In this document: in pieces, positions 1 through 32,540 of the stretch
How the letters are laid out: each line of letters starts with the position of its first letter
Position numbering within the stretch: position 1 is the first letter of the stretch
Source: Thermoleophilaceae bacterium
GTDB lineage: Bacteria > Actinomycetota > Thermoleophilia > Solirubrobacterales > Thermoleophilaceae
Direction: 5' to 3'
Length of the DNA stretch: 32,540 nucleotides
NCBI GenBank assembly: GCA_016929195.1
Contig: JAFGJG010000009.1
Coordinates: 1-32,540, forward strand
The notes under the pieces: generated by a model
Told to the model about the DNA's origin: nothing
Seen by the model: the letters and a program-made list of their open reading frames with translations, nothing else
Database searches by the model: none
Translations under genes and position numbers: made by a program

Positions 1-396
1 CCGGAGCAGAAGGAGGTGCGCGACATGGGCGGCACGATGCGGCTCGGAGCCGACCCCGTGAAGCTTCACGACGACACGCGCGCCCGTGCGATCTACGACG
101 AGGCTGTCATCTACGAGCGCCATCGTCACCGCTACGAGGTGAACAACCACCTCCGCAAGCGGCTCGAGCACGCCGGGCTCGTCTTCAGCGGCACCTCGCC
201 GGACGACAGGCTGGTCGAGGTCGTCGAGCTGCCCGGCCACCCGTTCTTCGTGGCGTCGCAGTACCACCCCGAGTTCAAGTCGCGCCCGCTGCGCCCGCAG
301 CCGCTGTTCCGGGAGTTCGTGGGCAGCGCCCTGGAGCTCGCACGCGACCGTGCGCCCGAGGTGGAGCCGGACGTGCGGGCCGAGTCGCGCGCCTGA
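1..396 (+). CDS. pyrG: CTP synthase, C-terminal part (cut by window edge)
   Basis: This is the last 131 residues of CTP synthase, which makes CTP from UTP, ATP and glutamine in the cytosol. The frame is open from base 1, so the amidoligase domain and most of the class I glutamine amidotransferase domain lie outside the window. Visible landmarks are [19 protein letters not shown] and [10 protein letters not shown] near residue 90. The last motif carries the catalytic His and Glu of the GATase triad; the nucleophilic Cys lies upstream of the window. A Glu/Arg-rich tail of about 25 residues follows the domain. The peptidase gene starts 7 bases after the stop. The assignment is firm from these motifs. 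Confidence 0.95.
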
Positions 397-403
397 GCGG
401 GCG

Positions 404-1543
404 GTGAGCGCCGCGGTCCGCAGCGCAGCTCCGCCCGAGCGCGAGCGCGTCGTGGCCGACTTCGTGCGGCTGTGCGAGATCGCGAGCCCGTCGCAGAGCG
501 AGCGCGCGGTCGCCGATGCGGTCGCCGCCGAGCTGCGCGAGCTCGGGCTCGACGTCAGCGAGGACGACAGCGGGTCCCACACGGGCTCCGACGCCGGCAA
601 CCTGCTGGCCCGGATCGAGGGGCCGGAGGGCGCGCGGACGATTCTGCTCTGCGCGCATCTCGACACGGTGCCGCTCGCGGCGCCGGTGAACGTGGTGCAG
701 GACGGCGGTGCGCTCCGCAACGGCAACGAGGCGATCCTGGGCGCCGACAACAAGGCCGCCGTGGCGACGATCCTCGGTGCCGCGCGGCGGCTGGTGGCAG
801 ATGGCTCGCCGGTGGGCGTCGAGCTGCTCTTCACGACCTGTGAGGAGCGGGCGCTCGACGGCGCGAAGGCCGTGGACGTGGGGTCGCTCCGCTCCGAGTA
901 CGGGTTCGTGTTCGACCATGCATCGCCGATCGGTGAGATCGTCGTCGCCTCGCCGACCTACTACCGGCTCGAGGCGCGCTTCCTCGGCCACGCGGCCCAC
1001 GCCGGCATCCGGCCCGAGGCCGGGCGCAACGCCATCGCCGCCGCCGCCCATGCGATCGCCGCGATCCCGATCGGGCGGATCGACGCCGAGACGACCACCA
1101 ACGTGGGCCTGATCGAGGGCGGGAGCGCGTCGAACGTGGTGGCCGAGCGCTGTGTGGCGGAGTTCGAGGCACGCAGCCTCGACGAGGCGCGCGCCGCCGA
1201 GACCGTGCAGGGCATGGTCGACGCCGCCACCGAGTCCGCCGCCCACGCGGAATGCGACGTGGAGACCGAGGTCGAGCGGCTGTTCCGCGGCTACCGGCTC
1301 GCCCGCACCGCGCCGGCCGTGGAGGTCGCCGCGGCCGCGCTCCAGGCGCGCGGCTTCGAGCCCGCCTACATCGCGACCGGCGGCGGGAGCGACGCCAATG
1401 TGTTCGTGGCCGCGGGCCTGCCGGTCGTGAACCTCGCGAATGGGACCGAGCGCAACCACCAGCCGGACGAGAGCGTGACCGTCGAGGCGCTCGAGCAGAT
1501 GCTCGACGTGACGCTCGCGATAGTCGCGGCCAGCGGTGGCTGA
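404..1543 (+). CDS. M20-family metallopeptidase, peptidase T-like
   Basis: Cytosolic di-zinc exopeptidase of the M20 family, 379 residues, most like the PepT-like branch. The GTG at 404 is chosen because it follows the pyrG stop directly; an earlier in-frame start at 350 would overlap pyrG by 47 bases. Metal ligands can be read: CAHLDTVP (His85, with Asp87), GADNKAA (Asp115), TTCEER (catalytic Glu147 and Glu148), FDH (Asp171) and NHQPDE (His352). The dimerisation domain begins near residue 190 with LGHAAHAGIRPEAG. GGGSDANVF near residue 330 is also typical. The substrate is not readable from sequence: tripeptides are expected for PepT, but many homologues are uncharacterised. The next gene overlaps its 3' end by 8 bases, indicating co-translation. 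Confidence 0.9.
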   Translation: MSAAVRSAAPPERERVVADFVRLCEIASPSQSERAVADAVAAELRELGLDVSEDDSGSHTGSDAGNLLARIEGPEGARTILLCAHLDTVPLAAPVNVVQDGGALRNGNEAILGADNKAAVATILGAARRLVADGSPVGVELLFTTCEERALDGAKAVDVGSLRSEYGFVFDHASPIGEIVVASPTYYRLEARFLGHAAHAGIRPEAGRNAIAAAAHAIAAIPIGRIDAETTTNVGLIEGGSASNVVAERCVAEFEARSLDEARAAETVQGMVDAATESAAHAECDVETEVERLFRGYRLARTAPAVEVAAAALQARGFEPAYIATGGGSDANVFVAAGLPVVNLANGTERNHQPDESVTVEALEQMLDVTLAIVAASGG

Positions 1544-2060
1544 GTTCGAGCGCATCGGAGGCGAGGTCGCCTGGGAGGGCAGGCTCGCCACCGTCCGCGT
1601 GGAGCGGTTCCGCTACGAGGACGGCGAGGAGGCGGAGCGCGAGATCGTGGCGCACCCCGGGGCGGTCGGCATTCTCGCTGTCGACGGCGATGCGCTGATC
1701 CTGGTCCGCCAGCCGCGCGAGGCCGTGGGCGAACCCGACCTGCTCGAGCTCCCCGCCGGGAAGCTGGACGAGGGCGAGGACCCGCTCTCGACCGCCGGGC
1801 GCGAGCTCGCCGAGGAGGTCGGGAAGGGCGCCCGCCGCTGGACGCCGGTGAAGAGCTTCTTCACGTCGCCGGGGTTCACCGACGAGGAGTGCCACATCTT
1901 CCTGGCCGAGGATCTCTACGAGGAGCGGGCCGAGGCGGAGGAGAACGAGCGCATCGAGATCGTGCGCTGGCCGCTCGACCGGCTGGACGAGGCGATCGAC
2001 GAGTGCCGGGACTCGAAGACGCTCATCGGATTGCTCTGGCTGCGCGCCCGGCCGGCCTGA
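1536..2060 (+). CDS. NUDIX hydrolase, ADP-ribose pyrophosphatase-like
   Basis: 174-residue NUDIX hydrolase. The box GX5EX7REUXEEXGU is complete at residues 75-97, with Gly75, Glu81, Arg89-Glu90, Glu93-Glu94 and Gly96. LVRQPREAVGEPDLLELPAGK just before the box resembles ADP-ribose/ADP-sugar pyrophosphatases (NudF type), which split ADP-ribose into AMP and ribose 5-phosphate. The Pro about 16 residues after the box (SFFTSPGFTDE) fits the same subgroup. The GTG start at 1536 overlaps the peptidase stop by 8 bases, so the two genes are probably one transcriptional unit. Exact nucleoside-diphosphate substrate remains inferred. Confidence 0.9.
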   Translation: MAEFERIGGEVAWEGRLATVRVERFRYEDGEEAEREIVAHPGAVGILAVDGDALILVRQPREAVGEPDLLELPAGKLDEGEDPLSTAGRELAEEVGKGARRWTPVKSFFTSPGFTDEECHIFLAEDLYEERAEAEENERIEIVRWPLDRLDEAIDECRDSKTLIGLLWLRARPA

Positions 2061-2112
2061 CGCGCCCGTTGCAGGGGAAGGTGAGGCCGGGCCGCGGGGA
2101 GAACTCGTCGGC

Positions 2113-3057
2113 GTGGCCACGGTTGCGGCGACTCCCGAGACGCAGCGCATCGAACAGCTGGTGCTCGACTTCCTGGCGTACCTCGAGTTCGAGCGCGGCC
2201 TGTCGCGCAACACGCTCGAGGCCTACCGCTCGGACCTTCTCCAGTACGGGCGCTTCCTGGCCACCCGCGACGTGTCCGCGCTCGACGCGACGGGCCGCGA
2301 CGTCGGCGACTTCCTGACCTCGCTCGCGACCGGCTCCGGCGGCTCGAAGCCGGCGTCCCCGGCCACGATCCACCGGAAGACCGCCTGCCTTCGGTCCTTC
2401 TACCGGCACCTGCGCCGCGACGGCCTGGTCGAGAACGACCCGACGGCGGCCCTGAGCGCGCCGCGGCGCAGCCGCAAGCTTCCGCATGTGCTCACACGCG
2501 GAGAGGTGGAGCGCCTGCTCGCCCAGCCGCGCGGCGGCGAGCCGGCGGCGCGCCGCGACCGGGCGCTGCTCGAGCTCATGTACGCCTGCGGGCTGCGGGC
2601 CTCCGAGGCGATCGGGCTCGAGGTGGGGGACGTGGACCTGGAGGAGCGGGTGTTGCGCGCCCGCGGCAAGGGCTCGAAGGAGCGCGTCGTGCCGATCGGG
2701 CAGGTGGCGGCGCGCGCGGTGGCCTCGTATCTGGAGCACGGCCGGCCCGCGCTCGTGAAGGGGCGCCCGGAGCGCCACCTGTTCGTGAACTTCCGCGGCG
2801 CTCCGCTCACGCGCCAGGGGCTCTACAAGATCGTTCGCCGGCACGCGCTGACCGCGGGCCTGGCCGACCGCATGAGCCCGCACACGCTCCGGCACAGCTT
2901 CGCGACCCACCTGCTGGCCGGCGGCTGCGACCTGCGCTCGGTCCAGGAGATGCTGGGCCACGCCGACGTCTCGACGACCCAGCTGTACACGCACCTGTCG
3001 AGCGAGCGCCTGAAGGACGTGTACTTCCGGGCCCACCCGCGTGCGACGGCCGGCTGA
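2113..3057 (+). CDS. xerD: Tyrosine recombinase XerD
   Basis: 314-residue site-specific tyrosine recombinase that would resolve chromosome dimers at dif with XerC. The N-terminal SAM-like DNA-binding domain spans about residues 12-105 (LDFLAYLEFERGLSRNT). All catalytic residues are visible: Arg162 in ACGLRASE, Lys186 in GKGSKER, His257 and Arg260 in SPHTLRHSF, His283 in LGHADVSTTQ, and nucleophile Tyr292 in LYTHLS. Length and the YTHLSSERLKDVYFRAHPRA tail fit housekeeping XerD rather than a phage integrase. The start is GTG, 52 bases after the NUDIX stop; AGAACT lies 7 nt upstream. The neighbourhood nudix-xerD is a common actinobacterial arrangement. Confidence 0.93.
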   Translation: MATVAATPETQRIEQLVLDFLAYLEFERGLSRNTLEAYRSDLLQYGRFLATRDVSALDATGRDVGDFLTSLATGSGGSKPASPATIHRKTACLRSFYRHLRRDGLVENDPTAALSAPRRSRKLPHVLTRGEVERLLAQPRGGEPAARRDRALLELMYACGLRASEAIGLEVGDVDLEERVLRARGKGSKERVVPIGQVAARAVASYLEHGRPALVKGRPERHLFVNFRGAPLTRQGLYKIVRRHALTAGLADRMSPHTLRHSFATHLLAGGCDLRSVQEMLGHADVSTTQLYTHLSSERLKDVYFRAHPRATAG

Positions 3058-3058
3058 A

Positions 3059-3064
3059 TAGTCT
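3059..3064 (+). promoter_or_regulatory. -10-like hexamer TAGTCT before mutM
   Basis: TAGTCT ends 9 nt before the mutM ATG and overlaps the end of xerD. There is no Shine-Dalgarno sequence in the 9-nt gap. The spacing fits a -10 element whose transcript begins at or very near the start codon, that is a leaderless mRNA. This is inferred from the repeated pattern in the window. Confidence 0.45.
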
Positions 3065-3073
3065 CGGCGGGCG

Positions 3074-3934
3074 ATGCCCGAGCTGCCCGAGGTCGAGACG
3101 ATCCGCCGTCAGCTGGCGCCGGCGATCGAGGGGCGCAGGCTGGTCCGCGTCGAGGTCCGCGACCCGCGCTGGTCGGACCCGGCGCCGCCCGAGGCCGTGG
3201 CCGACGCGCTCGACGGACGGGTCGTCGAGCGGCTCGATCGCCGCGGCAAGTACCTGATCGCCACGTTCGAGGACGACGTCCACCTCGTCATGCACCTGCG
3301 CATGACCGGGAACCTGCTGCTCCGCGTCGACGACGAGGTGCCGCCGCACACCCGGGTGGTGTTCGAGCTCGACGACGGGCGCCGGCTGCTGTTCGTGGAC
3401 GTGCGCCGCTTCGGGACCGGCGACGTCCTGCTCGGCGAGGACGCTCTGCGCGACTACTTCGGCTCGCGCCTCGGGGTGGAGCCGCTCAGCGCCGACTTCA
3501 CGGCGGAGGCGCTGCGCGCCCAGGCGAAGGGCCGCACGCAGCCCGTCAAGGCGTTCCTGCTGAACCAGGAGCGCGTGGCCGGGGTCGGGAACATCTACGC
3601 CGACGAGGCGCTGTTCCGCGCCCGGATCCACCCGCTGCGCCCGGTCGGCGGGCTGAAGCGCGCCCAGGTGGAGGCGCTGCGCGACGCGGTCGTGGAGACG
3701 CTCGAGCTGGGGATCGACTCGAAGGGCGCGTCGATCGACGACTACCGCCACATCGACGGCGCCCAGGGCAGCTTCCAGGACCGCTTCCTCGTCCATACGC
3801 GCGAGGGGGAGCCGTGCCCGCGCTGCGGCAACACGATCAAGAAGATGCGCGCCGCCGGGCGCGGGACCTACGTGTGCGAGCGCTGCCAGACGCGCCCGCG
3901 CGTCAGGCGGGCCCGCCGTTCGAGCTCGGCCTGA
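3074..3934 (+). CDS. mutM: Formamidopyrimidine-DNA glycosylase (Fpg/MutM)
   Basis: 286-residue bifunctional DNA glycosylase/AP lyase that removes 8-oxoguanine and ring-opened purines. The N-terminal PELPEVE motif supplies the catalytic Pro2 and Glu3 after Met removal, and the conserved Lys is at about residue 59 (RGKYLI). The H2TH region is seen in QERVAGVGNIYADEALF, and HTREGEPCPRC leads into a C-terminal zinc finger with Cys248, Cys251, Cys268 and Cys271 (C-X2-C-X16-C-X2-C). Family length is typical. Its 3' end overlaps the convergent glutaredoxin gene by 32 bases, so both mRNAs can pair at their ends. The start follows a TAGTCT -10-like element, not an SD site. Confidence 0.95.
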   Translation: MPELPEVETIRRQLAPAIEGRRLVRVEVRDPRWSDPAPPEAVADALDGRVVERLDRRGKYLIATFEDDVHLVMHLRMTGNLLLRVDDEVPPHTRVVFELDDGRRLLFVDVRRFGTGDVLLGEDALRDYFGSRLGVEPLSADFTAEALRAQAKGRTQPVKAFLLNQERVAGVGNIYADEALFRARIHPLRPVGGLKRAQVEALRDAVVETLELGIDSKGASIDDYRHIDGAQGSFQDRFLVHTREGEPCPRCGNTIKKMRAAGRGTYVCERCQTRPRVRRARRSSSA

Positions 3935-4187
3935 GGAGCTCCTCGAGGGAGCCGTCCCGATCCGCCTCGACCAGCTCGCGGAAGCCGCCCACGGAGCGCT
4001 CCCCGACGAGCACCTGGGGGAACGTCATCTGGCCCGTGAGCGCCACGAGCTCGGCGCGGCCCTGCGGATCCTTGGCGAGGTTGATCTCCGAGAACGCGAA
4101 GCCGCGGGCGCTCAGGAGCGCCTTCGCCTGGCGGCAGAAGCCGCAGGGCTCGGTCGTGTAGACGATGACGTCGTTCGCGTCCGGCAT
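3903..4187 (-). CDS. Glutaredoxin family protein
   Basis: 94-residue glutaredoxin-fold protein. The redox motif is CGFC (Cys15 and Cys18) in TTEPCGFCRQAK, followed by the cis-proline motif TFPQV and the glycine-rich VGGFREL. Such proteins reduce disulfides using a low-molecular-weight thiol or a dedicated reductase; in actinobacteria they can act as mycoredoxin-like proteins, but CGFC does not discriminate. The gene converges on mutM with a 32-base overlap and is divergent from recO, whose start lies 20 bases away. TAGACT (as read on the minus strand) lies 9 nt before the ATG, suggesting leaderless expression. Confidence 0.88.
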   Translation of the reverse strand: MPDANDVIVYTTEPCGFCRQAKALLSARGFAFSEINLAKDPQGRAELVALTGQMTFPQVLVGERSVGGFRELVEADRDGSLEELLRPSSNGGPA

Positions 4188-4193
4188 CGGGAT

Positions 4194-4202
4194 CAGAGTC
4201 TA
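4194..4202. promoter_or_regulatory. Overlapping divergent -10-like elements for glutaredoxin and recO
   Basis: On the minus strand TAGACT (4202-4197) ends 9 nt before the glutaredoxin ATG. On the plus strand CAGAGT (4194-4199) ends 7 nt before the recO GTG. The whole space between the two start codons is only 19 bases, so both promoters must overlap. The sequence shows the hexamers; promoter function is inferred. Confidence 0.4.
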
Positions 4203-4206
4203 GGAA

Positions 4207-4929
4207 GTGCCCGGTACGTACAAGACCGAAGCGGTCGTGCTGCGATCGATCCGCTACGGCGAGGCTGACCGGGTGCTCCACCTCTACACGGCCGACCGCG
4301 GGCGGGTGGGGGCCGTGGCCAAGGGCGTGAGGCGCGTCAAGTCGCGTCTGGGCGGGCGGCTGGAGCCGCTCAGCCGGGTGAGGCTCGTGCTGTACGAGGG
4401 CCGCGGCGAGCTGTCCACCATCAGCCAGGCCGACACGGTGAACGCGCACCCGGCCCTGCGCGAGCGGCGCGACTCGCTCGAGCGGGCGAGCCAGGCCTGC
4501 GAGGCGGTATTGCGGCTGCTCGACTCATCGGAGCCGAACCGGCCCGCCTACAACCTCCTCTGCAACGAGCTGGCGCTGCTCGACGCCGAGCCGGCCGCCG
4601 CCGGGCGGGCTCAGGCGGTCGCCTTCCGCGCCAAGCTGCTGCTCGCCGCGGGGTTCGCCCCCGAGCTCTCGTCCTGCGCCGCGTGCGGCGAGGCCGAGCA
4701 CCTGGGCGCGTTCTCGCCCAGCGCCGGCGGCGTGGTCTGCGCCGGCTGCGAGGCGGGCTCGTTCCCGCTCTCGGAGGAGGCCCACCGCTTCCTGGTCGAG
4801 GCGCTCGCGCGGCCGCTCTCCGAGGTGCCCGGAGCGCCCGGCCCGGCCCTGGCGCAGGCCGACAGGGCCCTCGCGGAGACGCTCGAGCACCACGCCCACG
4901 TCAGGCTCAGACGGGTCGCGGCGGCCTGA
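4207..4929 (+). CDS. recO: DNA repair protein RecO
   Basis: 240-residue recombination mediator of the RecFOR pathway, which helps load RecA on SSB-coated single strands. The N-terminal OB fold is clear: YKTEAVVLRSIRYGEADRV and VGAVAKGVRRVKSR. The central helical part holds SEPNRPAYNLL. A four-cysteine zinc module follows at Cys157, Cys160, Cys178 and Cys181 (CAAC...CAGC), as in most RecO proteins. The GTG start has no SD site and sits 20 bases from the divergent glutaredoxin start. ppdK begins 15 bases after the stop. Confidence 0.93.
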   Translation: MPGTYKTEAVVLRSIRYGEADRVLHLYTADRGRVGAVAKGVRRVKSRLGGRLEPLSRVRLVLYEGRGELSTISQADTVNAHPALRERRDSLERASQACEAVLRLLDSSEPNRPAYNLLCNELALLDAEPAAAGRAQAVAFRAKLLLAAGFAPELSSCAACGEAEHLGAFSPSAGGVVCAGCEAGSFPLSEEAHRFLVEALARPLSEVPGAPGPALAQADRALAETLEHHAHVRLRRVAAA

Positions 4930-4930
4930 G

Positions 4931-4936
4931 TACGAT
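4931..4936 (+). promoter_or_regulatory. -10-like hexamer TACGAT before ppdK
   Basis: TACGAT ends 7 nt before the ppdK GTG and begins right after the recO stop codon. No SD sequence is present in the gap. It is read as the -10 of a leaderless transcript, by analogy with other starts in this window. Confidence 0.45.
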
Positions 4937-4943
4937 CCCCGCA

Positions 4944-7586
4944 GTGGCCGCCGCCTCGAGCGACAGGCTCGTATACCCATTCGCCGAAGGCTCCCGCGAG
5001 ATGCGCGAGCTCCTCGGGGGCAAGGGAGCCAACGTCGCGGAGATGACCCGCGTGCTCGGCGCCGAGCGCGTGCCGGCGGGATTCACGATCACCACCGAGG
5101 CCTGCGTCGCGTTCATGAACGCGGGCCGCAGGGAGCCGGAAGGGCTCGCCGAGCAGGTGGACGCCGCGCTCGCCGAGCTCGAGGAGCGGGCCGGCAAGCA
5201 GCTCGGCGATACGGGCGACCCGCTGCTCGTATCGGTGCGCTCCGGGGCGCGCGACTCGATGCCCGGCATGCTCGACACGGTGCTCAACCTCGGCCTGGGC
5301 GACGAGGCGGTGGAGGGCCTCGCGGGCGCGACGGGCAACGAGCGCTTCGCCTGGGACTCCTACCGGCGCTTCGTCCAGATGTTCGGGAACGTCTGCCGCG
5401 GCGTGCCCGGCGAGCGCTTCGAGCAGGCGATCAAGGAGCGCAAAGGCCAGGCGGGCGTGAAGCTCGACACCGAGCTGTCCGTGGACGACCTCAAGGCGCT
5501 CACCGCGGGCTTCAAGGAGATCTACCGCGACCACACTGGTGAGAGCTTCCCCCAGGAGCCGCGCGAGCAGCTGCGCCAGGCCATCGTCGCGGTGTTCGAC
5601 TCGTGGATGGGCGACCGCGCCGTCGAGTACCGCCGCATCAACCGCATTCCCGACGACTGGGGCACGGCGGTGAACGTGCAGCAGATGGTCTTCGGCAACA
5701 AGGGGGACACGTCGTGCTCGGGCGTCGCCTTCTCGCGTGACGAGATCACCGGCGCGCCGCGCCCGAGCGGGGACTTCCTGCTCAACGCCCAGGGCGAGGA
5801 CGTCGTGTCCGGCGTGCGCACGCCGCGCGACCTGCATGAGCTCGAGGAGGTCATGCCCGAGGCCTACGAGGAGCTGCTCGGCATCCTCGCGGAGCTCGAG
5901 CGCCACTACGGCGACATGCAGGACACCGAGTTCACGGTGGAGGAGGGGCACCTCTACATGCTCCAGACGCGCAACGCGAAGCGGCCGGCCCAGGCGGCGG
6001 TGAGGTTCGCGGTGGACGCGGTCGCCGAGGGCCTGCTCGACAAGGCGCGCGCGATCATGACGATCGACGCCGAGCGGCTCGATGCGCTGCTCCATCCCGC
6101 AATCGCGCGCGAGGCGAAGTTCGACGTGCTCGCCGAGGGCGTGGCGGCCTCGCCGGGCGCCGCGAAGGGCGCGATCGTGTTCACGGCGGCCGACGCCGTG
6201 GCCGCGGCCGGCGAGGAGCGCGACGTGATCCTGGTGCGACCGTTCACCGAGGCGGACGACGTGGCCGGCTTCCACGCGGCCAAGGGGATCCTCACCTCGG
6301 AGGGCGGCAAGGCGAGCCACGCCGCGCTGGTCGCGCGCGGGATGGGGAAGCCCTGCGTGTCGGGGGCGTCGGCGCTCGAGATCGACGTGGCGGCGAAGAC
6401 GCTGGTCGTGAACGGCACCAGGCTCGCGGAGGGCGACACGCTCGTGATCGACGGCACCGCCGGCGTCGTCACGGTGGACGACGTGCCGCTCGAGGAGCCC
6501 AAGGTCAGCGACGAGTTCGAGACGGTGCTCGGCTGGGCGGACGAGCTGCGCCGGCTCGGCGTCCGAACGAACGCCGATACGCCGCAGGACGCCGCCCGGG
6601 CGCGCGAGTTCGGCGCCGAGGGCGTCGGCCTGTGCCGGACCGAGCACATGTTCATGGCGGCGGACCGCCAGCCGAAGATGCGCCGGATGATCATGGCCGA
6701 GACCGAGGACGAGCGCCGTGCGGCGCTCGACAAGCTGCTGCCGCTCCAGCAGGAGGACTTCGAGGGCCTGTTCGAGGAGATGCGCGGCCTGCCCGTCACG
6801 ATCCGGCTCCTCGACCCGCCGCTCCACGAGTTCCTGCCGCACATGGAGGACGTGGAGCGCGAGACCGAGCGCGCCCGGTTCGAGCAGTCCGAGAACCTGG
6901 ACGAGCTCGAGCGGACGCTGCGCCGCGTGCACGATCTGGAGGAGACGAACCCGATGCTCGGGACCCGCGGCGTGCGGCTCGGCGTGCTCCACCCGGAGAT
7001 CTACGAGATGCAGGCACGCGCGATCGTGCGCGCCGCCGAGGCGGTGGCGAAGCGGTCGGGCGAGGCGCCGCGGCTCGAGATCATGATCCCGCTGGTCGCC
7101 TACGAGAAGGAGCTCCAGCTGATGCGCGAGCTCGTGCTGCGGGTGGTCGAGGAGGAGGGCGGGGGCGACCTCGACGTGACCATCGGGACGATGATCGAGC
7201 TGCCCCGCGCCTGCTTCGTGGCCGACCGGATCGCGACTGCGGCGGACTTCTTCTCGTTCGGCACCAACGACCTGACCCAGACCGCGCTGGGGTTCTCGCG
7301 CGACGACGTGGAGGGCAGCTTCCTGCCCGAGTACATCCGGAAGAAGATCGTGGACCGCAGCCCGTTCGAGACGATCGACCAGCCGGGCGTGGGCTGGCTC
7401 GTGCGCCTGGCGGCATGGACCGGGCGCGAGGCCAAGCCGGACCTGAAGCTCGGCATCTGCGGCGAGCACGGGGGAGACCCCGACTCGATCCGCTTCTTCC
7501 AGCTGGCCGGCCTCGACTACGTGAGCTGCTCGCCGTACCGGGTGCCGATCGCGCGGGTCGCGGCGGCTCAGGCGGCGCTCGGATAA
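4944..7586 (+). CDS. ppdK: Pyruvate, phosphate dikinase
   Basis: 880-residue PPDK, which interconverts pyruvate + ATP + Pi and PEP + AMP + PPi. Domains in order: N-terminal ATP-grasp nucleotide-binding domain (about 1-340; LLGGKGANVAEM, VRSGARDSMPGMLDTVLNLG), the swivelling phosphohistidine domain with GGKASHAALVARGMGKPCV (catalytic His459), and the C-terminal TIM-barrel PEP/pyruvate domain (TEHMFM, FFSFGTNDLTQ, GICGEHGGDP with catalytic Cys839). Length matches the bacterial family. The GTG at 4944 is chosen because the longer frame would overlap recO extensively and this start gives the canonical N-terminus. No PPDK regulatory kinase gene is seen nearby. The gene probably links glycolysis and gluconeogenesis. 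Confidence 0.96.
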   Translation: MAAASSDRLVYPFAEGSREMRELLGGKGANVAEMTRVLGAERVPAGFTITTEACVAFMNAGRREPEGLAEQVDAALAELEERAGKQLGDTGDPLLVSVRSGARDSMPGMLDTVLNLGLGDEAVEGLAGATGNERFAWDSYRRFVQMFGNVCRGVPGERFEQAIKERKGQAGVKLDTELSVDDLKALTAGFKEIYRDHTGESFPQEPREQLRQAIVAVFDSWMGDRAVEYRRINRIPDDWGTAVNVQQMVFGNKGDTSCSGVAFSRDEITGAPRPSGDFLLNAQGEDVVSGVRTPRDLHELEEVMPEAYEELLGILAELERHYGDMQDTEFTVEEGHLYMLQTRNAKRPAQAAVRFAVDAVAEGLLDKARAIMTIDAERLDALLHPAIAREAKFDVLAEGVAASPGAAKGAIVFTAADAVAAAGEERDVILVRPFTEADDVAGFHAAKGILTSEGGKASHAALVARGMGKPCVSGASALEIDVAAKTLVVNGTRLAEGDTLVIDGTAGVVTVDDVPLEEPKVSDEFETVLGWADELRRLGVRTNADTPQDAARAREFGAEGVGLCRTEHMFMAADRQPKMRRMIMAETEDERRAALDKLLPLQQEDFEGLFEEMRGLPVTIRLLDPPLHEFLPHMEDVERETERARFEQSENLDELERTLRRVHDLEETNPMLGTRGVRLGVLHPEIYEMQARAIVRAAEAVAKRSGEAPRLEIMIPLVAYEKELQLMRELVLRVVEEEGGGDLDVTIGTMIELPRACFVADRIATAADFFSFGTNDLTQTALGFSRDDVEGSFLPEYIRKKIVDRSPFETIDQPGVGWLVRLAAWTGREAKPDLKLGICGEHGGDPDSIRFFQLAGLDYVSCSPYRVPIARVAAAQAALG

Positions 7587-7589
7587 ACT
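7584..7589 (+). promoter_or_regulatory. -10-like TAAACT that includes the ppdK stop codon
   Basis: The ppdK stop TAA forms the first three bases of TAAACT, which ends 9 nt before the ATG of the beta-helix gene. The 9-nt gap is C-rich with no SD. Dual use of stop codon and -10 is seen directly; promoter activity is inferred. Confidence 0.45.
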
Positions 7590-7598
7590 CGCCCCCCG

Positions 7599-9419
7599 AT
7601 GGGCAGGCGCTTGACCCTTTTGGGTGGTTGGAGGTCCCGGCTAGGGGTGCTGGCAGTCGTGCTCGCGGCGGCGGCCGTCGCGGTCTCGCAGGCGACTGCG
7701 CACGTCGAGCGCGCCTCCTACTGGCCGAATCCCGCACCCGACCGCTCCGTGAAGCCCCCGACGGGCGGGAAGGTTCCGAAGGCGCGGAGCCTCTACACCG
7801 CGCTCGACAGGAAGCCCGCGGGGACGACCCGCGTCGTCTGCCAGGACAGCTCGATCAGCAGGCTCCGGAAGGCCATCGGCAAGGCACGGACCGAGGGCTA
7901 CAAGCTGCGGCCGTCCGAGCGCGCGCGTCACATCTCGAAGAGCCAGGGCCGGCGGCTGCTCGCGTTCAACCGCCGGCTGCGCGCCAAGTGCAGGTTCGCC
8001 TCCATCCAGGAGGCGGTCGACAGGTCCGGCAACAACGATCGCGTCGTGATCATGCCGGGGCTCTACACCGAGCCGGAGTCGCGCGCCGCGCCGACCCAGG
8101 ACCCGAGGTGCGCGGACCTGAAGCAGCTCAACGACCGCCAGGACCAGACCGGCGCGAGCCAGAGCGGTGCCGTCTCCTACGCCTACCAGGTCAAGTGCCC
8201 CAACGACCAGAACCTGATCGCCGTCATCGGCCGGGCGAACGGGAAGGGCACGGACCCGCAGCCTCCGCGTGACGACCGGCACGGCATCCCGAACCTCGGG
8301 CCCTGCATCCGCTGCAACCTCCAGCTCGAGGGCTCGGGCGTCGGGCCCGACGACGTGATCATCGACGGCGGCCGGGTCGCGTCCGGCAACAAGGGGCCCA
8401 TCGGCGCGAAGAAGGACGTCGGCATCAGGGCCGACCGGGCCGACGGCTTCGTGCTCCGGAACATGACGGTGCGGCACGTGAACGAGCACGCGATCTACGT
8501 GCTCGAGGCCGACGGCTACCGGCTCGAGCGCTTCAAGGCCTTCTACGCGGGCGAGTACGGAGTCCTCACGTTCGTCGAGGACCACGGGCTGATGCAGAAC
8601 TGCGAGGCCGCCGGGCACGGCGACTCGGGCCTGTACCCGGGCGCCGGCGCCGAGGGCGGCGACCAGCGCAAGTCGGGCCCGCGCCGCTACACGCAGGAGA
8701 TCCGCTTCTGCGACATGCACCACAACACGGGCGGCTACTCGGGCACCGACGGCAACTCCGTCTGGGTGCACCACAACGACTTCTACGACAACGCGCTCGG
8801 CTTCACGACCGACGTGTTCACCGCGGCCGGCCACCCCGGCTTCCCGCAGGACTCGGACCTGATCGAGAACAACGAGTTCTATTCGAACAACTTCAACGTC
8901 TACGCGTCCGGCTCGGACGTGGAGCCGACGATCCCCGTCCCGGTGGGCACCGGCATGTGGATCGCCGGCGGCAACCACAACATCGTCCGGCGCAACCGCT
9001 TCTGGAACAACTGGCGACGCGGAGCGATGCTGTTCGCGGTCCCCGACGGGTTCGTCTGCAGCCCGCCCCTGCACCAGGCCGGCTGCGACCCGGCCAAGCT
9101 GTCGACCTCGCACAACAACCGCTTCTACGGCAACGTCATGGGGCGGACGCCCAAGGGCAGGCGCGACCCGAACGGCACCGACTTCTGGTGGGACGAGTTC
9201 GACAAGACCCGGGGCAACTGCTGGCGGGACAACACCGGCAGCAGGGGCACCAGGAAGAGCGTCACCAGCGATCCGGTGTCCCTGCCGTCGAACTGCAAGT
9301 CGAGCTCCGGCAAGGGCAACGACGAGAACTACGGCGAGCTCGTCACGTGCGCCACGGCTCCCGAGGGCGACCCCACCACCGGGTGTCCCTGGTTCACCAC
9401 ACCGCGCGAGCCCAAGTAG
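7599..9419 (+). CDS. Secreted right-handed parallel beta-helix protein
   Basis: 606-residue exported protein. Residues 11-34 form an Arg-rich then hydrophobic signal peptide, with probable cleavage after SQATA. A basic, proline-rich stretch follows to about residue 130. SIQEAVDRSGNNDRVVIMPGLYTE (from about residue 138) is the characteristic first coil of pectate-lyase-like helices. Further coils have Asn/Asp/His-rich turns: VIIDGG, FVLRNMTVRHVNEHAIYV, VWVHHNDFYDNALG, LIENNEFYSNNFNVY, IVRRNRFWNNW. The family includes polysaccharide lyases, epimerases and adhesins, but no defined catalytic triad could be assigned, so activity is unknown. Cysteines are frequent (including CIRC and pairs near the C-terminus), consistent with extracellular disulfides. 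A lipoprotein gene overlaps its end by 37 bases. Confidence 0.8.
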   Translation: MGRRLTLLGGWRSRLGVLAVVLAAAAVAVSQATAHVERASYWPNPAPDRSVKPPTGGKVPKARSLYTALDRKPAGTTRVVCQDSSISRLRKAIGKARTEGYKLRPSERARHISKSQGRRLLAFNRRLRAKCRFASIQEAVDRSGNNDRVVIMPGLYTEPESRAAPTQDPRCADLKQLNDRQDQTGASQSGAVSYAYQVKCPNDQNLIAVIGRANGKGTDPQPPRDDRHGIPNLGPCIRCNLQLEGSGVGPDDVIIDGGRVASGNKGPIGAKKDVGIRADRADGFVLRNMTVRHVNEHAIYVLEADGYRLERFKAFYAGEYGVLTFVEDHGLMQNCEAAGHGDSGLYPGAGAEGGDQRKSGPRRYTQEIRFCDMHHNTGGYSGTDGNSVWVHHNDFYDNALGFTTDVFTAAGHPGFPQDSDLIENNEFYSNNFNVYASGSDVEPTIPVPVGTGMWIAGGNHNIVRRNRFWNNWRRGAMLFAVPDGFVCSPPLHQAGCDPAKLSTSHNNRFYGNVMGRTPKGRRDPNGTDFWWDEFDKTRGNCWRDNTGSRGTRKSVTSDPVSLPSNCKSSSGKGNDENYGELVTCATAPEGDPTTGCPWFTTPREPK

Positions 9420-9751
9420 CGGCGCTTCTGGCCGCCTGCACGCTCGCGTCGGGCTGCCTGGGCGGGGGGAGCGGCGAACCGGCTCAGAGCGCGGGCCCGA
9501 CGTTCGGGACGCCGGTCCGGCTCGTCGACTGCTCGGACTGGCGAACGGCCACGCCGTCGCAGCGGTCAGGGATCGTCGAAGGGGTCAAGGCGGTGTCGGG
9601 AGGCCCCACCGGGTCCCCGGCCGGAACCGGGGCGGTGCTGAGCGACGAGCGCGCCTACGAGCTGTTCGAGGGGTACTGCAAGGCAGGCTTCGCCAAGCGC
9701 TTCAAGCTGTACAAGCTGTACACGCGGGCCGCGGCGTTCGGGGGCGGGTAG
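9383..9751 (+). CDS. Small putative lipoprotein with a conserved C-DW...C domain
   Basis: Putative 122-residue lipoprotein. The GTG at 9383 gives a short n-region, a hydrophobic stretch and a lipobox-like ASGC with Cys25, followed by a Gly/Ser linker. The body has VDCSDWRTATPSQR, a Gly/Pro loop, LSDERAYELFEGYC and a basic C-terminus (FKLYKLYTRAAAF). The two body cysteines may form a disulfide. The pattern resembles short actinobacterial envelope proteins, but I cannot name a characterised family; an HdeA-like helical fold is only a guess. Translation overlaps the beta-helix gene by 37 bases, suggesting coupled expression and a shared role outside the membrane. Confidence 0.6.
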   Translation: MSLVHHTARAQVAALLAACTLASGCLGGGSGEPAQSAGPTFGTPVRLVDCSDWRTATPSQRSGIVEGVKAVSGGPTGSPAGTGAVLSDERAYELFEGYCKAGFAKRFKLYKLYTRAAAFGGG

Positions 9752-9760
9752 CGGGCCTGA

Positions 9761-9766
9761 GAGAAT
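9761..9766 (+). promoter_or_regulatory. -10-like hexamer GAGAAT before dgt
   Basis: GAGAAT ends 7 nt before the GTG at 9774 (10 nt before the alternative ATG at 9777). It lies in the only sizeable gap upstream of the dgt-dnaG-sigA cluster, so it may be the operon promoter. This is inferred from spacing and from lack of an SD. Confidence 0.35.
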
Positions 9767-9773
9767 CAGACGT

Positions 9774-10778
9774 GTGATGAGCCGCACCGCCGCCAGCGCT
9801 CCGGTCTCCTTCCGCGAACGCGTGGAGCGGCTCGAGGAGGAATTCCGCTCGCCGCTCGCCACGCCGTCCTACCCCGCGCGCCGTACCCGCGAGGAGCCGG
9901 ACTCGGATCACCGCACGCCGTTCCAGCGCGACCGCGACCGGATCGTGCACTCGAAGGCGTTCCGCCGCCTCAAGCACAAGACGCAGGTGTTCATCGCTCC
10001 GGAGGGCGACCACTACCGCACGCGGCTCACCCACACGCTCGAGGCGTGCGGCATCGCGCGCAACGTGGCGCGCGCGCTCGGGCTGAACGAGGACCTGACC
10101 GAGGCGATCGGCCTGGGGCACGACCTCGGGCACCCGCCCTTCGGGCACATCGGCGAGGAGGTGCTCGACGCCTGCGTGCGCGACCGCTGGGGCAGCGCGT
10201 TCCGCCACAACGAGCACTCGCTGCGCGTGGTCGAGCGCATCGAGGATCTGAACCTGACGGAGCAGGTCCGGGACGGGATCCTCCGCCACACGGGGCCGGA
10301 GCCGCCTGCGACCCTCGAGGGCAGGATCGTGCGCGTCGTGGACCGAATCGCCTACATCAACCACGACATCGACGACGCCGTCCGCGCCGGCATCCTCAGG
10401 TTCGAGAGCCTTCCGCGGGCCGAGATCGAGCTGCTCGGCGCGACCGGCTCCGAGCGGATCGAGACGCTCGTGCGCGACCTCCTCGAGCGCTCCGAGACGG
10501 CCGGGGACATCGTCCAGGGCGAGGAGGTCGGCGGCGCGATGCTGCGCCTCCGCGAGTTCATGTTCGCGAGCGTGTACCTCGGGCCCGACGCGCAGCACGA
10601 GAAGCCGCGCATCGAGCGGATGCTCCGGGCGCTGTTCGACCATCTGGCCGAGAGCCCGCCGCCCCCGCAGACCCCGGACGCCGGCGACGAGCAGCGCGTG
10701 GTCGACTGGCTCGCGGGCATGACCGACCGCTTCGCCGTCCGCTCGTTCGCCGACCTGTCCGTGCCCCGGGGGTTCTGA
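9774..10778 (+). CDS. dgt: dGTPase-like HD phosphohydrolase
   Basis: 334-residue deoxyguanosinetriphosphate triphosphohydrolase-like protein, expected to cleave dNTPs to deoxynucleosides and triphosphate. The HD-domain residues are visible: His87 in RLTHTLEACGIARN, His116-Asp117 in GHDLGHPPFGH, and a later Asp in VVDRIAYINHDIDD. KAFRRLKHKTQVF near residue 62 is a family signature. The start could be GTG 9774 or ATG 9777; the GTG fits the 7-nt gap to GAGAAT. It is followed after 2 bases by dnaG, and that pair continues into the sigma factor, matching the known actinobacterial dgt-dnaG arrangement. Length fits the short, non-Dgt-insert class. Confidence 0.92.
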   Translation: MMSRTAASAPVSFRERVERLEEEFRSPLATPSYPARRTREEPDSDHRTPFQRDRDRIVHSKAFRRLKHKTQVFIAPEGDHYRTRLTHTLEACGIARNVARALGLNEDLTEAIGLGHDLGHPPFGHIGEEVLDACVRDRWGSAFRHNEHSLRVVERIEDLNLTEQVRDGILRHTGPEPPATLEGRIVRVVDRIAYINHDIDDAVRAGILRFESLPRAEIELLGATGSERIETLVRDLLERSETAGDIVQGEEVGGAMLRLREFMFASVYLGPDAQHEKPRIERMLRALFDHLAESPPPPQTPDAGDEQRVVDWLAGMTDRFAVRSFADLSVPRGF

Positions 10779-10780
10779 GC

Positions 10781-12517
10781 GTGGCCCTCTTCACCAAGGA
10801 CTCGATCGAGCGCGTGCGCGAGGCGGTGGACATGGTCGAGCTCGTGAGCGCGAAGACCGACCTGCGCCGCGCCGGCAGCCGGTGGGTGGGGCTCTGCCCG
10901 TTCCACGACGAGCGCACCCCGTCATTCTCCGTGAACCCCGAGGACAAGCTGTACTACTGCTTCGGCTGCCAGAAGGGCGGCGACGCGATCGGCTTCCTCC
11001 AGGAGGTCGAGGGGCTCGACTTCCAGGAGGCGATCGAGACGCTCGCCGAGCGCTACAACGTGCGGCTCGAGCGCGAGGACGAGGATCCCGAGGCCGACCG
11101 CAAGCGCCGCGAGCGCGACCGCCTCCTCGGCCTGCTCGACCGGACCGCGCGCTTCTACGCGTCGTACCTCGAGACCTCCGGCGAGGCCGCCAAGGCGCGC
11201 GCCTACCTCGCCGAGCGCGGCTTCAGTGAGGAGACCCTGCGCGAGTTCCGGGTGGGCTACTCGCCGAGCGCCTGGGACCGGGTGCTCACCGGCGCGCAGC
11301 GCGACGGCTACTCGCCGCAGGAGCTGCTCGACGCCGGGCTCGCCCAGCGCAACCAGCAGGGCAGCCTCTACGACCGCTTTCGCGGCCGGATCATGTTCCC
11401 GCTCGCCGACCTGCGCGGCCGCGTGCTCGGCTTCGGCGCGCGGGCGATGGCCGAGGGGCGCGGGCCGAAGTACCTGAACAGCTCCGAGAGCCGGATCTAC
11501 CGCAAGGGGCGCCAGCTCTTCGGGATCGACGTCGCACGCTCGCATGCCACGAAGTCCGGGCGGATCGTGGTGGTCGAGGGGTACACCGATGTGCTTGCGA
11601 TGCACCAGGCGGGCATCAGGGAGACCGTCGCGATCATGGGCACCGCGCTCACGGAGGACCAGGTCGTGGAGCTGGCGAAGGTCGCCAAGCACGTGATTCT
11701 CGCCCTCGATGCCGACCGGGCCGGCCAGGAGGCGATGCTGCGGGCGGCCAGGCTGGCAAAGGATCGCGACCTGGAGCTGGGGGCGGTTGAGATGCCCGAG
11801 GGCGCGGATCCCGCAGAGGTGCTGCAGAAGGGCGGGCCGGACGCGATGAACGGCCTTCTGGAGCGTGCCAGGGGCATGATCGAGTTTCAGGTCCACCGGG
11901 TACTTGCCGATGCAGAGCTTGATACGCCAGCAGGCAGGGATCGCGCCCTGGAATCGGCCAGGCGCCTGATCGCCGACGTTCCGAAGAGCTCTGCTTTGAG
12001 ACAAGAACTGGTCCGCACCGTGGCAGACCGTCTAGACCTTCCACCCGACCTTGTGATCGCCCAAGTCCCACATCGCTCCGAGCCCGCCCGCGTCGCCCGC
12101 TCGCCGGGTCAGATCGCCCTCGGGCCGGAGGAGGCCTTCCTGGCCTCCTGCCTCGCGAGCGGCGAGGTCGGCATGGCGACTCTGGAAGGCGCCTCTGCCG
12201 ATGTCTTCTCCTCCCAGCTGATGCGGAAGGCTCGCGAGCATCTCGTGACGAGCTTCCACGACCCGCTCGCCGGGTTGCAGGACGGAGATCCCGAACTCGG
12301 CCGTCTCGTGGCCGGAGTCGTCGCCAAGGCGGACACGCAGCAGCCGGCGTCGGAGGCGAGCCTGCGACTGAGCTTCCTGCAGTTGGAGCAGCGCCGCATC
12401 GACCGCGAGCTCCGGCGAGCCGGCGAGGCCGCCGATCGGAGCATGCAGGACCGGCTCGCCGCCGCGCGTCAGGATGTGAGGCGTGAGATGGACGCAGTGA
12501 TGGGACAGATGGCATGA
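10781..12517 (+). CDS. dnaG: DNA primase DnaG
   Basis: 578-residue bacterial primase that lays down RNA primers on the lagging strand. The CHC2 zinc finger is Cys39, His42, Cys60, Cys63 ([12 protein letters not shown]...[11 protein letters not shown]). The catalytic core follows, and the TOPRIM domain is marked by VVVEGYTDV (Glu266) and ALDADRAG (Asp310, Asp312). The C-terminal DnaB-interacting helical part starts about residue 430. The GTG start lies 2 bases after dgt. The 3' third (about 11,880-12,060) is noticeably less GC-rich than the surroundings and could host an internal promoter for the sigma gene. The stop overlaps the sigma ATG by 4 bases (ATGA). Confidence 0.96.
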
Positions 12518-13482
12518 CCGGCGAGAGCGCATACGAGACCGACGAGCCGAAGGGCGTCGACGGCGAAGAGCTGGACGAGCCCGGGGATCTGTACGACGAG
12601 GGCGGCGTCGTCACGTCGGGCCTCGAGGTCGCCCCGCCCGAGCAGGGCGCGGAGGACGCGGTCCGGCTCTATCTCCGCTCGATCGGCCGCGTTCCGCTTC
12701 TGACCCGCGAGGACGAGGTGCGCCTCGCCAAGCGGATCGAGATGAACGACATGTCGGCGAAGAACTCGCTGATCGAGGCGAACCTGCGTCTCGTCGTGTC
12801 GATCGCCAAGCGCTACACCGGTCGCGGCCTGACGCTGCTCGACCTCATCCAGGAGGGCAACCTCGGGCTCATCCGCGCGGTCGAGAAGTTCGACTGGCGG
12901 CGCGGCTTCAAGTTCTCGACCTACGCGACCTGGTGGATCCGCCAGGCGATCACCCGAGCGCTCGCGGACCAGTCGCGCACCATCCGCATCCCGGTGCACA
13001 TGGTCGAGCGGATGAACCGCGTGGCGCGCGCAAAGCGGATGCTGCTTCAGCGGAACAACCGCGAGCCCACGTTCGAGGAGATCGGCGAGCTGGTGGACAT
13101 GGCGCCGAAGAAGGTCGAGGAGATCCTCAAGCTGGGCCAGGAGCCGGTGTCGCTCGAGGCGCCGGTCGGCGGGGAGGAGGGCGACGCCTCGCTCGGAGAC
13201 TTCATCGAGGACTCGGCCGGCGACCGCCCGCTCGAGATCGTGGCGAACGAGATCCGCGACGCGGACCTACAGCAGGTGCTGGAGGCGCTCCCCTGGCGCG
13301 AGCGCCGCGTGATCGAGCTGCGCTACGGCCTGGGCGACGAGGGCCCGCTGACCCTCGAGGACATCGGCCACCAGGTGGGCGTCACCCGCGAGCGGGTGCG
13401 GCAGATCGAGTCGAAGACGCTCGCGATGCTGAAGAGCTCCGGCAGCGCCGAGAGGCTTGCCGGCACGGCCGACGAAGCCTGA
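12514..13482 (+). CDS. sigA: Primary-type RNA polymerase sigma factor (RpoD/SigA family)
   Basis: 322-residue sigma-70 factor of group 1/2. It has an acidic N-terminus (about 1-45), region 1.2 ([17 protein letters not shown]), region 2 ([53 protein letters not shown]), region 3 ([13 protein letters not shown]) and region 4 with the -35-binding helix-turn-helix [21 protein letters not shown]. The long region 1.1 of proteobacterial RpoD is absent, which is common in Gram-positives. The ATGA overlap with dnaG and location in a dgt-dnaG-rpoD macromolecular-synthesis operon favour the housekeeping sigma, though a second paralogue elsewhere cannot be excluded. Confidence 0.92.
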
Positions 13483-13507
13483 TCCGACGCTATCCTCGCA
13501 TTGCCGT

Positions 13508-13578
13508 TCCCCGGTGATGTAACGGCAACATGACTGACTGTTAATCAGTTCTTGGTGGTTCGAATCCACCCCGGGGAG
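13508..13578 (+). tRNA. tRNA-Asn (GTT)
   Basis: The cloverleaf folds by eye: acceptor 13508-13514 (TCCCCGG) pairs with 13571-13577 (CCGGGGA); D arm ATGT/ACAT; anticodon stem ACTGA/TCAGT at 13533-13537 and 13545-13549 with loop CTGTTAA, anticodon GTT at 13540-13542; T arm GGTGG/CCACC with loop TTCGAAT; discriminator G13578. CCA is not encoded. TATCCT at 13491-13496 is a plausible -10. The convergent glycosyltransferase stop codon begins only 3 bases after the tRNA. Confidence 0.95.
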
Positions 13579-13580
13579 CC

Positions 13581-14792
13581 TCACACGACGGACCGGGCGG
13601 CCAGCGCCTCCACGGCATCGGCCGCCGCAGCCTCGCCGGGATGCTCCCGGCTCCAGGCCCTCAGCGACTCGGCCCGCCGCGCGTAGCCCGGCTCCGCCAG
13701 CAGGCGCCGCACGGCGAGCCGCACGCCGCGTGCCGTCTGGAGGCGCCGCGGCAGCGACACGCCCAGCCCGGACCACCGCAGCCGCGCCGCGTTCTCGGTC
13801 TGGTCGCCGGCGTACGGGCAGGCCACGACCGGCGCGCCGGAGGCGACCGAGCGGACGACCGTGCCGTGCCCGGCGTGGCAGACCACCGCGTCACAGAGCG
13901 GCATCGTGCGCGCGTACGAGACCCACTCCACCAGCCGTGTGTTCGGGGGCGCCGGCAGCGGGGACTTCGGCACGCGCCGGTTCCACGTGGCGAGCACCCG
14001 GACCGGCTCGTCCGCAAGTCCCGCGATCGCCGCGCGCAGCAGCTCGTGGTCCGGGTCCTGGGCCGTGCTCGGCGCGATGAGCACGAGCGGGTCGTCGCCG
14101 GGTGGCGGCTCGACCTCGCCGAACGGCTGCTCCCACATCAGCGGGCCGGTCACGCGCACGCCCTCCGGCCGGTCGGGGCGCGGGTATTCGAGCTGGGGGA
14201 ACGTGGCGACGAGCGCCAGGTCGCGCGAGATGCCGCCGTGCACGCGGTCGAGCGGCGGCAGGCCGACCAGCTCGCGTGCGCCGTTCAGCTCGCGGCGGCC
14301 GCGCTCCTCGCCCGCGGACAGCAGCGGGGCGAGCGATCCCCAGAGGCGCTCGCCCATCCGCGTGCGGGCGTGGATGGCGCCGACGGAGTAGGGAGGCAGG
14401 CCCGCCGTCCCCACGGGATACACGTGCGGGATCAGCGTGGCCCACGGGCGCCCCTCCGCCTGAGCGGCGAGCGAGGCCGCGACGGTGAGGATGTCCACGA
14501 CGACCGCGTCGGGGTCGGCCTCGCGGACGAGCGCCCGGGTCGTGCCGCAGGCGCGCACCGCCGCCTCGTAGATCCCGAGGGGCGCATGCCCCTCCAGCGG
14601 GTGGTACTCCGGGGCGGCCGCAAAGCGCATGCCCTCGCGCTCCACGTGCTCGCGCCATCGCTCCCATGTCTCGAGCCAGACCTCGTGACCGCGGGCGACG
14701 AGCTCGCGGCCCAGCGCGATCGCCGGGAAGGCGTGCCCGGGGTCGCCGAAGGCGGCGATGAGGAGGCGCCGCCTGGGCGCCGTTCCCGTCAG
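13581..14792 (-). CDS. MGT/GT1-family glycosyltransferase, probable CTG start
   Basis: GT-B glycosyltransferase of the UDP-glycosyltransferase/MGT type, about 403 residues from the proposed start. The C-terminal donor-binding motif is clear: CHAGHGTVVRSV and PVVACPYAGDQTENA. The first in-frame ATG/GTG/TTG is GTG 14645, but the frame stays open upstream and encodes an essential N-terminal Rossmann strand and helix (LLIAAFGDPGHAFPAIALG, then LVARGHEVW). The only candidate beginning just before that is CTG at 14792-14790, which overlaps the TGA of the upstream oxidoreductase gene by two bases. A CTG start coupled to the stop is therefore proposed. Acceptor and sugar are unknown; macrolide-type GTs, glycolipid or sterol glucosylation are possibilities. 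Confidence 0.82.
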   Translation of the reverse strand: MTGTAPRRRLLIAAFGDPGHAFPAIALGRELVARGHEVWLETWERWREHVEREGMRFAAAPEYHPLEGHAPLGIYEAAVRACGTTRALVREADPDAVVVDILTVAASLAAQAEGRPWATLIPHVYPVGTAGLPPYSVGAIHARTRMGERLWGSLAPLLSAGEERGRRELNGARELVGLPPLDRVHGGISRDLALVATFPQLEYPRPDRPEGVRVTGPLMWEQPFGEVEPPPGDDPLVLIAPSTAQDPDHELLRAAIAGLADEPVRVLATWNRRVPKSPLPAPPNTRLVEWVSYARTMPLCDAVVCHAGHGTVVRSVASGAPVVACPYAGDQTENAARLRWSGLGVSLPRRLQTARGVRLAVRRLLAEPGYARRAESLRAWSREHPGEAAAADAVEALAARSVV

Positions 14793-15823
14793 AGCATCTC
14801 CGCCAGGTCTTGCACCATCTTCCGGCGGCTCTCCGCATCCGGAGCGATCGTCGAGACGATCAGCGTGCCCACGCCCGCATCCTCGTAGACCCTCAGCCGG
14901 TCGCGGACCTTGTCGCGCGGCCCGACGATCGCGACCGTGTCGATCAGCTCGGGCGGGAGCGCGGCGGCGGCCTCCTCCTTCTTGCCGTCGAGGTAGAGGT
15001 CCTGGACGGTGTTGGCGGCGTCCTCGAAGCCGTAGCGGCGGACGAGCGCGTTGTAGAAGTTCTTGTCGCGCGAGCCCATCCCGCCGACGTAGAGGGCGAT
15101 CAGGTGCCGCACCGAGTCGCGGGCGCGGTCGACGTCGTCGTCGATGCAGACGCTCACCGAGGGCGCGATGTCGAAGCTCCCGTTCAGCTCACGCCCGGCG
15201 CGCCCCGCGCCCTCCTCGAGCAGCTCGCGCGACTCGCCCACGTGCTCCGGCGAGAAGAAGATCGGGATCCAGCCGTCGGCGATCTCGCCGGTCAGCTGCA
15301 TGTTCTTCGGCCCGATCGCGGCGATGTAGATCGGGATCCGCTCCTGCACCGGCCCGATCATCAGCTTGAGCGCCTTGCCGGGGCCGTCGGGCAGGGGGAG
15401 GGTGTACTGCTCGCCGTCGTACTCGAGCCGCTCGCGGGCGAGCGCCTTGCGCACGATCTGGACGTAGTCGCGCGTGCGGCCCAGCTGGTTGGCGAAGCGC
15501 TGGCCGTGCCAGCCCTCGGCCACCTGCGGGCCCGACGAGCCGATGCCGAGCAGCACGCGGCCGTTCGACAGGTGGTCGAGCGTCGCGGCCGTCATCGCGG
15601 TCATGGCGGGCGAGCGGGCGGGCATCTGGAAGATCGCCGAGCCGAGCCGGATGCGCTCTGTCTGCCCGGCGAGCCAGGCCAGCACGGTGGCCGCGTCCGA
15701 GCCGTAGGCCTCTGCGGCCCAGACTGAGTCGAAGCCGGCGTCCTCCGCGGCCTTGACGAGGCCGAGCTGCTCGTCGACCGTGAGTCCCAGGCCCCAGTAG
15801 CCCAGGTTCAGACCCAAGCGCAT
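14789..15823 (-). CDS. LLM-class F420-dependent oxidoreductase
   Basis: 344-residue luciferase-like TIM-barrel oxidoreductase. The protein begins RLGLNLGYWGLGLT and contains AEDAGFDSVWAAEAYGSD, RIRLGSAIFQMPARSP, LDHLSNGRVLLGIGSSGPQV and EIADGWIPIFFSPEH, which fit the F420-dependent Rv3520c-like subfamily. It would reduce or oxidise an unknown substrate using F420. The ATG at 15823 is chosen over an upstream in-frame ATG because AAGGAGAG (15835-15828) lies just 4 bases before it, one of the few clear SD sites in the window. It is transcribed ahead of the glycosyltransferase, and their stop/start codons overlap, so a joint pathway is likely. Confidence 0.9.
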   Translation of the reverse strand: MRLGLNLGYWGLGLTVDEQLGLVKAAEDAGFDSVWAAEAYGSDAATVLAWLAGQTERIRLGSAIFQMPARSPAMTAMTAATLDHLSNGRVLLGIGSSGPQVAEGWHGQRFANQLGRTRDYVQIVRKALARERLEYDGEQYTLPLPDGPGKALKLMIGPVQERIPIYIAAIGPKNMQLTGEIADGWIPIFFSPEHVGESRELLEEGAGRAGRELNGSFDIAPSVSVCIDDDVDRARDSVRHLIALYVGGMGSRDKNFYNALVRRYGFEDAANTVQDLYLDGKKEEAAAALPPELIDTVAIVGPRDKVRDRLRVYEDAGVGTLIVSTIAPDAESRRKMVQDLAEML

Positions 15824-15872
15824 GCAACTCTCCTTGTCGATGGTTGAACGACGGCGACCGGAGCGCCATCCT

Positions 15873-16385
15873 ATGGGAGTGGCACGCCGCCGTCCCGCAC
15901 GTGAGCTGCGCATCGCGATCGACTGCATGCCGCTCCGCAGCCGCGAGGCGATGCTCGGCGGGATCGAGGCGAACAACATCATCGTGGGCGCCTACACCGA
16001 CCGCCGGGGCGGGGTCTGCCCGATGCTCGCGGCGCACCGCAACGGCGGCCGCACCGACCTCGCGAGCTTCGCCCGCGCGTGGGACCGCTACACCGGGGCG
16101 CGCGGCCGCGCGCGTGCCGCGACGGCCCGCGAGCTGAACACGCTGCGCGCGATGCTCGAGGCGAGCATCGCGCTGGACTCGCTTCCGGAGCTGCCGCGCC
16201 GCGATGAGCTGCCGCGGCCGAAGCGGGACACCGGGGAGCGCCACCGCGCACGCGAGCTGCGCCACCGTGCCGGCTGGGCCTGGCTGCGCCCGTTCAGGCG
16301 GCTCGACGAGTACGAGCGCGCGCTCGCGGAGCTGGAGGCCGCCGAGCGCGAGCGCAGCGACGCCGAGGCGCTCGTCTCGGCCTAG
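15873..16385 (+). CDS. Conserved hypothetical protein
   Basis: 170-residue basic protein (169 without Met 1 alternative considerations) with no recognised domain. The N-terminal half is the most constrained-looking: LRIAIDCMPLRSREAM, then GAYTDRRGGVCPML and AAHRNGG, with RTDLASFARAWDRYTG after it. The second half is Arg/Glu-rich and helical, including an amphipathic C-terminal helix (LAELEAAERERSD). I have a memory of similar proteins across Thermoleophilia but cannot assign a function. The start may be ATG 15873 or GTG 15879; the latter lies 6 nt after CATCCT. It is divergent from the LLM gene (starts 49 bases apart) and shares its stop CTAG with the convergent SDR. Confidence 0.65.
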   Translation: MGVARRRPARELRIAIDCMPLRSREAMLGGIEANNIIVGAYTDRRGGVCPMLAAHRNGGRTDLASFARAWDRYTGARGRARAATARELNTLRAMLEASIALDSLPELPRRDELPRPKRDTGERHRARELRHRAGWAWLRPFRRLDEYERALAELEAAERERSDAEALVSA

Positions 16386-17104
16386 AGCGTGTCGTCGCCC
16401 GGCCGGATGAACTGGATCTCGGGCACGATGCACGCGCGCGAGGTGCGGAGCAGGAACCGCACGCCCTCGGCGATGTCCTGCGGCTGGATCATGTCCTCCC
16501 GCTCCACGCCCTGAACCCAGTCGGTCATCGCGGTGTCGACGAAGCCGGGGCAGATCGCCGTGACCTGGATCCCGTCGCCCGAGAGCTCCTTGTGGAGGGC
16601 CTGGCTGAGGCCGACGACGCCGAACTTCGTGGCCGAGTAGGCGGCCAGCCAGCCCTGGCCGTGCTTGCCGGCGATCGAGGCGGTGTTCAGCATCAGCGCC
16701 TTGCCGTGCTCGGCGCCGGCCTCCTTGAGCAGCGGGATGCACTCGCGGGCGGTGATGTAGACGCCGCGGAGGTTCACGTCGAGCTGGATGTCGAGCTTCT
16801 TCGTCGGCGTGTCGGCGACCGGCGCGCCGATGCCGATGCCGGCGTTGTTGACGAGCACGTCGAGCCGGCCGAAGCGCTCGCGGTGGGAGTCGACGACGCC
16901 CTTGATGTCGTCCTCCTCCGTGACGTTGGCGGCCACCGCGTTGACGTCGATGCCCTCGTCGGCGAGCCCCTTCGCCGCCTCCTCGAGCTTGTCGGGGCGG
17001 CGCGCCGAGAGGGTGATCCCGTAGCCGTCCTGGCCGAGCGCGCGGGCGATCGCCAGGCCGATGCCGCTCGATCCTCCGGTGATGAGCGCCGCACGCGAGT
17101 CCAT
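16382..17104 (-). CDS. SDR-family NAD(P)-dependent oxidoreductase
   Basis: 240-residue classical short-chain dehydrogenase/reductase. The cofactor motif TGxxxGIG is ITGGSSGIG at residues 8-16, NNAGIG is at about 85, and the catalytic tetrad is represented by NTASIAG (Ser) and AYSATKFG (Tyr and Lys). ICPGFVDTAMTDWV follows as in the family. The Arg following the second strand (SARRPDKLEE) suggests NADPH preference. Substrate is unknown. TAGCCT lies 9 nt before the ATG on the minus strand, with no SD. The gene is divergent from the lipoprotein gene (41 bases between starts), and its stop shares CTAG 16382-16385 with the convergent hypothetical gene. Confidence 0.92.
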   Translation of the reverse strand: MDSRAALITGGSSGIGLAIARALGQDGYGITLSARRPDKLEEAAKGLADEGIDVNAVAANVTEEDDIKGVVDSHRERFGRLDVLVNNAGIGIGAPVADTPTKKLDIQLDVNLRGVYITARECIPLLKEAGAEHGKALMLNTASIAGKHGQGWLAAYSATKFGVVGLSQALHKELSGDGIQVTAICPGFVDTAMTDWVQGVEREDMIQPQDIAEGVRFLLRTSRACIVPEIQFIRPGDDTL

Positions 17105-17113
17105 GGCCGGAGC

Positions 17114-17136
17114 AGGCTATTTCAATTCCCTACGCT
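17114..17136. promoter_or_regulatory. Divergent -10-like elements between SDR and lipoprotein
   Basis: Minus strand: TAGCCT (17119-17114) ends 9 nt before the SDR ATG. Plus strand: TACGCT (17131-17136) ends 9 nt before the lipoprotein GTG. Both gaps lack an SD, so both genes look leaderless. AT content rises locally (TATTTCAATT). Functional status is inferred. Confidence 0.45.
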
Positions 17137-17145
17137 TGGCATCCC

Positions 17146-18129
17146 GTGCGCGCGCGAGTCGCCCTCCTGACGTCTCTGGTGCTCGCCGTCGGGCTCGTCG
17201 CCGGCTGCGGCGGGGCCTCGGACGACGACCCGGGGGGCGCGCCGCCGGAGGTCAACCTCAAGGACTTTCCCGCCGCCCAGGGGCGCAGCCTGAAGCAGCT
17301 GCTGGCCAAGCTGGACCAGGGCGGGCCGGTGCTCGCGCCGTCGGTGTCGGAGCTGCAGGTCGGGAAGAACCGGTTCGGCTTCGGCCTCTTCGACCGCTCT
17401 CGCAAGGCGATCACGAACGCGCCCGCGGTCATCTACTACGCGCCGGTGGGCGGCGGCCCGGCCGTCGGCCCCGTCAAGGCGCGCTTCGAGTCGCTCGCCG
17501 TGAAGCCCCAGTTCCAGAGCCAGACCTCGGCGCGCGATCCCGACTCGGCCAGCCACGTCTACGTCGCGGACATCGACTTCCCCAAGGCGGGGGACTACGA
17601 CGTGATCGGGATGGCGCGGCTCGACAACCGCCTGGTCGCCGCGCTGCCCGTGAGCGGGCCGACGGTGGTGAAGAAAGAGAGCACCGTGGCGAACGTGGGC
17701 GATCCCGCGCCCGTCATCCACACGCCGACGCCGGCGGACGTGGGCGGCGACCTCACGCAGATCGACACGCGCCAGCCGCCCGCCAAGGATCTGCACGAGG
17801 TCGACTTCGCGGACGTCGTCGGCAAGAAGCCGATCGTGCTCCTGTTCGCCACGCCGCTCCTGTGCCAGAGCCGCGTCTGCGGCCCGGTGGCGGACATCAC
17901 GGAGGAGGTGAGGTCGGAACGCGGCGACGACGCCGACTTCATCCACATGGAGGTCTACAAGGACAACACGGTCGACAAGGGCTTCCGGCCGCAGCTCCTG
18001 GCATGGGGCCTGCGCTCGGAGCCCTGGCTGTTCACGATCGACGCTCAGGGCGAGGTCGCCGCGCGCCTCGAGGGCGCCTTCAGCGTGAAGGAGCTGAACG
18101 CGGCCGTCGACGCGGCGGTCAAGCGGTAG
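17146..18129 (+). CDS. Lipoprotein with C-terminal thioredoxin-like domain
   Basis: 327-residue predicted lipoprotein. The GTG start gives an RAR n-region, hydrophobic core and lipobox VAGC with Cys21, then a Gly/Asp linker. Residues about 50-180 look like a beta-rich extracellular domain (FGFGLFDRSRK, VYVADIDFPKAGDYDV). Residues about 205-327 resemble a redoxin fold: GKKPIVLLFATPLLCQS, Cys240-X4-Cys245, FIHMEVYKDN, PWLFTIDAQGEVAARLEG. The CX4C spacing differs from thioredoxin CXXC, so redox activity is uncertain; SCO1/SenC-like or peroxiredoxin-like relatives are alternatives. Acts presumably outside the membrane. Confidence 0.75.
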   Translation: MRARVALLTSLVLAVGLVAGCGGASDDDPGGAPPEVNLKDFPAAQGRSLKQLLAKLDQGGPVLAPSVSELQVGKNRFGFGLFDRSRKAITNAPAVIYYAPVGGGPAVGPVKARFESLAVKPQFQSQTSARDPDSASHVYVADIDFPKAGDYDVIGMARLDNRLVAALPVSGPTVVKKESTVANVGDPAPVIHTPTPADVGGDLTQIDTRQPPAKDLHEVDFADVVGKKPIVLLFATPLLCQSRVCGPVADITEEVRSERGDDADFIHMEVYKDNTVDKGFRPQLLAWGLRSEPWLFTIDAQGEVAARLEGAFSVKELNAAVDAAVKR

Positions 18130-18186
18130 GACCGAATCCGGACGGTTTGGCGCATGCGGCGCGCCGGCCGCGGGTATCTCGCGGGC

Positions 18187-18327
18187 ATGAGCACTGATGG
18201 AGCAGTGATCCGCAGGATGGGCCTCGCGCAGCACAGCGCCCGAATGGCGCGTGCGCGCAACGAGTCGCCTCGGCGCAAGGCGCAGGCGAGCGTGATCGCC
18301 TTCCGGCGGCGGCGCCCGCAAGCCTGA
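18187..18327 (+). CDS. Possible 46-residue basic microprotein
   Basis: An ATG-initiated frame encodes 46 residues, very rich in Arg/Lys and Ala, ending in FRRRRPQA. It is too short to recognise, and high GC makes chance frames common. CGGGTATCT precedes the ATG and contains GGTATCT, but no convincing SD or -10 spacing. It fills part of the 398-base gap between the lipoprotein and tRNA-Met; the remainder holds only the stem-loop noted separately. Confidence 0.25.
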   Translation: MSTDGAVIRRMGLAQHSARMARARNESPRRKAQASVIAFRRRRPQA

Positions 18328-18440
18328 CGACGTACATGGCGCGGACGGGAACGCGGCCACCGGCCGGTCGACCCGCTCCTGAGACTCCCTGCGGCGCCTC
18401 GTGGCGAGAAGCCAATGGGGCCCCCGCCCGCGCAGCTCCA

Positions 18441-18474
18441 CAGTAGGTCAGTCTTTCCTGACCCGCCACTACTG
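18441..18474. other. Nested inverted repeat upstream of tRNA-Met
   Basis: CAGTAG (18441-18446) pairs with CTACTG (18469-18474), and the adjoining GTCAG (18447-18451) pairs with CTGAC (18458-18462) around a TCTTTC loop; CCGCCA bulges on one side. This makes an 11-bp interrupted hairpin 54 bases before the tRNA. It could be a transcript terminator without a U-run, a protein site, or part of an RNA. No function is evident. Confidence 0.4.
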
Positions 18475-18527
18475 GCGCGTGCGCGCTTGGGGGAGACCGG
18501 CTGAGCGCGGCTCTAGGATGGCCGCGA

Positions 18528-18600
18528 GGGCCGGTAGCTCAGCGGTTAGAGCAGCGGACTCATAATCCGTCGGTCCCAGGTTCGAATCCTGGCCGGCCCA
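18528..18600 (+). tRNA. tRNA-Met (CAT); integration site of the adjacent element
   Basis: 73-nt cloverleaf: acceptor GGGCCGG/CCGGCCC with discriminator A; D arm GCTC/GAGC; anticodon stem GCGGA/TCCGT with loop CTCATAA and anticodon CAT; T arm CCAGG/CCTGG with loop TTCGAAT. CAT could also mark tRNA-Ile2 (lysidine-modified); elongator Met is the default call. TAGGAT at 18514-18519 ends 8 nt before the first base, a likely -10. Bases 18558-18600 are repeated exactly at 22576-22618, so the gene was rebuilt by an integrating element. Confidence 0.93.
18558..18600 (+). repeat. attL, left copy of the 43-bp repeat
   Basis: It starts with ACTCATAATCCG and ends with GGCCGGCCCA, covering the anticodon loop, T arm and acceptor 3' strand. 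Identity with 22576-22618 is complete, and the flanks diverge immediately (C versus T at the right side). Confidence 0.9.
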
Positions 18601-18623
18601 CCTAAAACGCCTGCAAAGCAGCG

Positions 18624-18638
18624 GGTCCGGGGCGGACC
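18624..18638. promoter_or_regulatory. GGTCCG-ggg-CGGACC dyad just inside attL
   Basis: Perfect 6-bp arms around GGG, 24 bases inside the element. It could be the tRNA transcript terminator, a directionality-factor or repressor site. No partner protein is identifiable. Confidence 0.3.
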
Positions 18639-18650
18639 AGGGCTCGGGCG

Positions 18651-18668
18651 TCTCCCCGATATCTCCCC
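18651..18668 (+). repeat. Paired TCTCCCC direct repeats (possible integrase arm sites, left)
   Basis: TCTCCCC occurs at 18651-18657 and 18662-18668, an 11-base period, about 50 bases inside attL. A similar pair occurs at the right end of the element. Short paired direct repeats flanking the core are typical of arm-type sites bound by the N-terminal domain of tyrosine integrases. The repeats are seen; the role is inferred. Confidence 0.4.
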
Positions 18669-18704
18669 AAACGAATGGTCACGCGGGGGCGTAGCTTCGG
18701 TCGC

Positions 18705-18890
18705 ATGGCCACCGCCACGCACGGCTACTTCCCCCGCACGGCCGGCAGGTACCGCACCCGCTGCACCCACTGGTCTGGGTGTGGCGAGCAGGCGGAGCCT
18801 GGCTGGGCGTTCTGCGAGACGCACCACGGCGAGGTGGTGGCGCGCGGCGAGCGCCTGAAGAACACCCCGAATTCGTGGAGGAACCGATGA
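18705..18890 (+). CDS. Element gene 1: small zinc-knuckle-like protein
   Basis: 61-residue protein from ATG 18705, chosen because TAGCTT (18692-18697) ends 7 nt before it; an upstream ATG at 18675 would add 10 residues. Cys20, Cys26, Cys37 and His40/41 (RCTHWSGCGEQ, then WAFCETHHGE) form a likely single zinc site. The N-terminus is aromatic/basic. Function is unknown; small zinc proteins of this sort are frequent in actinophage early regions. It is the first gene of a tightly overlapping set and overlaps the next ATG by 4 bases. Confidence 0.55.
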   Translation: MATATHGYFPRTAGRYRTRCTHWSGCGEQAEPGWAFCETHHGEVVARGERLKNTPNSWRNR

Positions 18891-19120
18891 GTGATGACCT
18901 GGTGCGCCAGCTGCGCGACGCCGGTTATGAAGATGAGGCCGACTCGATCGAGCGCAGGGGGCTGATCGGCCAGCTGCGCGAGGCTGGGCGCGACGACCTG
19001 GCCGACCGGCTCGGCAGCCGGGAGGCAGACGACGGAGGGCCGGCTTCGGACGAGGACGCAGAGCTCACCGCTGTGGTGGCGGCGCTCGACAGAGATGTTC
19101 CGGACTGGCGGCGGCGATGA
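18887..19120 (+). CDS. Element gene 2: acidic protein with two internal repeats
   Basis: 77 residues, strongly charged. Two adjacent copies of an about 18-residue helical unit are visible: RQLRDAGYEDEADSIERR and GQLREAGRDDLADRLGSR, sharing QLR(D/E)AG-x-x-D-x-AD. The C-terminus is acidic and ends VPDWRRR. GTGGAGG, 5 bases before the ATG, is a good SD, and the ATG overlaps the gene 1 stop as ATGA. No family is recognised. The repeat could form a small helical adaptor. Confidence 0.55.
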   Translation: MSDDLVRQLRDAGYEDEADSIERRGLIGQLREAGRDDLADRLGSREADDGGPASDEDAELTAVVAALDRDVPDWRRR

Positions 19121-19362
19121 GGCGCAACCCGTTCAATGTGAACGCGAACCCGCCGGGCGCCGGTTCGCACATGTCTGACCGGTCCAGCTTCGACGCCCGG
19201 GCGCTGTGGGGCACCGACCCGAAGGACGAGGCCGACGAGGCCCCCGCTTGGGCCGAGGGCATGCACCTCGTGCCGGCGGAAACGACCGACGACTTGATCC
19301 AGGCCATGTATCCGGGCGCGAAGCCATACCGGCCAAGGGGAGGCGAGAACGATGGGACGTAA
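19117..19362 (+). CDS. Element gene 3: unknown, NPFN-type N-terminus
   Basis: 81 residues, starting RRNPFNVNANPPGAG, with a Trp/Asp/Glu-rich middle (RALWGTDPKDEADE, AWAEGMHLVP) and a C-terminal DDLIQAMYPGAKPYRP. No domain is recognised. Its ATG overlaps the gene 2 stop by 4 bases. A nearly identical 40-base copy of the 5' coding segment (36 of 40 matches) lies outside the element at 24262-24301, which marks related mobile DNA there. Confidence 0.5.
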   Translation: MRRNPFNVNANPPGAGSHMSDRSSFDARALWGTDPKDEADEAPAWAEGMHLVPAETTDDLIQAMYPGAKPYRPRGGENDGT

Positions 19363-19984
19363 GACCGCTTGGGAGGAACGGGCGACGCTCGAAGAGAAGG
19401 CCGTAGCCGACGCTGGTCGCGCGAGGGACGCGGCGCTGCGGCTCGAGGCTGGCAGGGCGAAGGCCAAGGACGCCCACGACCGGCTCGTCGCCGCGCACCG
19501 CGACGGCAACGACAGCCGCGAGATCGAACGCGCCAAGCAGGCGATCCGCAAGACGGGCGAGGACCTCCAGTTCCTCAAGGCCGAAGCCCAAGGATTGGCG
19601 CAGCGGGCCGCCGCCAAGCAGCAGATCGCCAACTTCGACGTCACAGACAACAGCCGGCTGCTCGACGAGCTCAGGCCCGGGGCCACAGAGGTCCGCGACC
19701 GGCTGGCGGCCGCGTTCGCCGCCCTCCCCGAGATCGCCGCCGAATACGACCGCTACGTCACCAAGGCATCAGCGCTCGTGTCGGCGGCAGGAAAGTCGCC
19801 GAGGGAGGAGGGCCCGGACGGCCACGGCCTCGACCAGCTACTCCAAGCGATCCGACAGCAGCTCAACACCCGCGAGATCCCCGTGCCGCTGCCGCACGGT
19901 CGGCACAGCGCCTGGGTCGAGCAGCAGAACCAGGCAGCCGCCAAGGCCCAGGCCCGCGAATCAGCGACGGCGAGGGCCGCCTGA
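19352..19984 (+). CDS. Element gene 4: coiled-coil protein
   Basis: 210 residues. Residues about 5-110 are a long Ala/Glu/Arg/Lys heptad-like helix (EERATLEEKAVADAG, REIERAKQAIRKTGEDL, FLKAEAQGLAQRAAAK). A second helical part follows (LLDELRPGATEVRDRLAAAF), then a proline-containing break (EIPVPLPHGRHSAW) and an Ala/Gln-rich tail. No enzyme motif is visible. It overlaps gene 3 by 11 bases and ends one base into the HNH start. Coiled-coil proteins beside HNH nucleases occur in phage packaging/scaffold regions and in defence loci; neither can be chosen here. Confidence 0.55.
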   Translation: MGRKTAWEERATLEEKAVADAGRARDAALRLEAGRAKAKDAHDRLVAAHRDGNDSREIERAKQAIRKTGEDLQFLKAEAQGLAQRAAAKQQIANFDVTDNSRLLDELRPGATEVRDRLAAAFAALPEIAAEYDRYVTKASALVSAAGKSPREEGPDGHGLDQLLQAIRQQLNTREIPVPLPHGRHSAWVEQQNQAAAKAQARESATARAA

Positions 19985-20307
19985 TGCCCTTCCGGCGGTG
20001 CATGGAGTGTCGGCAGCTGGTGCCGCTCGGGGAGTGGCAGCAGCACCGCAACAGCCACCGCGGGAACGACAACCGTGGCTGGTCGGCCCGCAACCGGTCA
20101 GACCAACGCAGATTCCGCACCGCCGTCCTCAAACGCGACGGCAACCAATGCAGAGCTCTCCTGGAGAGTGGTCAACGCTGCCCGGTCCGGGTCGGGCTGG
20201 TCGCACATCACACGGTTCCCCTGCACCGTGGCGGCGACTTCGATCCGGCCGGCGGCGTGACCCTCTGCGAACACCACCACCGAGAGGTGGACACCTATGC
20301 CCGGTGA
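19984..20307 (+). CDS. Element gene 5: HNH endonuclease with N-terminal zinc finger
   Basis: 107 residues. An N-terminal Cys6-X2-Cys9-X11-His21-X3-His25 finger (CMECRQL...HRNSH) precedes an HNH core: LKRDGNQC, then VAHHTVPLHRGGDF (His75-His76), GGVTLCEHHHRE. The Cys56, Cys66, Cys95 and His98 positions suggest a structural zinc in the nuclease. HNH nucleases nick or cut DNA using one metal ion; those next to phage att sites often assist packaging or homing. The ATG overlaps the gene 4 stop by one base (TGATG), so synthesis is coupled. The convergent NTF2-like gene ends 4 bases beyond. Confidence 0.8.
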   Translation: MPFRRCMECRQLVPLGEWQQHRNSHRGNDNRGWSARNRSDQRRFRTAVLKRDGNQCRALLESGQRCPVRVGLVAHHTVPLHRGGDFDPAGGVTLCEHHHREVDTYAR

Positions 20308-20311
20308 CGTC

Positions 20312-20707
20312 CTACGCGGCCGCTTCCGTCGCCGCGGCAACACTCGTGAAGGTCTCGACCTTCGCGGCCAGGCCGTCGTCATCGATTGTCCACATCCAAA
20401 CCATGGACGTGGACAACGCGATGTCGCTGCCGCTCCCGTGCGTGACCAATCTCGCCGGTGCGATCACCTTGTTGCCGACGGCGATGAACTCCCCGGGCTC
20501 GACGCGGAGGTCTACGGCCTCAACCTGGCTCTCCCACACGGCCCGGAGCTCCTCCTTCCCGCGTACGACAGGCGAGTCGGCCTCAGCTTGCGACAGGAAC
20601 CGCTCCCACGTGATGTCGTCGCTCACGGCGGCCAGCGCGGCGTCGAAGTCACGCCGGTTAAAGGCGTCGATGCCTTCTCGGATCAGCTCGATGTTCCGCT
20701 CAGACAT
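20312..20707 (-). CDS. SnoaL/NTF2-like protein (single domain), inside the element
   Basis: 131 residues with the usual layout: N-terminal SERNIELIREGIDAFNRRDFDAAL, DDITWE, VRGKEELRAVWESQ, then a curved sheet (IAVGNKVIAPARLVT, SMVWMWTIDDDGLAAKVETF). NTF2-like folds form a hydrophobic pocket and act as isomerases, hydrolases, cyclases or binding proteins; no catalytic residue can be assigned here. It lacks the C-terminal AVGLS tag of its chromosomal relatives. The start is ATG 20707, preceded by GATACT at 7 nt, the hexamer common to the paralogues. The overlapping + strand frame is rejected. Confidence 0.8.
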   Translation of the reverse strand: MSERNIELIREGIDAFNRRDFDAALAAVSDDITWERFLSQAEADSPVVRGKEELRAVWESQVEAVDLRVEPGEFIAVGNKVIAPARLVTHGSGSDIALSTSMVWMWTIDDDGLAAKVETFTSVAAATEAAA

Positions 20708-20714
20708 CCGGCGC

Positions 20715-20720
20715 AGTATC
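20715..20720 (-). promoter_or_regulatory. GATACT element 7 nt before the element NTF2-like gene
   Basis: Reads GATACT on the minus strand, ending 7 nt before the ATG. The same hexamer precedes four other NTF2-like genes here at 7-9 nt. Inferred -10 of a leaderless promoter. Bases 20825-21002 further upstream hold no gene I can support. Confidence 0.5.
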
Positions 20721-21002
20721 GCGGACAGGGCGCCCGTGCCGGCCGCCGGGACTGGCACCCGGCGATGTTGGGAGTGGCGGACGCGGGCTACCAATCCGAT
20801 CGACAGACGGTCAGCAATGCTTGAGGCGATTCCCCTGACCGACTGGCACCCGTTCCACGAAGGGGGGCTACGCCAGCCACACCAGCTGTACGTCCTGGCA
20901 CCCGCCCCTACCTGTCCTCACGACAGAGCAGCCACTAAGCGTTTTTCAGCTGGCCCCGGGACGTTCGAACCAAACCCCAACGAGGATGATCGCTCGCGAG
21001 TC

Positions 21003-21540
21003 CTAGTCGTTGCTTCTCTGCCGGACGCAGCGGACCATGGCGTGCCGGTGGGTGACCGGGGTTCCGTACCAAGCCCGGAATGCGGCGGGGCCGTGTGCGG
21101 CCCGGATGAAGAGGCATTCCTGGCGGGCTTGGTGGATCACGTAGCTGACGCAGTCACCCTGGGTTTGGAAGGCGGGGTAGTTCCGCCAGCCGCCGTTCTT
21201 GCAGTCGCCCTTCGACACGGGGAATGGCGTCGCGTCCACGATCACGATGTCCCCGCTGCGCACCTCACTGCCGGCCCTGAAGTCGGTGCAATCGGGCTCA
21301 GCGCCCGACGTGTTCAGATGGTCGAGGGTGTAGCGATCGGGCTGACCAGCGCCGCCGTCGGTCAAGTCCCACTCCCCGGTCCAGCCCACCAGGCTCGGAT
21401 CGGTGCTCTCGACGATGCGGAAGCCGACAGCCGCCGTGTTGGCTTCGACGCGCAAGCAGGTGACCTCCGATCGGTGCCGGAATTCTCCAGGCCCGACGAG
21501 CACGACGGAGCCGCCCGGGTCTTCTCCCGAGGCTAACGCC
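21003..21540 (-). pseudogene. Truncated secreted-protein gene (GWxNYxxFxxQGDCVSYV type)
   Basis: The open frame from GTG 21503 encodes 166 residues with VTCLRVEANTAAVGF, GQPDRYTLDHLN and DCKNGGWRNYPAFQTQGDCVSYV, a pattern I recall from short secreted actinobacterial proteins. Those normally start with a signal peptide. Here the similarity continues upstream of the GTG (GEDPGGSVV, to about 21540) with no in-frame start, and stops where the integrase gene begins. The C-terminus also runs on beyond the usual end, just after the QGDC motif, into an unrelated Arg/His-rich tail. Both ends therefore look broken, probably by assembly of the element. Family memory is the weaker part of this call. Confidence 0.5.
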
Positions 21541-21547
21541 CAGGCAA

Positions 21548-22540
21548 TTGGGCGAAAAGAAGGCCGATCTGGTGCGTTTCAGGGAGTGGCTGCGGTACGT
21601 CGAACACGACCGGGGCCGGAAGCGTTCGACGGTCCGCGACTTCCGCAACGCGGTCAGCGGGCGGCTGGTGCCCGAGTTTGGCGACGCGCGTGTGGAGGAC
21701 GTGGACGTGGAGCGGGTCGATCGTTGGCGGTCCCAACTACTTGCGGAGGCGGGTCTGAGCCCTCGCACCGTGAACAAGCTGCTGGTGATCCTCAGCGGGA
21801 TCTTCAAACGGGCCGGGCGGGTGTACGGGCTCGGGAGGAACCCGGTTGCCCAGGTGGACCGCCAGCCCCAGAAACGGTCGGACGACTTCCGGACCCTCAC
21901 GGCCGGCGAGGTTGTGCAGCTGGCAGCCGCGGCCGAGTCGGACCAGGACGCCGTGATGTTCGTCGTAGCAGCGTTCACCGGGTTGCGGCTCGGGGAGCTG
22001 CGGGCGTTGACGTGGGGGGACGTGGACTTCACGAAGGCGCTGCTTCACGTCCGCCGGTCGTACACGAAGGGTGCGGAGGGGCTGCCGAAGTCGGGCAAGG
22101 TGCGGAGCGTCCCTCTGATCGACCGGGCGGCGCGCGCCCTGGACGGGCTGAGCCGCCGCGACCACTTCACGGGCCGCGACGACTTGGTGTTCTGCACGTC
22201 GACCGGCGGGTTCGTGGACGACACGAAGCTGCGCCGCCGCTACTACGCGGCGCTTCAGCGCGCCGGACTGCACAGGATCCGCTTCCACGACCTGCGGCAC
22301 GTGTTCGGCACGATCGCGGTGCAGGCGTTCCCGCTCAGCGACGTCAAGGCTTACATGGGCCACAAGGACATTTCGACGACGATGGTCTACGTCCACCACG
22401 TCCCGCAGCACGAAGCCGCCGACCGACTCGGGCAGGTGGTGGAGGCGGCGACCGACCCGTTCGCCGGGAACGTCTCCCCAAATGTCTCCCGAACTGAGGA
22501 GAACTCAGCAGTTCTGAGCGCAACCAGGTCTGCGGTCTAG
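21548..22540 (+). CDS. int: Tyrosine-type site-specific integrase
   Basis: 330-residue phage-type integrase that would insert the element at tRNA-Met. It has a SAM-like core-binding domain (about 5-105: FREWLRYVEHDRGRKRST, SPRTVNKLLVILSGIF) and a catalytic domain with Arg147 (TGLRLGEL), Lys184, His247 and Arg250 (FHDLRH), His272 (MGHKDIST) and Tyr281 (VYVHH). All nucleophile and activator residues are present. The proposed start is TTG 21548; GTG 21570 is an alternative. No separate arm-binding N-terminal domain is obvious, but residues 1-20 are short and basic. The C-terminal tail NVSPNVSRTEE is encoded by the TCTCCC repeat pair. It ends 35 bases before attR. Confidence 0.92.
   Translation: MGEKKADLVRFREWLRYVEHDRGRKRSTVRDFRNAVSGRLVPEFGDARVEDVDVERVDRWRSQLLAEAGLSPRTVNKLLVILSGIFKRAGRVYGLGRNPVAQVDRQPQKRSDDFRTLTAGEVVQLAAAAESDQDAVMFVVAAFTGLRLGELRALTWGDVDFTKALLHVRRSYTKGAEGLPKSGKVRSVPLIDRAARALDGLSRRDHFTGRDDLVFCTSTGGFVDDTKLRRRYYAALQRAGLHRIRFHDLRHVFGTIAVQAFPLSDVKAYMGHKDISTTMVYVHHVPQHEAADRLGQVVEAATDPFAGNVSPNVSRTEENSAVLSATRSAV
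22473..22491 (+). repeat. Paired TCTCCC-C/G repeats in the integrase 3' end (possible arm sites, right)
   Basis: TCTCCCC at 22473-22479 and TCTCCCG at 22485-22491, period 12 bases, about 85-100 bases inside attR. They mirror the pair next to attL and encode the near-repeat NVSP-NVSR of the integrase tail. Role as integrase-binding sites is inferred. Confidence 0.4.
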
Positions 22541-22575
22541 AGCCGAATCTGACTGAGGACCGGCGGATCTAGAGA

Positions 22576-22618
22576 ACTCATAATCCGTCGGTCCCAGGTT
22601 CGAATCCTGGCCGGCCCA
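22576..22618 (+). repeat. attR, right copy of the 43-bp repeat
   Basis: Exact copy of 18558-18600. The 5' half of the tRNA is missing here, so it is not a functional tRNA. The following 225 bases (22619-22843) show no gene. Confidence 0.9.
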
Positions 22619-22843
22619 TCGGGTCTCATACGAAGGATTGTCGTCTTGGCCCCGTGCAGGCGGGGGGTCAGTGAGTGTCGGCGGCGGTCATTTGGGGGAT
22701 TCCGGCACTGAGCTCAACGAGGCGGTGTGGTTCGCGCCCGTAGGGGCCCCACATGCAGCTCGCGCCCCACTAGCGCTCCCCGGGATCGCGAGGACGGTGT
22801 GAACGCAGGCGGTCTCGATGGCGGCGGGCTCTTCCCGGTGTCG

Positions 22844-22951
22844 CTAGGACCGATAGGTGGCGAACACCTGGTGGCCGCCGGCGGCGAACTCGACGGTCGC
22901 GGCCCGCCTGATGCCGGAGGTTGCGCCCGTGATCAGGATCGCCTTCGTCAT
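22844..22951 (-). pseudogene. Truncated SDR gene (N-terminal 35 residues only)
   Basis: The frame encodes TKAILITGATSGIRRAATVE then FAAGGHQVFATYRS and stops. This is the beta-alpha-beta cofactor start of a short-chain dehydrogenase, with the second Gly of GIG replaced by Arg and the remaining about 200 residues absent. It lies 5 bases after the membrane-protein gene, so an intact ancestor was probably in its operon. No remainder of the SDR is visible in 22619-22843. Loss may relate to events at the neighbouring integration site. Confidence 0.7.
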
Positions 22952-22956
22952 CCCGC

Positions 22957-23472
22957 TCACCCCCAGGCCTGCCACAGCAGGAAGAGGAAGATCGGGACGC
23001 CGAAGTTCAGACCCAGGATCGCCGTGTTGTTGATCGCGAAGTTCCGCTCGGTGATGATCTGGCGGATGTGGCCGACGCCGCAACCGATGCGAAACAGGCC
23101 GCTCATCACGATGACCGCCAGCCAGAACTGGGAGTCGTAGCCGGATGCCATGAGTCCGGCGACCCCGAACGCGGCGTTGGCGCAGCCGACCTCCCACTGA
23201 AACGGGCTGGTCTGCCAGCCGATCGACCGCGCGGTCGCGTTGGAGAAGACGAGATGGCTGATGCCGGCGGCCAGCCCGGCGACGCCGATCATGTAGGCGA
23301 CGCCCAGCTGGACGACGTCCTGGTGCCAGCCCTCCGGCTGGCTGCTGACCACGCCGGCGGCGTGGACCACGAACAGGATGACGCCGATCCAGGGCAGCAC
23401 GCCGGCCCACAGGTGACGCGGGCGGCTCGAGTTGGTGGCGGTCGATGGGATGGAGCTGGTGGTCACGGACAT
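22957..23472 (-). CDS. Five-helix membrane protein, DUF6790-like
   Basis: 171 residues with hydrophobic segments at about 21-42, 54-76, 93-110, 116-137 and 146-169. Conserved-looking loops are GWQTSPFQWEVGCANAAFG and GCGVGHIRQIITERNFAINN, which I associate with the DUF6790 family of unknown function. The N-terminus is Ser/Thr-rich and cytosolic. It is divergent from marR with the operator between them, so it is the probable MarR target. GGGGGAC lies 10 bases before the ATG as a weak SD. A truncated SDR follows. Confidence 0.78.
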   Translation of the reverse strand: MSVTTSSIPSTATNSSRPRHLWAGVLPWIGVILFVVHAAGVVSSQPEGWHQDVVQLGVAYMIGVAGLAAGISHLVFSNATARSIGWQTSPFQWEVGCANAAFGVAGLMASGYDSQFWLAVIVMSGLFRIGCGVGHIRQIITERNFAINNTAILGLNFGVPIFLFLLWQAWG

Positions 23473-23494
23473 CTCGTTTGGTCCCCCATGATGT

Positions 23495-23510
23495 TGACAA
23501 TATGTTGGCA
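23495..23510. promoter_or_regulatory. Secondary imperfect operator-like dyad
   Basis: TGACAA-TATG-TTGGCA, 6-bp arms with one mismatch, 7 bases to the left of the main palindrome. It shares TGACA with that palindrome, so it may be a second, weaker MarR site controlling the membrane-protein promoter. Confidence 0.4.
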
Positions 23511-23517
23511 GTATGCC

Positions 23518-23543
23518 GCATTTGACAGTCAGTTGTCAAATGC
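23518..23543. promoter_or_regulatory. MarR operator: perfect 10-bp-arm inverted repeat
   Basis: GCATTTGACA and TGTCAAATGC flank GTCAGT. The left arm contains TTGACA (23522-23527), which has 17-nt spacing to TAATCG (23545-23550); the latter ends 7 nt before the marR ATG. The dyad thus covers the -35 of a probable leaderless marR promoter and would block it when bound, giving autoregulation. The palindrome is seen directly; the bound protein is inferred from adjacency. Confidence 0.7.
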
Positions 23544-23557
23544 GTAATCGTGCAGAC

Positions 23558-24019
23558 ATGAACGAGCCCACGCACGACGGCGATGCCGGCGATGCCGGCG
23601 ACGAGCTGGCCCTGCTGGTGGCCGACGTCTACGAGTTGGCCGGGGCGCTACGCGGCGCCGGCGAGGAGCTCGCGGCCGTAGCCGGCCAAACGCAGGCGCG
23701 CTGGCAGCTCCTGAGCGTCGCCTCGACCGGCGACGCGACCGTCTCGCACGCTGCGCGGCGGCTGGGTGTGAGCCGCCAGGCCGTGCAGCGCGTGGCCGAT
23801 CTGCTCGTCAAGGACGGGCTCGCCCGCTACGACCGCAACCCCGACCACCGACGCAGCCCCCATCTCCACCTCACCGACCGCGGCCGCGACAAGCTTGCCG
23901 CCATCACCGAGGCCTCGCGGGGTTGGCGCGCGAGCGTTGCCGCAGAACTCTCGCAGGCGGAACTGCGTCGCACGAGGAAGACCCTCGCCGACATTCGCGA
24001 CGGTGTCGCGGGCGCCTGA
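23558..24019 (+). CDS. MarR-family transcriptional regulator
   Basis: 153-residue winged-helix regulator. The acidic N-terminus repeats GDAGDAGDE. The winged HTH is at about residues 58-105: ATVSHAARRLGVSRQAVQRVADLLVKDGL, with the wing RYDRNPDHRRSPHLHLT. Flanking helices (about 15-45 and 115-150) form the dimer interface. MarR proteins usually repress a divergent gene and release DNA on binding a small aromatic or oxidant ligand; the ligand is unknown. The start is ATG 23558, supported by TTGACA-17-TAATCG-7-ATG spacing and by the operator upstream. An earlier in-frame ATG at 23513 lies left of the operator and is rejected. Confidence 0.88.
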   Translation: MNEPTHDGDAGDAGDELALLVADVYELAGALRGAGEELAAVAGQTQARWQLLSVASTGDATVSHAARRLGVSRQAVQRVADLLVKDGLARYDRNPDHRRSPHLHLTDRGRDKLAAITEASRGWRASVAAELSQAELRRTRKTLADIRDGVAGA

Positions 24020-24169
24020 GGGTGCCAACGGTGGCTATGCCTGTGCAATGGCTGCTCGGTGGCTCGACGGGCCTGCTGAGGCGACGCTGCGCACTAAGCC
24101 GCCGCTGGGTCGATCGCTCAGTGTTGAGGAGAACACCGAAGCGGTCGTCCCGCAGCGCGCTGTTCTACG

Positions 24170-24301
24170 TGTCCCGAACCGTGTCCCCAACTCGGCAGAT
24201 CCAACCGTGGGCAGCTCGGCCTGACCCGTCGTAACTGAGCCAACTCGACCGAATTCCTGGTAGGCGCAACCCGTTCAACCCGAACGAGAACCCGCCGGGC
24301 G
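24170..24301 (+). other. Debris related to the integrative element
   Basis: Two traces are visible in the 304-base gap between marR and the next gene. At 24170-24188 TGTCCCG and TGTCCCC repeat with a 12-base period and encode RVPNRVPN, resembling the repeat-encoded tail of the integrase; the frame stops at 24222-24224. At 24262-24301 a 40-base segment matches the 5' coding part of element gene 3 (19120-19159) at 36 of 40 positions. Between them CGAATTCCTGG resembles the tRNA T-loop CGAATCCTGG with an extra T. This suggests the scar of a second, related element. Confidence 0.5.
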
Positions 24302-24323
24302 GCGCTGAGCGTTTTCGGGCTGG

Positions 24324-24728
24324 CTACTCCGACAGGCCCACGGCTTCGAGGGCCTCTTGGCGATCCATGAAGATCCGGACTCGGCTGATCTTGCCTCCGA
24401 CGAGGTCGTAGACGTTCGTTATCGGTGTTGCGTCCGTGACCTGCAGGCCGCTTGTTCGCCCGCTGCCGGTGACCCGCAGGAAGGCGAGTACGCGGCCCGG
24501 GCGAATCGTTTCCGCTCGCTCGAGCTCGAGTCGGAAGTCGGGACCAACGTCCTCGAGGTCCGAGAACCACCGCCGGATACCCGATGGGCCGTCGTACACG
24601 CCGCCGATGCTGGCCAATGGTGTGTGGATCTCGATGTCCGGCGTGCAACACGCCAAGTAGCCGTCGAGGTCCCGGGCATTGACGGCCCCGACCGCTCGCT
24701 CGATGACTTCCGCGTTCTCCCGCGACAT
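24324..24728 (-). CDS. SnoaL/NTF2-like protein (single domain, AVGLS tag)
   Basis: 134 residues from ATG 24728. Typical layout: SRENAEVIERAVGAVNARDLDGYLA, CCTPDIEIHTP, VYDGPSGIRRWFSDLEDV, then strands with SGLQVTDATPITNVYDL and GGKISRVRIFMD, ending EALEAVGLSE. The conserved Asp/Glu and aromatic residues lining the pocket fit polyketide-cyclase-like or steroid-isomerase-like folds, but activity is unknown. GATACT ends 9 nt before the ATG. Longer upstream frame (to 24941) is rejected as the paralogues all start at the MS(R/Q)xN motif. Confidence 0.82.
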   Translation of the reverse strand: MSRENAEVIERAVGAVNARDLDGYLACCTPDIEIHTPLASIGGVYDGPSGIRRWFSDLEDVGPDFRLELERAETIRPGRVLAFLRVTGSGRTSGLQVTDATPITNVYDLVGGKISRVRIFMDRQEALEAVGLSE

Positions 24729-24737
24729 GGCCCGCCG

Positions 24738-24743
24738 AGTATC
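24738..24743 (-). promoter_or_regulatory. GATACT element 9 nt before NTF2-like gene
   Basis: Minus-strand GATACT followed by CGGCGGGCC and the ATG. Context GGGGATACTCGG matches the other copies. Inferred leaderless -10. Confidence 0.5.
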
Positions 24744-24802
24744 CCCGAGGGGGACCAGCCGCACCAGTCCCGCACGCCAGCGCGTGTCGGCGAGGGGGTG
24801 AC

Positions 24803-24901
24803 TCAGCCGGGCTGGACCAGCAGCGTCGTCAGGCCGCCGATCACGAACAGCACCATGAACACAGCAAGCGCGATCCACACGATACGAGCTGGGAGCGTCA
24901 T
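24803..24901 (-). CDS. Putative 32-residue single-pass membrane protein
   Basis: ATG 24901 opens a 32-residue frame: TLPARIVW, then a 20-residue hydrophobic stretch (IALAVFMVLFVIGGLTTLL) and a short tail VQPG. The composition is what a small membrane peptide looks like and is unusual for a chance GC-rich frame. GAGGAT lies 6 nt before the ATG and could serve as -10 or partial SD. It sits between two NTF2-like genes on the same strand. No homologue is known to me. Confidence 0.45.
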   Translation of the reverse strand: MTLPARIVWIALAVFMVLFVIGGLTTLLVQPG

Positions 24902-24954
24902 GGTCCGATCCTCGCAGGTCGGAGGGGGCAGGGGAACCCAACGCCGGACGGGAC

Positions 24955-25812
24955 TCAAGCGCTCTTCGGCGGTTGTTCCGACAGCCCCACGACTTCGAGG
25001 GCCTCGTCCGGATCGGAGAAGCCCTTTCGGTAGATCACCTTGCCGTCACGGAGCCTGTAGAGCTCCGCATGGCGTTCGTCCATCTGGAGGCCGCTCTCGC
25101 TGCGACCGGTCTCGCGGAAGATCAGGATGACCTGGTCGTCGCCGGCGTCGATGAATCGTTCTGGCTCGATCTTCCAGTCGTCCCACTGCTCCGCCCACCG
25201 CATGGCGTGGTCCACGAGTGCCTCGTGCCCGCGGGCGATCGCCCCGTCAGGAAGATTCGTTCCGTCCCACTCGATGTCGGGATCACAGAACGAGAGCCCG
25301 CTCAGCGGGTCGTCCCCGAGGAAGGCATCCCACATCCGGCGCACGATCTCGACGTTCTCCTGCGACATAGCCTGCTCCGACAGGCCCACGGCCTCGGGGC
25401 CGTCGCCGCTGAGTCCGAGCGCGTGAAGCGCACCGTTCGCGGTCAGGTGATCCTCGACTCGGATGAGTCGTCCGTGGCGAAGCCAGCAACAGTGGTAGAG
25501 GTCGCCGTCAATCGCGATGCCGCTCAGGCGTCCCTCGGCCTCGAGGTGTCCATGGACAAGGACGCGATCATCGCCAACCGCCCGCGCGTCCTTGACCACG
25601 TACTGGTAACGCTTCCAAGCCGCCCGGTACTCGCTGAGGAAGTCGACTATCTCGTCGCGTCCGTGGCAGGGCCTCGCCTCCGGGAACTTGCGGACGGGGT
25701 AGTAGTCGCCATCCGAATCCCAGAATCGATCCGCGGTCGCGATGAGCCGTTCGGAGTTGTCGGGCCACTCGCCGTAGTACCGCCGCACCGCATCCACGTT
25801 CGCTTGCGACAT
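24955..25812 (-). CDS. Two-domain SnoaL/NTF2-like fusion protein
   Basis: 285 residues. Domain 1 (about 1-135) begins SQANVDAVRRYYGEW and ends ANGALHALGLS; then GPEAVGLSEQA leads straight into MSQENVEIVRRMWDAF, the start motif of domain 2 (about 149-285), which ends DEALEVVGLSEQPPKSA. The internal Met plus the preceding C-terminal tag show that two tandem genes were joined in frame. Pocket-type residues differ between domains: domain 1 is rich in His/Tyr (GDLYHCCWLRHGR), domain 2 has SGLQMDERHAELYRLRDGKV. The start is ATG 25812 with GATACT 9 nt upstream. Function unknown; internal re-initiation at the second Met is possible. Confidence 0.82.
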   Translation of the reverse strand: MSQANVDAVRRYYGEWPDNSERLIATADRFWDSDGDYYPVRKFPEARPCHGRDEIVDFLSEYRAAWKRYQYVVKDARAVGDDRVLVHGHLEAEGRLSGIAIDGDLYHCCWLRHGRLIRVEDHLTANGALHALGLSGDGPEAVGLSEQAMSQENVEIVRRMWDAFLGDDPLSGLSFCDPDIEWDGTNLPDGAIARGHEALVDHAMRWAEQWDDWKIEPERFIDAGDDQVILIFRETGRSESGLQMDERHAELYRLRDGKVIYRKGFSDPDEALEVVGLSEQPPKSA

Positions 25813-25821
25813 CGCCTCCCG

Positions 25822-25827
25822 AGTATC
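25822..25827 (-). promoter_or_regulatory. GATACT element 9 nt before the fused NTF2-like gene
   Basis: GATACT, then CGGGAGGCG and ATG. The gap contains GGGAGG, so an SD is possible here too. Read as the common NTF2-family -10. Confidence 0.5.
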
Positions 25828-25888
25828 CCGCCTGGGCTGGCGAGCCGCGACCACCCGCCGGTACCCCGCCTCACACAGACACCGCTTC

Positions 25889-26185
25889 TTGGCCATTTCT
25901 GGAGAGGGGACAGGGGAGGCCCGACCGGCCGCAACCCGTGTCACCCCGCGGTACTCGCTGTTCACCCCCAAGACCCTCAAGATCCTCGCGGCCGTCACGC
26001 TCGTGTTGCTCGCCGCCGGCGCCGCGATCGGCTCGGACAACGACGTGCTATGGACCCTCGACGACGTCGTCTTCTTCGCGCTCATACTCAGCGTGCTGGC
26101 GCTGATCGTCCTGACCGTGGGGACGCTCCGTGAAGTCGCGCACGACCTCGCGAAACGCGTCCATGCAGCCGACTGGCCGATCTGA
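25889..26185 (+). CDS. Small two-helix membrane protein
   Basis: 98 residues from TTG 25889, the only start available before the hydrophobic core. Two transmembrane segments are clear: LKILAAVTLVLLAAGAAIG (about 29-48) and VVFFALILSVLALIVLTVG (about 59-78), followed by a basic cytosolic tail (LREVAHDLAKRVH). The first 25 residues are hydrophilic. No domain is recognised. It diverges from the fused NTF2-like gene. The unusual TTG start lowers confidence in the N-terminus, not in the coding call. Confidence 0.55.
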   Translation: MAISGEGTGEARPAATRVTPRYSLFTPKTLKILAAVTLVLLAAGAAIGSDNDVLWTLDDVVFFALILSVLALIVLTVGTLREVAHDLAKRVHAADWPI

Positions 26186-26288
26186 CCCGGTCGGCTAGTC
26201 GCTCATGCGGGCTCGGCCCTCCCTGCCTGACAGACTGCCCGATCCTTGACTCGCAAACCAATCGCGACTCTGCAAGGGAAGGATCTCG

Positions 26289-27131
26289 ATGGCCACGATC
26301 ACCGCGCGTGAGCAGCAGCAGATCGAGCACGCGAACTCCAGCGGCCGGACGCCGGCAGTCTTCATCCACGGGCTCTGGCTGCTGGCAAGCAGTTGGGACA
26401 ACTGGGGAGAGCTGTTCGCCGAGGGCGGCTACGCCCCGGTGACGCCATCGTGGCCCGACGATCCCGAGACCGTCGAGGAGGCCCGCGCGACCCCGGATGT
26501 GTTCGCGAAGAAGACGCTCGGGCAGGTCGCCGACCACACGGCCGAGGTCATCGGGGCCCTCGACAAGAGGCCTGCGGTCCTGGGCCACTCCACCGGCGGG
26601 CTGCTTGCACAGATCATCGCCGACCGGGGCCTGTCAGCCGCGACCGTCGCGATCGATCCTGGCCCCTTCCGCGGCGTGCTGCCGGTCCCGATCTCGTCGC
26701 TGCGGTCGGCGGCCCCGGTGCTGCGGAGCCCTCTCAACCGCGGCAAGGCGATCACCCTGACCCTCGATCAGTTCAAGTACGGGTGGGCGAACGCGCTCAG
26801 CGACGAAGAGGCGAGGCAGCTCTACGAGACCTACCACGTGGCCGCTCCGGGTGAGGCGCTGATGCAGATGGTGAACGCGAACCTGAACCCGTGGACCGAG
26901 GCGAAGCTCGATCCGAAGAACCCCAACCGCGGGCCGCTCCTGATCATCGACGGCGAGAAGGACCACACCGTGCCGTGGACGATCGCCAACGCCTCGTACA
27001 AGCGCCAGCGGCACAACGAGGCGGTGACCGAGATCGAGAAGATCCCGAACCGGGGGCACTCGCTCACGATCGACAGCGGCTGGCGCGAGGTGGCCGAGGC
27101 CGCCCTGGCGTTCGTGAAGCGCTTCGCCTGA
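26289..27131 (+). CDS. Alpha/beta-hydrolase
   Basis: 280-residue alpha/beta-hydrolase. Oxyanion-hole motif VFIHGLW (His27-Gly28), nucleophile elbow LGHSTGG (Ser101), acid in DGEKDHTVP (Asp225) and His257 in NRGHSLTID are all present, so it should be active as an esterase, lactonase or related enzyme. No signal peptide, so cytosolic. The cap region (about 130-200) includes the Asn/Pro-rich NANLNPWTEAKL. AAGGGAAGGA lies upstream of the ATG as SD. The family resembles actinobacterial non-heme chloroperoxidase-like hydrolases, but substrate is unknown. It stands alone, flanked by small membrane proteins. Confidence 0.88.
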   Translation: MATITAREQQQIEHANSSGRTPAVFIHGLWLLASSWDNWGELFAEGGYAPVTPSWPDDPETVEEARATPDVFAKKTLGQVADHTAEVIGALDKRPAVLGHSTGGLLAQIIADRGLSAATVAIDPGPFRGVLPVPISSLRSAAPVLRSPLNRGKAITLTLDQFKYGWANALSDEEARQLYETYHVAAPGEALMQMVNANLNPWTEAKLDPKNPNRGPLLIIDGEKDHTVPWTIANASYKRQRHNEAVTEIEKIPNRGHSLTIDSGWREVAEAALAFVKRFA

Positions 27132-27206
27132 GCAACCCCTCGGGATGCTCGGCCGGCGACGTCGCAGTGGGGTCGAGAGCGACGCTCGCTTCTATGAGCA
27201 GCGGCT

Positions 27207-27362
27207 CTAGTCGCCGTTAGTCCGGCGTAGCGCCAGCCAGAACAGCACGATCCCGGATGCGACGAAGCCGTACACGATCCACCAGCCGGCCTCGTCCGAG
27301 ATCCCGAGTCCCCCGAGTGCGATCTTCTCAAGATCGCAACCAGAGCCGGGCGGCCGAGGCAT
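27207..27362 (-). CDS. Putative 51-residue membrane protein
   Basis: ATG 27362 gives 51 residues: a Pro/Gly-rich start (PRPPGSGCDLEK), then ISDEAGWWIVYGFVASGIVLFWLALRRTNGD, a convincing single transmembrane helix with a WW interface and a positive inside tail. No SD or -10 stands out. It is divergent from the 54-residue membrane protein, whose start is 12 bases away and whose -10-like sequence overlaps this ATG. No family is known. Confidence 0.5.
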   Translation of the reverse strand: MPRPPGSGCDLEKIALGGLGISDEAGWWIVYGFVASGIVLFWLALRRTNGD

Positions 27363-27367
27363 ACGGT
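27362..27367 (+). promoter_or_regulatory. -10-like TACGGT before the 54-residue gene
   Basis: TACGGT ends 7 nt before GTG 27375, the same spacing as other putative leaderless starts here. It overlaps the ATG of the opposite-strand small gene. Confidence 0.35.
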
Positions 27368-27374
27368 CCCGTTC

Positions 27375-27539
27375 GTGGAGCTTCACTCTTGGGCAGGTGC
27401 GGCATTGATCGTCGCCATGCTGGGCGGCGGAAGCATCGAGCTGCTTCTCAATCGGCGGAAGCAGCGAGACCGCCGGCCCGCCCGGGCGCGGCCGGAGCGG
27501 GGTCTCAGCCGCCGGCCGGGCCTGAGCCGCGGTCCCTAG
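27375..27539 (+). CDS. Putative 54-residue membrane protein
   Basis: GTG 27375 gives 54 residues: a short hydrophobic helix (HSWAGAALIVAMLGGGSIELLL) followed by a very basic tail (NRRKQRDRRPARARPERG). The topology would put the tail inside. A 7-nt gap to TACGGT and the exact CTAG stop shared with the NTF2-like fusion on the other strand support it as a gene, but it is too small to confirm by eye. Confidence 0.45.
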   Translation: MELHSWAGAALIVAMLGGGSIELLLNRRKQRDRRPARARPERGLSRRPGLSRGP

Positions 27540-28348
27540 GCGTTCTCCGCGTCCAGCAGGTGCGACAGGCCGACGGCGGCCAAGGCCTTCTCCCGCTGGC
27601 CGAAGCCCTGGCCCCGGACGATCACTCCGTCACGCAGCGTCCAGAGCTCCCCGATCTGCACCTCCACCTCCGCGCTGCTGCCGGCGGGCCGCCTTCGGAT
27701 CGTCACGAACACGACGACGTGGTCGCCGGCGGAGAAGATCCGCTCGGGCTCGTAGACGGTCGCCTCGAACGGAGTCTCCAGGTCCTCGACGAACCGCCGG
27801 ACCGCATCGGGGCCCCGGTAGACGCCGGCGCGCGGGTGGCGCGGATCCGTCTCCCACTCGATGTCCGGGCCCATCAACCCGAGGGCCTGATCCCAGTCGC
27901 CGCTGTTGAACGCGTCGTAGAGCGTCCGGACAACAGCCTCGTTGTCCGGTGACAGCCCAGCGACCGCCAGGGCCTCCTCCCAGGACGGGTAGAAGCGGGC
28001 CCTGCCGATCTTGCCGTCGCGGAAGTCCCAGGCGACGCTCCCCATCGGCTGGCGGACCGGCATCCCGGAGCCACTGATGCGGCCCGAGAGCTCCCCGAGC
28101 CAGACGACCCGCTCGCCGCAGTCGCGGATCTCGGCGGTGACGACCGTGAATTCCTCGAAGCTGTCGCTCCAGCCCGCCATCAGCTCACGGATCCCGTCGT
28201 GGCCCCGGAAACCGTCGGCGCTGTCCGGCGAATCCGGGAACGGAAACCAGATGACGTCTTCCGTATAGAACGCGAGCAGGGTCTCGACTCCCTCGGAGTT
28301 CCAGGCCTCGACCGCCCGCGTCAACGTGTCGACGTTCGCCTGTGACAC
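27536..28348 (-). CDS. Two-domain SnoaL/NTF2-like fusion protein
   Basis: 270 residues from GTG 28348. Domain 1 (1-about 133): SQANVDTLTRAVEAWNSEGVE, YTEDVIWFPF, FRGHDGIRELMAGW, AWDFRDGKIGRARFYPSWEEALAVAGLS. Domain 2 begins immediately with PDNEAVVRTLYDAFNSGDWD, then MGPDIEWE, VYRGPDAVRRFVEDL, and ends REKALAAVGLSHLLDAENA. The AVAGLS of domain 1 is the hinge, as in the other fusions. It starts 3 bases after the stop of the upstream NTF2-like fusion, so the two form an operon and no separate promoter element is seen. Its stop shares CTAG with the convergent small protein. Function unknown. Confidence 0.83.
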   Translation of the reverse strand: MSQANVDTLTRAVEAWNSEGVETLLAFYTEDVIWFPFPDSPDSADGFRGHDGIRELMAGWSDSFEEFTVVTAEIRDCGERVVWLGELSGRISGSGMPVRQPMGSVAWDFRDGKIGRARFYPSWEEALAVAGLSPDNEAVVRTLYDAFNSGDWDQALGLMGPDIEWETDPRHPRAGVYRGPDAVRRFVEDLETPFEATVYEPERIFSAGDHVVVFVTIRRRPAGSSAEVEVQIGELWTLRDGVIVRGQGFGQREKALAAVGLSHLLDAENA

Positions 28349-28351
28349 GGC

Positions 28352-29155
28352 CTATTCGGCCCGCCCCGCCGCCCTGAGGGCCTCGTCCTTCGTCTGGAAC
28401 AGCCGCGCGCGGTGTATGAGGCCGTCCCGGAATGTCCAGAGGTTCGCCACCTTGGCGACCGTATGGATGCCGCTGCTCTTGCCCTGCGCCTGGAAGAGGT
28501 TCACGGTGAGCAGCCGGCCGCCGCCGCAGTCGATCACCTCGGCGAACTCGATCCTGGCCTCGTGCCACGCCTCCCACATGGAGCTCAGGAGCCCGAGGAC
28601 CTCGACCGGGCCGGAGTAGACGCCTCTGAAGGGCCCGCGCGCGCCCGTGAAGTCGATCACGACGTCGTCGTGGAGGCAGGCCACTGTGCCCTCGCCGTCC
28701 TGGCGGCTCCAGCTCTCCCGCCACCGGTTCAGCAGCTCCACGTGCTCGCGTGACGGCGCCGACAGCCCCACGGCGTCGAGGGCGGCGGGGAGGTCGCGGC
28801 CCCACTCGAACGACACGACCCTGCCGTTCCGGAAGGTCCACGTGTGGGCCTCGTCCTGGGCCAGCTCGGCGCCGCTGTCCCGTCCACGGGCGTGGAAGGT
28901 GACGGACGCCACCACCGCGTCGCCGGCATCGAAGAGCTCGCGAACGGTGTGCTCGGCCGTCTCGAACGAGCGGGACAGGTTGTCGAGCGCCTCCAGGACC
29001 TCGGCGGCGCCGCGTCTCGTGCCCGGCTCGACAGCCTCCGGAGGGTTGATCCACACCGCGTCGTCGTCGAGCAGGTCGCGCAGGAGCTCGGGCGCGCGAT
29101 CGACCGCTCCCGTCTCGTAGAGCCTCCGGACGATCTCCACGTTCTCCCGTGCCAC
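28352..29155 (-). CDS. Two-domain SnoaL/NTF2-like fusion protein
   Basis: 267 residues from GTG 29155, chosen because the paralogue motif ARENVEIVRRLYE starts there; a longer frame to 29428 would cover the divergent crotonase gene. Domain 1 (1-about 137) holds LLDDDAVWINP, HTVRELFDAGDAVVAS, THTW-like HTWTFRNGRVVSFEW and ends LPAALDAVGLS. Domain 2 starts APSREHVELLNRWRESWSRQD, with HDDVVIDFTGARGPFRGVYSG and ends TKDEALRAAGRAE, a diverged tag. First gene of a two-gene operon. It has the best promoter of the set: TTCACA-17-GATACT-8-GTG. Substrate unknown. Confidence 0.82.
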   Translation of the reverse strand: MARENVEIVRRLYETGAVDRAPELLRDLLDDDAVWINPPEAVEPGTRRGAAEVLEALDNLSRSFETAEHTVRELFDAGDAVVASVTFHARGRDSGAELAQDEAHTWTFRNGRVVSFEWGRDLPAALDAVGLSAPSREHVELLNRWRESWSRQDGEGTVACLHDDVVIDFTGARGPFRGVYSGPVEVLGLLSSMWEAWHEARIEFAEVIDCGGGRLLTVNLFQAQGKSSGIHTVAKVANLWTFRDGLIHRARLFQTKDEALRAAGRAE

Positions 29156-29163
29156 CGCCCGGG

Positions 29164-29192
29164 AGTATCCCCGGTGCCGACGGGACTGTGAA
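29164..29192 (-). promoter_or_regulatory. Promoter TTCACA-17-GATACT for the NTF2-like operon
   Basis: On the minus strand TTCACA (29192-29187, 5 of 6 to TTGACA) is separated by 17 nt from GATACT (29169-29164), which ends 8 nt before GTG 29155. This is the most complete sigma-70 type promoter among the family and supports reading GATACT as the -10. The divergent crotonase gene starts 51 bases away; AACAGT at 29192-29197, 9 nt before its ATG, may be its own -10. Confidence 0.6.
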
Positions 29193-29206
29193 ACAGTCCG
29201 CCGACC

Positions 29207-30064
29207 ATGACCGTCGAGCTGGAAGTCAGGGACCGCAAGGCCTACGTCACGCTCAACCGGCCGGAACGCCTGAACGCCATCACCGCGGAGATGGCGCGTG
29301 ACCTCGCCGACGTCGTGAGGCAGGCGAACGAGGACGACCGGGTCCGCGTCCTGATCGTCCAGGGAGCCGGCCGGGCCTTCAGCGCCGGCTACGACCTGAA
29401 GGTCTACGCCGAGCAGGGGGAGGCGCACCAGCCACCCGTCTGGGATCCGATCAAGGACTACCTCGGGATGAAGGCCAACACGGACAGCTTCTTCTCGCTG
29501 TGGCGGTCACCGAAGCCCACGATCGCCAAGGTCCGCGGGTACGCCGTCGCGGGCGGCAGCGACATCGCGCTGTCCTGCGACCTGATCGTGATGGCGGAGG
29601 ACGCCCGCATCGGCTACATGCCCGCCCGGGTGTGGGGGTGCCCGACGACGGCGATGTGGGTGTACCGGCTCGGACCGGAGCGCGCCAAGCGCATGCTCCT
29701 GACCGGCGACACGATCGACGGCCGGCAGGCGCGCGACTGGGGGCTCGTGATCGACGCGGTGCCCGAGGCCGAGCTGGACGCGGCCGTCGAGCGGCTGGCA
29801 GACCGGATGGCCGGCGTGCCGATCAACCAGCTCGTCATGCAGAAGCTGATGATCAACCAGGCGCTCGACAACATGGGCCTGCAGTCCACTCAGACGATCG
29901 CCACGCTGTTCGACGGCATCACGCGCCACTCGCCGGAGGGCCGGTGGTTCGTGGAGTTCGCCGCCGAGCACGGCTTCGACGAGGCGGTGCGCTGGCGCGA
30001 CGAGGGACGCTTCATCCCGGACGGCGGCGGACCGATCCCGACCGAGGAAGAGCTGCGCGACTAG
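29207..30064 (+). CDS. Crotonase-superfamily protein lacking both usual catalytic Glu
   Basis: 285-residue enoyl-CoA hydratase/isomerase-like protein. The CoA/oxyanion regions are typical: LNRPERLNAI, GRAFSAGYDLK, VAGGSDIALSCDLI. However, where hydratases carry GQPE and then an Ala-Met-Glu helix, this reads YMPARVWG and ERAKRMLLTGD. By eye the two catalytic glutamates are Ala and Arg. It should still bind an acyl-CoA thioester and form the oxyanion hole, but plain hydration is doubtful; isomerase, hydrolase or dehalogenase-type chemistry is possible. The start ATG 29207 is divergent from the NTF2-like operon; its stop shares CTAG with the next NTF2-like gene. Confidence 0.88.
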   Translation: MTVELEVRDRKAYVTLNRPERLNAITAEMARDLADVVRQANEDDRVRVLIVQGAGRAFSAGYDLKVYAEQGEAHQPPVWDPIKDYLGMKANTDSFFSLWRSPKPTIAKVRGYAVAGGSDIALSCDLIVMAEDARIGYMPARVWGCPTTAMWVYRLGPERAKRMLLTGDTIDGRQARDWGLVIDAVPEAELDAAVERLADRMAGVPINQLVMQKLMINQALDNMGLQSTQTIATLFDGITRHSPEGRWFVEFAAEHGFDEAVRWRDEGRFIPDGGGPIPTEEELRD

Positions 30065-30453
30065 GTCAGGCCCACGGCCTCGAGGGCCTGACCGCGCTCC
30101 TGGTACATGCTCATGTTCGCCAGCCTGCCGCCGCGGACCGTCCAGACGTGCGTGACGCGGGCGGACACCTCGATGTCGTCACGCCCCCGCATGTGGAGGG
30201 TCACGGGTACGACGACGTGGTCGCCGGCGTCGATGAACTCGTGCGGCTCAAAGCGGCGCGACTCCCAGGCCGCCGCGAATCCCTCCCAGAAACGCTGCAC
30301 CTGACCGGCGGAGTAGACGCCGCGGAATGGCCCCTCGGCACGCGACATGTCGAGCTCGAAGTCCGGGGTTGCCGTGGCGAGGATGGACTGCCAGTCACTC
30401 CGGTTCCATGACTGGAGGGCGGCCTGGACGAGCTCGACGTTCGCGCGGGACAC
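30061..30453 (-). CDS. SnoaL/NTF2-like protein (single domain, AVGLT tag)
   Basis: 130 residues from GTG 30453. SRANVELVQAALQSWNRSDWQ, ATPDFELDMS, FRGVYSAGQVQRFWEGFAAAW, HEFIDAGDHVVVPVTLHMRGRDD, VTHVWTVRGGRLANMSMYQ, ending GQALEAVGLT. Full-length single-domain member of the local family. GATACT ends 7 nt before the GTG, within the tail of the upstream hydrolase region. The convergent crotonase gene ends on the same CTAG. Function unknown. Confidence 0.83.
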   Translation of the reverse strand: MSRANVELVQAALQSWNRSDWQSILATATPDFELDMSRAEGPFRGVYSAGQVQRFWEGFAAAWESRRFEPHEFIDAGDHVVVPVTLHMRGRDDIEVSARVTHVWTVRGGRLANMSMYQERGQALEAVGLT

Positions 30454-30460
30454 GGCCGCG

Positions 30461-30466
30461 AGTATC
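30461..30466 (-). promoter_or_regulatory. GATACT element 7 nt before NTF2-like gene
   Basis: GATACT, then CGCGGCC and GTG. It falls in the 23-base gap after the lipoprotein hydrolase stop, so this gene may have its own promoter despite being downstream of that gene. Confidence 0.5.
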
Positions 30467-30476
30467 CGCGATCAGG

Positions 30477-31367
30477 TCACCTGGGAGCGTCTTCGAGCCC
30501 CAGCGCATGCCAGAGGAAATAGCTCGCCTGCTGGGTGATCACGCCCTGCTGGGTGAGCGTGTGGCCCTCAGCCTCGAACGCACGGAGCAACGCGGGGACT
30601 CCGTTGTCGAGCATCGCTCGCGTGTTCAGCAGCGGCCAGGCGTAGGGGACCGTGTCGTCCTCCGTGCCGTGGAAGAACATCGCGGGCGAGTCGAACCCGT
30701 CGATCCACTGGTTCGTCGGCACACCGCCCGAGACCGAGATGGCGGCGTTGAGGTGGGACGGATAGCCGGGGTTGCCGCTCGACCCGGGATCGTCGGCCCG
30801 CCAGTCGGCGAGCAGCGAGGCGATGGCGCCGGCCGAGACGCCGCCCGACGCGATCCGGTTTGGGTCGACACGGTTGATGGCGGCGTATCTGCGCAGCCAG
30901 CGGACGGCCGCCTGCGTGTCGTGCTGGGCGCCGATCGCGGCGGCGTAGCACTCGAGCGGCAGGTCCTCCGTCCCGCCGCAGCCGAAGGGCGACAGGAGCC
31001 GGTAGTTCACCGCGGCCACGACGTAGCCGAGTCGCGCGATCGAGGTCGCGGTGCCCGCGACCGCGCTCTTGTCGCCGCCGACGAACCCGCCGCCGTGGAG
31101 CCAGAGCAGGACGGGCCGTCGCGTCACCGTGTCCTCCGCCGGCTGGTAGACATCGAGCTTCAGCGCCTCCGGCAGGCCGCTGATGCCCGGCGCGCTCCCG
31201 TACGTGACGTCGCGTGCGACCTCGACGTTCTGGAACACGGGGTCGAGGTAGCGCCGCGGCGACTCGCTCACCGGGCGCGGGATCGTGCAGCCCGCGGCAA
31301 TCGCAACCGCGGCGAACGCAACCAGCGACATAGTCAGGCGGCGGGTCCAGCGGGCGGCGGGCGGCAT
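30477..31367 (-). CDS. Lipoprotein alpha/beta-hydrolase (esterase/lipase, HGGG type)
   Basis: 296 residues. A twin-Arg-like basic start and hydrophobic segment end in the lipobox AAGC with Cys27. The hydrolase body has LWLHGGGFVGGDK (oxyanion-hole HGGG at 91-94), nucleophile GGVSAGA (Ser178), FFHGTEDDTVPY (Asp238) and EGHTLTQ (His269). This fits the hormone-sensitive-lipase/BD-FAE-like esterase group acting outside the membrane on short esters. Several Cys (about 130, 140) may pair. GGAGGAG just before ATG 31367 is a strong SD, unlike most genes here. An NTF2-like gene follows. Confidence 0.88.
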   Translation of the reverse strand: MPPAARWTRRLTMSLVAFAAVAIAAGCTIPRPVSESPRRYLDPVFQNVEVARDVTYGSAPGISGLPEALKLDVYQPAEDTVTRRPVLLWLHGGGFVGGDKSAVAGTATSIARLGYVVAAVNYRLLSPFGCGGTEDLPLECYAAAIGAQHDTQAAVRWLRRYAAINRVDPNRIASGGVSAGAIASLLADWRADDPGSSGNPGYPSHLNAAISVSGGVPTNQWIDGFDSPAMFFHGTEDDTVPYAWPLLNTRAMLDNGVPALLRAFEAEGHTLTQQGVITQQASYFLWHALGLEDAPR

Positions 31368-31445
31368 GGTCTCCTCCGGAGTTCGCGCCGTACGCTAACC
31401 GACCTCTTTCGATTCGGCTTAGGTTCTGGCCTTATCTTGACCGCC

Positions 31446-31503
31446 GGGACCCGGAGCGGGACGCGAACTTCGCGCTGCCAACCCGCGGTTCGCGCCGGGT
31501 CCC
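31446..31503. terminator. Long bulged stem-loop between NTF2-like gene and lipoprotein hydrolase
   Basis: GGGACCCGG (31446-31454) pairs perfectly with CCGGGTCCC (31495-31503), and inside it CGCGAAC (31462-31468) pairs with GTTCGCG (31488-31494). Seven bases (AGCGGGA) bulge on the left only. The last base overlaps the NTF2-like stop codon (31505-31503), so it lies at that gene's 3' end and upstream of the hydrolase. There is no T-run, so a terminator or mRNA-stabilising hairpin is inferred. Confidence 0.45.
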
Positions 31504-31895
31504 TACAGAGTCTCCTCGAGCTCTTCCCAGGTCGCGAAGAACGTGATCCGGCGGATCTCGCCCTCCAGCACCTCGCAGCGCGCGCAGGCCTCCTGGATCA
31601 GCTCGAGGCTCGTGGTGCGGCCGCGGGCGACCATCCGGAACGCGATGCCCACCAGATCGTCCCCGTACGTGCGCAGCTCGTGCGGCTCGATTCGGACCTC
31701 GTCCATGGCCTCGTAGAAGGAGTCGAACCAGCGCTGCACCCCCGCCGGGCCGCGGTAGGTGTCGGGCTCCGACGCCAGCTCGGGCGGGGTGATCATCACG
31801 AACTCCTCGTGGACGTAGGGCAGCATCGCCTCGACGCCGCCCTCGGCGAGCGCCCGGAAGGCGTCCCGGACCACCGCTTCGACATCGCCGCTCAC
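31503..31895 (-). CDS. SnoaL/NTF2-like protein (single domain, diverged tail)
   Basis: 130 residues from GTG 31895. SGDVEAVVRDAFRALAEGGVEAMLPYV, HEEFVMITPPE, TYRGPAGVQRWFDSFYEAM, VRIEPHELRTYGDDLVGIAFRMVARGRTT, ending TWEELEETL. The tail replaces EALEAVGLS but keeps the same position. Cys pair ACARCEV in the last strand is unusual in this set. CATACT ends 6 nt before the start. A frame extending to 32135 is rejected because it would overlap the divergent secreted-protein gene. Confidence 0.8.
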   Translation of the reverse strand: MSGDVEAVVRDAFRALAEGGVEAMLPYVHEEFVMITPPELASEPDTYRGPAGVQRWFDSFYEAMDEVRIEPHELRTYGDDLVGIAFRMVARGRTTSLELIQEACARCEVLEGEIRRITFFATWEELEETL

Positions 31896-31901
31896 GGCAC
31901 G

Positions 31902-31924
31902 AGTATGTCCTGCTCGTATAGGTT
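31902..31924. promoter_or_regulatory. Compact divergent -10-like pair
   Basis: Minus strand CATACT (31907-31902) ends 6 nt before the NTF2-like GTG. Plus strand TAGGTT (31919-31924) ends 8 nt before ATG 31933. Only 37 bases separate the two start codons, so both promoters are face-to-face and there is no room for a 5' leader. Confidence 0.45.
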
Positions 31925-31932
31925 GCGCTCGG

Positions 31933-32540
31933 ATGAGGAGAGGGCCGGCCCTAGCCGCCGCGGCACTCGTGTCGCTCACAGCGAGCGCGTCCGCGCCCGC
32001 CGCCACGCCCATCCCGCAGGATCCGTCGGAGCTCGCCGGGCTCGAGCTGTTCGCCGGTGGCGCGGCGACGCCCCACCGCGTGAAGGCGCCACAGCCTCCG
32101 CGCCATCCGTTCATGGCGCCGAACGGACGCAGCAACGTCCACGACGATGCCTACCAGACGGACACGTACAGGTACGCGGGCCCGCTCGGGCGCGACATGC
32201 GCAGCTACTCGCAGGCCTTCGGCGGCGTCGGGAGCTGCGGCATCACGATCGTCTTCGACAAGCGGGGTCGGCTGCTGACGACGTGCATCTCGGCCACGAC
32301 GGTCGACCTCCGCCTGCTCGACCCGGACACGCTCGACACGATCGCGTCGCACCCGCTGCCGCCGCGCGTCATCCCGCCGGGGGTCAGCCCGTTCCAGACG
32401 CCCGGCGGCGCCTACTTCTACCTCGACCAGAAGGACCGCGCGGTCGTGTCGGTGAACCGGCAGGTATTCGTGGTGGCCGTCGAGGGGAACACGCTCCGGC
32501 GCGTCCGTACCTACGACCTCGCGAAGCACCTGCCGGCGGA
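31933..32540 (+). CDS. Secreted protein, N-terminal part (cut by window edge)
   Basis: Frame open to the right edge, 202 residues seen. A signal peptide (RRGPALAAAALVSLTASASAPAA) precedes a Pro-rich spacer (KAPQPPRHPFMAPNGRSNVHDD). The body has SCGITIVFDKRGRLLTTCISATTVDLRLLDPDTLDTIASHPLPPR, GGAYFYLDQKDRAVVSVNRQ: repeated beta strands with D-x-x-G/T turns as in beta-propellers or PQQ-like domains. Two cysteines are close in sequence. Function and full length are not visible. Confidence 0.75.
   Translation, partial: MRRGPALAAAALVSLTASASAPAATPIPQDPSELAGLELFAGGAATPHRVKAPQPPRHPFMAPNGRSNVHDDAYQTDTYRYAGPLGRDMRSYSQAFGGVGSCGITIVFDKRGRLLTTCISATTVDLRLLDPDTLDTIASHPLPPRVIPPGVSPFQTPGGAYFYLDQKDRAVVSVNRQVFVVAVEGNTLRRVRTYDLAKHLPA

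Follow-up and report, generated by a model that had tools for sequence, protein, structure and literature searches.

A five-gene operon in a 4-kb tRNA-Met island of a Thermoleophilaceae bacterium, a candidate minimal phage satellite

The tRNA-Met island and its gene content

The window considered here is a stretch of 32,540 nucleotides of contig JAFGJG010000009.1 (assembly GCA_016929195.1), in which an intact tRNA-Met gene is followed by five small overlapping genes, two genes of host type on the opposite strand, and a tyrosine integrase gene. Since the 3' half of the tRNA is repeated at 22571-22618, an island of 4,018 bp can be delimited at 18553-22618, bounds that the earlier note on this DNA had not set. 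Its features are the following:

18528..18602, + strand: tRNA-Met (CAT), intact, integration target (ARAGORN; Rfam RF00005, 75.5 bits)
18553..18600, + strand: attL, 3' half of the tRNA-Met (48-nt repeat, 96%, 43 nt perfect)
18675..18890, + strand: gene 1 (g1), Zn-knuckle protein, 71 aa (61 aa if the ATG at 18705 is used)
18887..19120, + strand: gene 2 (g2), two-repeat helical protein, 77 aa
19117..19362, + strand: gene 3 (g3), acidic NPFN protein, 81 aa
19352..19984, + strand: gene 4 (g4), helical hairpin or coiled coil, 210 aa
19984..20307, + strand: gene 5 (g5), zinc-finger HNH protein, 107 aa (phrog_589/phrog_144)
20312..20758, - strand: SnoaL-like protein, host-type cargo (PF12680, 3e-13)
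21003..21503, - strand: hypothetical protein, host-type cargo (relative near the same tRNA-Met in G002:C172)
21548..22540, + strand: tyrosine integrase (PF00589, 4e-27; R, HxxRH and GH...Y motifs)
22571..22618, + strand: attR, partial tRNA copy (48-nt repeat of attL)

The cassette begins about 75-105 nt downstream of the tRNA-Met, g1 having two candidate ATGs (18675 or 18705), and at the other end the integrase gene abuts attR, which starts 30 nt past its end. The catalytic motifs of the integrase are intact, and the N-terminal domain of about 100 aa found in most of its relatives is missing, an absence shared by the integrase of a related island described below (G082). In G002:C172, relatives of the SnoaL-like and hypothetical genes, which here separate cassette and integrase, lie close to the same tRNA-Met. 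An empty-site comparison found no extended match for the right flank in the relatives fetched. The island is thus an integrated element with its own integrase and att repeats, and the absence of virion structural genes proposed earlier is borne out between attL and attR by open reading frames and by Pfam and PHROG profiles. The same means detected no gene for a terminase, a capsid protein, a primase or AlpA in 18603-22570. The sole candidate for redirecting helper packaging is the packaging-type HNH gene g5, accompanied by neither TerS nor a recognised packaging site. A phrog_9 search of the host assembly (3.46 Mb, 97.6% complete) returned no TerL, and hence no resident helper prophage was found.

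Genes reading as SnoaL-like recur around the element as well as inside it: besides 20312-20758, the only one tested against Pfam, they lie at 24324-24878, 24955-26085, 27536-28348, 30061-30453 and 31503-32114.

An operon of overlapping genes

Genes g1 to g5 lie on one strand and overlap by 4 (ATGA), 4 (ATGA), 11 and 1 (TGATG) nt, exactly as first described. When the region was shuffled 1000 times with a first-order Markov model and both strands were scanned for chains of ATG-initiated ORFs of at least 60 aa overlapping by 0-12 nt, the longest chain contained three members (in 11 of the 1000 shuffles), compared with five in the native sequence. The reality of these genes is further indicated by tandem relatives of g2 and g4 in a same-genus MAG (metagenome-assembled genome), by the recurrence of the start of g3 at 24262-24304, and by the HNH profile matches of g5. 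We therefore regard g1-g5 as confirmed overlapping genes, whose translation as one unit, as originally suggested, is supported by their arrangement. Scans for promoters (limited to a sigma-70 pattern) and for terminators found nothing.

The five product descriptions given at the outset broadly hold, with the qualification that the HNH motif of g5 carries a glycine in place of its central asparagine. No family was found for g1-g4 in Pfam, PHROGs, PADLOC or NCBIfam, which agrees with the initial view that the cassette matches no system that can be named; nor did these profile searches reveal the clear homology to phage head or terminase proteins that would have spoken against it. The Zn-knuckle motif of g1 is CTHWSGCGEQAEPGWAFCETH, and among all ORFs fetched the pattern C..GC....G..C..H occurs only in g1 and in the N-termini of two HNH proteins. 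The resemblance of g1 to the N-terminus of some HNH proteins is thus suggestive; it is supportive rather than independent, because the pattern was derived from those same sequences. Phage matches to g1 (E 0.1-0.6) were dismissed as noise.

The product of g2 contains a double helical repeat, with a 35-nt internal repeat in the DNA, and that of g3 is acidic with an NPFN motif; matches to g3 in relatives were at E 0.002 or worse and are not claimed as homologues. For g4, structure prediction gives a long helical hairpin or coiled coil (mean pLDDT 70, pTM 0.38), and this low pTM, like the pLDDT of 50 for the predicted fold of g5, made both models unusable for fold searches. We do not claim g4 as a homologue of the coiled coils in related islands (G003, G047, G031 and G026), since both hhalign and a comparison of an HMM with shuffled sequences were negative. 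Its pairwise match to the coiled coil of G003:C6 has an E-value of 0.001, and one chance coiled-coil match scored better. A match of G153 to the g4 profile was judged to be due to chance, its surroundings being ordinary chromosomal genes. Viral contigs searched with g4, the g4 profile, g5 and the integrase gave no matches, and searches of phages and plasmids with g2-g4 gave nothing relevant.

An HNH protein related to those of phage packaging regions

HNH proteins have been described as components of phage packaging (PMC5304195), and g5 is an HNH protein by its profile matches (phrog_589, 1e-10; phrog_144, 6.6e-10). Its architecture combines a CxxC...HxxxxH finger with an HNH motif. By tblastn, the phage sequences closest to it are HNH genes of the Streptomyces Arquatrovirinae phages Andris and BartholomewSD (35-40% identity across 70-81% of g5); these genes precede TerS and TerL near one end of the phage genome. 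Compared with these packaging HNH proteins, g5 has an extra N-terminal C2H2-type finger, a glycine for the motif asparagine, and no terminase gene beside it. No gene of that kind adjoins g5 anywhere in the window, whereas one is present beside its relatives in G064, G002:C250 and the Streptomyces phages. In alignments the histidines of the motif and the cysteine ligands are kept, so the set of His/Asn/His and Zn ligands that characterizes packaging HNH proteins is incomplete in g5 by the asparagine. In the HNH protein of phage GVE2, the N109A mutation lowers nicking activity by 60% (PMC5304195), and by analogy the activity of g5 may be reduced.

Conservation of the cassette and a neighbouring relic

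Among the relatives searched, the complete g1-g5 set was found in the present genome only, and the proposal of an undescribed system is not supported in the form of a conserved five-gene set. Lack of conservation, which had been named as grounds for rejecting it, is nevertheless not total: what is conserved is g2 and g4 with a nuclease, within a single MAG, plus a relic of g3. The MAG is a same-genus Thermoleophilaceae genome (G002, JACCSF010000088.1), in which locus C60 carries g2-like and g4-like stretches in tandem, frameshifted (E 1.6e-6 for the g4 relative), followed by an endonuclease VII-like gene. The order g2, g4, nuclease is therefore common to both loci and the type of nuclease differs. 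Two further matches lie in the window beyond attR:

24168..24206, + strand: second-element relic (90% over 39 nt, score 58 against a shuffle maximum of 34)
24262..24304, + strand: relic of the g3 start, outside the element (88% over 43 nt, score 61 against a shuffle maximum of 33)

The first of them matches a sequence of G003:C3 that precedes an att copy by about 65 nt, and 24168-24304 as a whole looks like the relic of a related sister element, with a part resembling an integrase end or att arm and the start of g3. In G003:C3 (L056, 3590-4300), a same-type tRNA-Met att copy adjoins a pair of genes that by eye resemble HicA/HicB.

Related islands in Thermoleophilia

The syntenic tRNA-Met of G018:C6 (L055, 2875-6915) holds a different island of 4.0 kb, in the order tRNA, Zn protein, NrS-1-type primase, integrase (in parts) and attR, and in G014 the same tRNA-Met is accompanied by an integrase and an AlpA-like gene. 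In G082, a 3.3-kb island at a tRNA-Arg is bounded by 43-nt perfect repeats and contains an HNH gene and a TerL nuclease domain (PF20441); its integrase, 58-59% identical to that of the present island, likewise abuts attR, in the same layout. A larger tRNA-Arg island with 44-nt repeats and likewise a related integrase (G047:C1, L100, 6938-16352; 9.4 kb) encodes TerS, TerL, a small acidic protein, a coiled coil of 226 aa, a RepA-like ATPase and AlpA, and no capsid gene was recognised in it. TerS, TerL, a small acidic protein and a coiled coil are also found with a related integrase in G031, as is TerL in G106.

G003:C6 (L141, 1-10285; 10.2 kb), a satellite-like element that forms a whole contig by itself and is flanked on either side by 36-nt tRNA-type repeats, is possibly an excised circle. 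Its HNH and coiled-coil genes overlap by 4 nt, and it further encodes AlpA, a RepA-like ATPase, a MazF-like toxin and an ORF resembling a tape measure gene; terminase and capsid genes were not found. An AlpA-type regulator together with a replication gene is present in G047, G031 and G003:C6. Elsewhere, an HNH gene adjoins TerS or TerL in G064:C45 and in the same-genus G002:C250, where HNH is followed by TerL; contig ends truncate both loci, which could be prophages. Where both ends of an island are available, reading of the ORFs, profile searches with selected ORFs and a single portal query recognised neither a capsid nor a portal gene.

Satellite, relic or defence island?

How should such a small island be understood? 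The initial proposal had left a choice between phage packaging or helper interference on the one hand and defence on the other. The comparison favours the former, because the HNH genes that most resemble g5 precede phage terminase genes and because related small tRNA islands contain terminase and HNH genes, while defence is left without a match or a context. As the sister islands hold phage DNA-packaging genes and few or no other virus genes, the island probably represents a tiny and perhaps decayed parasite of phages, not a defence system. Given its layout and those of its sister islands, the best explanation appears to be a minimal tailed-phage satellite, with g1-g5 as a helper-exploitation operon diverting helper packaging, to which we would assign about an even chance.

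What the data show are the limits of the island, its integrase and operon, the kinship of g5 with other HNH proteins, and related islands that have terminase or HNH genes without recognised capsid genes; from these we infer dependence on a helper, excision, packaging and each step between proteins. Upon infection by a helper, the integrase would excise the island, whose operon might be transcribed from the promoter of the upstream tRNA-Met or, once excised, by read-through from the integrase gene over attP. The g5 protein, with g1 as a detached Zn-knuckle protein, would act as an HNH accessory of the helper terminase and direct end cleavage or packaging onto island DNA, and g4, g2 and g3 might form a helical adaptor or scaffold docking on the terminase or capsid, replication and virion proteins being supplied by the helper. 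Several observations count against such a satellite: the absence of terminase, AlpA, primase and a recognised packaging site, the loss of the g5 asparagine, the missing N-terminal domain of the integrase, a host genome in which phrog_9 finds no TerL, and a kinship of g4 to satellite coiled coils that is not established.

Some of these also count in favour of the main rival, a decayed remnant of a prophage or larger satellite that has lost its terminase, replication and regulatory genes and become immobile, which we consider possible, if rather unlikely. The gap in the integrase and in the HNH motif would fit it, as would the two host-type genes in the middle of the island, the frameshifted relative in G002 and the second-element relic next door. 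Decay is opposed by five intact and overlapping ORFs, an att core perfect over 43 nt, intact catalytic motifs in the integrase, and the recurrence of islands of 3-4 kb with the same layout (G082, G018).

That the cassette is instead an anti-phage defence operon carried as cargo, with a coiled-coil sensor and an HNH effector, seems improbable. tRNA islands frequently hold defence genes, and a nuclease with a coiled coil inside such an island invites the idea; yet the best PADLOC match (0.0044, 14 bits) is not above noise, no ATPase, sensor or second effector is present, the closest HNH relatives belong to phage packaging regions, and g5 lacks its asparagine. This reading has no positive support. 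More improbable still is a reading in which g5, a free-standing endonuclease of homing type, was inserted downstream of small genes unrelated to it. HNH genes are mobile, and the G002 cassette has another nuclease, of endonuclease VII type, at the same position. The 1-nt translational overlap of g4 and g5 argues against such an insertion, as do the presence of a nuclease after g4 in both loci and the HNH genes adjoining a coiled coil or terminase in sister islands.

Comparison with known satellites

PICIs, cos-type SaPIs and cf-PICIs resemble the island in being small integrated elements with a tyrosine integrase and att repeats, and they use helper packaging, in which (for the cos type) HNH proteins reportedly participate. 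The island differs from them in its size of only 4 kb, in having no AlpA, primase, TerS or capsid gene, and in its Actinomycetota host, outside the families described. cf-PICIs encode TerS, TerL and HNH (PMC10690885); the capsid and terminase genes that define them are absent from the island by Pfam and PHROG. The features that define PICIs and PICMIs, an AlpA-type regulator and a replication gene next to the integrase, are likewise absent from 18603-22570. By these defining genes, the island is not a PICI, PICMI or cf-PICI. The PICMIs of Vibrionaceae have a reduced gene content without capsid remodelling genes (PMC10803314), a reduction that the island shares, but they sit next to fis with three core excision and replication proteins, whereas the island has a tRNA-Met and an integrase only. 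MulchRoom and MiniFlayer, satellites of Streptomyces phages and thus of Actinomycetota, have HNH and terminase genes and also portal and capsid genes (PMC10690885), the last two being absent here. In the part of the literature on actinobacterial and Streptomyces satellites that was covered, the only Actinomycetota description is of capsid-bearing elements (PMC10690885), and with this partial coverage the novelty of the island family is provisional.

A wider proposal, which we advance tentatively and consider doubtful, is that Thermoleophilia harbor a distinct lineage of tRNA satellites of 3-10 kb, in which packaging genes (HNH, TerS, TerL or its nuclease domain) and a dedicated coiled-coil protein replace capsid genes, the present island being the most reduced and diverting helper packaging with HNH and coiled coil alone. 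If islands of this size travel in helper virions, they would define the minimal requirements of a satellite and widen the range of satellites to include a deep-branching actinobacterial class, and the repeated pairing of a coiled-coil gene with a nuclease or terminase gene would be a candidate class of packaging adaptor. Should the island be a relic, it would still document clearly that a single tRNA-Met has served repeatedly as an integration site.

What the first reader, a model, noticed from the sequence alone, without database searches (positions are those of the whole stretch)
24324..30453. AVGLS C-terminal tag is also the fusion joint in three two-domain NTF2-like proteins
Single-domain members end in EALEAVGLSE or ALEAVGLT. 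In the three fusions, domain 1 ends ALHALGLS...AVGLSE, EALAVAGLS or ALDAVGLS, and domain 2 starts within a few residues. In the 24955-25812 gene the second domain even retains its start motif, MSQENVEIVRR. So tandem genes were fused three times at the same point, and the tag has been kept. It could be a functional C-terminal segment (pocket lid, dimer contact or partner tag) rather than a leftover.
Basis: partly seen in the sequence, partly recalled or inferred. Interest (0 to 1): 0.6.

Follow-up and report, generated by a model that had tools for sequence, protein, structure and literature searches.

The report
Stop-loss fusions in tandem NTF2-like arrays
In these soil bacteria, many similar small genes sit end to end with only a stop codon and three bases between them, so losing that stop fuses two neighbours at the same point; the shared 'tag' is the protein's last helix, and its final codons probably also act as the ribosome-landing signal for the next gene.

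Summary
This genome has 63 SnoaL_2/NTF2-like domains; its only two-domain members found are the three named, all joined right after the ALxAxGL(SE) end. Distinct nearest relatives of the six halves and three different lesions indicate three separate fusions. The 'tag' is not specific to the fusions: it is the last helix plus a Gly-Leu cap, present across 13 related genomes, and also the left half of a ~54-nt gene-joint block (GCCCTCGAAGCCGCCGGGCTGTCGGAG-TAG-GCG-ATGTCGCAGGAGAACGTGGAG) conserved at synonymous sites between paralogues with ~16-36% identical bodies. In 71 of 105 tandem pairs the gap from stop to next start is exactly 3 nt, so neighbours share a frame and stop loss fuses them at this point. 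The 24955-25812 joint is this block with CAG for TAG. GGAG, encoded by the tag's last codons, sits at -10..-7 of the next ATG as a Shine-Dalgarno (SD): array-internal genes are SD-like in 59/73 and have no promoter box (0/73); first/solo genes often carry a GATACT box ~9 nt upstream (76/163; only 5 also SD-like), suggesting leaderless mRNA. The principles are known; the +3 in-frame joint, conserved ends and scale appear undescribed. Ligand unknown.

The parts
30061..30453 (-). single-domain SnoaL_2 gene ending ALEAVGLT; GATACT box at 30466-30461, 7 nt before its GTG
28352..29155 (-). two-domain SnoaL_2 gene (fusion C), start GTG 29155, GATACT box 29169-29164
28751..28771 (-). joint of fusion C: GTG GGG CTG TCG GCG CCG TCA; two codons shorter than the canonical joint, stop and start codons gone
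28349..28354 (-). unfused in-frame joint: TAG (28354-28352) + GCC, directly before the GTG of the next gene (pre-fusion layout)
27536..28348 (-). two-domain SnoaL_2 gene (fusion B), GTG start
27944..27961 (-). joint of fusion B: GCT GGG CTG TCA CCG GAC; about five codons shorter than the canonical joint
24955..25812 (-). two-domain SnoaL_2 gene (fusion A), ATG start, GATACT box 25827-25822, 9 nt before ATG
25372..25395 (-). left half of the joint block in fusion A, GAGGCCGTGGGCCTGTCGGAG CAG, with CAG where other joints have the TAG stop
25375..25378 (-). GGAG, SD-like, 6 nt before the internal ATG of fusion A
25366..25368 (-). retained internal ATG (MSQENVEIVRR) of fusion A domain 2
24324..24728 (-). 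single-domain SnoaL_2 gene ending EALEAVGLSE-TAG with the exact G013-type 3' block; GATACT box 24743-24738, 9 nt before ATG
20312..20707 (-). single-domain SnoaL_2 gene of the same cluster, GATACT box, lacks the GL cap
31503..31895 (-). single-domain SnoaL_2 gene, CATACT box, no tag

Best explanation
The tag is the left half of a conserved gene-joint block in head-to-tail arrays of NTF2-like (SnoaL_2) paralogues of Solirubrobacterales. Shown from sequence: the block covers the last ~9 codons of one gene, a TAG stop, one codon-sized gap (GCG) and the first ~7 codons of the next; it keeps stop and start exactly 3 nt apart and in one frame; it is conserved at synonymous sites while the gene bodies have diverged. 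Shown at model level: in the protein, ALxAxGL is the last helix and its Gly-Leu cap. Inferred: the final two codons (xxG GAG) supply the SD of the next gene, so array-internal genes are read by termination-reinitiation, while the first gene of an array or a solo gene is expressed as a leaderless or nearly leaderless mRNA from a GATACT -10 box. Inferred: recombination or gene conversion among near-identical joints helps keep the ends alike and makes the arrays unstable, leaving truncated ends, captured genes and fusions. Because the joint is in frame, loss of the stop yields a two-domain protein joined exactly after the tag. This happened at least three times in this genome, once by TAG to CAG and twice with short in-frame deletions, and once in a sister species. 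Fusion A probably still makes domain 2 separately from its internal SD and ATG. The proteins are most likely small-molecule binding or transforming NTF2-fold proteins; the ligand is unknown.
For: Gap: 71 of 105 tandem pairs in 14 genomes have exactly 3 nt, 66 TAG and 5 TAA. GGAGTAGGNGATG occurs 36 times in G095, 0 in the reversed control; 35 adjoin SnoaL_2 domains, 23 on both sides. In the listed order-wide rows every match spanning both domains outside the own genome contains at least one in-frame stop, nearly always TAG; only own-genome rows have none. Nucleotide constraint: G013 last 6 codons 84% same codon against 38% expected, bodies near expectation; bin54 86% against 39%. Across 14 genomes the last 9 codons match 80% within and 72% between genomes against 39% expected. 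The E of ALE is GAA in 44 of 45 although the family uses GAG 84% of the time. The conservation profile drops sharply at -28 and +27. SD: the base before the last codon is G in 69/71 (24.7 expected), and in 33/35 when the penultimate residue is not Ser (16.1 expected). Array-internal genes 59/73 SD-like and 0/73 box; first/solo genes 76/163 box, 51 of those at exactly 9 nt, only 5 with both. The fusion A joint equals the canonical joint read with TAG=Q. Independent ancestry. Structure. Instability: orphan 3' ends in G013, truncated starts and a phosphoesterase carrying box+MSQENVEIVR in G095. SD inside the upstream coding end at 1-4 nt gaps is described (PMC2784483), and TA-like boxes ~10-12 nt upstream as the mark of leaderless genes in Actinobacteria (PMC3160421).
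Against: Tagged genes NOT followed by a SnoaL gene in array genomes keep GGAG about as often (45/55) as followed ones (52/60); only in genomes with few arrays is it mostly absent (11/38). So inheritance or conversion of the block could explain much of what looks like SD selection. Synonymous conservation from -27 to -6 is not explained by an SD, and no RNA structure was found. Within-genome homogenisation exceeds between-genome only modestly (0.80 against 0.72), so concerted evolution is indicated, not proven. The one unfused pair in the window (28354-28348) has GAATAG rather than GGAGTAG. The own-genome synonymous signal is weak (0.63 against 0.44). No expression data; the genomes used are mostly draft, metagenome-type assemblies, and the single-base change in fusion A could in principle be a sequencing error.
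Confidence: 0.72

Rival explanations
1. Functional C-terminal segment: ALEAVGLSE is kept by protein-level selection as a pocket lid, dimer contact or partner-binding tag, also in the fusions.
For: The tag glycine is the only invariant column and AL the only other near-invariant ones in 17 domains; AL..GL persists in genomes with few arrays, where the GGAG end mostly does not; most solved NTF2-fold chains align only up to about residue 251, before the tag helix 252-258.
Against: Same-codon frequencies at the ends are about twice expectation and GAA is chosen 44:1 against codon bias, which protein-level selection does not predict; the penultimate residue varies while its third base stays G; 40 of 58 own-genome members lack the tag and still match the family.
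Confidence: 0.3
2. Cassette-like exchange: the 54-nt block is the crossover unit by which gene bodies are swapped, duplicated and lost, including capture of unrelated genes; fusions are failed or altered exchanges.
For: Ends near-identical and bodies ~30% identical within one genome; orphan 3' and 5' ends without a SnoaL body; phosphoesterase gene with the SnoaL promoter and first ten codons; the same joint DNA in genomes the tool places in another class.
Against: No chimeric bodies were demonstrated and no dedicated recombinase was linked to the arrays; other-class copies may be contamination; deletion and decay give the same remnants.
Confidence: 0.3
3. The two-domain proteins arose once and were duplicated together.
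For: Two of the three fusions are adjacent, 28352-29155 and 27536-28348.
Against: No two of the six halves are sisters; five have well-supported (93-100) single-domain sisters in other genomes; the joints have different lengths.
Confidence: 0.05
4. TAG at the joint is read through, so arrays are translated as polyproteins and the fusions merely make this permanent.
For: The frame is kept in the 71 pairs with a 3-nt gap.
Against: TAG is the ordinary stop of this family (190 of 241 genes), and 2-nt, out-of-frame joints of the same type exist.
Confidence: 0.05

Closest known systems
SnoaL_2 / NTF2-like single-domain proteins (PF12680; e.g. 3ebt, TerC 6d34, Bal32a 1tuh)
   Same: Sequence family (above the gathering cut-off) and fold: domain 2 of fusion B aligns to 1tuh with Z 17.4, 2.1 A over 120 residues. 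Bal32a itself comes from a mobile gene cassette.
   Different: Extra C-terminal ALxAxGL helix, which most solved chains do not align to; expansion to 44-103 copies per genome, largely in arrays.
Lsd19 (two-domain) and MonBI/MonBII polyether epoxide hydrolases
   Same: Top two-domain Foldseek hits (3rga, 4rzm, 9kw6). Lsd19 has two catalytic domains that do successive steps, while MonBI and MonBII work together in monensin biosynthesis (PMC8827043): a precedent for fused against separate.
   Different: TM-score only ~0.38 because the domain arrangement differs or is uncertain; ~15% identity; catalytic residues and substrate not tested here.
Translationally coupled gene pairs (termination-reinitiation)
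   Same: Short gap; SD inside the upstream coding end, as described for 1-4 nt gaps (PMC2784483).
   Different: The commonest layouts are overlaps of -4 or -1 nt (PMC10666635); here it is +3, in frame, repeated dozens of times per genome between paralogues with near-identical flanking DNA.
Leaderless genes with a TA-like -10 box (PMC3160421)
   Same: Box ending ~9 nt before the start, usually no SD, Actinobacteria.
   Different: An 18-nt version (GATACTGCGCGGGCGATG) is shared by dozens of genes, mostly of one family, in one genome.
Concerted evolution by gene conversion in prokaryotes (PMC6053082)
   Same: Paralogues alike at synonymous sites, somewhat more within than between genomes.
   Different: Limited to the gene ends; that study treats full-length homogenisation.

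Membership tests
SnoaL_2 (PF12680), NTF2-like superfamily | Profile match above the gathering score in each domain | tested here: met
   Window fusion domains 33.5-69.7 bits against 27
SnoaL_2 (PF12680), NTF2-like superfamily | NTF2/cystatin-like fold (helices plus curved sheet) | tested here: met
   Model pLDDT 90.8; Z 15-17 to NTF2-fold chains
Two-domain polyether epoxide hydrolases (Lsd19 type) | Two NTF2-fold domains in one chain | tested here: met
Two-domain polyether epoxide hydrolases (Lsd19 type) | Catalytic acid/base residues and polyether gene cluster | not tested
   Residues not compared; neighbours in the window are an enoyl-CoA hydratase, an esterase and an alpha/beta hydrolase
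Translationally coupled pairs with SD in the upstream gene | Stop and start within a few nt | tested here: met
   71/105 gaps of exactly 3 nt
Translationally coupled pairs with SD in the upstream gene | SD at the proper distance | tested here: met
   59/73 downstream genes SD-like; third base G in 69/71 against 24.7 expected
Translationally coupled pairs with SD in the upstream gene | Second gene's translation depends on the first | not testable with these tools
   Needs reporters
Leaderless genes | -10 box about 10 nt before the start, no SD | tested here: met
   76/163 first or solo genes, 51 at exactly 9 nt, 5 with SD; 62 sites in G095 against 10 in control
Leaderless genes | Transcription start at the start codon | not testable with these tools
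   Needs 5'-end RNA-seq
Integron-type gene cassettes | attC-like folded recombination site | tested here: inconclusive
   No structure in the joint RNA beyond synonymous recodings (mean z -0.06); attC geometry itself not scanned
Integron-type gene cassettes | Integron integrase next to the array | not tested
   A Phage_integrase gene lies at 21548-22540; its class was not determined

The most novel reading that the evidence does not exclude
In Solirubrobacterales, SnoaL_2 genes behave as cassettes with standard ends: a 54-nt joint (last helix, SD, stop, start) and an 18-nt promoter-start element that are homogenised within a genome, shared between lineages, and used by homologous recombination to shuffle, duplicate and fuse ligand-binding bodies, without a dedicated recombinase, at times capturing unrelated genes.
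Probability: 0.25. Interest if true: 0.65.

Novelty: new variant of a known kind. Interest (0 to 1): 0.45.

Why it matters
It gives a direct, readable mechanism for how two-domain proteins arise in bacteria: the unfused in-frame state (TAG+3 nt) exists dozens of times in related genomes beside fused products whose lesions are still visible. It also shows that a strikingly conserved protein 'tag' can be partly a nucleotide-level signal for the neighbouring gene. If the ends really act as recombination units, these arrays (44 to 103 SnoaL_2 matches in 2.1-2.8 Mb genomes) would be a natural shuffling system for small-molecule pockets and could be tested with strain comparisons.

Tried and rejected
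RNA hairpin hiding the SD: a plausible CUC/GAG pairing was seen by eye, but synonymous recodings fold as well (mean z -0.06) and alifold gives -0.26 kcal/mol. Tag as window-specific: rejected. Tag duplicated by the fusion in 24955-25812: rejected, because the G071 relative of domain 1 already ends ALHALGLSGETLEAAGLRE-TAG. G013-type 3' block as a class-wide DNA repeat: the 21-nt pattern with 1 mismatch was found in 1 of 149 sampled genomes, although variants of it are frequent in some. G013 L202 two-domain ORF: not of the tagged subfamily. Literature on SnoaL arrays in Thermoleophilia or Solirubrobacter: nothing relevant found in the held library. Pseudo-dimer arrangement of the fused domains: not decided, interdomain confidence is modest (pTM 0.69 and 0.54). 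Dispersal of the 54-nt block as a class-wide mobile element: no evidence beyond the arrays and their remnants.
Full report
OBSERVATION. All six halves pass the Pfam cut-off. The genome (3.46 Mb, 193 contigs) has 63 SnoaL_2 domains, and the three window genes are the only two-domain ORFs among the 59 read. The end motif ALxAxGL occurs in 18 of 58 own-genome genes and in most array genes of related genomes; its glycine is the only invariant column of a 17-domain alignment.

THE JOINT IS A STANDARD. A search with fusion B in relatives showed neighbouring genes matching both halves with an in-frame stop between them. Reading 246 genes from 14 genomes gave 105 tandem pairs, of which 71 have exactly 3 nt between stop and next start, nearly always TAG GCG ATG (66 TAG, 5 TAA). 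In G095, 35 of 36 GGAGTAGGNGATG sites adjoin SnoaL_2 domains, with none in the reversed control. The conserved block runs from -27 to +26 around the stop with sharp edges. In the window, 28354-28349 (TAG GCC, then GTG) is such an unfused joint.

HOW THE FUSIONS AROSE. Fusion A (24955-25812) reads GAG CAG GCT ATG TCG CAG GAG AAC where the canonical joint reads GAG TAG GCG ATG TCG CAG GAG AAC: aligned with unfused pairs read through with TAG=Q, the joint is the same, GLSEQAMSQENV. Fusion C is two codons shorter and fusion B about five codons shorter than the canonical joint, both without stop or start. A fourth fusion with the same kind of joint (AAGLTERSLASLAREG) is in the sister species G018. 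A tree of 183 domains without the block columns gives each window half its own nearest relative among single-domain genes, five of six with support 93-100; no two halves are sisters. The tree has few columns, so deep branches are not trusted, but a single fusion followed by duplication is disfavoured. The double tag in fusion A is older than the fusion.

WHY THE ENDS ARE ALIKE. Protein level: the model of fusion B shows helix 123-129 (tag), Gly131-Leu132, and the next domain's helix from 134; the same helix closes domain 2 at 252-258, just past the core shared with most solved NTF2-fold chains. Helix-Gly-hydrophobic is the classical Schellman helix cap (general knowledge; contacts in the model were not measured). 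Nucleotide level: in G013 and in C_No_T20_A_bin.54 the last six codons are the same codon in 84% and 86% of same-residue pairs against 38-39% expected, while the bodies sit near expectation at 16-36% amino-acid identity; over 14 genomes the last nine codons agree in 72% of between-genome and 80% of within-genome pairs against 39%. The E of ALE is GAA in 44 of 45 although the family prefers GAG.

WHAT THE LAST CODONS DO. In the joint xxG GAG TAG GCG ATG, GGAG lies at -10 to -7 of the next start. The base before GAG is G in 69 of 71 although the residue varies (S, R, A, P, Q, K, T, L); 24.7 are expected from codon usage. Downstream genes are SD-like in 59 of 73 and never carry the GATACT box; first or solo genes carry the box in 76 of 163, 51 of them 9 nt before the start, and only 5 of the 163 have both. 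This split fits leaderless transcription for first genes (TA-like box about 10-12 nt upstream, PMC3160421) and SD-led reinitiation inside arrays (PMC2784483; PMC10666635). It is inference from sequence. The weak point is that tagged genes with no SnoaL follower in array genomes keep GGAG about as often (45/55 against 52/60), so block inheritance also contributes.

INSTABILITY. G013 has 25 copies of the 3' block (control 0), several with no SnoaL body before them. In G095 the box-plus-start element heads truncated remnants and, once, a calcineurin-like phosphoesterase (PF00149) that begins MSQENVEIVR. The same joint DNA occurs in two genomes that the tool places in the phylum but not the class; transfer or contamination cannot be told apart.

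VERDICT. The 'tag' is best read as the last helix of the family plus the left half of a translational joint shared by tandem paralogues. The principles are known; the +3 in-frame joint repeated at this scale, with nucleotide-conserved ends and divergent bodies, appears to be an undescribed variant.

Noticed in passing
window 25827-25822, 24743-24738, 29169-29164, 30466-30461 (-); G095 62 sites: GATACT box 7-9 nt before NTF2-like starts. Five of the six exact GGGATACTCGG[GC] sites in the own genome lie directly upstream of SnoaL_2 genes; the sixth (C101) has no ATG/GTG in the next ~28 nt. In G095 34 of 62 SATACT-N9-RTG sites head SnoaL_2 genes.
   Followed up: partly
G095 C29:9260-10042 (L166): Calcineurin-like phosphoesterase gene preceded by the SnoaL promoter box and beginning with the SnoaL N-terminal MSQENVEIVR.
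   Followed up: partly
L105, L112, L114, L125 (G013): Orphan copies of the 3' block GCCCTCGAAGCCGTGGGCCTGTCGGAG without a SnoaL body upstream.
   Followed up: partly
G095, whole genome: 103 SnoaL_2 matches in a 2.6 Mb genome, an extreme paralogue expansion; 81 in C_No_T20_A_bin.54 and 44 in G013.
   Followed up: no
G000 C143:29078-29338: SnoaL_2 gene with intact promoter box and start that loses its frame after ~70 residues: pseudogene or assembly error.
   Followed up: no
window 21548-22540 (+): Tyrosine recombinase (Phage_integrase, 95.6 bits) about 2 kb from the cluster, possibly the edge of a mobile element.
   Followed up: no
G395 C129 (L206, L215, L217) and G483 C1 (L208): Arrays with the same TAG-GCG-ATG joint in genomes placed in the same phylum but another class: horizontal transfer or contamination.
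   Followed up: no
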